Source of the DNA: Zunongwangia profunda SM-A87
GTDB taxonomy: Bacteria > Bacteroidota > Bacteroidia > Flavobacteriales > Flavobacteriaceae
Reading direction: 5' to 3'
Length of the DNA: 64,000 nt
NCBI RefSeq assembly: GCF_000023465.1
Contig: NC_014041.1
Span: 2,362,001 to 2,426,000 of the forward strand
Numbering within the stretch: position 1 is the first letter of the stretch; each line of letters begins with the position of its first letter. Below are positions 1 through 64,000 of this stretch, in pieces. The position numbers and the translations under genes are program-made. Under the pieces are notes generated by a model. The model was not told the DNA's origin. It ran no database searches and was given only the letters and a program-made list of their open reading frames with translations.

Positions 1-778
1 TCATATCCAGCGGAAAAACCAAATTATCTTCATCAATTTCAAAACTACAGGTAACCCCTGCTTTTTTAAGATTGGGTCCCAACAGAGATAAAGCTTGTTC
101 TATAATAGGTTTTATTTGTTGTGGTTGCTTTTGATGTGGCATTTCACAGGCAAAAAACATTAGTTTTTTTACAATTTCTCTGGAATATATACTGGCTTTA
201 ATTATTTTATCCAGATCATTTTTAGTCTGCTCATCCTTATTATTTTCCTGTATAAGTTCAGCAAATCCCAGAATGTTCCCTAAAGGAGTATTTAATTCGT
301 GTGCGATACCAGCGGTTATTTCACCTAAAATAGCCAAACGGTCGTTATGTTCAGCTTTTCGGCGTACTAATTCTTCTCGTTCTTTAATGCTTTCTCTTTG
401 AAAAAAGTCACTGATTTCTATCGCTATTTGATTTAATAATTGTTGTTCTTCTTCTAAGAAATCAGTTTTGTCATAGTTTTCAGCATCATAATATACCCTT
501 ATTTTTCCAGAATTTTCCTGATGGTCTGATAGTTTACTTTCCTGAAACACATGCTTATTTGGAATAGGGGCGGTGTTAATTTGAAAATCAGTATACTGTA
601 ATTCTACAATAGTAGCTTTAGGGTGTCGCCAGGCGTTTTTGGTGATTTCACAAACTTCTTTTAAGGTTTCCTGAATATTGTTGGAATGCTTTCTTAAAAC
701 ACTCGAGATACTATAAAGGCATGTTAATTCCTTTACCCTTTCTTTTAGACGATCTTCTAATGTAAATTCTTTGTTCAT
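1..778 (-). CDS. sensor histidine kinase, 3'-truncated by window edge
   Basis: About 259 N-terminal residues are visible; the gene continues past base 1. From the ATG at 776-778 the protein opens with a charged helix, then a roughly 150-residue region that looks like a GAF-type sensory domain without membrane segments. A coiled stretch leads into a HisKA dimerisation domain whose phospho-acceptor motif reads IAHELNTPLGNILG (around residues 154-167), with His in the H-box. The catalytic ATPase domain would lie beyond the window. Family knowledge: soluble HisKA kinases of this type autophosphorylate on that His and pass the phosphate to a response regulator; none is visible here. No transmembrane helix is seen, so it is probably cytoplasmic. 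Confidence 0.85.
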   Translation of the reverse strand, partial: MNKEFTLEDRLKERVKELTCLYSISSVLRKHSNNIQETLKEVCEITKNAWRHPKATIVELQYTDFQINTAPIPNKHVFQESKLSDHQENSGKIRVYYDAENYDKTDFLEEEQQLLNQIAIEISDFFQRESIKEREELVRRKAEHNDRLAILGEITAGIAHELNTPLGNILGFAELIQENNKDEQTKNDLDKIIKASIYSREIVKKLMFFACEMPHQKQPQQIKPIIEQALSLLGPNLKKAGVTCSFEIDEDNLVFPLDM

Positions 779-1071
779 TTTTACAATTTCTCTACAACAC
801 AACTACCATAATCGGGCAATACCTGGATTAAAATTCCGAATAAAAACGTAAGGTGTTGATAATCAATGTTATAATTTTTATGGTGTTGTTATTTAAGTGG
901 GGTTTTTTGACCCGGTGATACATTATTACCCAAAAGTATTATTTTTTTCTAAAATATGTTTCTAATTAAACAGCTGTTAATCAGTGATATGTGAAATGCT
1001 CGAGAAATATTTGTATAGATCGGTACAGGCTTTGTCTTTATGAATGCGTGTTTAATCTTTGAAAATAGCAA

Positions 1072-1458
1072 TTGGAGATCAATTTTTTTAAACAGGTGTA
1101 TTCATATCGAGAGCTCTGTATTAAAAAGGATTTAAGAGAAGTAGCGATGTGGGAACTTTTTCTTGAGGATATAAATGAAGATTTAGGGAGCCTTTTAAAA
1201 CTAGAAAAATTAATGATAAATGATGCCAGGTTAGCTGGTACTTTACATGGAATGCGTAGAGAGGTTATCTTGTGTACGGCAGGATTATGCAAGTTTGAGC
1301 AGGAACTAAAGAAAGAGCTAGAATACGGAAAAAGTGAATATGGAGACCAGCATATTAATTTATATGAAAGGCATCGCATGCGCTATCTAAGGATTGTTGA
1401 AAAACATCATTTATTAAAAAAGAGCATATATAAGCGATTATCAGAGCGAAAAAATTAA
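1072..1458 (+). CDS. conserved-type hypothetical protein, helical
   Basis: A 128-residue, charged, predicted all-helical protein with no signal peptide or membrane segment. I do not recognise a named family. The reading frame opens with TTG at 1072, directly preceded by an in-frame stop at 1066; an ATG at 1147 (residue 26, MWELFLEDI) has a purine-rich GAGAAG upstream and is an alternative start giving 103 residues. The motif LREVAMWELFLEDI just around that ATG looks like it belongs to the domain, which argues for the longer form. It is followed after only 9 bases by a tiny membrane ORF. The antisense ORF over the same bases is low-complexity and is rejected. Confidence 0.55.
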   Translation: MEINFFKQVYSYRELCIKKDLREVAMWELFLEDINEDLGSLLKLEKLMINDARLAGTLHGMRREVILCTAGLCKFEQELKKELEYGKSEYGDQHINLYERHRMRYLRIVEKHHLLKKSIYKRLSERKN

Positions 1459-1467
1459 GTATTAAAA

Positions 1468-1578
1468 ATGTATATTTTGTCACGATTAAAATTTCTTTTT
1501 ATTCTTGCGCTAATTGCCATTTTAAGTATTCTGTTACTGTCCTGGTTAGTTCCGGCACCAATATTTCAGGGTTCATAA
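1468..1578 (+). CDS. predicted 36-aa small membrane protein
   Basis: ATG at 1468, stop at 1576-1578. The translation has a short basic start (MYILSRLKF) followed by one strongly hydrophobic helix and a short polar tail, the layout of a single-pass small membrane protein. It begins 9 bases after the preceding ORF stops, so co-translation is plausible. There is no homologue I can name; the support is only frame, position and hydrophobicity. Confidence 0.35.
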   Translation: MYILSRLKFLFILALIAILSILLLSWLVPAPIFQGS

Positions 1579-1604
1579 ATTAGCGATTAGCTTAAAGCTG
1601 TTCC

Positions 1605-1931
1605 TCAATGGGACACTAATTTTAGACCAATGATAGAGCCGATAAGGGTGGTGATAAAAAACAATCTCCAAAAAGTGGCCGGTTCTTTAAAAACAATAAT
1701 TCCCAATAATACGGTTCCTGCTGCGCCTATACCCGTCCATACTGCATAAGCAGTTCCAATAGGCAAAGCCTTGGTTACTTTTATCAGTAAGCTCATACTA
1801 AACACAAGGCATAGTAAAAACCCACCAAACCAAAGTTTTGACGCGATACCTTCAGTTTGATTTGCTTTACCCAGACATATGGCAAAAAGCATTTCAAACA
1901 AGCCTGCGATTATTAGGAGAAACCAATTCAT
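1605..1931 (-). CDS. SMR-family small multidrug/guanidinium exporter (SugE/Gdx-like)
   Basis: Four-helix small multidrug resistance transporter of 108 residues when started at the ATG at 1929-1931. This start places the conserved membrane Glu at residue 13 (GLFEMLFA), matching the essential Glu13/14 of Gdx and EmrE. The signature GTAYAVWTGIGAAGT in helix 3 is typical of the SugE/Gdx branch. A longer reading from 2018 would add 29 residues and a fifth hydrophobic helix, which is unlike the family. These proteins work as antiparallel dimers in the inner membrane and exchange protons for guanidinium or hydrophobic cations. It is divergent from the histidine kinase gene at 2076; a TAnnTTTG-like box (2047-2054) lies in the gap but faces the kinase. 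Confidence 0.88.
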   Translation of the reverse strand: MNWFLLIIAGLFEMLFAICLGKANQTEGIASKLWFGGFLLCLVFSMSLLIKVTKALPIGTAYAVWTGIGAAGTVLLGIIVFKEPATFWRLFFITTLIGSIIGLKLVSH

Positions 1932-2075
1932 AGATTCAAAATTTTCAGTAAAAATAGAAAGAATAATAAATATGCAGACCCCCAATATCAATAATATAAT
2001 CGGTAGGGTTTTATCCATTTTCTAAAGGTTTGGACTAAAATTTTAATAATTTTGTAAACCGCTTAAAAAATTAGC

Positions 2076-3791
2076 ATGCCAATATATTTAAGGAAGATAG
2101 TAGTGCTTTTAAGCATTTTTTTTTCGCTTAATTTTTTCTGTCAGACTCAACATTCAGAAGAATTTTCGATGATAGATTCTTTAATGGCTGTCAAAAAATA
2201 TGCACAGGCTAAAAGTAAAGCAGCTTGGCTTACCGAAGAGCAAATTCCCGATAGTATAAGTGCAAAAGCTCATTTATACCTTGGGAAAATAGAGTTATTA
2301 ACTGGAAATCTGGATCTTGCACTTTCTGAATATTTTGAAGCTCGGGAATTTTTAAAATACCTTGATGCTGAAGATAAAGCTAATTTGTTTTCAGGAATAG
2401 GAGTAGTATATTCTAAGTCTCAGAATTTTGACGATGCGATTTCTAATTTTAAGCATGCTTTACAATACGCTCAGCAAGATATAAATCGTTTAAAGATTCT
2501 TGTGAACCTTGGCGGGGTATCAATGGAAGCCGGTAAGGAACAGGTGCCTTTTATTTATGCTGAAGCACTGGAAATAGCTAAAAAACTAAAAGAAGCTGGC
2601 GTCGAAGCAATAATTTATACCAATCTTAGTAATTATTATCTAAAAAAGCATTCCTGGCAAAGCGCAATAGAGAGTGCGAATAGAAGCTTATCTATCAGAG
2701 ATTCTTTAAAAATGCCGGTTTCTGTAATAACGCTTAATAATCTTGGTTATGCATTAGTCAATAGCGGGACTATTAATGAAGGAATCAAGAATTATAAAAA
2801 GGCACTGGAGTATGCTAATCTATCCGAAAAGATCCAGATTTTATACAATTTACGAAGCGCGAATATAGCAGCGGGAGAGTATCAAAAAGCAATACAATAT
2901 TATGATCGATATGATAGTGTAAAGGATATAGCCGCCAGTAAGAATTATGAACAAAAAATAGCAGATATTCGGACGGCTTACGAGACTGCCGAGAAAGAGA
3001 AAAAAATAATCTTACTGGAAGCAGAGAATAAAATTCGGAAAAGAGAGTTATTCTGGGTTGTAGCTGCGGGTGTTTTTCTATTGCTATTGTTAGGGATTGG
3101 AGGTTATTTTAGAATGAAGCACTTAAAAGTGCGTCAAAAACTAGAGCAATCCCGATTAAGAAGCAAATTTTTACGATTACAGCTTAATCCACATTTTTTA
3201 TTTAATGCTTTACAACAAGTCCAGTTTTATATTTATCGCAATGAGCGTGAAACATCTATGCAATATCTGGATCAGTTTGGGAAGCTTATACGATCGGTTT
3301 TGGAATATTCAGATAGCGATTTTATTAAACTTAGTGATGAGGTTGCCATGCTAGCACATTATTTAAGTTTACAGGAGAATGCTATTGCAGCCGATTTTTC
3401 ATTTTCGATTAACTGCGACCCTTTGATTTCGCCAGAGGAAATTAGTATTCCAGTTATGTTATTACAGCCTTTTGTGGAGAATGCGGTGATCCACGGAGCC
3501 GGATCAAGACCAGAAAAAGCCCGTGTAGAAGTTGTATTCCAAAGAACTAAGCTTAAGGATAAAATACGTGTTGAAATTATTGATAACGGAACCGGTATTC
3601 AACATAAAAAAACAAGATCGCAGCACAATAAATTACATCGCTCTATGGGACAGGATATTTTGCAAGAACGAATGAAGGAATTAAATCGTCTCACTCAGAC
3701 GCAAATAGATATACATATTGAGAACGCAACAAAAGAGGAGAAGTATCCGGGTACTCGTGTTAGTCTTATTATTCCTTGTATTCCTATATAA
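2076..3791 (+). CDS. TPR-containing LytS-type sensor histidine kinase
   Basis: 571 residues. Signal-like hydrophobic start (residues 8-22), then a periplasmic or extracytoplasmic set of TPR repeats (about 60-290), a coiled-coil (290-325), one membrane helix (325-345) and a cytoplasmic His_kinase domain (PF06580 type) with LQLNPHFLFNALQQ; the phospho-acceptor is His373. A HATPase domain follows (PFVENAVIHGAG as N-box, DNGTGIQ as G1-box). This is the standard Bacteroidota TPR-LytS architecture. It is followed after 11 bases by a LytTR regulator, its likely partner. A TAATTTTG sequence at 2047-2054 fits the Bacteroidota -7 consensus, 22 bases before the ATG, but I see no TTG at the usual spacing. 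Confidence 0.93.
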   Translation: MPIYLRKIVVLLSIFFSLNFFCQTQHSEEFSMIDSLMAVKKYAQAKSKAAWLTEEQIPDSISAKAHLYLGKIELLTGNLDLALSEYFEAREFLKYLDAEDKANLFSGIGVVYSKSQNFDDAISNFKHALQYAQQDINRLKILVNLGGVSMEAGKEQVPFIYAEALEIAKKLKEAGVEAIIYTNLSNYYLKKHSWQSAIESANRSLSIRDSLKMPVSVITLNNLGYALVNSGTINEGIKNYKKALEYANLSEKIQILYNLRSANIAAGEYQKAIQYYDRYDSVKDIAASKNYEQKIADIRTAYETAEKEKKIILLEAENKIRKRELFWVVAAGVFLLLLLGIGGYFRMKHLKVRQKLEQSRLRSKFLRLQLNPHFLFNALQQVQFYIYRNERETSMQYLDQFGKLIRSVLEYSDSDFIKLSDEVAMLAHYLSLQENAIAADFSFSINCDPLISPEEISIPVMLLQPFVENAVIHGAGSRPEKARVEVVFQRTKLKDKIRVEIIDNGTGIQHKKTRSQHNKLHRSMGQDILQERMKELNRLTQTQIDIHIENATKEEKYPGTRVSLIIPCIPI

Positions 3792-3802
3792 ATTTAACGT
3801 CC

Positions 3803-4564
3803 ATGAATTTTAGAAGTGAACCAACAGATCTACGGGTATTGCTTGTTGAAGATGATTTTGCCTCAGTAAGCATGTTTACTGATATTCTTAAAATGCATTT
3901 TGGATTTGAAATATGTAGTGTGAATACCTTAGAAGAAGCCTCTAATAAATTAGAGTCTTTTTCGCCCGAATTATTGATATTAGATATTAATTTACCCGAC
4001 GGAAATTCGATAAATTTTTTGAAAGAGTTGTATCAAAAAGGATTTCCTGAGTTTAAAGTGATTTTTACAACGGCTTATGCCAATTATGCCGTAGAAGCTT
4101 TTCGATTGAGCGCTTTAGATTTCTTACTGAAACCAATAGCACCCCAAAACCTGATAGCATCTGTAAAAAAGGTTTTAAAAAATATATCGTCTGAAAATTA
4201 TAAAAAACAATTAGAAACCTTATTTCTTAACGATCGCCAACCAAAGGATAAAAAGATTGTTCTAAAAACTCAGGATGATATTCATGTTGTTGCTTTACAA
4301 GATATCATTCATGCCCAGGCAGATAATAATTATACCATATTTTATCTTACAAACCTAAAAAAGGTTTTAGTCTCTAAGCCTTTAAAGAAATTCGAAAATG
4401 ACTTATCAAAATATGGATTTTTAAGAACTCATCAATCCCATTTGATTAATAGCGCTCATATTCTTTCTTATCATCGCAAAAAGCAGTGCGTTGTACTGCA
4501 TGGGGACATAGAAGTGCCCGTTGCCCAAAATAGAAAGCAGATATTACTTAATTTTTTTAATTAA
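3803..4564 (+). CDS. LytTR-family response regulator
   Basis: 253 residues from the ATG at 3803; the longer frame starts at a TTG (3776) inside the kinase gene and lacks support. Receiver domain at about 10-130 with the acidic pair VEDD, phospho-acceptor Asp61 (LILDINLPDG), conserved Thr/Ala (FTTAYA) and Lys-Pro (LLKPIA). A LytTR DNA-binding domain follows at about 150-253 (DIIHAQADNNYTIF, FLRTHQSHLINSAHI). Family knowledge: LytTR regulators bind repeated sites upstream of target promoters. Likely cognate regulator of the preceding kinase, and the secreted protein gene 120 bases downstream is a candidate target. Confidence 0.93.
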   Translation: MNFRSEPTDLRVLLVEDDFASVSMFTDILKMHFGFEICSVNTLEEASNKLESFSPELLILDINLPDGNSINFLKELYQKGFPEFKVIFTTAYANYAVEAFRLSALDFLLKPIAPQNLIASVKKVLKNISSENYKKQLETLFLNDRQPKDKKIVLKTQDDIHVVALQDIIHAQADNNYTIFYLTNLKKVLVSKPLKKFENDLSKYGFLRTHQSHLINSAHILSYHRKKQCVVLHGDIEVPVAQNRKQILLNFFN

Positions 4565-4684
4565 TTCTAGATAAACATGGTTAAATTCTCAATGAAAACA
4601 GGTGTACACTAATCCTCTTTAAATAGCAAATATCAGGTATTTTTTCAGAAGTATATTTGAAAGAAAATATAGAACTAATATCTT

Positions 4685-5485
4685 ATGAAAACGAAAGCTT
4701 ATTTTTTCCTGACCGTCTTTTTTATGATTTCCAATGTACTTCAGGCACAACTATTTGATAAGATAAAAAACAAAATTGAAGATAAAGCAAGTGAGGTAGT
4801 AGAAGAGGGGTTAAATTCTGGTAAGAAAGACCGAAAGCAGAAGTCGAAATCGGGCCGAATTCAGTTAGAAAATACCATAAATTTTTATCCTGGTGATTCT
4901 ATTATTTATGTCTCTAATTTTTCAAGAGGTGAAGTAGGTTCAATGCCCGGAGACTGGAAGACAACAGGCTCTGGATCTGTCGTTCCCGTAAATCAGATAG
5001 GAGGAAACTGGTTAAAAATGTCTGAGCGTACTACCTATAAATTAAATCATTCTATTTACTATCCAGATGATTTTACGATAGAGTTTGATCTTTTGGTAGC
5101 CGCAGATAAAGTTGATGATCTATCTTCACTATATTTTGGTTTTACCAAGGATAATAGCCTTACAAGGTGGATTTCTTCCAATACTATATGGTCTGCCCAA
5201 TTACAGTATATGAATAATAATGATATTGTAGTGAGTAGTTCTTCAGCAGATATTTATCAGGCTTCAAATTTCGATTTAGAGACTTATGCCAATCAGGTTA
5301 TGCATGTTGCGATTGAGGTTCATAAAGATCAGGTGAAAATATTTTTAGATGATGATAAAATAGCAGATACTAAACTATTTAATGGAGAGAAAGCCAAGCA
5401 TTTCTTTATCAGCAGTCCGCTTCGCCAGGAGCATAAGGCATCAACCTTGTTCAGTAATTTTAATATTAGGGTTTATAAAGACTAA
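4685..5485 (+). CDS. secreted LamG/concanavalin-like domain protein
   Basis: 266 residues with a clear signal peptide (cleavage after VLQA). The mature N-terminus carries an amphipathic repeat (FDKIKNKIEDKASEVVEEG) seen at the start of several secreted and OmpA-type proteins of Bacteroidota, followed from about residue 60 by a beta-rich domain resembling a laminin-G/concanavalin jelly roll (DFTIEFDLLVAA, HVAIEVHKDQVKIFLDDDKI). No catalytic residues recognised. A TATATTTG sequence at 4652-4659 matches the Bacteroidota -7 box, 25 bases before the start, without an obvious TTG partner. It sits just after the LytS/LytTR pair and might be regulated by it; that is inference. Confidence 0.7.
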   Translation: MKTKAYFFLTVFFMISNVLQAQLFDKIKNKIEDKASEVVEEGLNSGKKDRKQKSKSGRIQLENTINFYPGDSIIYVSNFSRGEVGSMPGDWKTTGSGSVVPVNQIGGNWLKMSERTTYKLNHSIYYPDDFTIEFDLLVAADKVDDLSSLYFGFTKDNSLTRWISSNTIWSAQLQYMNNNDIVVSSSSADIYQASNFDLETYANQVMHVAIEVHKDQVKIFLDDDKIADTKLFNGEKAKHFFISSPLRQEHKASTLFSNFNIRVYKD

Positions 5486-5754
5486 ACTCTAATTTGTTTA
5501 CTGCCCGGGAGATTTTACTGTTTGTTCTTATGGCATATTAATCAATTATAAGCAGTAAAAGCATATACAAATTTAAAGAACCCACCAGGTGTCATAAATC
5601 TTGAAATTCAATATTGGAACGGTAGTAGAAGTAGATAAATTCCTTTATTGGCAACGCCAAGAGGATAGCAATTAGATTATGATGGTTATCGAGATGTTTA
5701 GAAGTTGTAAATGTTTTTTCTATATAAGAAGATCATAAGAATTTCAATTTTTAC
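5486..5754. other. non-coding stretch, no gene seen
   Basis: About 270 bases between two genes. I see no ORF with coding character, no RNA fold of note and no recognisable remnant. It ends at a bidirectional terminator. Confidence 0.5.
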
Positions 5755-5784
5755 CAAAAAAGCCGATTAAATCGGCTTTTTTTG
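5755..5784. terminator. bidirectional rho-independent terminator
   Basis: A perfect stem built on AAAAAAGCCGAT / ATCGGCTTTTTTT with a TA-rich loop. The A run and T run on either side let it stop transcripts from the secreted-protein gene (+) and from manA (-). Confidence 0.85.
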
Positions 5785-5798
5785 GTCATAAAATTATT

Positions 5799-6773
5799 TT
5801 ATCTGCTTACAGAAACTTCCAATAATTCGCAGTTATCTGCACTTATCTGGACTTCTTTATTTTCCGCAGGAATTAATAAAGTTTGTCCCTGTTCTATTTC
5901 CTCAGTATTTCCCGCTACACTTATGCTAGCTTTACCACTAACAGCCATATAAATGATAAAACTATCTACAGCTGAATAGTCTTTCGTGATACTACCTTTT
6001 ACGGGTAAATAATTAGTCGTAAAGTATTGGCAATCTGCAATATTTGAAGATTGGTTAGGAGTTTTATCATACTCCATTTTAAAATCATCTTTCTTTTCAA
6101 AGTCGATAGCATCTATGGCTAAAGCCGTATGTAGCTCTCTGGCATTTCCCTGATCATCTACACGATCCCAATCGTAAATTCTATAGGTTATATCTGAAGT
6201 TTGTTGAATTTCAGCTAATAATACACCAGCTCCAATAGCATGTACTTTACCGGTATTTATAAAGAAGCTATCTCCTTTTTTAACCGGTTCGAAATTAAGA
6301 ACCTCTGTGATTTTACCTTCTTCAAGATGTTTAATATAATCTTCCTTGGTAATCGTCTCTTTAAAACCTACATTGATATCTGCATTCTTGTCGGCTTGCA
6401 TGATAAACCACATTTCGGTTTTTCCAAAACTATTATGGCGTTCTTTAGCAAGATCATCATGAGGATGCAATTGTACAGAAAGTGCGGTTTTCGCGTCGAT
6501 ATACTTTATAAGCAGTGGAAATTCAGCTCCAAAGTCAGCATATATCTTTTCGCCTAAAATTCTTCCTTTATATTCTTCTAAAAGTTCGTTTAAAGTTTTG
6601 CCTTTAAGAGCTCCATTTTCTACCACAGAGATATCACCTTTAACACCAGAGATTTCCCAGCTTTCGCCTAAATTTTTTGCGTTTGATTCTTTGTTTAATA
6701 TGGTCGCTAATTTCTCACCTCCCCAAATTTTTTCTTTTAGGATAGGTGTAAATTTGATTGGATAATTAAGCAT
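5799..6773 (-). CDS. manA: mannose-6-phosphate isomerase, class I
   Basis: Interconverts mannose-6-phosphate and fructose-6-phosphate, feeding GDP-mannose synthesis. 324 residues from the ATG at 6771-6773, whose product starts MLNYPIKFTP as usual for short class I enzymes; the upstream extension to 6830 is a hydrophobic tail with no support. Zinc-site residues are visible: Gln101 and His103 in LSVQLHPHDD, Glu120 in GKTEMWF, and the later His in GKVHAIGAG. Further conserved motifs are KIWGGEKL and the C-terminal cupin beta strands. It is a single-gene unit reading toward the terminator at 5755-5784. Confidence 0.93.
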   Translation of the reverse strand: MLNYPIKFTPILKEKIWGGEKLATILNKESNAKNLGESWEISGVKGDISVVENGALKGKTLNELLEEYKGRILGEKIYADFGAEFPLLIKYIDAKTALSVQLHPHDDLAKERHNSFGKTEMWFIMQADKNADINVGFKETITKEDYIKHLEEGKITEVLNFEPVKKGDSFFINTGKVHAIGAGVLLAEIQQTSDITYRIYDWDRVDDQGNARELHTALAIDAIDFEKKDDFKMEYDKTPNQSSNIADCQYFTTNYLPVKGSITKDYSAVDSFIIYMAVSGKASISVAGNTEEIEQGQTLLIPAENKEVQISADNCELLEVSVSR

Positions 6774-6947
6774 TCTTATTTGTGTTAGGATTAAATCGAG
6801 TATAAAAATAAGTAAAAACTTTAAGACCATTGTAATCCTATACCCATGGCTTATATAATGATAATTTTTTTTAGACTACTAAAGTGTTGCTTATCAATAT
6901 TTAAAAGAATGAGTTGAAACAAAAACTAATTTTTATTAAAAAAAGCC

Positions 6948-6977
6948 TTGCTTTAAAATAAAAAGAGATTATATTTG
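6948..6977 (+). promoter_or_regulatory. Bacteroidota-type promoter of tRNA-Arg
   Basis: TTG at 6948-6950, exactly 19 bases of spacer, then TATATTTG at 6970-6977, matching the TTG-N19-TAnnTTTG consensus of the primary sigma factor in Bacteroidota. The tRNA starts 14 bases after the -7 box. Confidence 0.85.
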
Positions 6978-6990
6978 CAACCGCAAAAAT

Positions 6991-7064
6991 GGTCGCGTAG
7001 CTCAGTTGGATAGAGCATCTGCCTTCTAAGCAGACGGTCACAGGTTCGAATCCTGTCGCGATCA
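6991..7064 (+). tRNA. tRNA-Arg(TCT)
   Basis: 74 bases. The acceptor stem GGTCGCG pairs with CGCGATC (one G-T), the D arm is GCTCAGTTGGATAGAGC, the anticodon stem TCTGC/GCAGA encloses the loop CTTCTAA giving anticodon TCT, and the T arm contains GGTTCGAATCC. No CCA is encoded; the base after the discriminator A is C. The gene reads AGA codons. It lies immediately upstream of an integrase, the usual position for an integration target. Confidence 0.97.
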
Positions 7065-7090
7065 CTTTTCAAGTATATAATTGACACCAA

Positions 7091-7130
7091 AACCCTGAAA
7101 ATCGTATGATTTTCAGGGTTTTATGTTTTT
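7091..7130 (+). terminator. rho-independent terminator after tRNA-Arg
   Basis: A 13-bp perfect stem AACCCTGAAAATC / GATTTTCAGGGTT with a GTAT loop, followed by TTATGTTTTT. It separates tRNA transcription from the integrase. Confidence 0.85.
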
Positions 7131-7296
7131 ATTGATTATCTTTAAAACCAATGAAAATCATTAAAAACGTTCACAATTCGGTTGACAGTTTTAGTAAGAA
7201 CAAAAGTGTTAACCGAATAGGTGTTTAAAATACTGATATTGAACCTATTGAATTTGACTTTCGTCTTTAAAAAATGTGTAATTAAAGACGATAAAA

Positions 7297-8529
7297 ATGA
7301 AAAATCGGTCAACATTTAGTTTAATTTTCTGGGTTTGCTCTTCTCGAATCAAGAATAATCAAGTTCCTGTTTATGCAAGAATAACGGTAAATGGTAAGAG
7401 AGCAAACATTAGTATTCAGAGACGTGTTAATTCTACTGATTGGGATGCAGCTAGAGGTATAATGAGAGGGACACGACAAGAATCTAAACTTTTAAATAAG
7501 TATTTAGATCAAGTGCGTTCAAAAATTTATACCGCCTACGAAGATTTGCTAAGCGAAAATAAAATGGTCACTGCTCAGGCGATCAAGAACAGATATTTAG
7601 GAGCGGATAAATTTTACCGTTCATTGCAGGAATTATTTGAATACCACAATGAGATTTCTCGTCATTCAATTTCCGCTCATACCTTACGACATTACAAAGT
7701 CACGCAAGGGTACTTGCAAAAGTTTTTAAGGGCTAAATTTAATTTAGAAGATTTTAGGTTAATATATTTAAATTTTTCCTTTATTAAGGATTTTGAATTT
7801 TTTATAAAATCCTACCAGCCTACTGATCACCAACGAAAAATGGGACACAATACCGCAATGAAGCATCTTCAGCGATTGCGTAAAATGGTTACAATGGCCT
7901 ATCATCACGAGTGGATACCTAAAGATCCTTTTGTGCGATTTAAATCATCTTATGTAAAAAAGAGAAGGGAGTTTTTAACTAGGGAGGAGTTACAATCCAT
8001 TGAGGATTTCCAATCGTCCATAAATAGACTTAACATTGTAAAGGATATTTTTCTCTTTAGCTGCTATACGGGACTTTCTTACATTGATATCACTAAACTA
8101 ACTATGGATAATATTGGGATGGATTTTGATGGGAATCAATGGATAGAAACAGAACGGCAAAAGACAAAAACTGCTTTAAAGATTCCTTTACTTAATCAGG
8201 CAAGAGATATTTTAAAACGTTACCAGGATCACCCAAAAACGGTACATTCTAAAACCTTATTACCTCGTTATTCGAACCAAAAATTGAACAGTTATTTAAA
8301 AGAAATAGCTGATTTCTGTGGCATCAAAAAACATCTAACCTTTCATATTGCCAGGCATACCTTTGCAACAACCATCACGTTGACCAATGGAGTACCAATA
8401 GAGACTGTTTCAAAGCTATTAGGACACACGAAACTAGCTACTACACAAATTTATGCCCGGGTAGTTGATAAAAAGGTGAAAGATGATATGGCGATGCTCA
8501 ATGCAAAGCTTAATAATAGTTCCGATTAG
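7297..8529 (+). CDS. tyrosine recombinase / integrase (IntDOT-like)
   Basis: 410 residues, the length of conjugative-transposon integrases of Bacteroidota. An arm-type N-terminal domain (1-100) and SAM-like core-binding domain (about 105-215) precede the catalytic domain. Visible catalytic residues are Lys (around 291-295, QKTKTALKIP), His350 and Arg353 (HIARHTFAT), His377 (LLGHTKL) and nucleophile Tyr386 (TTQIYARV). At the position of the first catalytic Arg the protein reads CYTGLSYIDI, with Ser261 in place of Arg; IntDOT of CTnDOT is known for the same loss. The gene is 232 bases past tRNA-Arg, suggesting integration at that tRNA, but I found no second copy of the tRNA 3' end in the window. 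Confidence 0.92.
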   Translation: MKNRSTFSLIFWVCSSRIKNNQVPVYARITVNGKRANISIQRRVNSTDWDAARGIMRGTRQESKLLNKYLDQVRSKIYTAYEDLLSENKMVTAQAIKNRYLGADKFYRSLQELFEYHNEISRHSISAHTLRHYKVTQGYLQKFLRAKFNLEDFRLIYLNFSFIKDFEFFIKSYQPTDHQRKMGHNTAMKHLQRLRKMVTMAYHHEWIPKDPFVRFKSSYVKKRREFLTREELQSIEDFQSSINRLNIVKDIFLFSCYTGLSYIDITKLTMDNIGMDFDGNQWIETERQKTKTALKIPLLNQARDILKRYQDHPKTVHSKTLLPRYSNQKLNSYLKEIADFCGIKKHLTFHIARHTFATTITLTNGVPIETVSKLLGHTKLATTQIYARVVDKKVKDDMAMLNAKLNNSSD

Positions 8530-8728
8530 GTAATTAATACCTATTTATTATAATAGTAAATAATTCTATAAAGTAGCGATTATGATTAATACAGAAAACA
8601 ATTTGAAGAGTGAAAACCGATACTCTCAGAATTTCATTCCTGTAGGAATAGTCGCATTTTCGAAAAATTGTGAGGCCGTCCATGGATAAATATTAACGAG
8701 ATATTATTTTCGAGAGAAGGTTTTAATT

Positions 8729-8947
8729 ATGGAAAATCAAATCTCAATCATTACCCATGCTTTAGAAGAGGCTTTTAATTTTCGTTTAACTAATATTTCT
8801 AAGACGTATACTGAACTCGGAATTAAACTTGAATTAAAGATAGATAAGGTAGTTGGTGTAATAGAAACAATTTTAAGCTTGACAAATATGTATTTATTAC
8901 TGGTAGTATGTTTTGGAGAAAATTACTCTGAATTTTGGGGTCTGTAA
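8729..8947 (+). CDS. hypothetical 72-aa protein
   Basis: An ATG frame encoding 72 residues with a hydrophilic helical first half and a hydrophobic segment near residues 50-62. No family recognised. It may be a small accessory protein of the mobile region or a chance ORF; it lies in a stretch where the neighbouring metE copy is decayed. Confidence 0.3.
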   Translation: MENQISIITHALEEAFNFRLTNISKTYTELGIKLELKIDKVVGVIETILSLTNMYLLLVVCFGENYSEFWGL

Positions 8948-9189
8948 AATATGCCCAAAATACGCTTTAACTTTTTGAAAATTTTGATTGATAATCTGCT
9001 TTAATCATTTTTATATACTGGATACAAGGATACAAAGACAATCATCATACTTTATTTTTATATAATTAATTCATCATAACTCATCTTTATCGATGAACAA
9101 TCACAAAGTATGATAGAACCTATTTTACATTCAAAAAAGGGTTTGGCATCTTGGGCGATACTTCTTTTCGTGTTTATTAACAATTTTTA

Positions 9190-9348
9190 TTATCCATAAA
9201 TTTTAGAAACTTCTGTTGAAGCCGTAACCATCGATTTTAATGGCTTTTCTGTTTCTTCCCAATTGCGTGTTTTTAAACCACAATCAGGATCAACCCAAAG
9301 TTATTTGGCTGGTAAAAGCTTAAACATCTCTTTCAGGGTACTCTGGGG
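9190..9348 (-). pseudogene. metE: remnant of cobalamin-independent methionine synthase (last ~52 codons)
   Basis: Reading the minus strand, the translation contains STLKEMFKLLPAK, an in-frame TAA where Gln or a similar residue would stand, then [17 protein letters not shown] and a further ~20 residues to the natural stop. [13 protein letters not shown] is the near-invariant C-terminal zinc-ligand region of MetE (the Cys of PDCG binds zinc). MetE is normally ~760 residues, so over 90% is missing. Immediately 5' lies a cobalamin-riboswitch-like sequence, the normal control element of metE. An internal deletion therefore seems to have joined the leader to the tail. Non-functional. Confidence 0.85.
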
Positions 9349-9360
9349 GAATATATATCA

Positions 9361-9425
9361 TAGAGCCCTGGCGGCAGCTCCGGATTTTCACACGATTCCC
9401 TATTAATTTAGCTTAGGTAAAACCC
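9361..9425 (-). promoter_or_regulatory. degenerate cobalamin riboswitch (leader of lost metE)
   Basis: The minus strand carries AGGGAA, then GTGTGAAAATCCGGAGCTGC, which closely follows the conserved core of the B12 riboswitch (GGGAA, GGTGAAAATCC, GCTG). The last part of the core, normally CCCGCAACTGTAA, is scrambled to CGCCAGGGCTCTA. Position directly before the metE tail supports the identification. Cobalamin riboswitches shut off metE when B12 is present; here nothing remains to regulate. Confidence 0.62.
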
Positions 9426-9545
9426 TGTCTGTTAGATGAAGGATGTAAAAGAACTGAGAATATAAAACTATGAATATATTTTATTTATATCGCTCTTTAT
9501 AATTATACAACGGCAATTAAATAATAGTTATCACTTTTTTTAAAG

Positions 9546-10103
9546 CTAAGTTCTTGTGTGATTTGCATAAGGAAAGCCAAAAGTTCTGAAATGAATAATG
9601 ATACCAATAAGAACTAAAATAAATCCCGCAATATTAGTAACTGTTGTAAAGTAGCCTAAAAAAAGTACCAGCATACCTGATAACAACATTTTTTCGGAAT
9701 AGTGTACCAGTTCCATGGCGGCTAAGCTATCAATATCCCGTGAATACTTATAGAGCTCACGATCGATTTGTAATTGGGCAATAACGATCCAAATGATCGA
9801 TATTTTAAGAATCATGAGTCCTAGTTCATTGACTAACGGATGGTCAAAATAGGCAACAGGCATAAATATAAAATCATAATCAGGCAGTAACGAATAAATT
9901 ATAGTCATGAGGATAAATAAGGAAAATATAATCCAGTAATATCCCCCTACACGTTTTAAACGATGATATTTAGTTATTTTTTCAATGTTTGGTCTGGCTT
10001 CAACAACCGGTATAATTTGTCTGAAGTTTTTCCATAAAATAATGACCCAACTAGCAATAAGCATTAAAGCGGGTAGGATCATACGTAAATTAGATGATTC
10101 CAT
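9546..10103 (-). CDS. hypothetical integral membrane protein
   Basis: 185 residues with about four to five hydrophobic helices (roughly 8-24, 53-72, 92-112, 135-155, 157-173) and short polar loops; no signal for a known family. It ends in FGFPYANHTRT. It reads away from the small secreted-protein ORF at 10165-10527, with 61 bases between them and the same orientation, so the two may be cotranscribed. Function unknown. Confidence 0.6.
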   Translation of the reverse strand: MESSNLRMILPALMLIASWVIILWKNFRQIIPVVEARPNIEKITKYHRLKRVGGYYWIIFSLFILMTIIYSLLPDYDFIFMPVAYFDHPLVNELGLMILKISIIWIVIAQLQIDRELYKYSRDIDSLAAMELVHYSEKMLLSGMLVLFLGYFTTVTNIAGFILVLIGIIIHFRTFGFPYANHTRT

Positions 10104-10164
10104 AGTTTGATAAGTTAATAGTTCAGAAGAATTTTAAAGGTGAATGCGGAAAAATTGAATACGC

Positions 10165-10527
10165 CTACCAAAAACTATGGAAAGGAAATAACCGTAATAA
10201 ATTACCAGATCTATAAAAAAGATATTGAGAGTAAATTATTGTAAAATATACAGGTAATAATAACTGGCCGAAAGGAATAGCATTAACCAATCCTTTATTA
10301 TAGGGAAAATTTTCTTTTGAATCTCTTTTTGCATGTAGGACCAATATGTCGCCATGAGAATAATGATCCGAATTTGAAGATGGAGCCGAAATTTCCCTGT
10401 TATGGTCATTTTTTTCAGATAATATTAACCCAGATTTTAAAGAATTAGCAGAGCATTCTGTGTAATGACCAAATACCAGATAAATGGCAAGAAATACAAA
10501 GCAACACTTATTTAGGGGAAATTCCAT
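10165..10527 (-). CDS. hypothetical secreted 120-aa protein
   Basis: N-terminal hydrophobic segment (about 7-22) that could be a signal peptide, a hydrophilic middle (HYSHGDILVLHAKRD) and a second hydrophobic patch ending with aromatic-rich residues. The overall plan, a short secreted protein with a C-terminal hydrophobic stretch, resembles the small protein at 20353-20745, but sequence similarity is not convincing. No known family. Confidence 0.4.
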   Translation of the reverse strand: MEFPLNKCCFVFLAIYLVFGHYTECSANSLKSGLILSEKNDHNREISAPSSNSDHYSHGDILVLHAKRDSKENFPYNKGLVNAIPFGQLLLPVYFTIIYSQYLFYRSGNLLRLFPFHSFW

Positions 10528-11244
10528 AGGGTAAAACTACATAAATCTAAGCTTTTCAAAAACTTTTAAAGCACTATTTAAACACAAAAATTAGAATATT
10601 GCTATCGACTGATTTTTATATTTGAAAATAAAAAATAATAGGTAAAAGGAATGGTTTTGACGATAAAACAAATTGTACAAACAAAGTTTTGTTAATATTC
10701 AACCAGCCAAAAATTAAATTTTATAAACTTAATCCAATGGAAGTATATCTTTTATGAAATTGCCTAAAATAAACCGTACTGTTTTATATGCTATTATTGG
10801 CTTTTTTATTTTAGTTTATTTATTCTATAAATACTTAGAATATTATATTTAGAATGCAATTCTACATACGTCATTAATATAACATACTACTTTTAATAAT
10901 TTAATTAATTTAGGTTTTAAAATATTTAGTTGTTTTAAGTCCTATTTAAATACTACAGCTTTCATTATATAAACTTTCCTATTTGTGATTATATCACACC
11001 CCTAAACTCCATGGATAGTGTAAATTTTAAGAATATTTTTTTAACTAAAAATTTCTCTAGTCGATAATCAAGATTATATGTTTCGATGTTTAGAAGGTTA
11101 CACTGAGATAGTTAATTTTATACGTAGCTAGAGAAACTGAGAACTTTTAGCTCCTACTAATTATTTTAGAAATAAGAAGCTCTCGATTAGTAGCTTAAAA
11201 GTAGGAATGGAAAAAAAAGCTGTAAATGAATCAATGTTAGAAAT
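10528..11244. other. AT-rich non-coding stretch with one tiny ORF
   Basis: About 720 very AT-rich bases. Apart from the 32-codon ORF at 10754-10852 I see no gene, tRNA, strong hairpin or recognisable remnant. It separates decayed cargo from the traN remnant. Confidence 0.45.
10754..10852 (+). CDS. predicted 32-aa single-pass membrane protein
   Basis: ATG at 10754, TAG at 10850-10852. The product has a basic start (MKLPKINRT) and one hydrophobic helix ending in KYLEYYI. The composition is that of small flavobacterial membrane proteins, but length and AT-rich context make chance possible. Confidence 0.3.
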   Translation: MKLPKINRTVLYAIIGFFILVYLFYKYLEYYI

Positions 11245-11609
11245 CTAAAGTCTCTTTTTCAGCAATACCTTTCTACTTCCATTTAACTCTTGCAATTCCA
11301 ATTGCAATTTCTCCTTACTTCCCAGTACAAACTTAGGAAGCACATATACTAAGCGTAACGATTGGCTGTTATAGATTTTCGAAGGCATATGGCAAGTATA
11401 GATCGGTTTTATTTCCAGTTTTTGAAAGATTTTCTTTTTTTGTTGCCATTAACGCGGTATACTTTCAGAAAATCTATTTCGAAAGTAATTCCCGAAGTAT
11501 TGGTAAGTTGTATTACCAAATAGCTTTCTGAAGCATTGTAGGCGATTCGTCGTAACTGAAGCTTGATGCCTCTCTTACGTTTGGTCTTGGAATGTTTATT
11601 ATTTGTCAA
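11245..11609 (-). pseudogene. traN: fragment of conjugative transposon protein TraN (DUF4138), frameshifted
   Basis: Two adjoining minus-strand frames together read like the C-terminal half of Bacteroidota TraN. The first frame (11409-11609) gives LQLRRIAYNASESYLVIQL and GITFEIDFLKVYRVNGNKK; the second (about 11420 to the TAG at 11245-11247) continues KLEIKPIYTCHMPSKIYNS, LRLVYVLPKFVLGSK and ends VLLKKRL. TraN proteins contain this order of motifs in one frame, so a one-base deletion near 11420 broke the gene, and the N-terminal half is absent. TraN is part of the mating apparatus, so this is direct evidence of a former conjugative element. Confidence 0.8.
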
Positions 11610-11669
11610 ATGACAATTTTCTCCTGGAATTGAAAAATTACTTTTGGGCTTTAATCAAATTCTTATCAA

Positions 11670-12950
11670 ATGGATATATTAATAGGTCTTCAATGGGGAG
11701 ATGAAGGAAAAGGCAAAATTATTGATTTAATCTGCCAGAACTATGATATTGTAGCAAGATTTAATGGTGGAGCAAATGCTGGACATACAATTTATTATAA
11801 AGAGAAAAAAGTCACTTTAAACCTAATATCTTCCGGAATATTTTTTCCAGAAACTACAAATATTCTTGGAACCGGAGTTGCTTTAGATCCTATTATTTTG
11901 AATGAGGAAATTCTAAAATTAAAGTCGATAGATTCTAAATTGAAACCAGAAGAAAAGATAATAATCTCAGAAAAAGCCCATTTGGTTCTTCCCACTTATA
12001 AATACTTTGATCAATATTATGAAGAATCTTCGCACTATCCCACTATTGACACTACTAAAATGGGAATTGCGCATACATATTCTAATAAAATGTTGAGGAG
12101 TAATCCTCGCGTGGCAGATATCTTTTCCCCTGATTTTAAAAACGATATAGAGAAAACTTTATTCAGGCAACATAATGAATTATCCAGCTTCGGAAAAGAA
12201 ATACCTGAATTTAAAGGGATGTTGGAAGAATATTTTAAGGCTCTTGATTTCTTAAAAAAACTAAACATACAAAACACTGAGTTTATAATTAATAAAGCGA
12301 TAAAGGAAGGAAAAAAAGTTTTAGCAGAAGGGGCACAAGCAACAATGCTTGACATTGATTATGGTACTTATCCATACGTGACTTCTAGTAGTACAATAGC
12401 GGCTGGAGCCTGTACTGGTCTAGGGGTCTCACCACGAAATATTAATAAGATTTTTGGTGTAACTAAAGCTTACTGCACCCGTGTAGGTAAAGGTGTTTTT
12501 CCGACAGAAATTAATGGTGAAATAGCTGATGAGTTGAGGGAAAAGGGAAATGAATATGGTTCTAATACTAATCGTCCAAGAAGGATAGGATGGTTAGATA
12601 TACCTGCATTAAAATATGCAATTATGATAAATGGAATTACTAATATAGCGATAACCAAAATGGATATTCTTAACGGAATGGATATGATTCAAGTATGCAC
12701 AGGCTATGAAATAGATGGTGAAATTAGAGATATTGCATCCTTAGATTTACAGCGTGTAAATAGTAAGCCTGTATTCAAAGATTTTAATGGATGGAATAAA
12801 AATTTTTCAGATATTTTAGATGAGACTTCGTTTCCTTTAGAACTAAAACAATTCATTGATTTTTTAGAGAGTCAATTGGGAGTTCCGGTTAAATACATTT
12901 CGACGGGACCTAAACGGGAACAAGTAGTTATTTGTTATGACCAACAGTAG
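11670..12950 (+). CDS. purA: adenylosuccinate synthetase
   Basis: Joins IMP and aspartate with GTP to make adenylosuccinate in AMP synthesis. 426 residues, family length. N-terminal GTP/IMP site QWGDEGKGK with the catalytic Asp at residue 11, catalytic His in GGANAGHT (about 39), the loop EGAQATMLDIDYGTYPYVT, and the substrate-binding NTNRPRRIGW near 300. Asp at position 11 rules out the phage PurZ variant that makes 2-aminoadenine nucleotides. The gene stands among decayed mobile DNA 60 bases after a traN remnant and is followed 25 bases later by a Crp/Fnr regulator, unlike a housekeeping purA setting, so it may be a second, acquired copy. Confidence 0.93.
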   Translation: MDILIGLQWGDEGKGKIIDLICQNYDIVARFNGGANAGHTIYYKEKKVTLNLISSGIFFPETTNILGTGVALDPIILNEEILKLKSIDSKLKPEEKIIISEKAHLVLPTYKYFDQYYEESSHYPTIDTTKMGIAHTYSNKMLRSNPRVADIFSPDFKNDIEKTLFRQHNELSSFGKEIPEFKGMLEEYFKALDFLKKLNIQNTEFIINKAIKEGKKVLAEGAQATMLDIDYGTYPYVTSSSTIAAGACTGLGVSPRNINKIFGVTKAYCTRVGKGVFPTEINGEIADELREKGNEYGSNTNRPRRIGWLDIPALKYAIMINGITNIAITKMDILNGMDMIQVCTGYEIDGEIRDIASLDLQRVNSKPVFKDFNGWNKNFSDILDETSFPLELKQFIDFLESQLGVPVKYISTGPKREQVVICYDQQ

Positions 12951-12975
12951 AATATTCAGAGTATAGCTGCATTAA

Positions 12976-13542
12976 ATGGACGAACTAATTTTATATATCA
13001 AGAAATTCGGAAATCTAACGATTGAAGAAGAAATCTTTATTCAGCGATTATTCAAAAAACTTGAAATAACCAGCGGTCAATATTTTATTGAAAGTGGAAA
13101 ACCCTGTACGAAAATTGCATTTGTAGAGAAGGGCGTATTTCGTTCCCTTTATTATAATAAAGTTGGGGATGATTTTACCCGTTATTTTATTTATGAAGGG
13201 CGTTTTATCGGTGATTTTCAGAATTTTCAAATTAGGGCTCCTTCCAATGATTATATAGAAGCTATAACCGATGCGAGTATCTGGTATATAGATTACAGAG
13301 ATTTTGAAATTTTGAAGGAGCAGATTTCTATCTGGCCCTTATTAATTAATAAACTTTATGCATTTGTGACTGAAAGTAAACTCAAGACTGCTAACATTAT
13401 GATGAACCTGGAAGCAAAGGACAGATATTTACTTTTTCTTAACCATTATCCCGGCTTAGCTAATCGAGTCCCATTACATATGTTATCTTCCTATTTAGGA
13501 ATTACTCCGTCATCCCTGAGCCGAATAAGAAGAAATATTTGA
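12976..13542 (+). CDS. Crp/Fnr-family transcriptional regulator
   Basis: 188 residues. Cyclic-nucleotide-binding beta barrel at about 1-120 (KLEITSGQYFIESGKPCTKI, VEKGVFRSLY) and a C-terminal winged-helix region ending LSSYLGITPSSLSRIRR (about 165-185), the usual recognition helix of Bacteroidota Crp-like regulators. Key cAMP-binding residues are not conserved in this branch, so the ligand is unknown. It starts 25 bases after purA and is probably in the same transcript. Confidence 0.9.
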   Translation: MDELILYIKKFGNLTIEEEIFIQRLFKKLEITSGQYFIESGKPCTKIAFVEKGVFRSLYYNKVGDDFTRYFIYEGRFIGDFQNFQIRAPSNDYIEAITDASIWYIDYRDFEILKEQISIWPLLINKLYAFVTESKLKTANIMMNLEAKDRYLLFLNHYPGLANRVPLHMLSSYLGITPSSLSRIRRNI

Positions 13543-14056
13543 TATTATCCACTTATTAAATATAATTTGTCTTTGCATAGTTAGAACAAGCTTGATCAAT
13601 CATCTACTGCTTATTTATGACTAATATTTACCTATAAAGTTTCCCTATTTGGTTTGAAAATCCATCAAAAGAGGAAATGGAAAGAGTAGCTGAAAACGTC
13701 AGATTTGTGGTTTTATTCAGGTAAAATCAATCAATTATATCACATATCACAATACCGTAGGAAACTAAATACTCTTATCTTTTTAATAAGATTATTCTAT
13801 TTGATCTAACTATTTTTTGATAGCCCATATTAGAGATTTGAAGAAATCTCAAGACAATTTATATAATTCTAATCTGATTGGTTAATACTAAAGAGTTAAA
13901 GGTCAGTAAATAATAATTCGGAAGAAAATAATGCATGAATTAGTTTCTATTAATAATTTGAAGAGTTGGACTGTTTTAATTTGCATAGATATCAGTTCCA
14001 TAAAATGTATATTCCTTCAAATTCTTAATAAGTATATTTACTGACCTCTAAATGAA
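13543..14056. other. non-coding stretch with an unidentified short coding-like fragment
   Basis: About 510 AT-rich bases. One frame near 13650-13720 reads IWFENPSKEEMERVAENVRF before a stop; it looks like the tail of a real protein, but there is no start and I do not recognise the family. Otherwise nothing found. Confidence 0.35.
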
Positions 14057-14581
14057 TTAAGGCACCATAAAATAACCCTCACTTTCCAAAATTGGTAGCG
14101 TTAGGAGGGCCGATAAGGTTACTTCCCAAGATGGATTTAATTCACTTTCTTCAAAGTTCATTCCTGCCAAAGTTTGTTCGCAGAGGTATAATTTTACCCC
14201 AGCGTTATTAAGTGCTTTTACCAAATCTGTATTAGGATTTTTCTTATGATAACGTTTTTTGTAGGCTTTATCCGTCAAACTTATGGCAATGGCTTTTCCG
14301 TGAACCACGGCCGCTATTTCTATGTTCTGATCGGGAACCCCTGCGGCTTTTAATAGATTCAGTTCCCGGGCAATTTTCCATAGTCTCATATTTACTCCTT
14401 CCTTTTGAGCATCATTGTCTATATTAAAAACTAATTTATAGGTCTTATTTATATCGGGCTGGAAACTTAAATTTTTATCAAAATGAATTTTTCCATAGCT
14501 TTCGATTCTGGGAGTACTCCATTTTTGTGCTGTAATTGTTTGTGTTAAAAGGAGTGCGATACCCCAAAAAATATGTTTCAT
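14057..14581 (-). CDS. secreted DsrE/DsrF-like protein
   Basis: 174 residues with a signal peptide (cleavage after TITA). The remainder follows the DsrE-like alpha/beta fold: KLVFNIDNDAQKEGVN in the first strand/helix, IEIAAVVHGKAIAISL in the middle, and a Cys in LYLCEQTLAGM, the position of the sulfur-relay Cys in DsrE family members. A periplasmic DsrE protein next to an efflux operon is common in Bacteroidota; exact function is unknown. It lies 44 bases downstream of the efflux adaptor gene on the same strand and probably ends that operon. Confidence 0.82.
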   Translation of the reverse strand: MKHIFWGIALLLTQTITAQKWSTPRIESYGKIHFDKNLSFQPDINKTYKLVFNIDNDAQKEGVNMRLWKIARELNLLKAAGVPDQNIEIAAVVHGKAIAISLTDKAYKKRYHKKNPNTDLVKALNNAGVKLYLCEQTLAGMNFEESELNPSWEVTLSALLTLPILESEGYFMVP

Positions 14582-14625
14582 ACTATTGATTTTTAAATAT
14601 GATTATTTTATTAAATATTACTTTT

Positions 14626-15729
14626 CTAATTTAATTGATTTTGTTCTGTTATAGCGTTTATGGACATTCCGTTTTTAAGGGTGGAATTTCCTTTCAAAAT
14701 AACCTGGTCCCTACTATCAAGATTTCCGAATATTTCTATCATTTTTCCTTGGGTAATTCCAGTAGTTATGGGAACCAATTGAATTTCTCCAGATTCCACT
14801 TTTGCGATCAACGTGCTTGTTGTAGTGGTAATAATACTACTTGCAGGAACTCTGAGAGTAGGCTCGTTCCGCTTTAATTTTAATGTTACTTCTGCATAAG
14901 CACCTGCACTTAAAACATCCGATGAATTATCAAAATCAAATTCCACCATCATCGAGCGTAACTTGGGATCAAGTACTTTACTACTACGCGAAAAGTTTAC
15001 ATCAAATTTTTTTCCGGGAGCGGAATTCAGGGTAAAACTAGCTTTACTATTTGGAGAAAGTGCATTTGCGTGTTTGTAAGGAATAGCCACTAGCAGACGC
15101 AGTTTATCTTCTCGAGCCAATTTTAAAAGTGGTTCCTTTCCACTTCCTACCAGGGCACCGGGAGAAACCATTCGGCTAGTGATCACTCCGTCAAATGGAG
15201 ATTTTATATTACGATATCCCGCCAACTGCGCAGCGGCCGCTACTTCTGCTTTTACAGCACTCAAAGCAGCACTGTCACCCATAAAACGCGTTTTGGTCTG
15301 TTCAAGTTCTATTGATGATATTGCACCTTCAACTTCAGAAGCTCGGTTCATCCGTTGGTAGTTTTGTGCACTAAAACTTAGCTTTTCAGCTATTTCACGC
15401 TGCTTTGCCCGGGCGGCCAATAATTTTTGTTGAATTTCCGGAGCTTCAATATTTAATAAAATTTCTCCTTTTTTTACTAAATCTCCTCGATCTACATTTA
15501 GCTTTTCAACAAAACCTTCAATTTTGGCATATAAAGTCACCTCTTCATAGGGTTTTAGTTCACCGGGAAGGGAAAGTTTATATTTTAACGTATCACTTTT
15601 TACGTTGGTAACCTGATAGGTAGGTTTTAAAGGTTTATCTTCCTTCTTTGCTTTGTTTTCAGCATTACCACACGCCATTAAAAGAAGGGTAAGTAAGGAA
15701 AAAGAAATAGATTTTATGTAAAATTTCAT
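14626..15729 (-). CDS. RND efflux periplasmic adaptor (membrane fusion) lipoprotein
   Basis: 367 residues; lipoprotein signal with lipobox LLLMAC (Cys20). HlyD-type order: barrel-sandwich strand (LKPYEEVTLYAKIEGFVEKL), alpha hairpin (about 100-150), second sandwich half (NIKSPFDGVITSRMVSPG), beta barrel (about 205-280) and membrane-proximal domain. It bridges the inner-membrane permease and the outer-membrane channel encoded next to it. Starts 3 bases after the permease stop. Confidence 0.92.
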   Translation of the reverse strand: MKFYIKSISFSLLTLLLMACGNAENKAKKEDKPLKPTYQVTNVKSDTLKYKLSLPGELKPYEEVTLYAKIEGFVEKLNVDRGDLVKKGEILLNIEAPEIQQKLLAARAKQREIAEKLSFSAQNYQRMNRASEVEGAISSIELEQTKTRFMGDSAALSAVKAEVAAAAQLAGYRNIKSPFDGVITSRMVSPGALVGSGKEPLLKLAREDKLRLLVAIPYKHANALSPNSKASFTLNSAPGKKFDVNFSRSSKVLDPKLRSMMVEFDFDNSSDVLSAGAYAEVTLKLKRNEPTLRVPASSIITTTTSTLIAKVESGEIQLVPITTGITQGKMIEIFGNLDSRDQVILKGNSTLKNGMSINAITEQNQLN

Positions 15730-15732
15730 TTG

Positions 15733-18700
15733 TTATGATTTTAAGTTTTTTTGATAGTATTTACTGTGTAGGTCGTCTGGATCTAACGAAACTTTTTTAG
15801 GCTGGGTATTGGCATAAGCAATACTATACATAAATGGCAAAACCAGTAGGGAGGTAAAAGTTGAAAATACCAAACCGCCAATTACGGCCTGTCCCAGCGG
15901 GGCGACCTGCGATCCGCCATCACCAAGTCCCAGTGCCATTGGGATCATCCCGGCAATCATTGCCAGGGCGGTCATTAAAATAGGTCGAAAACGGGAGGCT
16001 ACCGCCAATAGGGAAGATTCGGCCGCATTTTCCAGTTTCTCTTTTCTAAAAAGTTCGCTCTGGTTGATAATAAGTACCGCATTGGATACCGAAACCCCTA
16101 CGGCCATAATCATACCCATATACGATTGCAGGTTGAGTGTACTCCCCAAAAGTGATAAACTTAAAAGGACTTCCTGCCACCACAGCAGGTATAATCCCCA
16201 AAATAACCAAAGAGGTTTTAAAAGATTGATAGTAAGCGGTCAGCATTAAGAAAATTACCACAATGGCGACCAGCAATCCAGATTGCAAGCCCGATAAAGT
16301 CTCGCTAAGCACATTTACCTCTCCGGCCATTCTAACGCTATAGCCTCTTGGCGGGGCGTCCAATTCGCTAAGAATTTTACGAACTTTCCGGGAGGCACTT
16401 CCCAAATCGGAGTGATTGGTGTTGGCGGTAACGGTTACAAAACGGTTAGGGCCTTTTCGGTTTACCTGTCCCGGTTCGGTCGCCAAACTCAGATCTGCCA
16501 CATCATCAAGGACGGGGCTCATTGCCCCCGGCTTTAGCGGAAGGTTTTGAAGATCATTCAATGAATTAACCTGATTTTCCGGTAATTGAACCTGAACCTG
16601 AAAAACCAGACCGGATTTTGGATCTACCCATACATTTTTACTTACAAAACGGGAAGAAGACGTCGCCGTGGTAAGGGCTGTACTCACCTCACGCATTGTT
16701 AGTCCCAGTTGCGCCACACGTTCACGATCTACGTTTATCGAAATACTGGGATAATCAACGGGTTCATTCAAATGCACATCGGTCAGGTAATTTTCATCTT
16801 TTAAGGCATCCGTGATCTTATGGGCATACAAAGTAACCTGATCCAGGTTTTTTCCTAATACTTCAATAGCAATAGGTGTGTTGTAGCCTTGACCCATAAT
16901 TTTTTCCACAAGTTCCATCGGTTCGAAGGTGAATTGAAGTTCAGGAAACTTATTTTTAAGACTGCTACGCAAATTGTCTTTGAGCTCATCTACGGACCCT
17001 TCAAAAGATTCCGCTAACGAGAACTGTAAAATCGCCTCCTGAGACCCACTTGTAAATAAAAAGATCGGGTTAATTGGCGTGTTTGGCGAATGCATTCCTA
17101 CAAATCCTGAAGTAACTTCCAGGTCTTCGGGTGTAATTTGTTTTCGAATGTGGTTTTCTACAGCCAATACGTAATCTTCCGTTTGATCTAAAGCAGAACC
17201 CACCGGGGCTTTTATCCGCAACTGTAAATCCTTAGAACCGCTCGGCGGCAGGATATCAGTTCCAATGAAAACGAACAAAATTCCTGATAAAGTGATTACA
17301 ACAAGTAAATACCCAAAGAAAATAGGTGTTTTAATGCGTTCATTGTGAAGAATAAATTTTAGGTATCGCCCCTTAAACCTATCAAACCGGGATTTCTTTG
17401 TATCGGAATGTTTTTGGGGATGCTTTTTCATTATCCAATTGGCCACCACAGGAATAAAAGTCTGTGAGGCCAAAAAAGAAGCAATCATTGCCGAGCCTAC
17501 CGCAATGGATAAAGGCATAAACATATCCCGGGGAATTCCTACCATCATAAATGACGGAATTAAGACAGCAAGAATACATAGCAAAATTAGAAGTTTTGGT
17601 ATCGAAATCTCCAATAAAGCATCTAAAATCGCTCGTTGTTTGGTTTTTTCCATTTCAAAATGCTGATGAATATTCTCAATGGTGACTGTAGCCTCATCTA
17701 CCAAAATACCTATGGACAATGCCAGACCACTTAAGGTCATAATATTGATCGTCTGCCCCAGCAGGTATAACATAATTATAGCGGTGAGTACCGCAATCGG
17801 GATGGTGAGCACCACAATTAGAGCCCCTCGTTTATCTCCAAGAAACAGCAGTACCATTAGGCCGGTAAGGACTGCTCCCAAAATTCCTTCGTGCAATAAA
17901 TTGGAAAGGGCATTTTCAATATAGGTAGACTGGTCGAACACGAATTTGATCGATACGTCCTCCGGCAAGGCGTCCGATAACATCGGCATAGCATCCTTTA
18001 GGTTATTTATGGCGGCCAGGGTAGAGGCATCTGCTTTTTTAATGATGGGCAGATAAACGGTACGCTTTCCATTAGCGAGGGCATACGCGGTGGTTTTATC
18101 GGCTCCATCGATAACAGTGGCTACATCCCGAACAAATACCGTAGGTCCCGAACCGGTTTTGATGGGGGTATTCATAAAGTCTTCCCTACTAAGTTCCAAA
18201 GTATTGACCGGGGCCATATAATTAGTATTCCCTATCTGCACATTCCCGGCAGGGGAGGGGAAATTATTTTTAGCTACCGCCTCTAATATGTTATCAGCGG
18301 TAAGCCCATATGCCTGCATTTCTTCAGGCTTTACATTAATCACCATCGTGCGCACATTTCCGCCAAATGGTGCCGGTGCACTAATTCCCGGAATATTTAC
18401 AAAAGAAGGTCGAATACGGGTAATGGCCAGGTTTTGCAGCTCTCCGGTAGACCGCTGGTCACTCTCAAAAACTATTTGGCCAACCGGTTGTGCACCGGCA
18501 TCAAAACGCACTACTTGAGGGGGGACTGCTCCAGGAGGTAAAAAAGCCATGGCGCGGGATACCTGGGTGGCCACCTCGGCCTGTGCCTGTGCCATATCGG
18601 TACCGGGATAAAAACTTAACTTCATCAAGGTTAATCCTTGCACACTTTTAAATTCCATATTTTTAACACCACCTACAAACACGAGTACCTTTTGAAACTC

Positions 18701-18895
18701 ATTGGACATAAATCCATCCATGTAGGCAGGGGAAAGCCCTCCGTAAGGCATCGCGATATAAATTGCCGGTGCTTCTACTTCCGGAAAAATATCTACTTTA
18801 ATTTTTTGAATGGCCATTACCGAAAAATAGAGCAGCGCAAGAACTGTCACGATGATGGCTATCGGTTTTCGTAAAGCGAATCTGATTATATTCAT
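15733..18895 (-). pseudogene. RND efflux permease with a single-base frameshift
   Basis: Proton-driven inner-membrane pump of the AcrB/HAE1 superfamily. The first frame (18895 down to about 16168) encodes ~910 genuine residues: MNIIRFALRKP, the helix-2 region and GILVDEATVTIENI with the proton-relay acidic residue in helix 4, the docking domains, and helices 7-10. The frame then diverges after PAVVAG; the correct continuation (GSTLNLQSYMGMIMAVGVSVSNAVLIIN and helices 11-12) is in another frame ending at 15733. Removing one C near 16167-16168 (plus strand GG) restores a continuous ~1,053-residue protein, the usual length. So this is either a recent inactivating mutation or a sequencing error; flanking adaptor and channel genes are intact. 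Confidence 0.9.
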
Positions 18896-18910
18896 TCGTT
18901 TTTCTATTTG

Positions 18911-20257
18911 TTAATTGAATATTGTGGTAAGCATTGAAAAATCGGCTTGTGTATAGGCATAATTGTTCCAATATTGCCAGTAATCGTAGTAAGCCTGAAT
19001 TCGTGCTTTTTCGGTAAACTGAAGACTTTGCTGGATTTGCAATAAGGTGGTAAGGTTTATCAGTCCGCTTTCATAACGCACCTTAAATAAGCGGTACGAT
19101 TCGGAAGCTGAACGATAGGCACCTTCCGCTTCCTGAATTTCTTCTTTTGATTTTTCAATATGAAACTGTAGTGAATTTTGCTGTTCAGTTATGAAGCGTT
19201 TTACAGCTTCCTTTTCCAGAGAAACTCGTTTTTGTTCCTGTTGTACTTTTCGTGTTTTTAATCCTTTGGAATACCATTGGCTTAAATTCCATGTTAGTCC
19301 TACACCCACCAGGTAATTACTGATGGGTAATTCGTAACTGTCCTGAAATGCCCGGCTATTGTCACCATAACCTATTCCTCTTAAAAGTCCACCCGCAAGC
19401 AGAAAAATATCGGGTAACACCTGATGGTCCACTATCTTTTCACGCACTTTGAGTGCTTCATCTTGATATTTTTTTTCTGTCAGTAAGGGATGATTACGGG
19501 CTGAATCGTTTATTTCAACTTCCCTGATTGAAAAGAAAGATTTTGGTATATTTTCAATATTTACTGCTTTTCCAGTATATTCCAATAGCTGATTTTTAAA
19601 ACGGTTATTTTGTCCTTCCCATTTTTTCTGTTGCGCTATGGCCTGCTTAAGTCTTGTTGATGCAATTAAGGAATCGGCAGCAGCGGCCAGTCCAGATTGC
19701 ACCAGGCTGGAAGATAATTTAACTAAGCTTTTATTGCGTTCGGCTTCCCGTTTGGCCCAGTCTTGCATAGCTTTACCATGAATCCAACCAAAATACGCTT
19801 TAGTAATCTGATGTCTTAGTTCGAGAACTTTAATATCAAATCCTGTTTGTGCCTGTTCCTGGTTTATCTGGGCTAGATCAATCTGGTCTCTGTATTTGCC
19901 AAACCGGAGAAAGTCCCATTTTAAAGTAGCCGAGGCCATAGTGTTTACCGCGGTATTTCCATTAATACCTTCGCCACTGACGTTAAAAAAGCCAGGTAAT
20001 GGGACAAAAGCTCCGGCGGCGCCTTCAAAAGTTCCAAATGTATGTTGTGCCTGAAGATTGAGCTCTGGTAAGATTTCTTGTTTGGCAAGTCTATAATCGT
20101 AATCGGCAGATTTAATGCTTGAGACTTCTGCTTGTAACCCGGGATAGGTCGCAGCCTCCTGATAAAGTTTTGATAACGGAATATTTTCTGAAGTTTGTGC
20201 ACAAGTAAGTGAATACGAGAGCAGGAAACATCCCATTATCAGCATTCCATATTTCAT
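18911..20257 (-). CDS. TolC-family outer-membrane efflux channel
   Basis: 448 residues from the ATG at 20255-20257; this start gives a good signal peptide (MKYGMLIMGCFLLSYSLTCA), while the longer frame adds 12 residues that spoil it. Two OEP repeats of coiled helices and beta strands (LYQEAATYPGLQAEVSSIKS at the start of the first; SYRLFKVRYESGLINLTTLL near the end), as in TolC. First gene of the permease-adaptor operon, 15 bases from the permease. Forms the outer-membrane exit duct. Confidence 0.9.
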   Translation of the reverse strand: MKYGMLIMGCFLLSYSLTCAQTSENIPLSKLYQEAATYPGLQAEVSSIKSADYDYRLAKQEILPELNLQAQHTFGTFEGAAGAFVPLPGFFNVSGEGINGNTAVNTMASATLKWDFLRFGKYRDQIDLAQINQEQAQTGFDIKVLELRHQITKAYFGWIHGKAMQDWAKREAERNKSLVKLSSSLVQSGLAAAADSLIASTRLKQAIAQQKKWEGQNNRFKNQLLEYTGKAVNIENIPKSFFSIREVEINDSARNHPLLTEKKYQDEALKVREKIVDHQVLPDIFLLAGGLLRGIGYGDNSRAFQDSYELPISNYLVGVGLTWNLSQWYSKGLKTRKVQQEQKRVSLEKEAVKRFITEQQNSLQFHIEKSKEEIQEAEGAYRSASESYRLFKVRYESGLINLTTLLQIQQSLQFTEKARIQAYYDYWQYWNNYAYTQADFSMLTTIFN

Positions 20258-20352
20258 AATGCTATATTTTTTAAAATGATAAATAAAAATCAAAGGGAGT
20301 TCATACCGAAAAACCCGGTATCAACGAAATAAAAAAGAAAAGAATGGAATGC

Positions 20353-20745
20353 TTAAGCGTAGTACTGTAGACGCTGGAGTTGGATGTAGAGAGGCTCCTT
20401 AAAACAGGAACGTATAGCTAATGTGAAATTTCGTTTAAAACGAAATGAAATATGGATTAATCCAATTAAAAAAGCTCCATAAAGTGAAAATAATAAAATT
20501 GGAGCATCTTTTAGAACTTTCAGTAAATAGGAAAAGTTATCCGAAAGGGTTTTAATCGCATTTTTAAAACCAATTTTACAGGACGATAAAGTATTAAATG
20601 AAAGCTTGGGAAGTGATTTTTCTGAATGCTGGTAAAAATTTTCTACGTGACCGTTGGTTACCAAATTGAGTGCACCCTTTTTTAGGACACACGAATTGGT
20701 GAGGATCATCCAGAAGGAAAATAATATGAGAATATATTTATTCAT
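20353..20745 (-). CDS. small membrane/secreted protein leading the efflux operon
   Basis: 130 residues. Lipoprotein-like or secreted N-terminus (ILTNSCVLKKG), a middle polar part and one hydrophobic segment at about 83-100 (LLFSLYGAFLIGLIHISF), then a basic tail. It lies 95 bases upstream of the TolC-like gene in the same orientation. Small proteins of this plan often precede metal and RND efflux genes in flavobacteria, but I cannot assign a family or role. Confidence 0.5.
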   Translation of the reverse strand: MNKYILILFSFWMILTNSCVLKKGALNLVTNGHVENFYQHSEKSLPKLSFNTLSSCKIGFKNAIKTLSDNFSYLLKVLKDAPILLFSLYGAFLIGLIHISFRFKRNFTLAIRSCFKEPLYIQLQRLQYYA

Positions 20746-20807
20746 AAAAATCGTAACACAAATTTAAGCGAAAAAATCAATTAAAAAAGTGAATTAGTCT
20801 TGTTTTG

Positions 20808-21476
20808 CTATTTCCTCTTATCCCTACTTTCCTTATCAAAAGCAATTAAGTTAAATAGCTCCCGCATACGGCTACGAACCCGATTACCATAGCGTTCTTC
20901 CAGTTCCTGTGCATTAAGATTAGTGGTGGCGTGGGTTTTTATTTTACGTTGGGTATCTAAATAAAGCTCGTAGCGCGATAATAGGACTTCACCCATTACA
21001 TTGCAATCTTTTCCATAAAAGCGGCCAGGAGGTTCCACGCCCAGATCATCAAAACAGAAAAAACAGGAATTGCCATAATCTTCAATGGTTTTATAGCCTA
21101 AATGATTAAAACCGAACACTACATTTCGGCAGGGAATCATTTCATAGGGGCGTTGGTGTGGCACCATATGCCTAAGCAATTTCATCAGGCTTGTTTTTCC
21201 GCAGCCCACCGGGCCTGAAATCAGAAGACCTTTTTCAATATCAATTCCAAATTTCTCACAACTATCACGGTCTTTGATGAAATAGGAGCATAGCTTGTAT
21301 AAAATCCTTTGGTCTTCAGAGTGAATTTTAAACTTTTTCCCAAATAGTAACTTCCCTTTGGCATCCAGATAGATTAGCATTTTTTTAAAATCATACTGAA
21401 TCTCCTGGTTGCGTAGTTTTCCAAGTTGGTAGGCGACGCCACCTTCGGTAATGATATGTGGAGCTTTATATTTCAT
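20808..21476 (-). CDS. DnaC/IstB-like AAA+ ATPase of a mobile element
   Basis: 222 residues. Walker A ISGPVGCGKTSLMKLL (about 92-107), Walker B CFFCFDDLGVEP (about 138-149) and an arginine-rich sensor end RVRSRMRELF. The family includes helicase loaders and element-borne ATPases. In Bacteroidota this type of protein is found with an excisionase-like HTH protein and RteC in conjugative and mobilisable elements, which is exactly the arrangement here. Its start overlaps the end of the upstream gene by 4 bases (ATGA-type coupling). Confidence 0.82.
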   Translation of the reverse strand: MKYKAPHIITEGGVAYQLGKLRNQEIQYDFKKMLIYLDAKGKLLFGKKFKIHSEDQRILYKLCSYFIKDRDSCEKFGIDIEKGLLISGPVGCGKTSLMKLLRHMVPHQRPYEMIPCRNVVFGFNHLGYKTIEDYGNSCFFCFDDLGVEPPGRFYGKDCNVMGEVLLSRYELYLDTQRKIKTHATTNLNAQELEERYGNRVRSRMRELFNLIAFDKESRDKRK

Positions 21477-22008
21477 AGGGGGTCATCATAATTTTTATCG
21501 GTACTGGTCTTAAGGTTGTCCTGATATGGGACACTAAGCTTTTGTTTGTATCCATTTGCACTTTGAAAATTTGAATTTTTAAAATCCCCTTGTTTGTTAT
21601 TGCTTTTAGTGTTTTGCATAGTTTGTATATGTTTATTTATAGATACCACTGCTTGTCCATTACTTGTCCCGTTATTGGTACTGCTTTGGTTCACTACTTG
21701 TCCGGTACTTGTCCCAAAATCGAACATCTTGATTTTACTCCCTTTAAAAGGATTATGTGAGGGATATACAAAATATAGTTCCAATGGCTCAACTCTTTGA
21801 TGCACCGATGGTAGGTAGATTTAGAACCAATCTTTGCATACTGCATTACTTCTTCGCGGTTGATATAGAATTCCTGCCTAAAAAAATTACTGCTCCATAG
21901 TTGAAATAGAGCAATATAAAGGCTGATATGCGTAGGGTTCAATCGGTTGTCTTTAGAAAAGTGTTCAAACACGCCATTGAGATGCTTGATGTAATTGATT
22001 TCTTCCAA
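21473..22008 (-). pseudogene. element-borne HTH/replication-type protein, frameshifted
   Basis: The frame from the ATG at 22008 encodes MEEINYIKHLNGVFEHFSKD and a winged-helix region (YINREEVMQYAKIGSKSTYH) then loses sense after YILYIP near 21762. The adjoining frame continues SHNPFKGSKIKMFDFGTSTG and ends with an Asn/Gln/Ser-rich tail at 21473, overlapping the ATPase start. The expected joint sequence YILYIPSHNPFKGS is restored by inserting one base near 21760. Related proteins in Bacteroidota mobile elements are single-frame and precede the ATPase. Likely inactivated, unless the base is an assembly error. Confidence 0.7.
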
Positions 22009-22010
22009 GA

Positions 22011-22289
22011 TCAGAATTTATGATGTACGCGGTTATTTTCCAGTACTTCCATGATGTCGCCATAGTCATAGTAAAGTACACCTCCCATTTTCGTATACGG
22101 AATAGTGCCATTAATACGAAGGTTCTGTAGTGTTCCCGGGGAGATCTTGAGCAGTTCGAGAACATCGGTGGATTTTAGCCATTTCTTGGTTGGCTGTCCA
22201 TTTTGGCTTTGTAGTAATTCTTTAATGTCTTCCAGTAATTCCATTTTAAATTCCCGAAGATCGTCGGTGGTAACAATAGATGTTGGCAT
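22011..22289 (-). CDS. excisionase-like helix-turn-helix (MerR/HTH_17) protein
   Basis: 92 residues. A coiled N-terminal helix (LREFKMELLEDIKELLQ) followed by an HTH_17 domain: KSTDVLELLKISPGTLQNL, then the wing GTIPYTKMGGVLYYDYGDI. This is the form of Xis-type directionality proteins and small regulators of Bacteroidota conjugative transposons. It is 2 bases from the next gene and divides the module with RteC upstream. Confidence 0.85.
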   Translation of the reverse strand: MPTSIVTTDDLREFKMELLEDIKELLQSQNGQPTKKWLKSTDVLELLKISPGTLQNLRINGTIPYTKMGGVLYYDYGDIMEVLENNRVHHKF

Positions 22290-22556
22290 AACAAAATGTG
22301 TTTAAAAGAAAGGGCCATCAAGGTTCATAGATTTTAAATGACAGCCCTTTCCATGATTTGACTTTCGTTTTGTAAAATTGCGTGGCTTTGATGGATTTTT
22401 TTCGGTAGATGGTTCGTAGTACGAAAAACTTTAACCTTTGGTGATATTTAAATTAATTTGATCGTATTTGGATGGCGGAGGGCGATCATTTGGAGCGGAA
22501 TGGAAACAGAAATTCTAAGAAAAGAACTTTTCGAAGTAACGATTGACTACGAAAAA

Positions 22557-23390
22557 CTATGTGTGATTTTCTTCATTCATTTTAGCCTCAAGTTTTGCGG
22601 CAATAGTGTGGAGGTATTTGGTACGCGGATCTTTACGGGATTTCATTTCTCCGTAGGTTTTATAGAAGTTATCGATCTCGATATTAAAGAAATCTTCGAA
22701 GGCAGCGACGATGGTTTTTAAATCTACGGTACCGTGATTGCTATCCCCTTTAAAGTAAAGGGCATAGATAATTTCCACCAGGCTTGTTTTAGTACCCGAC
22801 CATACCAAAAGGTTGGGTTGTCGCTCCCTGAAGTCTCCACTGCTTCCGGGTTGTATTAATTCTAACTTCTCCCGAATATAATGGATGTAACGGCAAAGAG
22901 CTTGAACCTTTGACCAAAGCATATCGTGACTGGTTGAGAATTCTGGATTTTGATAATAGTTAATGGTGGGACTAAACGAAAAATCCCTTCTGCCTTTCCT
23001 ACTAAAGAATTCGTAGTCCAGGTAGTTATGGTTTTGCTCCATATAATTCACAAAACTATTATTAGCCGAAAAGAACTTATTGATTTTCTTGATCTCTTTC
23101 TCTAAGAATCGGATTTTATGAGATTTCCCCGCCTTTGGCAGCATCAATTCACAAGACCTTACCTCGGTGAAATAAATAAGATAGCTCATTGGGAGCGGCT
23201 TAATATTTCTGAAAAATTCGATCTCCGATTGTATGTTGTCGAAATCCTTCTGATCGACTTGCTTTTGCAGTTTTGATAAAGTTTTAATGCATAAGCTAAT
23301 GCCATTCTCCGCCTTAGTCAAATCGGTTTTTCCTGATTGAATTAAGCTATCGACTCTTTCGCTGAATGTAGACATCGCCTTTTGGAACAT
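22557..23390 (-). CDS. rteC: RteC-family regulator of element excision
   Basis: 277 residues from the ATG at 23388-23390; an upstream TTG (23438) would add 16 residues. The sequence follows the RteC domain: an N-terminal helical part (KAENGISLCIKTLSKLQKQV, FFRNIKPLPMSYLIYFTEV) and a C-terminal winged-helix half (LVWSGTKTSLVEIIYALYFK, ALEDFFNIEI-like segment, YGEMKSRKDPRTKYL). Established for CTnDOT: RteC activates excision genes in response to an upstream cascade. Here no rteA/rteB is near, so its input is lost or located elsewhere. Confidence 0.85.
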   Translation of the reverse strand: MFQKAMSTFSERVDSLIQSGKTDLTKAENGISLCIKTLSKLQKQVDQKDFDNIQSEIEFFRNIKPLPMSYLIYFTEVRSCELMLPKAGKSHKIRFLEKEIKKINKFFSANNSFVNYMEQNHNYLDYEFFSRKGRRDFSFSPTINYYQNPEFSTSHDMLWSKVQALCRYIHYIREKLELIQPGSSGDFRERQPNLLVWSGTKTSLVEIIYALYFKGDSNHGTVDLKTIVAAFEDFFNIEIDNFYKTYGEMKSRKDPRTKYLHTIAAKLEAKMNEENHT

Positions 23391-23678
23391 GCTGGTAGTA
23401 AATGAAAATATATAAAATCGTTGTTGGGCTCTTTTCAAGTTTGGTTTTGTTTAAGAAAATTATACCAGGGACTCTTATTTGGAAATAAATTAGCTTAAAT
23501 TCTATGATTTTAGATCTTATAAGCATTAAAAACGCTAAAAATTAATAAAATTCACAAGTTTACCTCTTGAATGTATAAGTGTTTAGTGAATTTTATCTTT
23601 TATATTTGAGATATGATAAACTGGTTCTGCCAGATATTCCTTAAAAAAATACCTACTTAACAAAAATATCCCCAAATT

Positions 23679-24047
23679 ATGTTTGAAGGTAAGTACGGCA
23701 CATATTGGATTAGTGATGGTATTCTTTTTGTAGATTATAAGCCTGATCTTATAGTCACCCTAAAAGTTGCTAAAAGAATTGCTCGGGACCGGATGGAATT
23801 TCAGCAGGACAAGGAATATCCGATTTTCAGTAATTTAGATGGTATTATTGGGTCGCATTCAGAAGCCCGGCACTACCTTGTTCATGAAGGTTCGCTGCTC
23901 ATAAAAGCCCTCGCACTTTATTCTACATCTCCCATTGCTATTCGGCTTACCGAGTTCTATCTTAGAACTCTTACTCACAAAATACCAACTCAGCTATTTC
24001 AATATAAAAACAATGCTTTACGCTTTTTAGAACCCTACACCCAGTAA
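23679..24047 (+). CDS. DUF7793-type (STAS/SpoIIAA-like) protein
   Basis: 122 residues, no signal peptide. The pattern of strands and helices (GILFVDYKPDLIVTLKVAKR, YPIFSNLDGI, EARHYLVHEGSLLIKALALY, QLFQYKNNALRFLEPY) matches a family of small Bacteroidota proteins annotated DUF7793, thought to adopt a STAS-like fold. Function unknown. It is 23 bases upstream of an AraC regulator gene and probably cotranscribed. Confidence 0.65.
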   Translation: MFEGKYGTYWISDGILFVDYKPDLIVTLKVAKRIARDRMEFQQDKEYPIFSNLDGIIGSHSEARHYLVHEGSLLIKALALYSTSPIAIRLTEFYLRTLTHKIPTQLFQYKNNALRFLEPYTQ

Positions 24048-24070
24048 AATATTAATTAAAACCTACTATT

Positions 24071-24979
24071 ATGGAACGTGAATTTAATAGGGTAAATTTA
24101 CGTGGAATATACCGTATACTTACCGAAATCGCTAAAGGTAATTTTTCCTTTCAAATTAAACGCACTGATCACAAAGATGAGCTGGAAGGTCTCCATGCTT
24201 ATGCCAATCAAACTTCAGAAGAACTTTATAGAAAGCGGCATCAATTTTTATGGCTAAATAGAAATACGGAAGCTATGCTTATTCGCACGGCGAACTTTCT
24301 ACTGGATAAAAGTTTAAAGGTGATTGATTTTAGCTATGAACATCTTGATCATATTGAAGTAGATCCATATACTATTTTAGGTAACACATTTTCTAAGCTA
24401 CTTGTTAGGAAATTTCAGCCAACCTGGCAGAAAAATATGAAGAAGTTCATGGCCTCCAAAAAACAATCTTTTCACATGCTTCTGGAGTATGATTTTGATG
24501 AACTATTACAAATAAATTTGTATACGGTTGTCTCGAGGTTAACCGGGGTAAAGGAGGGAAAATATATCGTAACATCTTATCTTATGGATGCCTCGAAGGA
24601 TTTCTCAGAATTACCAAGAGATTTCGAAATCAAAACATTTTCAAAATGGGACCAAAAGTTATTTCACGAAATCCATATCTATATTGTACAGCATTTGGAT
24701 GAACCCCCTAAAACTCTAGATCAATTAGCTATGCTTTTTAATACCAATGAATATAAAATTAAAACCGGTTTTAAAGAGATTTTTGGATGTACACCAATGC
24801 AATATTATAATCGGCAGCGCATCCGACAATGCAAAATACTCATTGAAAATACAAGTCTCTCCCTTAAGGAAATTTCGATTAAGATGGGCTTTAGTTCTTA
24901 CCCCCATTTTTCGAAGAGTTTTAAAAAGGAAACTCATGTAACTCCCAGGTTTTATAAAAAAATCACACGCAATTCATAA
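24071..24979 (+). CDS. AraC-family transcriptional regulator
   Basis: 302 residues. The N-terminal 60 residues resemble a HAMP-like helical segment (GNFSFQIKRTDHKDELEGL) without a membrane helix, followed by a PAS-like region (about 75-180). The C-terminal HTH_18 domain is clear: LDQLAMLFNTNEYKIKTGF (first helix-turn-helix) and LKEISIKMGFSSYPHFSKSF (second), ending TPRFYKK. Located with DUF7793 directly upstream of the DUF6520 gene and facing the SusCD operon, so it is a candidate regulator of that locus. Confidence 0.9.
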   Translation: MEREFNRVNLRGIYRILTEIAKGNFSFQIKRTDHKDELEGLHAYANQTSEELYRKRHQFLWLNRNTEAMLIRTANFLLDKSLKVIDFSYEHLDHIEVDPYTILGNTFSKLLVRKFQPTWQKNMKKFMASKKQSFHMLLEYDFDELLQINLYTVVSRLTGVKEGKYIVTSYLMDASKDFSELPRDFEIKTFSKWDQKLFHEIHIYIVQHLDEPPKTLDQLAMLFNTNEYKIKTGFKEIFGCTPMQYYNRQRIRQCKILIENTSLSLKEISIKMGFSSYPHFSKSFKKETHVTPRFYKKITRNS

Positions 24980-25239
24980 AATTTGGATGAATTTATACTG
25001 ATTTGACATGTTTATCTCCATTTTGACTATGTATTTTTTGTGATATTTACACTGTTGATGATCAATGAATTAAAATATTTTTTAATGGAGTTTTGAAGAA
25101 TGAAGTTGAGAAACAAAAAGGTATATGTTTTTCTTCATTCCCGGTAACACTCCCAAAATATTATTGCGCGATAATCCAGGTTTGAAGCCGATTACCTGGT
25201 TAAACGGCACTATTTATTAACCTAATAAATTATAAAATC

Positions 25240-25524
25240 ATGAAAAAGTTAAAAGTAATTTTACCGCTGTTGGCAATCATTTTTGCCATAGGGGTAGCTT
25301 TTGCTACCGTAGGTGATAATTCTAAAACTGAATTGCAAGCCAATGATTATGTACAGTTAAATGGCACGTGGCAAGCCATTCCGGAGCAAAGTTGTGAGAA
25401 CGGAGAATTTACCTGCCAGGTACAGTTGGGTCAAAACGGACCTGTGCTAGATGTCTATGACGAGCGTGGAGATAATCAGCCCAAAGCTAGTGCCAGTGAT
25501 ATGCCTACCGTAATTATCCCATAA
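25240..25524 (+). CDS. DUF6520-family small secreted protein
   Basis: 94 residues. Classic signal peptide (MKKLKVILPLLAIIFAIGVAFA) and a 70-residue mature part with two Cys nine residues apart (SCENGEFTC) and a flexible, acidic C-terminus. The N-terminal signal and length fit the Bacteroidota DUF6520 family, whose members are often next to SusC/SusD genes. Role unknown; the Cys pair may form a disulfide. The 5' leader carries a CCAGGT/ACCTGG hairpin at about 25168-25191, and a strong terminator follows, so this is a monocistronic, probably well expressed gene convergent with the peptidase-SusCD operon. Confidence 0.8.
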   Translation: MKKLKVILPLLAIIFAIGVAFATVGDNSKTELQANDYVQLNGTWQAIPEQSCENGEFTCQVQLGQNGPVLDVYDERGDNQPKASASDMPTVIIP

Positions 25525-25542
25525 GGGGTAATGGTGACATTG

Positions 25543-25581
25543 TAGTCCCCGTTGAAATACATTTCGAAGGGGACTATTTTT
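25543..25581 (+). terminator. rho-independent terminator after DUF6520 gene
   Basis: Stem TAGTCCCC/GGGGACTA extended inside by TTGAAAT/ATTTCGAA, followed by a five-T run. It lies between convergent genes. Confidence 0.85.
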
Positions 25582-25606
25582 ATATAAATCCAGCGATACA
25601 GTTGAT

Positions 25607-28423
25607 CTAATAGTTTTCAGGGAATCCTAAAAATTGCTGATAATGAGAAATTGACATATATTTTTGTGCGGCGGCATTCAACTCCTCTAAAGTGATAAAA
25701 TATTCGAGAAGCGTTCCATATTCCAGTGCTTCCTGAGCCATATTTTCCTGATGAATTACTTTACGCTCTAAATAGGTGGTCCAGAAATTGAAATAACCAA
25801 AATGAGTAAACCCACTTTCATAAGAGGTTAATTGATGCTTTATAGCCGTGTCTAGCCATTCCTGTGTTACTCCATTCTTTTTAAGATCTTGAAATTCTTC
25901 AAGGGCTAATTGTACCAAATGTTCTTGATTCCCGAGAGCACTATCAAATTCAATTTCAAAAGCATAAATATTGTTTTTAAAATCCATCCATTTTCCACGA
26001 GCAGCAGGAGCATAACAGCCTTCCCTTAGCCGTTTAAATATACGTTCATTAAGTGCCAATGCCAGTAATTCTAGTTGTATATGTGTTTTGAGGTCTTTTT
26101 CGGCCTTTACCGGAAAAAAGAGTCGGCCATAAACCTGATTTATATTTTTATAGGTAAGATGGCTATTGATCTTTTTAATCGGAAAGTTAAATTCATTGTT
26201 AGGGATGGTTTCATTACTCGTAGGAAAAACGGTAAGTTTCCTGCTTAATGAACAGGCTATTGCAGCGGTATCAAAATCTCCGGTGAGGATAAAGGTGAAT
26301 CCATCGATGGTAGAAAAGCTTTTTTCCAGTCCTAGAAACAGCTGTTCCATCGTTAGACGAGCAAGATCTTCTCGTTGAATCACCGGTAATTGAGGATACC
26401 AAATAGCTTCAACTTTTTTCATTACAAAAGCGGATGATCCTCTTATGCCTTTACCATCCATTTTATCTATCAGTGTATTTTTCCAGGCAGCAAAAGCCGC
26501 TTTATCTTTCCGAGGATTGTTCAAATAAAGGTATAGCAGGTCTATAAGCTTCGTGAAATCATTCTTATTGGATTGTCCAGTTATTTTCTGAAACTTTTCA
26601 TCTGAAGTTAAATTAAGCTGTAAATGATGTTCCTGTTTAAATAGATCAAGAACAAACTTATTGTAAGATCCCGCTCCTAAATATTGAATCACCTCTGGGG
26701 CAAGCTGGCCAATGATATAATCCGTTTTGTTTTGTATGGGTACCGGGATGGGACGAAAAGCATTGATAGAAATCCTGTTTTTAAACTGGGCTGTTTTGGG
26801 AGCACTTGGTTTAAAAATAAGGGTAACATTATGGGGAAGTTTTACCGTGGAAATTTCAAGGTCATTCTCTTCCATTACCAACGTATCTAAAGCTTTAGTG
26901 GTTGGTATACTGATTTCCTGTTTTAAACTGGGAATGGGCGTTTGGGTTAAGGTGAAGGTTTCTGTAGGATCTATCTTTACTTCCTGAATCCATTGTTCTA
27001 AACAATCCAAATAAGGAATCCTTGCATCTTTCCCTTTGTACAAGATAAAATGGGTATTCTTTGTGAGGTTGGTATATTCCTTTATAAAATGAAAGAGATC
27101 ATTCAATTCAATTTCATTAAGGATGTTAGCCACTAACTCACCTTCGGTTTTTTGGTCTGGGGCTGCCTTGCCATTAATAAAATGATCCTGTAAACGTTGG
27201 CTGATTACCCCTGAAGTTAATGGTTGAGCTCCACTGAATGCTTCCAAAACCTGTTGTTTGGCTTTTGTCAGATCTTCTGGCTGAATACTTTGATGTAATT
27301 GTTTCCAAGCTACAATCCCTTGTTGAATACTCTTTTTTAAGGAGTTGGTATCTATTGGAATACTCATATAGGATGAGTGGATATACAGACTCATTTCACC
27401 CGATAAATAATAGTCAGGGTCAAAAGATTCGAAGGGCGGATGATAATCCCGTTTTAATAGTTGTTTTTTGAAACTCAGGATTTTTTTATAAAGCCTTTCT
27501 AAAATCTTGTTTTTATAATCGCTAGGGGAGTTCGCCCTAATTTTAAAATTTGGGCGTTTTCGAATGATTTCCAATCTTAACGTATGATCGATGCTATCCA
27601 TAACCACATCATAATAACTGCTATCGATGGTTTTTGGTTTTACAAAATCGGTTTTTTTAAAGACCGGTTTTGTGGTTGCGACCGGCTTTTTAAGTTTAGA
27701 GAATAATTGTTGTATTCGTTTTTCTAGGCTATCCAAATCAATGGCCCCCACAATGATCACCGCTTGCTGCTCCGGTTGATACCATTTTTCGTAGTAATTC
27801 ATTAATGCGTTATGGTTATAGTGCCGTAAGCTCTTCAAATGATCCTCTTCATTATAAACCCGTATACCCATAGGCTGCGCTAATTTTTTAGCTCTTATTC
27901 TTCTAAGCCAAAGCCGGTATGGATCGGTGGTACGCATTTCTCCTTGAACCGCCGCCCGTTCTACTACGATAGATTCCGGAGACCACGTATTTCCCTGCGC
28001 CCATTCAAATAGGATTTGAGTAACTTTCTCAATGTTGTTTTTAGAATTTGCGGGAACTGTAGCCTGATAAAGTGTCGCATTAGATCGCGTTTGCGCTTTA
28101 CTAAAACCTCCTATTTTTCTAAAATAGCCTTTTACATCTGGGAAATTCCGCGTTTGTTTGGCGACCAGATGTTCTAACAAATGGGCATATTCCAGTTGAT
28201 CTGTAGTTTCATTGGAAGCCCCGGCTTTGACCACCAGGTTAAAACTGATCGTATTTTCCGGGGTATGATTTTCCTTTAAATAATAGGTAAACCCATTTTT
28301 CAACTCGCCATAACGAACTGATGGATCTAAGGATAATAGTGTTGATAAACCTACGTCTTCACTTTGAGAAAAACTACTGAATCCCACTAGTAAACCTATA
28401 ATGATCAGGTTGGTTTTTAGCAT
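25607..28423 (-). CDS. M16-family zinc peptidase (pitrilysin/insulinase type)
   Basis: 938 residues from the ATG at 28421-28423, which gives a clean signal peptide (MLKTNLIIIGLLVGFSSFSQ); a start at 28450 overlaps the SusD gene. Inverted zinc motif HLLEH (His81, Glu84, His85) with the distal Glu in ERAAVQGEMRT about 75 residues on. Two full M16 halves are present in one chain, so it can form the closed chamber used to degrade peptides. Being exported, it would act in the periplasm. Last gene of the SusC-SusD operon, 13 bases after the SusD stop, suggesting imported peptides are its substrate. Confidence 0.92.
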   Translation of the reverse strand: MLKTNLIIIGLLVGFSSFSQSEDVGLSTLLSLDPSVRYGELKNGFTYYLKENHTPENTISFNLVVKAGASNETTDQLEYAHLLEHLVAKQTRNFPDVKGYFRKIGGFSKAQTRSNATLYQATVPANSKNNIEKVTQILFEWAQGNTWSPESIVVERAAVQGEMRTTDPYRLWLRRIRAKKLAQPMGIRVYNEEDHLKSLRHYNHNALMNYYEKWYQPEQQAVIIVGAIDLDSLEKRIQQLFSKLKKPVATTKPVFKKTDFVKPKTIDSSYYDVVMDSIDHTLRLEIIRKRPNFKIRANSPSDYKNKILERLYKKILSFKKQLLKRDYHPPFESFDPDYYLSGEMSLYIHSSYMSIPIDTNSLKKSIQQGIVAWKQLHQSIQPEDLTKAKQQVLEAFSGAQPLTSGVISQRLQDHFINGKAAPDQKTEGELVANILNEIELNDLFHFIKEYTNLTKNTHFILYKGKDARIPYLDCLEQWIQEVKIDPTETFTLTQTPIPSLKQEISIPTTKALDTLVMEENDLEISTVKLPHNVTLIFKPSAPKTAQFKNRISINAFRPIPVPIQNKTDYIIGQLAPEVIQYLGAGSYNKFVLDLFKQEHHLQLNLTSDEKFQKITGQSNKNDFTKLIDLLYLYLNNPRKDKAAFAAWKNTLIDKMDGKGIRGSSAFVMKKVEAIWYPQLPVIQREDLARLTMEQLFLGLEKSFSTIDGFTFILTGDFDTAAIACSLSRKLTVFPTSNETIPNNEFNFPIKKINSHLTYKNINQVYGRLFFPVKAEKDLKTHIQLELLALALNERIFKRLREGCYAPAARGKWMDFKNNIYAFEIEFDSALGNQEHLVQLALEEFQDLKKNGVTQEWLDTAIKHQLTSYESGFTHFGYFNFWTTYLERKVIHQENMAQEALEYGTLLEYFITLEELNAAAQKYMSISHYQQFLGFPENY

Positions 28424-28436
28424 TGTACCTATCAAT

Positions 28437-29837
28437 TTAATACCCTTCATTTTGACTCAAATTGGGATTTCTCATTCGTTCTTCAGAAGGGATAGGGTAC
28501 CAAATAGCAGTAGGCTTCCAAAAGGGATCCTCTGCAAATACCTCATTGGTCGTACCGGTGCGTTTTACATCTAACCATCGATGTCCCCACTCGGTAAATA
28601 GCTCGCGTTGGCGTTCTTCAGCAATAGATTGTAGTATTGCAGCTTGATCCAGATTAGGAGTGGTTTGGGAGAGTAGGGGAAGTCCCGCTCGCTCCCGAAT
28701 TTGATCTAGATCCTCGAGGGCATTCGAAAGATTGCCTAAGTGTGCTTGGGCTTCAGATCGTATTAAATACTGCTCGGCTAAGCGCATTACCATTGAATAC
28801 TCTTCAATAGGGAATTCGCTGCTACTCCTAATTTTATATTTGTAGGAATAGAAGGCTTCTAAATCAGTATTATAACCTATCCAATGTGTTTTTCGTTGAT
28901 CTTCTTCGGCGAATAAGTTGGGAAATGTTTCCTGTAATTCCAGTCCCGCTAAAAATGAAAATACAGGATCGATGATCAGTAAGTTTCCTTCATTGGTATG
29001 CGAGGTAAAACTGCCTCCTCCACTAGGGGAAATTTGCCAGATGGCTTCATTACTATTCACCAAAAATACCTGGTCAAGATCTTCCAGTAGGCTGTAAATG
29101 GGGGCTTCAATCAATTTACTGCTATAATGTGCAGCATTTTGCCAATCTTCCAAATATAAATACACCCTTGCCAATAAAGCACTGGCAACGAAACTGTTTA
29201 CCTGTGTACGTTCTCCTTCGGTGTAACCTGTTTCAAGGAATTCTTCTGCCAGGGTCAAATCTTCAATAATTTGCTCATAGATATCCGCCATTGGCGTTCT
29301 TTCAGCGACTTGGTTTTTATTATAGTCGGTGCTAAGCAGTAAAGGTACCTCTTCGTACAAGTTCACCAGATAGAAATACGTAAATGCCCGAATAAAACTA
29401 GCTTCGCCCTGAAGTCGGTGACTTAATTCCGGTGTTAGTCCATTGGAATTTTCTAAACCTTCTAAGAGCGAATTAGCCATATAGATTATATTATAGGCAC
29501 TAGACCATATATTTAAATTGCCACTGTTGTCGGGTTGGAGGTCGTGCTGTTCAAATTGCAAACGCTCGATGTTGGAGTCGTAAATATTGTGGAGGAGCCC
29601 ACCCGATAATCCTCCCAGTATGGTCACACTGTTTCGCTGACCATTGGCGAAGGCCGATAGGAATAATTGGTTATAGATTCCCGTCATAGCGCTTTGCGCT
29701 GTCTCATCCTTTTCAAAGACAACCTCGCGAACCATTTTATTATTGGGAGCATCTACTGCTACAAAATCTTCGCAGGAGTAACAGATTGCCGTGATCATTA
29801 CTAGGGATACGACGGATTTTATATGATATCTTTTCAT
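28437..29837 (-). CDS. SusD/RagB-family substrate-binding lipoprotein
   Basis: 466 residues. Lipoprotein signal (ICYSCEDF, lipid on Cys22) and the SusD plan: N-terminal SusD-like domain with TPR helices (LQGEASFIRAFTYFYLVNLY), and C-terminal RagB_SusD part ending RQRELFTEWGHRWLDVKRTG and MRNPNLSQNEGY, the standard SusD tail. Sits as a lid on the SusC channel. The partner peptidase suggests peptide rather than glycan cargo, as in RagAB. Confidence 0.95.
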   Translation of the reverse strand: MKRYHIKSVVSLVMITAICYSCEDFVAVDAPNNKMVREVVFEKDETAQSAMTGIYNQLFLSAFANGQRNSVTILGGLSGGLLHNIYDSNIERLQFEQHDLQPDNSGNLNIWSSAYNIIYMANSLLEGLENSNGLTPELSHRLQGEASFIRAFTYFYLVNLYEEVPLLLSTDYNKNQVAERTPMADIYEQIIEDLTLAEEFLETGYTEGERTQVNSFVASALLARVYLYLEDWQNAAHYSSKLIEAPIYSLLEDLDQVFLVNSNEAIWQISPSGGGSFTSHTNEGNLLIIDPVFSFLAGLELQETFPNLFAEEDQRKTHWIGYNTDLEAFYSYKYKIRSSSEFPIEEYSMVMRLAEQYLIRSEAQAHLGNLSNALEDLDQIRERAGLPLLSQTTPNLDQAAILQSIAEERQRELFTEWGHRWLDVKRTGTTNEVFAEDPFWKPTAIWYPIPSEERMRNPNLSQNEGY

Positions 29838-29848
29838 AATGCTATTTT

Positions 29849-32836
29849 TTAAAGGTTAATTTCTATTCCGCCGGTGATGGTTCTTAAATTACCAAGTCCC
29901 AAGCCCGGGCGTTCTGGGTCTAATCCATCATAATCGGTGATGGTGATGAGGTTCTGGCCGTGTAGAAAAAGTTGCATTTGTTTGAGGCCTAGTTTTGTCA
30001 CCAAGTTTTTAGGGAATTTAAAGGCAAGCGATAAGGTCTTTAAACGGAAGTACGAAGCATCCCTAATAGGAAAGCTGGTATTTAAAACGCGATTATAAGC
30101 AGTACTCGCCGCAACGGTTTGGGAGATTTGTTGATAGGGGCTATCATTACCTTCCAGACGTGATAATATCATCCGGTTAGCATTTCTAATAGCCCCTGCA
30201 CTAAAAGAAGTGATGCGTCCTTCCTGCTTTACAAATTCCCATAAAAATTGCAGGGAAAAACCTTTATATGTGAGTTGATTACTTAATCCCCCGTAAAACG
30301 ACCGGTTGTTATCTTGAATGCTATTTCGGTCTTGATAATCATAAGAACCGTCCCCATTGCTATCTTCCACGGTATAGAATCCGGTTTCCGGGTCTATACC
30401 GGTATAGTTATACAATAGGGAAATATTGAGGGGATGGCCTACCCGATATGTATTGGCGTAGGGAGATTGCTCGATGTCCGGATAGCTAAGCAGTTCATTC
30501 TTGGGAAGGCTGATATTAAATGACGTCTGCCAACGGAAATCCCTACCATTAAAATTTTGGCTGGTCCATTCTATTTCCCAACCTCGGTTTTCTACGGTAG
30601 CCGGTAAATTGGCCTGAACCGAGGTAAAACCTGTTAGATAAGGTAGAGGATAGCCCACCAACTGATTAGAAGAGCGGTTACGGTAGTAACTTATTCCTAA
30701 CCGCAGGCGGTCTTTTAAAAAACCTAGCTCCATCCCGCCTTCCAGTTTTTTGTTAATCTCCCAAGAGTAGTTAGGGTTAGCTAGTCCGGTGGGATATAAT
30801 CCACCGGCAGCAATGGTAGCTTCATAAGCATCCAGATACCCATAATCGCCAATTTGGTCATTTCCCGTTGTTCCATAACTGGCTCTTAATTTTCCGAAAC
30901 TTAGAAAAGGGAGGGCATTTTCAATTAACTTTTCATCGCTAAAAATCCAGGCGGCACCAATAGCGCCAAAATTGGTAAAGCGGTTATTTGGCCCAAAGCG
31001 TGAAGAGCCATCCCGTCTACCGGTAAAATTTAAATAATACTTGCGATCCCAATTCAAGCCTATCCTAGAAAATATAGCCGCATAACGATAGGTGGTATTT
31101 TCGCCGCTTGCATTCACGATACTTTCGGCAGCTCCTAAATTTCCGATAAGAGCTTCAGAAGCATAACCAGTTCCCTGAAAGCGTTCTAGCGAGCTGGTAT
31201 TTTCCTGAAAGGTTCCGCCAAGAATGGCGTTAACTGCTAATTTTTCAACCTTTAAGCTATAATGTAGCTGTGGTTCTATAATCCAGGAATCTCGGTAAGA
31301 ATTGATATGGGAAGAGCGATGGTTAAGGGCATCGGCTGGATTATAAGAACGTAAGGGGCGTTTAAGGATTTCCCGTGAATTAAGGTGGGTATATCCCAAA
31401 CTGGTTTTTAGTTCAAGCCCTTCAAATAACTGGTAGGATAGTCCAAGGTTAGTAATAAGGGTATTGGTATTGGTTTCACTGGTATTAAAAAAGCCCGCTA
31501 ATGGATTATCCAACCCGGCATCGCCCCAATCCTGCCAGTTCAACTGGCCATTGTCCTGAAAGATAGCGGGGGCGTTAGGCGGGAGAAATACATTGGATAA
31601 GTTGTAGGAAACCCCGCCGGTAAGCGTATTCACATCGACCCCGTAATTGGTAGATAAATTCAAATTGAACTTTTTGTTTTTAGAATGGTGATTAAGACGA
31701 AAGCTTCCTGTGATTTTGTGATAGTTATAATCCCCGGGATATACGGTACCCTGTGAAAAATAACCTCCGCTCAGCCTAAAAGACGTTTGTTCGCTGCCCC
31801 CAGAATAATCTAGTTTAGCGTTGGTGGTGCGGGAAGTGCCTCCGTAAATAAAATCCTGCCAGTCGGTATAACGTTTCTGATCCCATAATAGTAGATCGTA
31901 AGCATTACGGGCTGTCTTTTCTACACCATCATTTTCAAAAGCCCTATTTCTAACGGCCAAGTATTGCCGAGTGTTTAGAAGATCTAAACGCTCTGAAACT
32001 GTAGCTACTCCCGTATAGTAACGGGCAGTTACTCCTGAAGTAGCAGCAGTTCCCTTTTTTGTGGTGATTAAAACTACTCCGTTTGCTCCGCGTGAGCCGT
32101 AGATAGCCGTAGCATCGGCATCTTTTAAGATCTCTATACTTTTAATATTGGAAACATCAAGACTGTTTAAAGGATCGATACCGGCGGCAGCCATTAAACT
32201 ATTACTCTCGATAGGCGTGGAGTTAATCGGTACGCCATCAATAATGTATAGTGGATAATTTCCTTCTTCCCGAAGGCTATTGGTACCGCGAATCTTGATC
32301 GTGGAGGCCATCCCAGGATGGCTACCGCCAGAGGTAACTTCTACCCCCGCCATTCTACCTTGCAAGGCCTGTAGGGGGCTTACCACTGGTTGTAGTTCGA
32401 TTTCCTCGGCCGTGACTCTCGCAATATTCCCGGTGCGTTCCCGTTCGGTCGTGTTGTAATACCCGGCATTGATCACTACTTCAGATAGTGCATCAGCGTT
32501 TTGTTGTAATTGGATATCACCCTTAAAATCATTAGTGACCACCAGTATTTTGGTGGTATAACCCATAAAAGAGTAGGAGAGCGTATCGCCAATTGCGGCG
32601 GTAATACTATAGCTCCCATCCAGGTTGGTCATTGCTCCCTGGCGGCTGCTTTTAATAAGAATATTCACTCCGGGCAAGGGGAGGCCTTGTTGATCGCTTA
32701 CCGTACCACTGATAAGTTGTTGAAAGACCTTGTGATTTGTTGTTGTGGTACGGGCTTGTACCTGGAATTGTCCCAAAAAATAGAACAATAGGTATAGGGG
32801 CACTGCCCAATGGCAGCACGAATAATTATTTTTCAT
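29849..32836 (-). CDS. SusC/RagA-family TonB-dependent outer-membrane transporter
   Basis: 995 residues. Signal peptide, CarboxypepD_reg-like domain (GTVSDQQGLPLPGVNILIKS), plug with the SusC signature (IEILKDADATAIYGSRGANG) and a 22-strand barrel ending in an aromatic-free but typical GGIEINL. Active import through the outer membrane powered by TonB. First gene of the operon; 11 bases from susD. Its leader holds a strong hairpin (32883-32916). Confidence 0.95.
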   Translation of the reverse strand: MKNNYSCCHWAVPLYLLFYFLGQFQVQARTTTTNHKVFQQLISGTVSDQQGLPLPGVNILIKSSRQGAMTNLDGSYSITAAIGDTLSYSFMGYTTKILVVTNDFKGDIQLQQNADALSEVVINAGYYNTTERERTGNIARVTAEEIELQPVVSPLQALQGRMAGVEVTSGGSHPGMASTIKIRGTNSLREEGNYPLYIIDGVPINSTPIESNSLMAAAGIDPLNSLDVSNIKSIEILKDADATAIYGSRGANGVVLITTKKGTAATSGVTARYYTGVATVSERLDLLNTRQYLAVRNRAFENDGVEKTARNAYDLLLWDQKRYTDWQDFIYGGTSRTTNAKLDYSGGSEQTSFRLSGGYFSQGTVYPGDYNYHKITGSFRLNHHSKNKKFNLNLSTNYGVDVNTLTGGVSYNLSNVFLPPNAPAIFQDNGQLNWQDWGDAGLDNPLAGFFNTSETNTNTLITNLGLSYQLFEGLELKTSLGYTHLNSREILKRPLRSYNPADALNHRSSHINSYRDSWIIEPQLHYSLKVEKLAVNAILGGTFQENTSSLERFQGTGYASEALIGNLGAAESIVNASGENTTYRYAAIFSRIGLNWDRKYYLNFTGRRDGSSRFGPNNRFTNFGAIGAAWIFSDEKLIENALPFLSFGKLRASYGTTGNDQIGDYGYLDAYEATIAAGGLYPTGLANPNYSWEINKKLEGGMELGFLKDRLRLGISYYRNRSSNQLVGYPLPYLTGFTSVQANLPATVENRGWEIEWTSQNFNGRDFRWQTSFNISLPKNELLSYPDIEQSPYANTYRVGHPLNISLLYNYTGIDPETGFYTVEDSNGDGSYDYQDRNSIQDNNRSFYGGLSNQLTYKGFSLQFLWEFVKQEGRITSFSAGAIRNANRMILSRLEGNDSPYQQISQTVAASTAYNRVLNTSFPIRDASYFRLKTLSLAFKFPKNLVTKLGLKQMQLFLHGQNLITITDYDGLDPERPGLGLGNLRTITGGIEINL

Positions 32837-32882
32837 AATTTTGCTGTGGTTTGTGGTTACTTAATAGTTTAGCAAGCCATAG

Positions 32883-32921
32883 CCTTCCCCAACGGACTCC
32901 AATCGCGCGGGGAAGGTTTTT
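32883..32921. promoter_or_regulatory. strong hairpin in susC leader
   Basis: Stem CCTTCCCC/GGGGAAGG around an 18-base loop. On the plus strand it is followed by TTTTT, so it looks like a terminator reading away from susC; on the minus strand it sits in the susC 5' leader 47 bases before the ATG. A second small hairpin TAGCC/GGCTA lies at 32930-32942. It may insulate susC from antisense transcription or regulate it. Confidence 0.5.
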
Positions 32922-33024
32922 GACTTTTTAGCCTTAGGCTAACTCAAATGTGTGGTTTTGTTTCTTCTTATAGCTATTGGTTTTAAGGGTTATATTAATA
33001 GTTTACATTTTCTAGTTGCGTTGA

Positions 33025-33066
33025 GGTCACTGAGTGATTTCGTAGAAATCTTATCGAAGTGCCCGG
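33025..33066. repeat. dispersed repeat, copy 1
   Basis: Starts GGTCACTGAGTGATTTCG, contains the hairpin GATTTCGTAGAAATC and ends TATCGAAGTGCCCGG. Almost identical to the copy at 33217-33257 (one substitution, one extra C). Similar elements built on CACTGAG/CGAAGTG are scattered in flavobacterial intergenic regions. Confidence 0.8.
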
Positions 33067-33092
33067 TATTTTGATGCTGTAACTTGTTCGTC

Positions 33093-33114
33093 ATTCCGGG
33101 CCCCGACCCGGAAT
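33093..33114. repeat. inverted repeat, BIME-like
   Basis: ATTCCGGG and CCCGGAAT separated by six bases within GTCATTCCGGG...CTCAT, a common intergenic palindromic element type in flavobacteria. Confidence 0.65.
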
Positions 33115-33216
33115 CTCATCCAGCTTGGTGCTTTTCAGTATTCTTTTTTTAATTTACCACTATGGCTTCGATTCATTTTTCTCTTGAAAAATCACTCAGC
33201 CGCCGTTATCATTGTA

Positions 33217-33257
33217 GGTCACTGAGTGATTTCGTAGAAATCGTATCGAAGTGCCGG
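33217..33257. repeat. dispersed repeat, copy 2
   Basis: Second copy of the element at 33025-33066, same orientation, about 190 bases apart. The intervening and following sequence (32840-33580) has no gene that I can support; it also contains a near-palindrome GGAATTCCCCC/GGGGGAAATTCCC at about 33387-33420. Confidence 0.8.
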
Positions 33258-33582
33258 ATTTTTAGCCGTTAGCTTTTCTCGCTTCTAACAGCGTAGTGGT
33301 CTATCATCTATTTTCAAATTTCTAACGTTCCTTCATTGGCATTTAATTTTAAAAGTTTCTATACGGCATTTTATTACTACCCAATAGAATTCCCCCTTTT
33401 GGGGTTAGGGGGAAATTCCCACCCCTCACCACAGCAAAACGTAGGGTTGGCTGTGGTTTCCCGGACTAGCCGAATGGCATATCCTAACAATTTTTTATTA
33501 AAACTTTTCACGGTATTATAACTGTGAAAAATTGCGATTCTAGTTTTAAATAGGAAGCTTGCTAAGAATTTAAGGATAGAGT

Positions 33583-33768
33583 CTAACAAAAAAGAGACGT
33601 GAAGACTCAACTTATTGCCCTCAAGGTACTGGTATACCATACACGCAAATAAGTGAACCCACGTCTCCATAGACGTGAGCATTTGCACTTATCATCTCGC
33701 GTGTAAAAATTACCAGTTTTTGAGGACGAGATTCAAAGCGAATGCTTCTAATATTTTATATTAAGAAG
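33583..33768 (-). ncRNA. candidate rod-shaped structured RNA (6S-like?)
   Basis: On the minus strand, six stems nest in register around one apical loop (33667-33670): CCTCAA/TTGAGG (33720-33725 with 33619-33624), ACTGGTA/TACCAGT, TACACGC/GCGTGTA, ATAAGTG/CACTTAT and CACGTCT/AGACGTG, separated by short internal loops, forming a ~107-base rod. A TATATTTG box lies just upstream (33775-33782) and a six-T run (33588-33593) ends the transcript. The 3' CACGTCTC before the T run can pair with GAGACGTG used in the rod, giving an alternative terminator fold with a second internal stem (CTTATTTGC/GCAATAAG). No gene follows on this strand before susC's start region, so it is probably an independent RNA. 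A 6S-type RNA fits the shape and size; family is not proven. Confidence 0.6.
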
Positions 33769-33774
33769 TAATCG

Positions 33775-33782
33775 CAAATATA
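33775..33782 (-). promoter_or_regulatory. -7 box for the candidate ncRNA
   Basis: Minus strand TATATTTG, matching TAnnTTTG. A second TATATTTG lies 19 bases further upstream (about 33794-33801). No TTG stands at the ideal 19-base distance. Confidence 0.5.
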
Positions 33783-33866
33783 ACAATACGAACCAAATAT
33801 AATAAAATTTTATAAAGTAGTCCAAATGGCTTACTTATTTTTTGTGACCTTTTTGGAAATTGTGGT

Positions 33867-34148
33867 ATGGCAGAACTTTCACAAGAAAATATAATCCTTG
33901 CAAATAAGATAGCGACTAGAATGAAAAATCTTCGCGAGCAGAAAACTGGTCCCAAAAAAATGGATTTTGTAAGAAAATATAATGTAGAAAAACAAACAAT
34001 TAATCGGTGGGAAAGTCATATAAAGCTAAATGTAAAAACAGGAGAAAAAAAGGGTAGGGGAATAACTATTTATTCAATAGAGGATTTCTGTAAACTAGTG
34101 GGAATAACTCTTACAGAATTCTTCGATGACGACTTATTTAGAGAGTAA
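33867..34148 (+). CDS. XRE-family helix-turn-helix regulator
   Basis: 93 residues. HTH_3-type fold: ILANKIATRMKNLREQKTG, then DFVRKYNVEKQTINRWESH as the helix-turn-helix, and a C-terminal helix with SIEDFCKLVGITLTEFF. The turn is interrupted by an extra segment (LNVKTGEKKGRG). It is 195 bases upstream of the SIR2-HerA pair in the same orientation and is the likely regulator of that defence operon. Confidence 0.82.
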   Translation: MAELSQENIILANKIATRMKNLREQKTGPKKMDFVRKYNVEKQTINRWESHIKLNVKTGEKKGRGITIYSIEDFCKLVGITLTEFFDDDLFRE

Positions 34149-34302
34149 TTAATTGCTTATTTTATGGGAAACCGTAAATGGTTTAGATGGTTTTTTTGTG
34201 GTTCAATATTTAAGATATTATACTTCTCTTGTATTTTATACGAGAAAGGATGATTTTTCAAATAATGAATCTGGTTTCTCCCTGACAAGGAAGGTACCAA
34301 GG

Positions 34303-34310
34303 TACTTTTG
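34303..34310 (+). promoter_or_regulatory. candidate -7 box of the SIR2-HerA operon
   Basis: TACTTTTG fits TAnnTTTG, 33 bases before the SIR2 start. It overlaps a short direct repeat AAGGTAC-C-AAGGTAC (34290-34306), a possible operator for the XRE protein. No TTG at the ideal upstream distance. Confidence 0.35.
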
Positions 34311-34343
34311 TTAATATTCTAAACTACAAACAAATAGTCAAAA

Positions 34344-35612
34344 ATGGAAGAAGAAATATGGAAATACATTCTCTTGAATGGAAAAACAAATCAGCTTAAA
34401 GTAAAAAATCCAGTTTACGAAAAAGGAGAATTAAAATCCATTGATGACTTAAAGCCTTTCAATAAAAAAGATGATGAAGGTAATCCAGTTAAGCCAACTT
34501 TAGCAGATGCCAACAGCGAGAAAAGAAATATTTATAAAGAATTTTTCAAAAAGCCATTTAAAAATTTACTTGTTTTGTCGGGAGCTGGTTCTTCTATGGA
34601 TGTAGGCGGACTTTCAATGTGGCAACTTTGGAAAGAAACGGAAAAGAAATATAAAATCGATAAAAAGGAAAATAAACCAGAAATTGACGGTTTTAAAATT
34701 ATAAGAGAAGCTGTAAAGTTTGATTCAGAAGAAAAAAACCTAGAATCATTGCTTTCCCATATTGAAGGCTATAGTAAATTCGTTAAGGACGTAGAAATAG
34801 AAATTGGAGGTGTTAAGAAACAACTAACTGTCATTAAAGGTGAAATTTTTAAGTTAATACAAGATAAATGCACTATTCCTGCACCTTCAGATAATTTTCC
34901 CCATAAAACATTTTTAGAAAAATTATTACAGCGCAAACAAACTAATCCAAGAATTAAAATATTCACACTTAACTATGACTTATTATTCGAATATGCTGCT
35001 ACAGAAGTCAATGCTATAGTTGTTGACGGGTTCTCTTTTACATTTCCAAGAACATTTAGTGGCAGATATTTCGACTATGATATTGTTCAAAGAGAAGGAA
35101 GTAAATTAAAGGAAGAGGATAACTTTATTCAACGGGTTTTTCACCTTCATAAATTGCACGGTTCATTAAACTGGGAACGTGTTGATTCGGATCAAAAGGT
35201 TATAATAAATAATAATGCAAGCAAACCATTAATGGTTTATCCACGAGAAGCGAAATATGAGGATTCTTATGGTCAGCCATTTTTTGAAATGATGGCTAGA
35301 TTCCAAAAAAATTTAAGAAAGAATAATGACACTTTATTAATATGCATAGGTTATAGTTTTAATGATAAACATATCAATGCAGCTATTGAAGAAGCGTTAA
35401 ATCAAAACCCAGGATTTAGACTTGCTTCAATTGACCCAGGTTTTGAATCTGATAATATTTCTCCATCATTGAATGAGATTAAAAAAGTAGCTAAAGAATC
35501 TGAAAGGATTCTATTAACCTCGGAATCTTTTACTGAATTTGCTAAACACTATCCAGAAATAAAAACCTATGAGAATTTTAATCAACAAGCGATAAATTTA
35601 AATAATGGATAG
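34344..35612 (+). CDS. SIR2-domain defence effector (NADase-type)
   Basis: 422 residues. Rossmann-type NAD-binding start LLVLSGAGSSMDVGG (GAGSS at 80-84), the Asn-x-Asp motif in FTLNYDLLFEYA (Asn210, Asp212) and the catalytic His in HKLHGSLNWE (His272). A further conserved strand CIGYSFNDKHI is near residue 335. Such SIR2 proteins in defence systems cleave NAD+ upon phage infection. The 3' end overlaps the HerA gene by 8 bases, so the two are translated together. Together they match the known SIR2-HerA (Nezha) anti-phage system. Confidence 0.93.
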   Translation: MEEEIWKYILLNGKTNQLKVKNPVYEKGELKSIDDLKPFNKKDDEGNPVKPTLADANSEKRNIYKEFFKKPFKNLLVLSGAGSSMDVGGLSMWQLWKETEKKYKIDKKENKPEIDGFKIIREAVKFDSEEKNLESLLSHIEGYSKFVKDVEIEIGGVKKQLTVIKGEIFKLIQDKCTIPAPSDNFPHKTFLEKLLQRKQTNPRIKIFTLNYDLLFEYAATEVNAIVVDGFSFTFPRTFSGRYFDYDIVQREGSKLKEEDNFIQRVFHLHKLHGSLNWERVDSDQKVIINNNASKPLMVYPREAKYEDSYGQPFFEMMARFQKNLRKNNDTLLICIGYSFNDKHINAAIEEALNQNPGFRLASIDPGFESDNISPSLNEIKKVAKESERILLTSESFTEFAKHYPEIKTYENFNQQAINLNNG

Positions 35613-37320
35613 TAAAAAAATTAATCCATTTAGACACGAGTACTTTCTTGGTTACGTAAATCAAGTTCTTCCTCAATATGTAAAAGTTCATTTTCCTTCA
35701 TCTGTTTTATTAAATGGGTTTACTCATTATGGAAAAGAATTTAATGGTGGTTTAGTTGGTAGTTTTGTTGTAATAGAAGGAAGTAAATATGGATTTTTAG
35801 GAAGAATAACTGAATTATTACTTCCGGAATCAGAAAGACTTTCATTAAGTGAAAAAGCATTTCAAACTAGTGATTTTCACCCTTCAGGTAAAATAGAAAT
35901 ACTTTTATCCTTTGATTTATACGAACCATTAACAGTAAAAAAGGGATTAACAACTTATCCAAATATTGGAGCTAAAGTTTTTGTGAGTTCGGGGGATTTA
36001 GTTCAAGAATATATGTCGAGATTTGGTCTTAAAAATGGAGAGAAGAATACTCAAACAATCAATTTGGGTCATTTAGTTTCAAGTCCAAGTATTGATGTAA
36101 AAGTTAATTTGCAATCAATTTTTGGTAGACATTGCGCTGTTGTAGGAACAACAGGAGGAGGAAAAAGTTTTACTGTAAGTAAACTTATTGAGGCTTTAAT
36201 TGAAACTGATAATAAAGCAATTTTAATAGATGCAACAGGAGAATATAATGGAAAATATTGTAGTATTAAGAATGTAAATATTGGAGAGGGAGAAAGTGTT
36301 TTTCATTATTCTCAGCTAACAATCGACGATTTATTCTTTATGCTAAAACCTTCACCTAGAACTCAGACACCTAAGCTAATGGAGGCAATTAGGTCATTGA
36401 AAATCTCAGCATTAAATAAAGGAAAAAAACTAAAGCATTATAATGATGAGATCGTGATCGATGAAGGCATTATAAAAAAAGTTAATTCTCCTAAAAAGCC
36501 TTATGAAGTTTTTTACTATCGTAATATTTCTGAAATAGAAAATGGCCTTGCAGATTTTGATTTCACAAAGCTTGCTAAACAAATAACAGAAGAATGCGTT
36601 TTTGACAATGGAAATGTTTGGGGGCCAGTTTCAACGAACGATGTTTCATATTGTGTAAGCTTAATTTCAAGAGTTACAAACTTAGGTAATACACCAGAAC
36701 TTAATCAAGTGTTTGGATTTCAAGAGGATAAAAAGGATAATGATATAACTGATTTAATTGATGAATTTATATCTGATGGTAATAAAGATTGTAAACTTTT
36801 AAGATTAAACTTAAAAGACGTTAAGTATGATTTTCAGGTAAGAGAAACATTAGTTAATGCCGTTGGAAAATATTTATTAAATAAAGCAAGAAATAGAGAA
36901 TTTGAAAATTCACCAGTTGTTGTTTTAATAGACGAAGCACATCAATTTTTGAATAAATCTATCAAAGATGAATACTTTGAATCCAAACCATTAGATGCAT
37001 TTGATTCTATAGCGAAAGAATGTAGAAAATATGGCTTGTTTTTATGCATTGCCACTCAAATGCCAAGAGATATTCCTAAGGGTACTTTAAGTCAAATGGG
37101 AACTTTTATAGTCCATAGATTAATAAATTTTAATGATAAAGAAGCTATTAGTAATGCTTGTAGTACTGCTAATAAGAATACATTGGATTTCTTGCCAATT
37201 CTCGGAGAAGGAGAAGCAGTTGTAACTGGTGTAGATTTTCCAATGCCTATCATTATGAAATTTGAAAAACCAATAGAAGAACCAAATTCAGAAACACCAA
37301 AATTGAAATTAAATGGATAG
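35605..37320 (+). CDS. herA: HerA-like hexameric ATPase of SIR2-HerA system
   Basis: 571 residues. N-terminal beta-rich HAS-barrel region (about 10-130), Walker A VVGTTGGGKSFTVSKL (Thr/Gly-rich loop 181-189), Walker B VVVLIDEAHQFL (Asp443, Glu444) and ATQMPRDIPKGTLSQMG (sensor region), then the C-terminal HerA end. In published SIR2-HerA complexes the HerA hexamer assembles with SIR2 and controls its NADase activity. No nuclease NurA is adjacent, which supports the defence assignment over DNA repair. Confidence 0.93.
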   Translation: MDSKKINPFRHEYFLGYVNQVLPQYVKVHFPSSVLLNGFTHYGKEFNGGLVGSFVVIEGSKYGFLGRITELLLPESERLSLSEKAFQTSDFHPSGKIEILLSFDLYEPLTVKKGLTTYPNIGAKVFVSSGDLVQEYMSRFGLKNGEKNTQTINLGHLVSSPSIDVKVNLQSIFGRHCAVVGTTGGGKSFTVSKLIEALIETDNKAILIDATGEYNGKYCSIKNVNIGEGESVFHYSQLTIDDLFFMLKPSPRTQTPKLMEAIRSLKISALNKGKKLKHYNDEIVIDEGIIKKVNSPKKPYEVFYYRNISEIENGLADFDFTKLAKQITEECVFDNGNVWGPVSTNDVSYCVSLISRVTNLGNTPELNQVFGFQEDKKDNDITDLIDEFISDGNKDCKLLRLNLKDVKYDFQVRETLVNAVGKYLLNKARNREFENSPVVVLIDEAHQFLNKSIKDEYFESKPLDAFDSIAKECRKYGLFLCIATQMPRDIPKGTLSQMGTFIVHRLINFNDKEAISNACSTANKNTLDFLPILGEGEAVVTGVDFPMPIIMKFEKPIEEPNSETPKLKLNG

Positions 37321-37501
37321 TACTACAATTGTATGAATCCAAGTTTGAGTCAAAATTGCTAATAATTTTTAAAAAATATGAGCAAGAGTAGTATACTTTA
37401 AAAAAGTGAAGAAATCCAGATCTAAATATACAACTTTGATAGTTTTTACGGAAAACCGTAATGAGGGTGGAGGGTTTTTAGGTAGATTTATAAAATAAAT
37501 A

Positions 37502-37521
37502 TAACACAACTTGTTGTGTTA
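37502..37521. repeat. perfect palindrome before cassette gene 1
   Basis: TAACACAAC-TT-GTTGTGTTA, 34 bases before the start at 37555. A related palindrome stands before the next gene (38368-38387). Confidence 0.7.
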
Positions 37522-37554
37522 TCCGTACGTTGTAGGTAATTTAAGCTGACCATT

Positions 37555-38109
37555 ATGAAAAAAGAAATAACAATCTTATTAATGCTATTATCCTTTTTTG
37601 GATTTTCTCAAGAAAATCAGAAAGTCGATAGCTTAAAAGCGGAAATAGCAAAGCTGTATGAAAATATTGATGAACTAAAATCGGAAATACAAACGGAAAT
37701 TCTGACAAATGGCTATTACCTAACTGCCGAAAAAAATTATAGCTTTTCAGTATTAAAACTCAAAGACAAAAAGTATGGAAAAGTACTGGACACAATTCAA
37801 GAAGGCGACACAATAAAAATAATTGACAGAGAAATTGGACTTTATAAAGTTGAATACAATGGAATAACTGGAGTAGTCGATGAATCTGACTTAAAAGTTG
37901 ATTACTCGTCTTCATTAAAGCTTTTGGAATATGAATATGCACGAAAAAAATATAAAAAGTCATCTTATTCAAGTTCATATAATTCCAGCTCAAAGAAAAA
38001 GCCACTTGATTATTCAAAACCTATTAAAGTCAAAGGACATTATCGAACAACAAAATCAGGAAAAAGAGTTTATGTTAGACCACATACAAGAAAAAGAAGG
38101 AAAAATTAA
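37555..38109 (+). CDS. secreted SH3-like domain protein
   Basis: 184 residues. Signal peptide (cleaved near FGFS), a coiled-coil (about 22-47), an SH3b-type beta barrel (about 60-110: GDTIKIIDREIGLYKVEYN, TGVVDESDLKV), and a Lys/Ser/Tyr-rich basic tail with a GHYRTTKSGKRVYVRPH motif. Similar tails occur in secreted flavobacterial proteins. It is isolated in its own cassette between repeats; role unknown. Confidence 0.65.
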   Translation: MKKEITILLMLLSFFGFSQENQKVDSLKAEIAKLYENIDELKSEIQTEILTNGYYLTAEKNYSFSVLKLKDKKYGKVLDTIQEGDTIKIIDREIGLYKVEYNGITGVVDESDLKVDYSSSLKLLEYEYARKKYKKSSYSSSYNSSSKKKPLDYSKPIKVKGHYRTTKSGKRVYVRPHTRKRRKN

Positions 38110-38113
38110 AAAT

Positions 38114-38282
38114 TAATAACTAAGTCTTCGTGTGGTCGGTACGACCTAACATGAAGATCCTTTTTACTGCCGGTTATGTGGTTTTTAATTTTTGTGGAGC
38201 ATTTTAATAGTAGCCGTTAGGCTAGGGGAGTGTTGAGAGTAATCCAGGTTGAGTGTTTACGAGCAAACTAATCCCTAAAAAT
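38114..38282. repeat. ~168-bp cassette repeat, copy 1
   Basis: Begins TAATAACTAAGTCTTCGTGT right after the SH3-protein stop and runs to CTAATCCCTAAAAAT. It matches 39509-39676 with roughly 80% identity by eye. It contains a strong hairpin (38126-38156): CTTCGTGT-GGTCG-GTA-CGACC-ACATGAAG followed by a short T-rich stretch, which may terminate transcription. Confidence 0.85.
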
Positions 38283-38367
38283 CTACTAGAATTAATGCGT
38301 GTGGCAGTATAAATATTTTTAAGACAATTAAGAATACTGTAGATTATTACTTTAATTAAAATTGGGC

Positions 38368-38387
38368 TAACACAATTTGCTGTGTTA
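38368..38387. repeat. near-palindrome before cassette gene 2
   Basis: TAACACA-ATTTGC-TGTGTTA; the same type as at 37502-37521, 67 bases before the lipoprotein start. The 345-base spacer 38110-38454 thus has a repeat after the previous gene and a palindrome before the next. Confidence 0.65.
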
Positions 38388-38454
38388 TCTGTATTTTATC
38401 GCCAATTTAAAGAAAGACCTACAACAATAAATACACAATATATATTCAAAAACA

Positions 38455-39498
38455 ATGAGGAAAATTTATGCTCCCCTATTGACATTAGCTGTTCTAATTA
38501 CTTCTTGTACATCAGTACTTGACAACAAAATTGAATCATCAACAATTGAGTCTAATGTCCAACAGATAAAGGAAAAAAATCCAGAATTGGATACACTAAA
38601 ATTAGAGATTTTGGAAAGTTTAGTAACTTTCAACCAAGGAAGAGAGGCTTACATCGCTGAACTTGAAGAAAAAATGGACGACTCAGATTATTCTTTGGAA
38701 AAAATGATTGTTTCCGAAGAAACATTTAACGAACAAATAGATAACCTATTTAATTATTTAAAGGCTCAAGAAATATCATTTAATAAACTGTTTTCTGAAA
38801 TTGACACAGTAAATGCAATAAATAATAGATTTGATATTGAAGCTCAAGATATTCATAAGGAAATTGATGATTTCTGTAATGAAAAACAAAAAGAAATTGA
38901 TGGAAGAGAGGAAAAAGCCAAAGAAATAAAGGCTGAACTTAACTCAATGGTGGATTTGAAAATCATTAGTATCAGGGAAACGGAACGCGATTATCGAGAT
39001 ATTGTGGAAGTTAAAATAAAGATGACAAACAAAATATCTGAACCTATAGAAGCTATAAGTTTTAATATTGAAATTACAGATAAGCTTGGGAATAAATTGG
39101 CAACTTTACGTTGTCGCTCAAATGACAGATTCGTCAAATCTGATATTGGATATTGGACTTATGGAAGATGGGACCAGTCAGACACTTATAAAGCTTTAAA
39201 AAACACAAAGCTTTCTCACATCTCAACTAAACAAGAAATAACAAAAATTAACCATGGTGGCAAATTGATTTCTGCATATGATAATATGGACGATTTATTG
39301 GTGATAAATTATGAATACAACTCTCCTGAAAAATTATATGGTTATTGTCCTTATTTGGAAGATACAGATGATTTGAAAATTGAACTTGAAAAACTAAAAA
39401 AGAAAAAAGAAAAAGAAATTGAGAGATCCACTCCAATAATCAATAAATACCAAACGATTACATCTAAGTTAATTGACTTTTCAAAGATGTTTAATTAA
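38455..39498 (+). CDS. coiled-coil lipoprotein of unknown function
   Basis: 347 residues. Lipobox ITSC (Cys18). Long helical, Glu/Lys-rich first half with coiled-coil character (about 40-165), a beta-rich middle resembling an Ig-like domain (DIVEVKIKMTNKISEPIEAI, SFNIEITDKLGNKLATL) and a second coiled segment. No known family. It stands alone in a cassette flanked by the 168-bp repeats. Confidence 0.65.
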   Translation: MRKIYAPLLTLAVLITSCTSVLDNKIESSTIESNVQQIKEKNPELDTLKLEILESLVTFNQGREAYIAELEEKMDDSDYSLEKMIVSEETFNEQIDNLFNYLKAQEISFNKLFSEIDTVNAINNRFDIEAQDIHKEIDDFCNEKQKEIDGREEKAKEIKAELNSMVDLKIISIRETERDYRDIVEVKIKMTNKISEPIEAISFNIEITDKLGNKLATLRCRSNDRFVKSDIGYWTYGRWDQSDTYKALKNTKLSHISTKQEITKINHGGKLISAYDNMDDLLVINYEYNSPEKLYGYCPYLEDTDDLKIELEKLKKKKEKEIERSTPIINKYQTITSKLIDFSKMFN

Positions 39499-39508
39499 AA
39501 AATTTCGA

Positions 39509-39676
39509 TAATAACTAAGTCTTCGTGTGGTCGGTACGACTTTACATGAAGATCCTGTTTACTGCCAGTTATGTGGTAGTTTATTTTTAGCGAGCATTTT
39601 AATAGTAGCCGTTAGGGGAGGGGAGATTTGAGAGTAATCCGGAGTGAGTTTTTATTAGCTTACTAATCCTTAAAAA
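39509..39676. repeat. ~168-bp cassette repeat, copy 2
   Basis: Starts 10 bases after the lipoprotein stop and repeats the element at 38114-38282, including the CTTCGTGT...ACATGAAG hairpin (39521-39551). Confidence 0.85.
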
Positions 39677-39886
39677 TTGCTATAATTTATACGTATATAG
39701 CCCGGGTACAGCTTGGAAAAAAGTGTTCTTTAATTGTTTACGGATTTGAAAACCGGAGATTTTTTTCCCTACCAAGCACTCCCAAAACCAATGTTGGAAA
39801 AAAACGTTCCCTAACAGGCTATAAAAATAATGTTCTAAAAAAACACTATTTTTATAGCTATCGTTGTGCCCAATTAAAACAAAACA
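39677..39886. other. secondary-structure-rich spacer before nuclease fragment
   Basis: Several nested inverted repeats: TATAGCC/GGCTATA around ~120 bases, GCTTGGAAAAAA/TTTTTTCC-CCAAGC, and CTATAAAAATA/TATTTTTATAG (39821-39858), then CTATCGTTGTGCCCAATT before the start. The end pattern is common before orphan genes in flavobacteria. The folded spacer recalls integron attC sites, though conserved R boxes are not clear. Confidence 0.5.
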
Positions 39887-40155
39887 ATGCTGATAGATGA
39901 CCTTTTAAAAAAACTTGAAGTTGGAAGTCCTCGAAGCTACTACACTTTTGAAACTTTTATTCTAAACCTCTTGAAAGTCAACCAAAAGAAAGAAGGGAAG
40001 CCATTTATCTCCCAACCAAGACGTTTGGGGTTCGATGCTTTTGCTCCTGAAGGAATTGAAGAAATTGAGGGACCGACCCAAATCGAGATTAAATTCAATT
40101 TGGAACGTTATCCTTCAAGCAGGTTTCTTGACAAAGTTGGACTTGCAACAAAAAA
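39887..40155 (+). pseudogene. 5' fragment of a restriction-endonuclease-like gene, cut by IS3 element
   Basis: About 90 codons are original: a helical start then GFDAFAPEGIEEIEGPTQIEIKF, where the Asp and the Glu-x-Lys spaced ~18 residues apart have the pattern of a PD-(D/E)xK nuclease. The frame closes in the terminal repeat of the IS (stop at 40169-40171). Such N-terminal nuclease domains often head large NTPase-type defence proteins; the rest of this gene is missing, not found on the other side of the IS. Confidence 0.7.
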
Positions 40156-40175
40156 CTGGACAAATAGTTGAATGA

Positions 40176-41030
40176 CTACGCTGCTAGTTTAAGGTTATAC
40201 ATGTCTAATTCAAATTCTCTTATAGTTCTATTTCCTAAAAAGGAATGTCTTCTTCTATTATTATACCAAGTTTCTATCCATCCAAAGATGGATAACTCCG
40301 CTTCAGATCTCAACTTATAATTGTGCCTATAAACCCATTCTACCTTTAATGATTTAAAGAACGATTCAGCAATGGCATTATCCCAGCAATTACCTTTTCT
40401 GCTCATAGATTGGTTTACTAAGCCATTGTAACTTTTAATTAATGAGGTAAACTTATGGCTGGCATATTGTATACCTCGGTCGGAATGAAAAATTAAAGAC
40501 TGGGTTAAAGTAGTTTTCTTTATAGCCATATGCCAAGCCTTAATAATAGTGTCTTCTGTACTTAGATTATCGCTTAGAGCCCATCCAACAACTTTGCGGT
40601 TAAACAAATCAATAATGACAGTAAGGTATAACCAGCCCTGTTTGGTTTTGATATAGGTTATATCGCTTACCCAAACTTGATCCTGTCGGCTTACTTCAAA
40701 GTTTTGGTTTAATAAATTAGGAGCTATGGGGTAATTATGTTGACTATATGTGGTTGCTTTAAACTTACGTTTTCGTTTTGCAAACAAATAATTAGCACTC
40801 ATAATACGTGCAACTCTAGGCTTTGATATTTTATAGCCTAATGTCTCTAGTTCTGTTTTTATTCTAGGTGAACCATAGCTTTGAAAGCTATCTTTAAATA
40901 TAGATTTAATAAGCCCAGTTACCTTTTGATTTTCTAACCATAATTTACTTGGTCCCGATTGTAACCAATGGTAATAGCCACTTTTGCTTACTTTCAATAT
41001 TTTACACATCGTCTCGACAGGAAATCTCAT
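40176..41030 (-). CDS. IS3-family transposase OrfB (catalytic part)
   Basis: 284 residues. HTH_21 and rve integrase-core domains with the DDE triad visible: Asp in WVSDITYI (about 124), Asp in FHSDRGIQY (about 184) and Glu in NAIAESFFKSLK (about 220). In-frame codons upstream of the ATG (RERQEKYRFIKQHL) show it is normally made by frameshifting from orfA. Appears intact. Confidence 0.95.
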   Translation of the reverse strand: MRFPVETMCKILKVSKSGYYHWLQSGPSKLWLENQKVTGLIKSIFKDSFQSYGSPRIKTELETLGYKISKPRVARIMSANYLFAKRKRKFKATTYSQHNYPIAPNLLNQNFEVSRQDQVWVSDITYIKTKQGWLYLTVIIDLFNRKVVGWALSDNLSTEDTIIKAWHMAIKKTTLTQSLIFHSDRGIQYASHKFTSLIKSYNGLVNQSMSRKGNCWDNAIAESFFKSLKVEWVYRHNYKLRSEAELSIFGWIETWYNNRRRHSFLGNRTIREFELDMYNLKLAA

Positions 41031-41041
41031 AAGGTGTTGTT

Positions 41042-41356
41042 TTATAAACCTGTATTTTTCTTGTCGCTCGCGGAGAAGATGCTGATGGCCTTTTTTAAGA
41101 TGTCTCGTTCTAACTCGGCTTCTTTTAATGCCTTTTTTAATCGGGCTATCTCTTTTTCTTCATCGGTCATTTTAGGATTACCACGGCCAGGGAAACTGTT
41201 GTTACCGTAATCTTTTAACTCTCTACGCCAACGGTAAAGTACAGATGGAAATATATCCAAGTCTTCACATACTTGTTTTACATTGCCTTTAGCATAACTT
41301 AACTCGACTGCTTTTTGTTTAAATTCTAAGGTGTAATGTTTAGATTTTCTTCTCAT
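41042..41356 (-). CDS. IS3-family transposase OrfA (HTH_Tnp_1)
   Basis: 104 residues from the ATG at 41354-41356. HTH fold KHYTLEFKQKAVELSYAKGN and KQVCEDLDIFPSVLYRWRRE followed by a leucine zipper (EKEIARLKKALKEAELERD). Near the 3' end the slippery A6G sequence (minus strand, 41090-41096) allows -1 frameshifting into orfB; reading -1 from there joins exactly to the OrfB extension. Confidence 0.93.
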   Translation of the reverse strand: MRRKSKHYTLEFKQKAVELSYAKGNVKQVCEDLDIFPSVLYRWRRELKDYGNNSFPGRGNPKMTDEEKEIARLKKALKEAELERDILKKAISIFSASDKKNTGL

Positions 41357-41411
41357 AATTGCTAAGGTAATAACTAGCAAAAATATTCTCTCAACTTAGT
41401 GTCCGGTCTAA

Positions 41412-42860
41412 TGTAGTAATTCCAATACTAATTTAAATATTAATAAAAGATTTAAGCAATCATTCATTATGCTGGGAATCAATACTAATATCGATAATTC
41501 AGATTTTGAAAGAAGGAATGAATCAGAATATATTTTTTATGATTCAGATCAGGAAGATATCTATCGAAATCAGATAATAAGAGGAGGGGCTAAAAATAAT
41601 AATTCCAGCGCTTTCGTAAACTTTAGATCTCCAATTATTGAAAAGCTGCTTTTCTACGGAATTTCATACAATTATGCTATCAATTTAGATGACTCAGAGA
41701 ATCTGGCTTATGATTATGATGAAGAATCCGACCAGTTCCAGAAGCTTAATGAAGACCAGAGTACAAGTTTCGATAATCACACAGCGACCCATAAACCCGC
41801 TTTAAATATTAGTTACCAGACTGAAAGCTTTAACTTTTCTATCGATGCCGGTTATTCTTTAGCAGATCTGAAAAGTACAGACAGAATTAGAGATTTTAGT
41901 TTTGATAATAACTTTAATGCTTTTGAGGGGAGTGCGAGACTGAATTACTATTTGAGTAAAACTTCAAATTTAGGACTAAACTATAACCTGTCTAATCAAA
42001 TTCCCTCAATTTATACTTTAACACCTTATAGAAATATTTCGAATCCCCTGTATATTGTAGAAGGAAATCCAAATCTGGACTTAACAAAACGTCACAATCT
42101 AAACTTAAGTTACAACACCAATAATATGGATAAGCAGCTTTATTTTAATGGCAGCTTAAGCGGTGATTATACCGTAGATCCTGTGCAATCGCAAACCACG
42201 ATTAGCAATGATTTGGTGCGATTTACAACTTATAGTAATATGAAGGACGAGTATAGAGTTTCAGCAAACGCATCAATGAATAAGAGTTTTAAATTGGATT
42301 CTATTAGTCAGCTTGGCGTGAACTTTTACCTTAATGCAGGCCACAACAAGAATTACAGATTTACTGATGGAACCTTATACAAAGCTACCAGTCAAAATTA
42401 TAATTTAGGTCCGTCAGTTAATATTTCCAACCAATCTTTAAGATTGAGATTAAGCTACAGTATGAATCTACAAGTCGCCAAATACGATTTAGAAACTATA
42501 AAAGATCAGCGTATCTACCGAAATTCTGTGAACTTAAGTGGTTTTGTTAAATTCTTTAAAGACTTTGAATGGAATAATGATTTTAGGTATTCTACCAATC
42601 CACAGGTAGATCAGGATCGTTTTGATGCCCATATTTTCTTCTGGAATTCTTCGGTATCTTATAAATTTCTTAAAAATGATTTTGGATTGATCACGCTTAA
42701 AGCTTACGATATTTTAAACGAAAACACCAATGTATTTCAGTATTCTGGAGCAGATGCTATTACGTCATCAGAGTCTACCACACTTACCCAATACTTTATG
42801 CTGAGTTTTAGCTACAGATTCGATTCTTTTCATAAAAATGGCAAGAGTCATCCCCGCTAG
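41412..42860 (+). pseudogene. 5'-truncated outer-membrane beta-barrel receptor
   Basis: Open from the IS border; codons before the first ATG (41469) already align with the paralogue downstream (NLNINKRFKQSF against NFNVNKKWNNGS). About 480 residues of barrel remain (YLSKTSNLGLNYNLSNQIPS, TPYRNISNPLYIVEGNPNL, QYFMLSFSYRF end). The first ~450 residues (signal, CarboxypepD_reg, plug) are missing. Without a signal peptide it cannot reach the outer membrane. Confidence 0.88.
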
Positions 42861-42983
42861 AAAAACCGTTATGCGGGAATATGCGCTTTTAAAAGTTAAA
42901 TAAATCTTAAAATGTAATGAAGTGTTAAATATTCAACGAGTTTTTTAGTTATTAGTAGATGTCAATCAATAAATCATCATTTT

Positions 42984-45758
42984 ATGTTCAAAAAATTACT
43001 GGTACTGGCCACAGTATTCTTTAGTATTTCATTATCTGCACAGAAATTTGAAATTTCCGGAAAATTAATTGATAAAGAAAGTAAGGCGCCTCTGGAAGCA
43101 GCCACGGTTTTTGCGGAATCGATTAGGGATAGTACTCTTGTAACCTATACCATTACCGATAAGGATGGAGAATATAGCCTAATAGGCAGAACCTCGCTGG
43201 AAGAAGTAAATGTGTTTGTTTCTTTTGTAGGATACATTCCATACGAGCAAAGAGTAAGTTTAAAAAATGACAGGATCATAAAGCTTAATCCTATAGAACT
43301 CGAATTTCAGATAGAATCCCTTGGTGATGTTTTGGTGAAAGCCAGGCGAGCTCCGGTTACTATCAAAAAAGATACCTTAGAATTTAATGCCGAATCTTTT
43401 GCCACCAAAAAAGATGCAACGGTAGAAGATTTATTAAAAGAACTTCCCGGGGTAGAAGTCGATGCTGAAGGAAATATTACCGTTAACGGAAAGCCGGTAA
43501 ATAAAATACTGGTAAACGGCAAGTCGTTTTTTGGCGGTGACGATCCTACTATCGCTACCCGAAACCTAACCAAGGAAATGATTAGTAAAATTCAGGTTTC
43601 CGATACAAAATCAGATTCTGATGCCTTTACCGGAGAAGCTAGTAGCGGAGAAAATAAAACCATAAACATCACTATAGACGAAGATAAGAATAAGGGTGTT
43701 TTTGGTCGGTTATCTGGTGGAGGCGGAACAGATGATCGTTTTGAATATGCTGGCCTGGTAAATTATTTTGATAACGATTTGCAAATAAGTGCACTTGGCG
43801 GGGGAAATAATATTAATTCTCCCGGTTTTAGCTTTGGAGAGATCGAAAAAATGTTTGGAGGTGCCAGAAGTATAAGTGTATCGAGCACGGGAGCATTTAG
43901 CGTTAACGGGCGTAGTTTTGGATTTGGCAGCGGAATTATAAATTCTAGAACCGGCGGACTTAATTTCGCGGATTCCTGGGGTAAGACTTCAGAAATTTCA
44001 GCAGATTATTTTTATTCGGGGTCCAATAATTATGAAGAAACCCAGAGGGAAAGGGAAAATATCTTTCCTGATAGTCGATATTTTACCGAAAGTTACTCTA
44101 AAACCGAAGGAAATACAGATCGCCATCAGGCTAATATGAAGTTTACCACCAAGCCGGATACTACCTGGTTTATAGATGCTATGCCCTCTTTTAGCTATAC
44201 GAAGGCCGAAAATAGTTATGAAAGTAACTCGCAGTCTTTTAATGAAAATGGGGACTTAATTAACCAATCTGAAAGTGATAACCAAACATTTAGAGATGGG
44301 AAGACTTTTGGGGGGAATTTTAATGTTAATAAAAAATGGAACAACGGCTCTTCACTTTCATTGCGGGTTAATGGTAATTTAGAAAATAATGACTCAGAGT
44401 CTTTTATACTAACTTCCGCAGAAACCTTTGGAGATGATGGGGAATTGACTGATAGAAATCAATATACCGATGGAAAACAGGAAAACAATAACGTAAATTC
44501 TACCTTACGCTATAGGTTACCTGTTATAAAAGATAAGTTTTTTCTGAATTCTCAAATGGGATATGGAAATGATTCCAGAGATGATAAGCAATATGTTTAT
44601 GATCTAAATAACGCTTCTGGAGATTTTGAAGATTTTAATGTCGAGCAAAGCACAGATTTCGAAAATGTAAATGAATTTTACCGTCCCGAGCTTGGAATGG
44701 ATTGGAATACAGAGAAGATAAATGTAGGCCTTGGAGTAGGGTATGTGCATAGAGAGTTAACCAGTAGCGATAACCTTAGGGACTTCAATTTCTCACAGGA
44801 TTTTGACGCTCTAGAATATGATTTCAATTTCAGTTATAGGATCAATCAAAAAATGAGTATATATTCCTATGTTTCCAGAAGAAATGATGCACCGGGAGTA
44901 CGACAACTATCCCCATACATTGATATTTCAGATCCATTAAATATCGTTCAGGGAAATCCCGATCTTAAACCTTCTAATGAAACAAATTTTTATATAAACT
45001 TCAATAATTATGATTTTCAAACCCGTAGTGGTCTTTACGCGTATATAAGTTTTTCTAAATTTGATGATCAGGTCGTTTCAAGATCTGAGGTAGATAACAA
45101 TTTTGTGCGCTATACTACCTATGATAATGTAGACGGAAGTTACAGGGCTTACGGAAATATTAGTTATAGTAAGGATATTGAGCTTGATACTTTATCCAGT
45201 TTAAAAGTAGGTTTAGGCCTTTACAGTAATTTACAACGAAGCGTAAATTACAATAACGATCAAATGTACAATCGTGATTCCAGGTTAGTAGGTCCTACTT
45301 TAAATTTGACTTATAAGTTGGGGGACTTTTTGGAACTGCGTCCCGGATATAATATGAGGTTCAATACGGTAGAATTTGATATTAATTCTTTCGAAGATTA
45401 CCGGTTTACCAGACATGAATTTCGTCTTCGAACAATTACCAACTGGCCGGAAAATCTGGAGTGGCAAAACGATCTTACGTATTTTAATAATCCAAACGTA
45501 GGGCAGGCTTTTCAACAATCTACAGTACTCTGGAACAGTACACTTACCTATTCCATACTGGATAATAAAGGAAATATAAGTTTAAAAGCTTTTGATTTAT
45601 TGAATCAAAACACCAATACTCAGCGTCAATCAGAATTGAATTATGTTGAAGATGTTCAAAGTACGGTACTCCAGCAATATTTTATGCTGGGCTTTAGTTA
45701 TAAGTTTAATACTCTGGGTAAAAAAGGAGAGATTAGAGATAGAAATTTCTTTTTTTAA
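42984..45758 (+). CDS. outer-membrane beta-barrel (TonB-receptor-like, OMP_b-brl_3) protein
   Basis: 924 residues. Signal peptide, CarboxypepD_reg-like beta sandwich (ISGKLIDKESKAPLEAATVF), plug-like segment (DLLKELPGVEVDAEGNITVN, GKSFFGGDDPTIATRNL), then a long barrel ending with aromatic strands and QYFMLGFSYKF. This is the flavobacterial family of TonB-dependent-like receptors without a TonB box that I can see; substrate unknown. It is a paralogue of the truncated gene just upstream and ends at a strong terminator. Confidence 0.9.
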   Translation: MFKKLLVLATVFFSISLSAQKFEISGKLIDKESKAPLEAATVFAESIRDSTLVTYTITDKDGEYSLIGRTSLEEVNVFVSFVGYIPYEQRVSLKNDRIIKLNPIELEFQIESLGDVLVKARRAPVTIKKDTLEFNAESFATKKDATVEDLLKELPGVEVDAEGNITVNGKPVNKILVNGKSFFGGDDPTIATRNLTKEMISKIQVSDTKSDSDAFTGEASSGENKTINITIDEDKNKGVFGRLSGGGGTDDRFEYAGLVNYFDNDLQISALGGGNNINSPGFSFGEIEKMFGGARSISVSSTGAFSVNGRSFGFGSGIINSRTGGLNFADSWGKTSEISADYFYSGSNNYEETQRERENIFPDSRYFTESYSKTEGNTDRHQANMKFTTKPDTTWFIDAMPSFSYTKAENSYESNSQSFNENGDLINQSESDNQTFRDGKTFGGNFNVNKKWNNGSSLSLRVNGNLENNDSESFILTSAETFGDDGELTDRNQYTDGKQENNNVNSTLRYRLPVIKDKFFLNSQMGYGNDSRDDKQYVYDLNNASGDFEDFNVEQSTDFENVNEFYRPELGMDWNTEKINVGLGVGYVHRELTSSDNLRDFNFSQDFDALEYDFNFSYRINQKMSIYSYVSRRNDAPGVRQLSPYIDISDPLNIVQGNPDLKPSNETNFYINFNNYDFQTRSGLYAYISFSKFDDQVVSRSEVDNNFVRYTTYDNVDGSYRAYGNISYSKDIELDTLSSLKVGLGLYSNLQRSVNYNNDQMYNRDSRLVGPTLNLTYKLGDFLELRPGYNMRFNTVEFDINSFEDYRFTRHEFRLRTITNWPENLEWQNDLTYFNNPNVGQAFQQSTVLWNSTLTYSILDNKGNISLKAFDLLNQNTNTQRQSELNYVEDVQSTVLQQYFMLGFSYKFNTLGKKGEIRDRNFFF

Positions 45759-45784
45759 GCATTTGTTCGTCTGCTAATTTTATA

Positions 45785-45825
45785 AAAAAAAGGCTTTTGG
45801 TATTTTAATTCCAAAAGCCTTTTTT
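45785..45825. terminator. bidirectional rho-independent terminator
   Basis: Perfect stem AAGGCTTTTGG/CCAAAAGCCTT with A and T runs on both sides, between convergent barrel gene and mscS-like gene. Confidence 0.9.
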
Positions 45826-45841
45826 GTTTATAGAAATAATT

Positions 45842-46738
45842 TTAATCCTTATCAGTTTCTTTGCTTTGATCTAAACTTAAATTATTCGAAAAATCAATAG
45901 TTCTTATTGGGAAAGGTATATTAATATCATTGTTATCAAAAGCTTTTTTAATAGCGATAATAGCCCTGCTTTGTGCTGCAAGAATGTCGAAATTTTTCCT
46001 GGCATCGGTCCAGAATCGTACCGTGAAATTAATCGAGCTGTCGGCAAATTCATTATAAAGAAATTCCACTTCTTCTTCACCGTTCTGTGGGAATAATTCT
46101 GCAATCGTATCTGTGGTTAACTTTTTCACCATTTCCAGATCTGAACTATAGTGTACACCACAGTTTACAAAAATCCGAGAACGTTCCGTCCTGCTGTAAT
46201 TTTTAAAAGCATCATTTACAATTTTTGAATTTGGGATCACCACAAAGTTGTTATCAGACTGTCTAACTTTTATACTTCTTAAGTTAATTTCAACTACGGT
46301 ACCGGCATAACCGTTTGTTTCTACCCAATCTCCTATTTGTAATTCGGGTAAAAAACTTAAAATAACGCCAGAAAAACTATTGTTTAGTGGTCCCTGCAAT
46401 GCTAAACCAACCGCCAGTCCAATCACTCCCGCTCCCGCAAGTATGGAAGTAAGTAACTTATTGAGATTAAGAAGCCCTAATGCGACAAAAAAACCAGTTA
46501 GGATAATAATCGCTTTCAGGACCTTAATAGTAATTTCCCGGATAGAGTCTTGCTTAACTTTTCTGATTAAAAGTCGGTTTACAAACTTTCCAATCCATTT
46601 TGCGGTAAATATGAAAAGTATAAAAACGAGAACTGCCAAAATAATATTTGGCAGGTTCACGATAAGGCTATTAAGCCATCCACTTAGTTTATCAACCAGG
46701 GACTCTAATGATTTTTCAATATCAAAGCTTTTTGCCAT
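45842..46738 (-). CDS. mscS: MscS-family small-conductance mechanosensitive channel
   Basis: 298 residues. Three membrane helices (about 28-48, 68-85, 92-120), the pore-lining helix AGAGVIGLAVGLALQGPLNN and the beta domain with IGDWVETNGYAGTVVEINLR and VVIPNSKIVN, all standard for MscS. Opens under membrane tension to release solutes. It starts 14 bases after the Dps-like gene and is probably cotranscribed with it. Confidence 0.93.
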   Translation of the reverse strand: MAKSFDIEKSLESLVDKLSGWLNSLIVNLPNIILAVLVFILFIFTAKWIGKFVNRLLIRKVKQDSIREITIKVLKAIIILTGFFVALGLLNLNKLLTSILAGAGVIGLAVGLALQGPLNNSFSGVILSFLPELQIGDWVETNGYAGTVVEINLRSIKVRQSDNNFVVIPNSKIVNDAFKNYSRTERSRIFVNCGVHYSSDLEMVKKLTTDTIAELFPQNGEEEVEFLYNEFADSSINFTVRFWTDARKNFDILAAQSRAIIAIKKAFDNNDINIPFPIRTIDFSNNLSLDQSKETDKD

Positions 46739-46752
46739 GTATGTAAAATAGA

Positions 46753-47253
46753 TTATTTAGCAGGAATAGCTTTATGCGTTTCGGTAGTTTTCATTTTCCA
46801 TGCATCCAACATCCAGCTGGTTTTTTCAAGTTCCCTGATGTAAGCACCTACCAAATCTATGGTCCCCTCGTCACCGGCAGCATCAGCCGCTTTTATTACT
46901 TTTCGCATTTGTGATAAGATAACTCCATGATCTTTTATAAGTTGCTCAATCATTTCGTAGTCGGTAAGTTCAGAAATGGATTCTTCTAAATTCGACATTT
47001 TTAAATACTCACTAAAATTACTTGTAGGTTGAAAACGTAAAGTTAACACACGCTCTGCAATCTCATCTACTTTCAGTTTAGCATCATCGTACATTTCTTC
47101 AAATTTTTCATGTAAATCGAAGAAATTTTTGCCGATTACATTCCAGTGAAAGTTTCTTAACTTTTGATAGTATAAATGATAATCAGCCAGTAAAATGTTT
47201 AACTCATCTACAGTTAAAGCTATCTTTTCCTTGTCTAATCCTAAATAATTCAT
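46753..47253 (-). CDS. dps: Dps-family ferritin-like DNA-protection protein
   Basis: 166 residues, family length. Four-helix bundle with the inter-subunit ferroxidase residues: His in LRNFHWNVIGKNFFDLHEKF, with the D/E ligands in the same helix (FEEMYDDA). The protein stores iron and guards DNA under oxidative stress or starvation. In the same direction as the MscS gene. Confidence 0.92.
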   Translation of the reverse strand: MNYLGLDKEKIALTVDELNILLADYHLYYQKLRNFHWNVIGKNFFDLHEKFEEMYDDAKLKVDEIAERVLTLRFQPTSNFSEYLKMSNLEESISELTDYEMIEQLIKDHGVILSQMRKVIKAADAAGDEGTIDLVGAYIRELEKTSWMLDAWKMKTTETHKAIPAK

Positions 47254-47353
47254 AGTATTTATTTATAGTTTTTTTATTTTCAATACAAAAATACAATACT
47301 TAAATAGTGTAATACAGCGTTTAATAGAAGTTTAACGCTATACCATAATCAAC

Positions 47354-47674
47354 CTATTCTATAGGTCTGTTTTGTTTCATATCAAGTTTCTTGCTCATCT
47401 CTTCAGAGACCTGCCCACTGGAAACTCCATATCCATCAACTAAGGTTCCTTTTTTTCCATTTTCTGTAGTAATGGCATATAGGATAGCGTTATCATCAGG
47501 ATTGCTCATCCCTTCAAAACGTAGTACTTTATCTACATCAAATTCATGAATACCATATTTTTCGTTTTCCGATTTTATTTCCAGGTGCTCGTCCAATAAA
47601 TTAAAATCATGTTCATAACCTTCTTCTAATTTTAATTTATTTATTGCCTGGGATAGGGTTCCGTAATCTTTCAT
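47354..47674 (-). CDS. conserved hypothetical protein (annotated 'PRPP synthetase' family in Bacteroidota)
   Basis: 106 residues from the ATG at 47672-47674; an upstream TTG would add six. Motifs DYGTLSQAINKLKLEEGY, FDVDKVLRFEGMSNPDDNAI and GTLVDGYGVSSGQVSEEM are typical of a small flavobacterial family often labelled phosphoribosylpyrophosphate synthetase in databases; nothing in the sequence shows a real PRPP-synthetase fold, so function should be treated as unknown. Confidence 0.75.
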   Translation of the reverse strand: MKDYGTLSQAINKLKLEEGYEHDFNLLDEHLEIKSENEKYGIHEFDVDKVLRFEGMSNPDDNAILYAITTENGKKGTLVDGYGVSSGQVSEEMSKKLDMKQNRPIE

Positions 47675-47797
47675 TCTGTTATAATTTTTCAATTGGTTTC
47701 AAATGTTAAATTACGTTGAGATGGCCTTAAATCCAAGTGATTTGAGTGGTTTAGTATAAGTTTAACTCCCTTTGGCTATTCCTTAATATTTGGGTTT

Positions 47798-47932
47798 TTA
47801 ACGATCTTTTTTGCTGCTAAAAAGACCTATAGGCAACACCAGTAAAAAGAAAAAATACCAGCCTGTTACCAGTCCGATAATGGTGATTATTGCAGCGATA
47901 ATATAAAACCAGTAGGAACTAAAAAACTTCAT
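47798..47932 (-). CDS. predicted 44-aa small membrane protein
   Basis: ATG at 47930-47932, TAA at 47798-47800. Product starts MKFFSSYWFY, continues with two closely spaced hydrophobic stretches interrupted by GW, and ends SSKKDR, a positive-inside tail. Length and pattern resemble small flavobacterial membrane proteins. It lies 123 bases upstream of the preceding hypothetical gene on the same strand. Confidence 0.5.
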   Translation of the reverse strand: MKFFSSYWFYIIAAIITIIGLVTGWYFFFLLVLPIGLFSSKKDR

Positions 47933-48363
47933 AAAAAATATAGATAATAGCTATTATAAAAAGAATATAGAGTAATTAATATTTGGAATCATGACCTTAA
48001 ACAATCCACCTAAGGAATTGATATGCAGAGTGCACCTAATTTTTTTCATCTTTAATAATCAGATCCCCGGCTTTTTTGAATTCATTTTTATAAAAAACAA
48101 TAAAACAGGGGGGTGTTTCTATAAAAAGATGGTATTAATCGGGTGACCCGCTTTATTTTTAAGATTTATTTTTAAAATCCAGATCGTCTATGGGGAATAT
48201 CCCATGTTATGACAGGGGTATAGGCTTTGTGAGTTGTAAAATTTATCTTTGTAAACATGAAAATAGGTTTGTTCGATTACATATTCGTCGAATTTATTTT
48301 TTAGCAACGTCAAAAATGCTTTTCTTTGGCGTAAAAACCACATTTAAACTTTAGGTTGAAGGT
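47933..48363. other. regulatory non-coding stretch before lacI-type gene
   Basis: About 430 bases, no ORF supported. It holds the inverted repeats CGGGT-G-ACCCG (48140-48150) and ATGGGG-AATAT-CCCAT (48190-48205), candidate operators, and a TATCTTTG -7 box at 48244-48251 without an ideal -33 partner. Confidence 0.45.
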
Positions 48364-49383
48364 ATGAAAAATAAAATCACCTTAAAAGAGCTTTCTAAAT
48401 TGCTTAATGTTTCAGTTTCTACTGTTTCTAAAGCCTTAAACGACAGCCCGGAAATTAGTCAGAAGACTGTAGAGCGAGTTAAAGAATTAGCAACTTTACA
48501 CAACTATCGTCCTAATCCTGTGGCCGTTAATTTAAAAAGTAGTAGAAGTGGGACTATTGGTGTAATTATACCAAACATAGCCAATGTCTTTTTTGCCAAA
48601 GTGTTATCGGGAATAGAAGCGAGGGCACAAGAAGAAGGATTGCAGGTAATTACGTATATTTCTAACGAGTCCTATGATCGTGAAGTTCAGATCATAGATC
48701 ATTTAACCTCTGGTTTTGTAGATGGTGTTTTATTATCTATTGCTGAAGAAACACAGCGTAAACGCGCTTTTGAACATATCTATAACTTAATCGATTATGA
48801 TATCCCTGTGGTACTTTATGACCGTATTAATTATGATATGCCGGTAGATAAAGTAGGGGTAGATGATGCTGAAAGTTTTAAAAAGGTGACCACTAAGCTC
48901 ATCAAAAAAGGAATTAAGAAAATTGGAGTAGTCTCTACCATTCTTCACCTGGTTAACGGTAAAGAAAGAATTAGGGGATATCAGGAAGCTTTGTTGCCTA
49001 GTATGAAAGAGCATATTGCAGCTTCAACCAGAAGGGAATTTCTTGAAGAAAAAATTCATGAGATTTTAATTGATGATAAAGTAGAAGCGGTGTTATGCTG
49101 TGATACCGAAAGCACCATGAGAGTATACCGCTATGCGTATGAAAATAATATTCGAATTCCGGAAGATTTAAAAGTAGTTGGCTTTTTAAACGAAGAAATT
49201 ACTTCTTATTTAACGCCTTCAATCAGTTACATAGAGCAAAATCCTCGTAAAATAGGAAAAGGGGCTATGAAGCTTCTTGGAAAACGATTAAAAGGAGAGG
49301 CCGAATTAAATAAAACAACAGAAAAGATTATCAAAACCAAATTGGTAAATTTAGAATCGACTACGTTTGATTCTGAACTTTAA
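48364..49383 (+). CDS. LacI-family transcriptional regulator
   Basis: 339 residues. N-terminal LacI HTH (ITLKELSKLLNVSVSTVSKA, EISQKTVERVKELA) and hinge (RPNPVAVNLKS), then a periplasmic-binding-like sugar-sensing core (TIGVIIPNIANVFFAKVLSG; VDKVGVDDAES). It stands 11 bases before a nucleotide-sugar epimerase gene and is read in the same direction. LacI regulators usually control sugar catabolism; here it may govern the following polysaccharide genes or simply be adjacent. Confidence 0.92.
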   Translation: MKNKITLKELSKLLNVSVSTVSKALNDSPEISQKTVERVKELATLHNYRPNPVAVNLKSSRSGTIGVIIPNIANVFFAKVLSGIEARAQEEGLQVITYISNESYDREVQIIDHLTSGFVDGVLLSIAEETQRKRAFEHIYNLIDYDIPVVLYDRINYDMPVDKVGVDDAESFKKVTTKLIKKGIKKIGVVSTILHLVNGKERIRGYQEALLPSMKEHIAASTRREFLEEKIHEILIDDKVEAVLCCDTESTMRVYRYAYENNIRIPEDLKVVGFLNEEITSYLTPSISYIEQNPRKIGKGAMKLLGKRLKGEAELNKTTEKIIKTKLVNLESTTFDSEL

Positions 49384-49394
49384 TAATCCATATT

Positions 49395-50396
49395 TTGATA
49401 GATGCAAATAAACGGGCAAAACTAACCGGCAGTACAGTACTTGTTACCGGAGGAGCCGGTTTTATTGGTTCTAATCTTTGTAAAAGCCTTCTTGATCTTA
49501 ATGCAAGGGTGATTTGCCTGGATAATTTTTCTACCGGGAAAAAAGCAAATTTAAATTTATTTAAGGATCACCAAAATTTTGCTTTAATCGAAGCCGATAT
49601 CCGCGATGCTGATGCTTGTCTAAGAGCCTGTAAAAATGTAGATTATATTTTACATCAGGCTGCATTAGGATCGGTACCACGTTCGATTAAGGATCCGCAA
49701 ACTACAAATGCAGTAAATATAAACGGCTTTTTAAATATGCTGGTTGCCGCGAAGGAAAACCAGGTAAAAAGATTTATATATGCTGCGAGCTCTTCAACTT
49801 ATGGAGATGCCGCAGCATTGCCTAAAGTAGAAGATCATATAGGGAAACCATTGTCTCCTTATGCTATCACAAAATATGTAAATGAACTTTACGCCGATGT
49901 TTTTCAGAAAACCTACGGCTTAAATAGCATAGGCTTACGCTATTTTAATGTATTTGGGCGCCATCAGGATCCCGATGGCGCTTATGCAGCGGTCATCCCA
50001 AAGTTTGTTAAAAAACTAATGAATCATCGATCGCCGGTTATTAATGGCGATGGTAGTTTTTCACGAGACTTTACCTATATCGATAATGTGATTCAGGCAA
50101 ATTTACTGGCCATGCTCACCGAAACCCCGGAAGCCGTAAATCAAATTTATAATATAGCTTGCGGCGAAAGAACAGATCTTAACCAACTTGTTGAAATATT
50201 AAAGGCTGAATTATATAAATTTGATCCTGAAATTTTAGATATTTCGGCTAAATACGGTCCTGCACGCCAGGGTGATGTGCCCCATTCCCAGGCATCGATC
50301 GAAAAAGCTAAGAAATTACTTGAGTATCAGCCGGAATTTTCAGTTAAAGCAGGTTTAGCTGAAGCCGTGTCCTGGTATTGGAATAATTTAAAGTAA
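49395..50396 (+). CDS. NAD-dependent UDP-sugar 4-epimerase (WbpP/TviC-like SDR)
   Basis: 333 residues. Start is TTG at 49395; no ATG is available upstream before the lacI stop. Rossmann motif VLVTGGAGFIGSNL (about 13-26), catalytic Ser-Tyr-Lys in SSSTYGD and SPYAITKY (Tyr near 155), and YFNVFGRHQDP, typical of extended SDRs acting on UDP-GlcNAc or UDP-GlcNAcA. With the dehydrogenase encoded directly next (no gap) it probably makes a UDP-GalNAcA-type precursor for capsule or exopolysaccharide. Confidence 0.9.
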   Translation: MIDANKRAKLTGSTVLVTGGAGFIGSNLCKSLLDLNARVICLDNFSTGKKANLNLFKDHQNFALIEADIRDADACLRACKNVDYILHQAALGSVPRSIKDPQTTNAVNINGFLNMLVAAKENQVKRFIYAASSSTYGDAAALPKVEDHIGKPLSPYAITKYVNELYADVFQKTYGLNSIGLRYFNVFGRHQDPDGAYAAVIPKFVKKLMNHRSPVINGDGSFSRDFTYIDNVIQANLLAMLTETPEAVNQIYNIACGERTDLNQLVEILKAELYKFDPEILDISAKYGPARQGDVPHSQASIEKAKKLLEYQPEFSVKAGLAEAVSWYWNNLK

Positions 50397-51677
50397 ATGA
50401 TACAAAAGAAAATAGCAGTTATAGGTCTTGGGTACGTAGGTTTACCTTTAGCACGTCTTTTCGCTACTAAATATACAGTGGTTGGATTTGATATTAACAA
50501 TTCGCGTATAGAGGAATTACAACAGGGCAAAGACAAAACTTTAGAGGTAGCGGATCATGAATTAAAAGCGGTTTTAAAGAAAAGTAATTCCGAAGAAACC
50601 GGTCTCTTCTGTACGTCTAATTCTAAAGATTTAGAACAATGTGATTTTTATATTATTACCGTTCCAACCCCGGTAGATAGAAACAATAAACCAGATCTTA
50701 CACCACTATATAAAAGCAGTGAAACCGTAGGTAAAGTCATAAAACACGGAGATATAGTGGTTTATGAAAGCACTGTTTTTCCCGGCGCTACCGAAGAAGA
50801 ATGTGTGCCCGTTTTAGAAAAATTTAGCGGACTTCGTTTTAACAACGACTTTTTTGTGGGCTATTCCCCAGAGCGTATAAATCCTGGCGATAAAAAGCAT
50901 ACTGTAGACAAAATTTTAAAAGTCACCTCGGGCTCTACCAAACAAATTGCTGAAGACATAAACGCTGTATACGCCTCGGTGATTACTGCCGGAACCCATC
51001 TGGCACCCTCAATAAAAGTAGCCGAAGCGGCTAAAGTAATCGAAAATTCGCAGCGTGATATCAATATTGCTTTTGTAAACGAACTGGCCAAAATCTTTAA
51101 TATTTTGGATATTGATACCAAAGCGGTACTGCAAGCTGCCGGTACAAAATGGAATTTCATTCCGTTTACTCCCGGTCTTGTTGGCGGACATTGTATTGGT
51201 GTAGATCCTTATTATTTAGCCCAAAAAGCGCAGGCGGTAGGCTATCACCCGGAAATTATCCTTGCCGGAAGACGAATGAACGATAGTATGGGGCAATATG
51301 TAGCTGCAGAAGTGGTGAAATTAATGCTTCATAAAGATCTTAAGGTTAAAGAATCTAATATTCTTATTTTAGGTTTTACCTTCAAGGAGAATTGCCCGGA
51401 CGTTCGCAATACCAGAGTAATCGATGTTTATCGAAATTTAAAAGATTACGGGGTGCATGTAACAGTGTATGATCCTTTAGCAAACCCAGAGGAGGTATTG
51501 CACGAATACGGCATAAAGACCCTTAATAAAAAGCCAAACGCCACTTTTGATGCTTTAATTTTAGCGGTGGCACATCAGGAATTTCTGGAGATGGATTTGT
51601 CTGAACTTAAAAGCAAAGATGCGGTAGTTTATGATGTAAAAGGTGTTTTAGGAGAAAAAGCCGATAAAAAACTGTAA
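50397..51677 (+). CDS. UDP-N-acetylhexosamine 6-dehydrogenase (WbpO/TviB-like)
   Basis: 426 residues. NAD-binding [17 protein letters not shown], central domain and the catalytic Cys in [16 protein letters not shown] (about residue 264), then the C-terminal UDP-binding domain ([17 protein letters not shown]). Oxidises C6 of UDP-HexNAc twice to the uronic acid. The start ATG follows the epimerase stop directly, so the two are translationally coupled. Confidence 0.93.
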
Positions 51678-51731
51678 ATTTTCGTTAGATTTTAGTCAGA
51701 TTCCGTACTTAATTTTAAAAAGTATCTCAAT

Positions 51732-52328
51732 ATGTACCGCAAGTACGTTAAACGTATGTTCGACTTTGTTTTTGCGCTTTTTACACTATTGTTATTTCTA
51801 CCGTTTTTTGTACTTATCATTTTACTTATCCTTATTTTCGATGGTTTTTATCCCCTTTTTATTCAGGAGCGGGTAGGGAAAGATGCCGTAAGTTTTAGGA
51901 TTTATAAGTTTAAAACAATGAATGATAAGAAAGATGCTGAAGGAAGACTTTTAAAGGAAGAACTGCGTGTTACCAGATTTGGCCGAATTCTTAGAAAATC
52001 GGGTTTAGATGAAATTCCGCAACTTTTTAATGTTCTTAAGTTCGAAATGAGTTTTATTGGTCCACGGCCGCTACCGGTGTATTATATCAATCTCGAGGAT
52101 AAATTACAGCGAGATAGGCATCGCGTACTACCGGGAATTACCGGGCTGGCACAAATTACCGGTAGAAATTCGCTAAAATGGCCGCAGAAATTCCGTTTGG
52201 ATAATTATTATATCGAACATCAGAGTTTTGTTTTTGATCTTAAAATTTTGCTGAAGACTATATACAGCGCTAATGGGTATGATGCCGTAAATTTTGATCA
52301 TGTAATTCCTAAAAAGAATGCAGAATAA
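51732..52328 (+). CDS. undecaprenyl-phosphate sugar phosphotransferase (PglC/WcaJ-type, short)
   Basis: 198 residues, the short PglC-like form: one re-entrant membrane helix (FALFTLLLFLPFFVLIILLI), then FIQERVGKDAVSFRIYKFKTM, GLDEIPQLFNVLKFEMSFIG, PRPLPVYY and PGITGLAQITGRN. Transfers a sugar-1-phosphate to undecaprenyl phosphate, starting lipid-linked oligosaccharide assembly at the inner membrane. Confidence 0.93.
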   Translation: MYRKYVKRMFDFVFALFTLLLFLPFFVLIILLILIFDGFYPLFIQERVGKDAVSFRIYKFKTMNDKKDAEGRLLKEELRVTRFGRILRKSGLDEIPQLFNVLKFEMSFIGPRPLPVYYINLEDKLQRDRHRVLPGITGLAQITGRNSLKWPQKFRLDNYYIEHQSFVFDLKILLKTIYSANGYDAVNFDHVIPKKNAE

Positions 52329-52355
52329 CCTATATTTCCTGAAATTCATTAGTTG

Positions 52356-53495
52356 ATGAAGAAAATCTGGCTTTCACCGCCGCACATAAGCGGTAACGAA
52401 CTACAAAAAATTCAGCAGGTTTTTCAGGAAAACTGGATTGCTCCCGTTGGTCCTCAGATTGGTGAATTTGAAGCTAAAATTTCTTCATTTTTAGGAGGCC
52501 AAAATCGGCATGTGGTTGCTTTAAATTCAGGAACTTCAGCTTTACATTTAGCTTTAAAGTTATTGAATATTGGTAGTGGAGATGTGGTGATTTGCCAGAG
52601 CTTAAGTTTTGCCGCTTCGGTAAATCCGGTTCTGTACGAAGGTGCAACACCTGTTTTTGTAGATAGCGAAAAAGAAACCTATAATTTATCGCCGGTTTAT
52701 TTAGAGGAAGCCATCACCTCTCAAATTAAGAAAGGAAAGAAACCTAAAGCAATAATCGCCGTGCATATTTACGGGATGCCTTATAAGGTGGATGAAATTC
52801 ATCGAATTTCTGCGAAATATGAAATTCCAATTATTGAGGATGCAGCTGAGGCTATGGGAAGTAGATATAGTAACAGAGCTTGCGGTAGTTTTGGCGATTT
52901 GGCGTTATTTTCTTTTAACGGAAACAAAATTATTACTACTTCGGCAGGGGGAGCACTAGTTTGCCAGGATGATATTCAGAAAAATAAAGCGATTTTTTGG
53001 GCCACACAGTCTAAGGAAAACGAAGATTTTTATTTGCATAAAGAGATAGGCTATAATTATCGAATGAGCAATGTTTTAGCGGCTATTGGACTTTCGCAAA
53101 TCGATGTTTTGGAAGAGCGAACCAAAAAGAAACGTGATATTCAACAATTTTATGCTTCTTTTTTGAATGATATAGACGGTTTTCAGATGTTTGACGAATG
53201 CTCTTCAGAATATAAAAGTAATCACTGGTTGAGTATTGTAGAAATGGATAAGGAAAAATTGCAAATATCAGCACTGGATTTGATGAGGCTATTAGCAAAA
53301 AAGAATATCGAAAGTCGGCGTATTTGGAAACCTTTACATACACAACCTGTTTTTGCCGAATTTGATTTCTATGGAAATACTGTTGCCGAAACGATTTTTG
53401 AAAATGGCTTATGTTTACCATCGGGAACGGCGATGACTTCAGCAGACCTTAATTTTATTAAAACCGAAATATTAGCGGCAATAAAAAATGATTAA
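52356..53495 (+). CDS. DegT/DnrJ/EryC1/StrS-family sugar aminotransferase
   Basis: 379 residues from the ATG at 52356 (a TTG precedes it by 3 bases). PLP enzyme motifs: LNSGTSALHLALKLLNIGSG, IIEDAAEAMGSRY (Asp binding the PLP nitrogen) and FSFNGNKIITTSAGG (Schiff-base Lys near 190). Aminates 4-keto sugars made by a 4,6-dehydratase, the product of the next gene, as in PglE/PglF. The gene overlaps that one by 8 bases. Confidence 0.92.
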   Translation: MKKIWLSPPHISGNELQKIQQVFQENWIAPVGPQIGEFEAKISSFLGGQNRHVVALNSGTSALHLALKLLNIGSGDVVICQSLSFAASVNPVLYEGATPVFVDSEKETYNLSPVYLEEAITSQIKKGKKPKAIIAVHIYGMPYKVDEIHRISAKYEIPIIEDAAEAMGSRYSNRACGSFGDLALFSFNGNKIITTSAGGALVCQDDIQKNKAIFWATQSKENEDFYLHKEIGYNYRMSNVLAAIGLSQIDVLEERTKKKRDIQQFYASFLNDIDGFQMFDECSSEYKSNHWLSIVEMDKEKLQISALDLMRLLAKKNIESRRIWKPLHTQPVFAEFDFYGNTVAETIFENGLCLPSGTAMTSADLNFIKTEILAAIKND

Positions 53496-54804
53496 ACCAA
53501 ATTTTAAAGAACAGCTTATCTTATTTGGAGAAGCATCAAAGCTTATAGAAGTTTCAGATTTTCTTCGACAAAATTGGGTGAGGTCAAACGTTCTTATTTT
53601 CGATAAAAAAACTATCAACTCTCTAGAATTAGAAAACCTGGAACTGTTAGAAAATCAATCTTCAGTAATTTATATTGAAGAAGAATATAAATCTGATTTT
53701 GGGATCAAAGCCGCTTTTTTAGAGAAAATAATAAGTGCAAAAGCTGACGTATTTACTCTTGCGCTTCAGGATTGGAAAAAAAATGATTTCAATTTTAAAG
53801 AATTTCAGCTTCAGGATTTATATAAAACGGAACGAATAGCACCGGGTAAATTTCAGCAGAAAAATAAAAAATTACTGATTACCGGCGGTGCAGGATTTAT
53901 AGGTGCTGCTTTGGTAAAATATTATTCAGATTCCTTTTCAGAAATCATTATTGTAGATCAGGCAGAAACTGCTTTGTTTTATCTAAAAGAAGAACTGGAG
54001 GCTTTGTATCCCAATGCAAAAATGCAATGCTTACTTGCCGATGTGACTAACCGGGAAAGGATGACCGCTATTTTTGAGGAATTTAAGCCAGAAATTGTGA
54101 TTCATGCTGCGGCATATAAGCATGTTGCGTTACTGGAAAATGAGCTTGAGGAAGTGATAAAGAATAATATCGCAGGAACGTATATTATTTTTTATTTAGC
54201 GGAAACCTATAAAGTAGAACAGTGTATTTTATTATCTACCGATAAAGCGGTGGAGCCTAAATCGGTGATGGGAAAGAGTAAGCGTTGGGCAGAAAAACTG
54301 TGTTTTTGGTTTTCAAATCTTGGCGGCATGACCGATTTTAAAACCATTAGGTTTGGTAATGTTTTAGGAAGTACGGGTTCGGTATTACCAATTTGGAAAA
54401 GGCAATTACGATGGAAAAATGCGATTATGATGACTAAGCCCGAAGCTTATCGCTATTTTTTTACACTTCAGGAAGTTTTTGGTCTTACCGATTTTATATT
54501 AGCCAATAGAAAATCGGGTAGTGTTTTTACGATATTTAATGAATATCCTGTGGCGTTAAAAACATTGGCGAATTTGTTTTTGTACCATCAATCGGGCAAA
54601 ATTATGCTCACCGGTTTAAAAGGAGGGGAAAAAGAGTGGGAGCAATTAATTGCTAAAGACGAAACGCCAATCCACCAACAAACATTTTTGATTGTGAATA
54701 GCACTAAAATCAAAGATGATTTTCCTGAGCAGTTACATCTATTACTTAGTGATAAAATGCTGATTCAGGATAAACAAAGTATCTTTGATAATTATAAGGT
54801 TTAA
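53488..54804 (+). CDS. CapD/PglF-type UDP-GlcNAc 4,6-dehydratase, soluble form
   Basis: 438 residues. About 125 N-terminal residues form a Rossmann-like domain (LILFGEASKLIEVSDFLRQ) without the four membrane helices of long CapD/PglF proteins, then the SDR domain: LLITGGAGFIGAAL, DVTNRERM, HAAAYKHVALLE, LLSTDKAVEPKSVMGKSKR and FGNVLGSTGSVLP. The usual catalytic Tyr is replaced by Met in the S-Met-Lys arrangement, as in FlaA1/PglF. Provides the 4-keto sugar for the aminotransferase. Confidence 0.9.
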   Translation: MIKPNFKEQLILFGEASKLIEVSDFLRQNWVRSNVLIFDKKTINSLELENLELLENQSSVIYIEEEYKSDFGIKAAFLEKIISAKADVFTLALQDWKKNDFNFKEFQLQDLYKTERIAPGKFQQKNKKLLITGGAGFIGAALVKYYSDSFSEIIIVDQAETALFYLKEELEALYPNAKMQCLLADVTNRERMTAIFEEFKPEIVIHAAAYKHVALLENELEEVIKNNIAGTYIIFYLAETYKVEQCILLSTDKAVEPKSVMGKSKRWAEKLCFWFSNLGGMTDFKTIRFGNVLGSTGSVLPIWKRQLRWKNAIMMTKPEAYRYFFTLQEVFGLTDFILANRKSGSVFTIFNEYPVALKTLANLFLYHQSGKIMLTGLKGGEKEWEQLIAKDETPIHQQTFLIVNSTKIKDDFPEQLHLLLSDKMLIQDKQSIFDNYKV

Positions 54805-55532
54805 GCAAAAAGCCCTTTACTTTTTTCTACAACGGGCTTTAACATTTCCATTTCTTTAGATTTCAGTTTGATGTTCTGTAATTTTTCAAGGTGTTCCAAC
54901 CGGTGGGTATCACTACTTATATAATCAATCATTTGATTTTCCAGTAATTTAAAAGCCATTTTCTGGATTCCTCTACCGTAGTGTTCACTAAGAGAGAGCA
55001 TGTTTAACTGAAAATAACAGCCACGATTTTTTAGATCGGTATATTTTCTTAGGCTGGGCTCATGGAAAAATCCGTAACGTTCTGGATGCGCCAATATTAA
55101 GACATGACCTTTATTTTGAAGGGTAAAAATAATTTCTTTAAGGTTAATTGGCGGTTGTAAAAAAGACATTTCTACCAGACTAAAATTGCCTGAAATTTTT
55201 AGCAATTTTTCTTCAGAGAGTTTATCCATTAGGGATTGATCCATCATATATTCTGCCGCGGCCGAATTTTTAATATGGGCTGGTTGTACAGCCTGTAACT
55301 CTGCAAGTGCAGCATTAATTGTCTTTGGAGTATTGGGATAATAATCGTTCATGACATGAGGGCTATGCACAAAGTTGGTTACGCCAAACTCTCCAAATTT
55401 TTGTATAAGCTGAAGACTGGTCTCCACATCGGGTGCCCCATCATCGATACCGGGTAGGATATGATTATGAAAATCAGTAAACCCTTCTAATAGATCTACA
55501 AAAAAATACTTCTTTGAGAAGAATGAAAACAT
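54801..55532 (-). CDS. PHP-family tyrosine phosphatase (CpsB/YwqE-like)
   Basis: 243 residues. Metal-binding motifs of PHP phosphatases: DFHNHILPGIDDGAPDVETS at about 17-36, ILAHPERYGFF in the middle and ISSDTHRLEHLEK near the end. In capsule systems these enzymes dephosphorylate the Wzc-type tyrosine kinase and tune polymer export. It overlaps the 4,6-dehydratase gene by 4 bases, tail to tail. Confidence 0.92.
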   Translation of the reverse strand: MFSFFSKKYFFVDLLEGFTDFHNHILPGIDDGAPDVETSLQLIQKFGEFGVTNFVHSPHVMNDYYPNTPKTINAALAELQAVQPAHIKNSAAAEYMMDQSLMDKLSEEKLLKISGNFSLVEMSFLQPPINLKEIIFTLQNKGHVLILAHPERYGFFHEPSLRKYTDLKNRGCYFQLNMLSLSEHYGRGIQKMAFKLLENQMIDYISSDTHRLEHLEKLQNIKLKSKEMEMLKPVVEKSKGLFA

Positions 55533-55738
55533 CTAATTTACTTTTTTTGAAAAGTAGTATGTTTTGCTTAAAAGGGCAAAAAATTATCAGTCATTATTCT
55601 TAAATATTCAGTCTTGCTAAATAATTTTTCTAAAATTAAATATTTTAATTCTTAAGTTTGGTTTTAAAACCTTAAATTTAAAACGCCCTTTTTTAATTTA
55701 TACGTAGAACTCAGGGTTTTAACTCTCCATTTTTAATT

Positions 55739-57490
55739 ATGCATAAATCCCTTCCTGTACATATCCTACTTTTTGGTTTTATAGAAGAAAGTGAAACTAT
55801 TCTACGTGCTTTAAAACAATATCCAAACAATTATATTTCCCAGTGTAGTGGTCTTAACTCCCTTAAGCGAATTCTTTTTGAAAACTGTGATTTTGATATA
55901 CTAATACTCCAGCTAAGCTATTTAGAAACTGATATTACAGAGATTTTGAATTTTGTTGTGCAACAGCAAGATTTTGCGGTCCTAATTATATCTAACAGCA
56001 AAATCAGGGAACATGCTTATGAATCTTTTGCTCTGGGGATCGAGGATTACATTCATGTTTCTGAAATAAACCCTCCATCCTTAAAAAGAAGTATATATTT
56101 TGCGATTAAGCGTAAAGAATATAAGCAGCAGATAAGTAAATCTGAAGATAATTATAAAACATTATTTCACTCCTCACCATTACCTATGTGGGTTATTGAT
56201 CGCTATACTTTAAAATATTTAAGTGTAAATAAGGCGGCAATAGATCATTATGGATATTCTGAACAAGAGTTTCTAAACATGAAAGCCAGTGATTTGTGGG
56301 CGCGGGAAGAAAAAGAAAAATTAAAATTATTGATCAAGCAATTTACGGATGATTTTTTGCACGACACGGCCTGTTATGTAAAGAAAGACGGTACTGAAAT
56401 CAAGGTGAATTTTTATAGTTCACCAATTAACTATGATCAAAAGGAAGCTCGTTTGACCATTGCTGAAGACATTACCGAAAATATTAAAATAAGACAGGCA
56501 TTAAAAGACAGTGAAGAGCGTTTTAAATCGTTAGTGCAGGAGGGGAGTGATTTGATAGCGATTCTAGATCGTGATTTTAATTATAGTTATATTAGCCCAA
56601 GCGTAGAAAATATCTTAAAATTAAAGCCAGAGAAATTAAAAAAACGAAACTTCTTTGATGATATACATCCGGAAGACCAGCAATTTTTAAAGACGGTAGT
56701 AAAGTCGATAAAACATGGGGATAATAGCAAAATAGGCCTTCCATTTTACCGGGTGAAAGATGGGATGGGATACTGGCGTTATTTAGAAACAAAGTTATCC
56801 AACTTAATAAATTATACGCCCATTGAAGGAATAGTTATCAATAGCCGGGATGTAACAGATTTGGTAGAGCAGAGAAATCGTTTGTCAGAAAGTTTATCCA
56901 GGTATGAAATTATTTCTGAAGCGACCAGTGATATTATAACCGATTTTGATGTACTTAATAATTCGGTTCAAATTTCTAAAGGCTTTTATAAAGTTTGTGG
57001 TTATGATCCCAGGAAAATAGAAAAACAGGATTTTACAAAATGGTGGTATAAGATGGTTCATGAGAGCGATCGAAAATTTATCAAAAATAAGGTCGAAAAA
57101 ACCCTGCGCGCAAAGGAAAGATTTTTTAGTTTAGAGTACCGGTTTTTATGTGCTGATGGAAGCTATAAAACTTTTTTAGATCGCAGTTATGTGCTTTATG
57201 ATAAACAGGATATACCACAAAGAATTATTGGATCTAAACAAGATATTACACAGCAGAAAGAGTATATTAAACAAATCGAACATAGAAACCGCAAGCTAGA
57301 GGAAATTGCCTGGGAGCAGTCCCATACGGTTAGAGCGCCTTTGGCAAAAATCATGGGTTTAATTGATTTATTGAAGTATAATGAAAATAGTACTCCAGAA
57401 ACTAAGGATTTATTAGAAAATATATTAAATTCCGCCGAGGATTTAGATGCTGTGATACGAAACATAGCACAAAAAACATATTATAAATAG
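55739..57490 (+). CDS. multi-PAS sensor protein lacking an ATPase domain
   Basis: 583 residues. An N-terminal receiver-like fold without phospho-acceptor pattern (about 1-125), three PAS domains (about 145-255, 263-372, 385-500; e.g. YKTLFHSSPLPMWVIDRYTL, FKSLVQEGSDLIAILDRDF), a coiled linker and a HisKA-like helix AWEQSHTVRAPLAKIMGLID (His in the H-box near 526). It stops after the dimerisation helices: no N, G1 or G2 boxes. Flavobacteria encode many of these; whether they act as phospho-relay partners or scaffolds is unknown. A CheY-like gene follows after 48 bases. Confidence 0.88.
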   Translation: MHKSLPVHILLFGFIEESETILRALKQYPNNYISQCSGLNSLKRILFENCDFDILILQLSYLETDITEILNFVVQQQDFAVLIISNSKIREHAYESFALGIEDYIHVSEINPPSLKRSIYFAIKRKEYKQQISKSEDNYKTLFHSSPLPMWVIDRYTLKYLSVNKAAIDHYGYSEQEFLNMKASDLWAREEKEKLKLLIKQFTDDFLHDTACYVKKDGTEIKVNFYSSPINYDQKEARLTIAEDITENIKIRQALKDSEERFKSLVQEGSDLIAILDRDFNYSYISPSVENILKLKPEKLKKRNFFDDIHPEDQQFLKTVVKSIKHGDNSKIGLPFYRVKDGMGYWRYLETKLSNLINYTPIEGIVINSRDVTDLVEQRNRLSESLSRYEIISEATSDIITDFDVLNNSVQISKGFYKVCGYDPRKIEKQDFTKWWYKMVHESDRKFIKNKVEKTLRAKERFFSLEYRFLCADGSYKTFLDRSYVLYDKQDIPQRIIGSKQDITQQKEYIKQIEHRNRKLEEIAWEQSHTVRAPLAKIMGLIDLLKYNENSTPETKDLLENILNSAEDLDAVIRNIAQKTYYK

Positions 57491-57538
57491 ATTTATATTG
57501 CCCTAAATCTATGTAGAACATTAATATTAACCTACATT

Positions 57539-57943
57539 ATGTTGGAAGTCATATTGGTAGATGATGATGATATTGTTTTAATGATGCAACGAAAAATGAT
57601 TTCTAGATGCAAAATTTCATCTAAACCAATCATTTTTAAAAGTGCTCTTGAAACTTTAGAATATTTAAATAAGCCAGAAAATCTGGAAAATAAGGAAAAG
57701 GTTTATCTTATTTTTCTGGATATTAATATGCCTTTAATGTCGGGGTGGGAATTTTTAGATAAGATTAAAAAACATGTATTGTATGATCAGATTCATGTAA
57801 TTATGGTCACCTCATCCATAGACCAAAAAGATCGAAGTAGGGCAGAAACCTATCAAAGGGTAATTGATTATATTGAAAAACCCGTAACCGTAAAACATTG
57901 TGAAGTTGTAAAACAACTGAAATCTATTAACGAATTTTTTTAG
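57539..57943 (+). CDS. CheY-like single-domain response regulator
   Basis: 134 residues. Receiver domain with acid cluster VDDDDI, phospho-acceptor Asp in LIFLDINMPLMSGWEF (about 60), MVTSSIDQ and the final Lys-Pro (IEKPVTV). No output domain. Likely cotranscribed with the PAS sensor and may take phosphate from a separate kinase. Overlaps the convergent next gene by 17 bases. Confidence 0.92.
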   Translation: MLEVILVDDDDIVLMMQRKMISRCKISSKPIIFKSALETLEYLNKPENLENKEKVYLIFLDINMPLMSGWEFLDKIKKHVLYDQIHVIMVTSSIDQKDRSRAETYQRVIDYIEKPVTVKHCEVVKQLKSINEFF

Positions 57944-59024
57944 GGATTCTTATGCTTTTTTCTAGAGGATGCGCCTCTTCAATTTTTTCATGAGCCCATA
58001 ATTCGTCCTCGCGTTCCAATTCTAACTCTTCCTGCACCGCCGCAGCTCTGGGATCATAATTTAATTTTATATACATAGGAAAGTGGTCGCTACCAATACT
58101 TTTTTCCCTGGCAATCTCTATTAAGGTAAAGTCTTTAGAATGAAAAACATGATCTAACGGCCAACGAAACAAACGATATCCGGTATGGAAAGTATTAAAA
58201 AATCCTCTTCCTATACGTGGATCCATCAATCCGCTCATTTGTTGAAAAAGCTTCGTAGTTCTGGACCACGCTACATCATTAAGGTCGCCAAACACCAAAA
58301 CCTTACGGTCTTCCGGAGAAAGATCTCTTCCCAGCATTAAAATTTCAGCATCTCGGTTGGTAGAGGTATAACTTTCAGTAGGGCTTGGAGGCATAGGATG
58401 TAAACAATGGATCTTTAATTTGGTACCATTTCTAAGTTTTACATAGCCATGAATGGATGGAATGTCTTCCTGTACAAGATAATGAACATCTGCATCTATC
58501 AACTCTAGCTTCGAGTATAAGTGCATTCCATAAAGATTATCCAGCGGAACTTTTATAGTATATTTATAATCATCTTCAATCTCTTCTAAAACATTTTCCC
58601 AGCGTTTATCTGTTTCTAAAGTTAAAAGGATATCCGGTTGTCTTTTTTTAACCAGTGCAACTAATTTTTCTGGATGCTTATTAGGGGTAAGAACATTGCT
58701 TACCAGGATAGAAATAGTGGCGTTATCTTCTTTTCCTTTATATTTAATAACCTGTTTTTTCGCAAGTATGGTATATGGGAATATTTTGACGCACTGATAA
58801 ATCAAACTTAAGAAAAGTAAAATTGTTCCAACATAATGCCATGTTTTGGAAAAATCATAGACTATAAAGCACAAGATCAGCGTAATTATAATACAAACTG
58901 AAATTTGTATTCTGGGAAAATCAAATCCTCTAATCCACCATTGATCAAACCGGGTAATAGAGGCTAAAGTCGGAATTAAAAAAATAAAATTTAGGAAAAG
59001 TATGATAATTTCAGCGGTGTCCAT
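57927..59024 (-). CDS. membrane-anchored endonuclease/exonuclease/phosphatase-family protein
   Basis: 365 residues. Three N-terminal membrane helices (about 5-22, 38-55, 62-80), then the EEP fold: ILVSNVLTPNKHPEKLV, ILLTLETDKRW (metal-binding Glu), IHCLHPMPPSPTESY, LVFGDLNDVAWSRTT (catalytic Asp-x-Asn) and IGSDHFPMYIKL (SDH). This set is complete, so hydrolase activity on phosphodiesters is likely; substrate unknown. Confidence 0.9.
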   Translation of the reverse strand: MDTAEIIILFLNFIFLIPTLASITRFDQWWIRGFDFPRIQISVCIIITLILCFIVYDFSKTWHYVGTILLFLSLIYQCVKIFPYTILAKKQVIKYKGKEDNATISILVSNVLTPNKHPEKLVALVKKRQPDILLTLETDKRWENVLEEIEDDYKYTIKVPLDNLYGMHLYSKLELIDADVHYLVQEDIPSIHGYVKLRNGTKLKIHCLHPMPPSPTESYTSTNRDAEILMLGRDLSPEDRKVLVFGDLNDVAWSRTTKLFQQMSGLMDPRIGRGFFNTFHTGYRLFRWPLDHVFHSKDFTLIEIAREKSIGSDHFPMYIKLNYDPRAAAVQEELELEREDELWAHEKIEEAHPLEKSIRIPKKIR

Positions 59025-59225
59025 GCTGATGTTCGTTTTATGTTGGAAATTTTTCGGTCAATTTCAACTTCAAATCTCTGATTATTCAGGAAATTTTAAA
59101 AGTATTTAAGAAAAGAATAACTTAATAAAGCTGATTTCTCACAGGATTGGTGATGAATTGATCCATTTTTTAAACTTATGAAATATTGAATTTTAATTCT
59201 ATCGAAAAAAGCGTAATTTTAAAGT

Positions 59226-60374
59226 ATGAAGAAGAAAGATAAAATGAAGGAAAAGGGTTTTGTTTTTAAGAAGTACGAGGAACCTAATATCACCCCTTTT
59301 GAAAAGCTCTTCGAAATCTTTAAAGAATTGATCACCCATACTTCTGGTGATTTAGATGAAGCGCTAGACTGGTTACGCCAGTTGGACGAAGAATACCAAC
59401 TTACGACCAGCGAATATACCATTGACGATTTTATTGAAGACCTGAAACAGAAGGGGTATATTAAAGAAGAATTGGATCCTGATGGTGGTGAAGATGGTGA
59501 TGGATCGGGAAATTTAAAGATTACCGCCAAAACCGAAAGAGCCATACGGCAACAGGCATTAGATCAGATTTTCGGAAAGATGAGAAAAGGAAACTCCGGG
59601 AATCACCGTACCAGTCATGTTGGGCGTGGAGATGAGCATACCGGCGATTTTAGGGATTATCAGTTTGGCGATTCTTTAGACCGGATCTCGATGACTGAAA
59701 GTTTACGGAATGCCCAGATTAATCATGGTATTGGTGATTTTAATATGACGCATGATGATTTGGTGGTGGAAGAAACGCATTACAAATCTCAAATGAGTAC
59801 CGTGTTAATGATCGATCTTAGTCATAGTATGATCCTGTATGGTGAAGATCGTATCACTCCGGCAAAAAAAGTTGCGATGGCTTTGGCCGAATTAATTACT
59901 ACACGTTACCCAAAAGATACGTTGGATATTATTGTTTTTGGAAATGATGCCTGGCCGGTTTCTATTGCAGATTTACCCTATTTAAAAGTAGGGCCGTATC
60001 ATACCAATACGGTGGATGGGTTAAAGCTCGCTATGGATATTTTGCGTAGAAAGCGAAATACCAATAAGCAAATTTTTATGATTACAGATGGTAAACCAAG
60101 CTGTATTAGAGAACGCGATGGCAGTTATTATAAAAACAGTATGGGGTTAGATCCATATATTGTTGATAAATGCTATAACATGGCGCAACAGGCACGTAAA
60201 CTTCAAATCCCTATTACTACATTTATGATTGCACAAGATCCTTATTTAATGCAGTTTATAAGGGAATTTACACAGGCAAATCAGGGAAAAGCATTTTATA
60301 CCGGACTTCAAGGACTTGGAGAAATGATTTTTGAAGATTACGAAACCAATAGAAAAAAAAGAATTAGAGGCTAA
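59226..60374 (+). CDS. VWA-domain protein partnered with MoxR ATPase
   Basis: 382 residues. Helical N-terminal half (about 1-185) and a von Willebrand A domain from about 190 with a MIDAS motif MIDLSHSMIL (D-x-S-x-S) and FMITDGKP. MoxR/VWA pairs work as chaperone-like systems that insert metals or remodel protein complexes. The next gene begins 15 bases later and encodes the AAA+ partner. Confidence 0.88.
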   Translation: MKKKDKMKEKGFVFKKYEEPNITPFEKLFEIFKELITHTSGDLDEALDWLRQLDEEYQLTTSEYTIDDFIEDLKQKGYIKEELDPDGGEDGDGSGNLKITAKTERAIRQQALDQIFGKMRKGNSGNHRTSHVGRGDEHTGDFRDYQFGDSLDRISMTESLRNAQINHGIGDFNMTHDDLVVEETHYKSQMSTVLMIDLSHSMILYGEDRITPAKKVAMALAELITTRYPKDTLDIIVFGNDAWPVSIADLPYLKVGPYHTNTVDGLKLAMDILRRKRNTNKQIFMITDGKPSCIRERDGSYYKNSMGLDPYIVDKCYNMAQQARKLQIPITTFMIAQDPYLMQFIREFTQANQGKAFYTGLQGLGEMIFEDYETNRKKRIRG

Positions 60375-60388
60375 AAGAAAAAGAAGAT

Positions 60389-61852
60389 ATGAATATGGAG
60401 AAAGTAAAAACCCTGGGAGAACTCAAATCTTCAGGATATAAAAGTAAAAACATCAAAGATGAGCTTCGTGATAATTTAATTGCAAAAATTAAAAAGAAAG
60501 AAGCTTCATTCACCGGAATTCATGGGTACGACGATACTGTCATTCCCGAGTTAGAACGTGCGATATTATCTAAACATAACATTAATTTATTAGGATTACG
60601 CGGGCAGGCTAAAACAAGATTAGCGCGTTTAATGCTCAATCTTTTGGACGAATACATCCCGGCGGTTAAAGGTTCAGAAATTAGTGACGATCCTTTAAAC
60701 CCTATTTCGCGATATGCCAAAGAACTCATCGCAGAAAAAGGAGACCAAACACCTATTATCTGGATCCACAGGAGTGAGCGATTTTTTGAAAAGTTGGCCA
60801 CCCCAGATGTTACGGTAGCCGATTTAATTGGCGATGTAGATCCGATTAAAGCAGCCAATTTAAAATTGAGTTATGCAGATGATCGTGTGATTCATTTTGG
60901 AATGATACCACGTGCTAATCGTAGTATTTTTGTAATTAACGAGCTACCCGATTTACAGGCCAGAATTCAGGTGGCATTGTTCAATATTCTTCAGGAGGGC
61001 GATATCCAGATTCGCGGCTTTAAGTTAAGGCTGCCTTTAGATATGCAATTTGTATTTACTGCAAACCCTGAAGATTATACCAATCGCGGTAGTATTGTAA
61101 CACCACTTAAAGACAGGATTGGCTCGCAGATTTTAACACACTATCCTGAAACTATAGAGATCGCCAAGACCATTACTCAGCAAGAAGCTAAGTTAGATTC
61201 CAGACAAACCGATATGGTTTATGTGCCAGAACTGGCGAAAGACCTGCTGGAGCAAATTGGTTTTGAAGCTCGAGAGAGTGAATTTATAGATGAGAAGAGC
61301 GGAATTAGTGCCAGAATGAGTATCACAGCGTACGAAAATCTTTTGAGTACGGCAGAGCGCAGAACTTTAAAAAATGGGGAAGATAAAACATTGTTGCGAT
61401 TCGGTGATTTTATGGGCGTAATTCCTTCAGTAACCGGTAAAGTAGAATTGGTTTACGAAGGGGAGCAGGAAGGAGCTGCCGCCGTGGCGACACAATTACT
61501 TGGAGATGCGGTAAAAACCTTATTCCCTAATTATTTCCCTAAGATAGAAAAATTGCAACGACCAGATGAGAAAACACCATATGATGACCTGATAGAATGG
61601 TTTTTTGAACAAACCGGCTTTGAGCTGCCAGATGATCTTACGGATGAAGAATATAAGAAAAGGCTAGATGAGGTAGGCCCGTTAAATGAATTGATCAAAA
61701 AATATCAGCCAGAAATGGAGAAGACCGATACATATTTTCTAAAGGAATTTTTGCTTTGGGGATTAGTGGAATTTAAAAAACTAAGCAAGCAACGATATAC
61801 AAAAGGGATTCAGTTTAATGATCTCTATGGAAGTTATATTAGCGGATTGTAA
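60389..61852 (+). CDS. MoxR-family AAA+ ATPase
   Basis: 487 residues. Walker A LLGLRGQAKTRLARL (69-77) and Walker B IFVINELPDL (about 175-184), sensor region FVFTANPEDYTNRG and an arginine finger region DRIGSQ. Related to magnesium chelatase BchI-like and MoxR proteins, with an extended C-terminal helical domain. Operates with the VWA protein encoded upstream; targets unknown. Confidence 0.9.
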   Translation: MNMEKVKTLGELKSSGYKSKNIKDELRDNLIAKIKKKEASFTGIHGYDDTVIPELERAILSKHNINLLGLRGQAKTRLARLMLNLLDEYIPAVKGSEISDDPLNPISRYAKELIAEKGDQTPIIWIHRSERFFEKLATPDVTVADLIGDVDPIKAANLKLSYADDRVIHFGMIPRANRSIFVINELPDLQARIQVALFNILQEGDIQIRGFKLRLPLDMQFVFTANPEDYTNRGSIVTPLKDRIGSQILTHYPETIEIAKTITQQEAKLDSRQTDMVYVPELAKDLLEQIGFEARESEFIDEKSGISARMSITAYENLLSTAERRTLKNGEDKTLLRFGDFMGVIPSVTGKVELVYEGEQEGAAAVATQLLGDAVKTLFPNYFPKIEKLQRPDEKTPYDDLIEWFFEQTGFELPDDLTDEEYKKRLDEVGPLNELIKKYQPEMEKTDTYFLKEFLLWGLVEFKKLSKQRYTKGIQFNDLYGSYISGL

Positions 61853-61874
61853 TATTTCCATTGAAATAAAAGGA

Positions 61875-61914
61875 ACAAAAGCCCGATTTTGGTAAAAATC
61901 GGGCTTTTGTTTTT
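61875..61914 (+). terminator. rho-independent terminator after moxR-type gene
   Basis: Stem ACAAAAGCCCGATTTT/AAAATCGGGCTTTTGT with a short GGTA loop and a run of T. The stretch that follows to 62014 is non-coding leader DNA. Confidence 0.9.
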
Positions 61915-62014
61915 ATGAAATTATGATAATCTCATATTTTTTCGGCAAATGTGTGTTTTTAGTTTTTTATATCTCCTTATTTCTATACTTTTATAACATC
62001 TTTTAAGGAAAACA

Positions 62015-62116
62015 ATGAAGAGTATTAAATTAAATAGCAATTCAAACATTACTTCTACAACAGGAGTTGCTATTTCTATTATTATTACTCGTACAATTAT
62101 TACCCCTTTGGGGTAG
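62015..62116 (+). CDS. thrL: thr-operon leader peptide (Ile/Thr-rich)
   Basis: 33 codons, ATG at 62015, TAG at 62114-62116, ending 83 bases before thrA. The peptide contains 8 Ile and 6 Thr, including ITSTTGVAISIIITRTIITP. This matches the logic of threonine operon attenuation, where ribosome stalling at Thr and Ile codons reports amino acid supply. A CCCC-TTT-GGGG hairpin (62103-62113) overlaps the last codons, but I see no clear terminator before thrA, so control may be translational or Rho-linked. Inference from position and composition. Confidence 0.8.
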   Translation: MKSIKLNSNSNITSTTGVAISIIITRTIITPLG

Positions 62117-62199
62117 TATGTATATAATTTTCCGTCCGCACTCACACACGTTTTACAACGAACTCAAAACTATTTATTTCAAACTATTAAATTATTCTT

Positions 62200-64000
62200 A
62201 TGAATATTCTAAAATTCGGAGGATCTTCTTTGGCCTCTCCGGAGCGAATCAAACTTGTAGCCGAAACTGTAAAAAAGCATGTGCAACAAGATAAAACCAT
62301 TGCTGTGTTTTCAGCCTTTGGTGGGGTAACCAACGATCTATTAAAAATGGCAGAATTAGCGGCTAAAGAAGATTTAGCCTATAAAGAAATTCTGGCTCAG
62401 AACGAGAAAAGACACTTGGATGCGGTAAAAGAATTAATTCCCGTTCAAAATCAAAGCGGAGTTTTAAGCAAGGTGAAAACCGAGTTTAATCAACTGGAAA
62501 CCTTATACGAAGGTGTTTATTTGCTTAATGAGCTATCCAATAAAACCAAACATGTGGTTTCGAGTTTTGGAGAAATTTTATCCTCTTTAATTATAGCTGA
62601 ATATTTTAAAAGCCTGGCGACAGATGCGCTTTTAATCGATTCCAGGGAATTAATTGTTTGTAAGAATAATAATGAAAAGATTCAGCTTAATTACGAGCAG
62701 ACCAATAAAAGCATCGTACAGTATTTCAAAGAAAATGATGCTAGTTTATTTGTAGTTCCAGGTTTTGTCGCTAAAAACGAACAGGGCGTTCCCAGTACCT
62801 TGGGAAGAGGCGGTAGTGATTTTACCGCAGCCATCTTTGGTGGTGCTTTAGATGTGGCAAAAGTGATTATTTATACCGATGTGAACGGTATGTACACTGC
62901 CAATCCAAATGTGGTACACCAGGCTTATCCACTTCAAAATATATCGTATCAGGAAGCGATGGAATTATCACATTTTGGAGCAAAAGTTCTATATCCGCCA
63001 ACGCTACAGCCATTGTTAGACAAAGGCATTCAAATTCATATAAAAAATACGTTTTCCCCAGAAGATGAGGGGACGCTAATTTCAAAATCCAGTAAAGAAA
63101 ATTTTAGATGGGTTACCGGCATTACGCATATAGATGATATTAAACTGCTGAATATCGAGGGTAGTGGTATGGTTGGTATTCCTGGTTTTTCAAAACGATT
63201 TTTTGAAACTCTATATCAGGAAAATATCAATGTAGTATTGATCACCCAGGCCTCTTCAGAGCATAGTATTTGTGTTGCCGTAAAGGGTGATGAAGCTCAG
63301 GCAGCAAAAGAAGCTTTAGATGAAGCTTTTGCCGTAGAGATCGATTATCAGAAAATAAAACCCGTAGAAATAGAAGGAAATGTAGCGATTATCGCTTTAG
63401 TGGGCGATCGTATGAAGAGTCACCACGGCTTAAGCGGTAAAATGTTTAGTGCTCTTGGAAATAACAATATTAACATCAGGGCGATTGCCCAGGGATCTTC
63501 AGAGCGTAATATATCGGCGGTGATTGCGAAAAAAGATATTAATAAGGCACTAAATACGTTACATGAGCAGTTTTTTGAAGTGCCGTCTAAAGAACTAAAC
63601 CTGTTCATTACCGGAGTTGGAAATGTGGGGAGTAAACTTTTGTCGCAATTAGAAAAGCAGGAAAAATACCTTCTTGAAAAATTAAGGCTTAAAGTTCGTG
63701 TACTGGGATTATCAAATTCCAGAACGATGGTTTTTGATGAAAACGGACTGGATTTAAGCAAATGGCAAGAATTACTTGATGCCGGTGAAAAAGCCAGTAA
63801 GCATAATTTCTTTAATAAGGTAAAAGAATTCAATTTGCGTAACAGTATTTTTGTCGATAACACGGCGAGTGCTGAAATTTCCAAGTGGTATAAAGAATAT
63901 CTTTCAAATTCTATTGCCGTGGTCACCTGTAACAAAATTGCAGCTGCAGATGATTTAGTGAATTATCAACATTTACAGGAACTTTCGAGGGAATACGGAG
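62200..64000 (+). CDS. thrA: bifunctional aspartokinase / homoserine dehydrogenase, 3'-truncated by window
   Basis: About 600 residues visible. Aspartokinase domain with KFGGSSLASPERI (residues 5-17), SAFGGVTNDL and STLGRGGSDFTAA; regulatory ACT region (about 305-460, TGITHIDDIKLLNIEGSGM, AIAQGSSERNISAV); then the start of homoserine dehydrogenase (LFITGVGNVGSKLLSQL, near 468). Catalyses the first and third steps of the aspartate pathway to threonine and methionine. Leader peptide upstream implies feedback by Thr and Ile. Confidence 0.95.
   Translation, partial: MNILKFGGSSLASPERIKLVAETVKKHVQQDKTIAVFSAFGGVTNDLLKMAELAAKEDLAYKEILAQNEKRHLDAVKELIPVQNQSGVLSKVKTEFNQLETLYEGVYLLNELSNKTKHVVSSFGEILSSLIIAEYFKSLATDALLIDSRELIVCKNNNEKIQLNYEQTNKSIVQYFKENDASLFVVPGFVAKNEQGVPSTLGRGGSDFTAAIFGGALDVAKVIIYTDVNGMYTANPNVVHQAYPLQNISYQEAMELSHFGAKVLYPPTLQPLLDKGIQIHIKNTFSPEDEGTLISKSSKENFRWVTGITHIDDIKLLNIEGSGMVGIPGFSKRFFETLYQENINVVLITQASSEHSICVAVKGDEAQAAKEALDEAFAVEIDYQKIKPVEIEGNVAIIALVGDRMKSHHGLSGKMFSALGNNNINIRAIAQGSSERNISAVIAKKDINKALNTLHEQFFEVPSKELNLFITGVGNVGSKLLSQLEKQEKYLLEKLRLKVRVLGLSNSRTMVFDENGLDLSKWQELLDAGEKASKHNFFNKVKEFNLRNSIFVDNTASAEISKWYKEYLSNSIAVVTCNKIAAADDLVNYQHLQELSREYG

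Follow-up and report, generated by a model that had tools for sequence, protein, structure and literature searches.

A conserved rod-shaped RNA element lies on the minus strand, at 33583-33801 of the window, the 64,000-nucleotide stretch of Zunongwangia profunda SM-A87 DNA analysed here. It is best read, with a probability of about one half, as a leader RNA that acts in cis and has two folds, with a divergent regulator and its defence cassette on one side and a SusC/SusD/M16 operon on the other. Genome comparison indicates that the rod is one copy of a multi-copy RNA family. Covariation among the copies indicates two mutually exclusive folds, namely the rod, and an early hairpin with a long terminator-like hairpin, whose loops are complementary. 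The support for this reading is drawn from sequence, and comprises the family, the multi-copy genomic frame, the two folds, the co-oriented downstream gene, and guide matches in other genomes. From these we infer the switching between the folds and the bypass of the terminator by guided transcription.

The element in the window

The rod and its neighbouring signals have the following features, numbered from the first letter of the window.

33794 to 33801, minus strand: preferred promoter box of the rod, TATATTTG (read in the sequence; conserved in the alignment of relatives)
33775 to 33782, minus strand: second TATATTTG, the box of the original prediction, immediately 5' of hairpin P1 (read in the sequence; conserved as TATATTTGCG in the alignment)
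33738 to 33775, minus strand: 5' hairpin P1, GCGATTACTTC ... GAAGCATTCGC (computed fold; aligned in relatives)
33617 to 33727, minus strand: rod, with stem A (33727-33720 with 33624-33617), stems B, C, and D, and apical stem E (folds, pair counts, own-versus-swapped test)
33727 to 33731, minus strand: 5' strand of F, TCTCG, with its partner CGAGA at 33699-33695 in the alternative fold (covariation, including distant relatives)
33695 to 33699, minus strand: 3' strand of F, CGAGA (covariation, including distant relatives)
33711 to 33717, minus strand: 5' strand of B, ACTGGTA, in the loop of hairpin F or the centre of the rod, depending on the fold (covariation, distant relatives)
33628 to 33634, minus strand: 3' strand of B, TACCAGT, in the loop of hairpin P5 or the centre of the rod, depending on the fold (covariation, distant relatives)
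33625 to 33638, minus strand: hairpin P5, GGTATACCAGTACC (pair counts, distant relatives)
33594 to 33667, minus strand: terminator-like hairpin G/D' of the alternative fold, GAGACGTG (33667-33660) with CACGTCTC (33601-33594) (covariation, folds)
33588 to 33593, minus strand: T6 run following the G hairpin (read in the sequence)

The promoter box that the original prediction gave at 33775-33782 is present there on the minus strand. Both boxes are kept in the aligned relatives, and their sequence is what we take to be the Bacteroidota -7 promoter consensus. As a promoter, the predicted box is less plausible than the one at 33801-33794, because hairpin P1 starts at 33775 and a transcript starting right after the 33782-33775 box would cut it. 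Likewise, the stems described at 33619-33725 form a real rod, but the conserved element is longer and begins at P1 (33775). The T6 run is found as described, at about 33593-33588, and conserved letters run on beyond it in many relatives. The 103-codon open reading frame that was thought to be antisense to the RNA (33377-33688) in fact shares the minus strand with the RNA. A leader peptide was rejected, since an ATG within the window rod lacks conservation and its base is T, G, C, or A in the alignment.

The long rod-like fold is confirmed by a minimum free energy of -66.9 kcal/mol, far below the shuffle mean of -39.08 (sd 3.7; z -7.52), and none of 200 shuffles is as low. The plus strand of the region folds nearly equally well, at z -7.34. 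The strand assignment therefore rests on the promoter box, the T run, the G-U pairs, and the co-oriented downstream genes, and not on folding energy. G-U pairs are common or dominant at several positions, such as the U-G found in 34 of 48 copies at columns 68/88. Good folding of both strands could also arise by chance, or in a DNA element (an attachment site, for example), without any RNA role; exchangeable cassettes lie next to the site, and mobile-element genes next to some distant copies. Such an explanation is very improbable. Chance is rejected on the fold z of -7.52 together with the own-versus-swapped test described below. A DNA element is opposed by the frequent or dominant G-U pairs, by a promoter box and a T run in the right order, and by the co-oriented downstream genes.

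Copies and distribution of the family

The window genome has four rod matches, which are the window element, two close copies, and a fourth weak one. With the window genome counted in each case, DNA similarity finds matches in 28 of 198 relatives, and a covariance model of 48 copies finds rods in 76 of 397 family genomes, with a maximum of seven copies per genome, and in 54 of 395 genomes drawn from the phylum. The exact pattern of two rod motifs occurs in at least 118 stretches in named genomes, mostly Bacteroidota. The genera among the matches listed include Flavobacterium, Chryseobacterium, Maribacter, and Mucilaginibacter, and the matches listed also include a few Ignavibacteria and Verrucomicrobia records, which are draft or metagenome records and possibly misassigned. 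Two viral contigs (L276 and L277) contain the exact motif pair. In locus L059, about 8.4 kb separates two rods, and each rod has a divergent small gene of its own.

No Rfam 15 family matches the window region at its gathering score. At E<=10, two human antisense-RNA models alone appear, and these are chance matches far under their cut-offs. An Rfam scan of seven relatives (135006 bases) found tRNA and tmRNA alone, and no rod family. The element is undescribed in Rfam 15 and in the literature searched, which is weak evidence of absence as it excludes preprints and most subscription papers.

Shape and length had suggested 6S RNA, and a covariance search with the Rfam 6S and 6S-Flavo models had been proposed. 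This search was run, and the region reaches no Rfam cut-off; no 6S model matches either at gathering score or at E<=10. The rod resembles 6S RNA and 6S-Flavo (RF01685) in having a rod-like fold of about 150-190 nt and its own promoter box. In contrast, it has no useful model score, occurs in several copies, and precedes co-oriented genes. The 6S-Flavo gene of the window genome is elsewhere (G000:C1:2005153-2005270, 95.8 bits). On the absent model match and this separate gene, 6S RNA was rejected as the identity of the rod.

Two exclusive folds

The terminator was predicted to compete with the apical stem, so that only one of two folds could form at a time. This competition stands: GAGACGTG (about 33667-33660) and CACGTCTC (about 33601-33594) are complementary, the full rod excludes F and G/D', and relatives support the competition by compensatory changes. 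The regulated transcript with exclusive folds that was suggested is also supported by the promoter box, the adjoining inverted repeat, the covariation in both folds, and the terminator-like 3' end.

Compensatory changes, proposed as a check, are found in relatives as double changes above shuffles in both folds. In the 48 copies, the rod fold pairs in 98.1% of cells and has 110 double changes against 34.7 in shuffles, while the alternative fold (F, P5, and G/D') pairs in 95.6% and has 32 against 8.4; none of 500 shuffles reaches either count, and the slid controls flatter both structures, since both are derived from the same 48-copy alignment. The number of pair types is not above that of shuffles, being reached by 315 of 500 for the rod and by 142 of 500 for the alternative.

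The own-versus-swapped test compares the strand of a copy with a partner strand from itself or from another copy, and depends little on the alignment. In the 48 rods, it gives z values of 23.7 for A, 15.1 for C, and 6.1 for B, with weaker helices at 4.4 (F), 4.0 (D'), 3.7 (D), and 3.4 (G). In 20 distant copies outside the model, the values are 11.2 for A, 6.4 for B, 6.1 for F, and 4.5 for P5, whereas helix G is not significant at 1.8; three of these 20 rows (L087, L090, and L091) were retained although their B and P5 are wrongly anchored, which lowers the result. The distant copies keep B with quite different letters, such as ATCGCCA with TGGCGAT, ACGACCA with TGGTCGT, and TCTGAC with GTCAGA, and keep F as TTGATT with AATCAA, TAATTC with GAATTA, and CCACC with GGTGG. 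As the strands of B are the loops of F and P5 in the alternative fold, the same letters form either a loop-loop contact or the centre of the rod.

The rod is the fold of lower energy in 46 of 48 copies, with a mean gap of 8.4 kcal/mol when the loop-loop pairing is left out. One locus (L060) is left out of the fold counts, since it has the promoter and P1 and lacks the rod. The hairpin and the T run are present in the window. L050 and L052 have a poor T run, which makes termination doubtful there. In L055, L026, L030, L062, L065, and others, an additional hairpin or loop pairing is seen just 3' of the T run. This pairing (for example, GTAGAG with CTCTAC, and GTCCC with GGGAC) would place the T run in a loop, and seems by eye to covary.

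The genes on both sides of the rod

The window rod lies between two groups of genes that face away from each other.

33867 to 34148, plus strand: divergent small gene of 93 aa, Cro/CI-like by eye only
34344 to 35612, plus strand: SIR2-family gene of the defence cassette
35605 to 37320, plus strand: HerA-family ATPase gene of the defence cassette
29849 to 32836, minus strand: SusC-type TonB-dependent receptor gene, the next large co-oriented gene past the rod
28437 to 29837, minus strand: SusD-family gene
25607 to 28450, minus strand: M16 peptidase gene

The set of rods compared comprises 109 copies, of which 83 are of the window's kind and the other 26 are distant. A divergent upstream reading frame of 60-200 aa is present in 82 of the 83. 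Pfam HTH_3 matches 47 of these 82, and some others match related HTH models; the divergent gene of the window has no Pfam match, HTH_3 included. Most rods of the window's kind have an inverted repeat right at the promoter, with letters that vary by locus and a mean score of 9.62 against 6.19 in simple base shuffles. Such locus-specific repeats are as expected for exchangeable regulators with their own operators, and the repeat that relatives have beside the rod promoter box is probably the operator of the divergent gene.

Beyond the divergent reading frame is variable cargo that is rich in defence genes. The rod was said to stand beside a defence island, and this is so: the window has SIR2 and HerA, and the relatives likewise have defence-rich cargo. 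The first larger cargo gene, taken from 79 loci, matches 264 PADLOC families at 1e-8 against two for 52 far-downstream control genes, a contrast that counts where the total does not, as the families are highly redundant and one SIR2 protein matches 26. The matches include restriction methylases, Kiwa, Qat, and Cas1. Scanned one by one, 10 of 20 hand-picked, non-random cargo proteins have a PADLOC match at 1e-5. The defence system differs at nearly every locus. Further along the defence region of the window, a gene for 347 aa (38455-39498) has a weak Druantia DruC match (E 0.00044). Right past the defence cassette are IS3-type transposase genes (40176-41380), the larger with rve and HTH_21.

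On the other side, the nearest reading frame of at least 100 aa downstream is co-oriented in 81 of the 83 rods of the window's kind and in 24 of the 26 distant ones. A separate set, based on the pattern, has a co-oriented downstream gene in 101 of 120 cases, and nine of the 120 are without a gene to judge. For the 83, the downstream gene is SusC in 49 and sigma with dCas12f in 13; 8 and 7 rods precede genes of two other families, and the last 6 precede others. The genes that follow distant rods are many and unrelated, with response regulators and other signalling genes among them; some of these rods adjoin the mobile-element genes DUF5712, RadC, and RhuM. In distant copies, the downstream start codon comes either straight after the T run or no more than tens of bases later. 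In most SusC loci, SusC is 190-770 nt downstream, which is far for a simple attenuator. Between the rod and SusC, the window has two near-identical direct copies (33025-33065 and 33215-33255; ggtcactgagtgatttcgtagaaatc.tatcgaagtgcc) with the look of a dispersed repeat. Behind the M16 peptidase gene is a DUF6520 gene in the opposite orientation (25240-25524), and a small homologue of it is at the same place in about 30 related loci (cluster K3).

Rods have the features of an attenuator-type leader in that they lie 5' of a co-oriented gene and have two exclusive conserved folds, G being weak in the distant set. Like attenuators and riboswitch platforms, they precede a co-oriented gene and have two folds that exclude each other, of which one includes a terminator-like hairpin and a T run. 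They differ in that the rod antiterminator would come from zipping two hairpins with complementary loops, in their absence from Rfam 15, and in the match of their DNA to a guide. The processive antitermination RNAs put and EAR are also structured leaders before long accessory operons, like the rod, and we know of no terminator competition of the rod's kind in them.

The same observations bear on a trans-acting small RNA, for which the T run would be the true 3' end, the folds would be maturation steps, and the downstream genes would have their own promoters or guided starts. The strong fold, the promoter box, the several copies per genome, and the 6S-like rod shape are consistent with this, as is a SusC gene often hundreds of bases from the rod. 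It is nevertheless unlikely, given the 81 of 83 and 24 of 26 co-oriented downstream genes, the start codons so close to the T run in distant copies, and the letters conserved beyond it.

Another possibility is a leader of mobile or accessory genes that binds a ligand or a protein, such as a riboswitch or an antitermination element, to which sigma-dCas12f guides adapted late and in some genera only. The family is wide and precedes unrelated genes, most rod genomes are without dCas12f, and the invariant stretches exceed the needs of pairing. No ligand theme is seen among the genes, and the invariant stretches could be explained by the keeping of both folds and the loop-loop contact, so we consider this alternative doubtful. 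It is compatible with the two-fold cis-acting leader preferred here, to which it would add the name of a trigger.

Guides of sigma-dCas12f loci that match rods

Some rods lie beside the gene of a 365-aa protein that closely resembles the nuclease-deactivated Cas12f of PDB entries 9n9c, 9n9m, 9n9o, and 9n9q (598 bits), and the neighbour of this protein is close to the RpoE chain of 9n9q (309 bits). Directly 3' of dCas12f is a Cas12f-like scaffold that ends in ATACAAC, followed by the guide. The likeness to the dCas12f-sigma system of these structures consists of the close proteins in rod genomes and of guides that match the rod or the SusC leader. The rod itself differs from that system's RNA, being the matched site and not the guide RNA; the rod as dCas12f guide RNA was rejected, since the scaffold is a separate sequence 3' of dCas12f without a rod match.

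In 13 of 25 dCas12f loci, a guide agrees with a rod from the same genome at 13-16 of 16 positions. These guides match the 3' strand of the apical stem, and in every case the site is 52-60 nt past the AAAAC motif. Three loci have a perfect 16/16 match, with G099 and G403 as perfect-match genomes. Shuffled guides reach at most 12/14. The base before the match is G in 11 of the 13 matches, and C or A in L050 and L054. This 5'-G is presumably the adjacent motif for DNA binding by the dCas12f-sigma system. As a target of that system, the rod family thus presents both a same-genome guide match and the 5'-G. The guides of two further loci fit the SusC leader, at a site 240-244 nt past the rod. The remaining 10 of the 25 have neither a rod match of at least 13/16 nor a SusC-leader match of at least 14/16 among the collected loci, which are the scope of the comparison; L145 is outside the 25, as the pattern finds no guide there. 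A switch-RNA gene as a natural dCas12f site was not found in the literature searched, which excludes preprints and most subscription papers.

Two loci have guides placed in other ways. L060, where the promoter, P1, and sigma-dCas12f are kept and the rod is missing, has a guide that fits the rod of L069 in the same genome at 15/16. At L111, one of four guides matches (14/16) the operator and promoter region beside the rod, on the minus strand at about 8268 of the reversed locus.

Since the guide is identical to the first arm of the terminator in loci that target rods, it could act as an RNA, whose strand would pair with the second arm in trans and block termination. This is highly unlikely: the guides of two loci fit the SusC leader, which is outside the rod, and 11 of 13 rod matches follow the 5'-G, the adjacent motif for DNA binding by this system.

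Rods are found in 18 of 19 dCas12f genomes against 58 of 378 others (Fisher 3.2e-13). Of the 76 rod genomes, 58 have no dCas12f match. Among the 397 genomes, 16 have the exact scaffold pattern; each of these also has a dCas12f match, and the pattern is absent from the other 58 rod genomes. As both dCas12f and scaffold are missing there, guided transcription cannot be the general role of the rod family. Guided control would be a later addition to the RNA switch in some members of the family, and not the origin of the switch. TldR proteins are nuclease-dead TnpB repressors that give RNA-guided transcription control (PMC13418256). The two systems share RNA-guided control of transcription by a nuclease-dead TnpB/Cas12-like protein, but TldR represses, whereas the rod-linked system has a sigma factor and should activate.

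The guides of the window genome

Three sites in the window bear on guided control.

33649 to 33665, minus strand: counterpart in the window rod of the sequence matched by dCas12f guides, GACGTGGGTTCACTTAT (placed from matched rods elsewhere)
32910 to 32921, minus strand: exact 12-nt match in the SusC leader to the start of the L072 guide, AAAAACCTTCCC, preceded by C and not G
32929 to 32944, minus strand: 13/16 match in the SusC leader to the L073 guide, preceded by G (assessed by shuffles)

The window genome has two sigma-dCas12f pairs (L072 and L073) with no rods beside them, rod matches there being no better than short chance ones. Its three guides have no match in its rods, the window rod included. 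In the SusC leader of the window, no shuffle of 1000 gives a match as long as the 12-nt prefix of the L072 guide. The 13/16 match of the L073 guide has a P of 0.003 by shuffles, uncorrected for nine guide-locus pairs. The other two SusC leaders of the genome (L023 and L024) have no guide match. Taken together, dCas12f-guided control of the window SusC operon is plausible.

Proposed mechanism and significance

Transcription of the rod RNA would begin at the TATATTTG box (33801-33794). The RNA would contain two hairpins with complementary loops, the early F and the long G/D'-P5. With the loops of F and P5 apart, the G hairpin and the T run would terminate transcription; with F and P5 zipped together, the rod would form and transcription would read through. 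In sigma-dCas12f systems, the start site is set by the distance from the bound site. In genomes with such a system, the guided complex would bind where the rod DNA encodes the terminator's first arm, with the RNA starting downstream of that arm. An RNA of this kind would lack the first arm, form no terminator, and read into SusC/SusD or into sigma-dCas12f itself. The guides of the window genome seem to be aimed at the SusC leader about 640-670 bases past the rod, and the outcome for SusC would be the same.

A broader reading is offered tentatively. In it, the site is a two-input control point, where a locus-specific regulator, exchanged with its cassette, controls transcription from the promoter and a zip-fold attenuator then gates it, and the RNA-guided sigma factor enters inside and escapes the attenuator, as its RNA lacks the first arm of the terminator. 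If this is true, one guide would command a regulon of surface-receptor operons as well as its own operon, and each copy would be tied to a different defence system. If the bypass is true, a guided start site would serve to avoid a terminator, and we know of no other case of this.

The rods form a wide, uncatalogued family of structured RNAs, with an unusual switch in which two hairpins with complementary loops would zip into one rod. For RNA-guided transcription, they supply a concrete set of candidate natural sites in genomes already sequenced, and several of these match at all 16 nt. They also offer a testable link between defence cassettes and surface receptors, which stand on opposite sides of one regulatory element.
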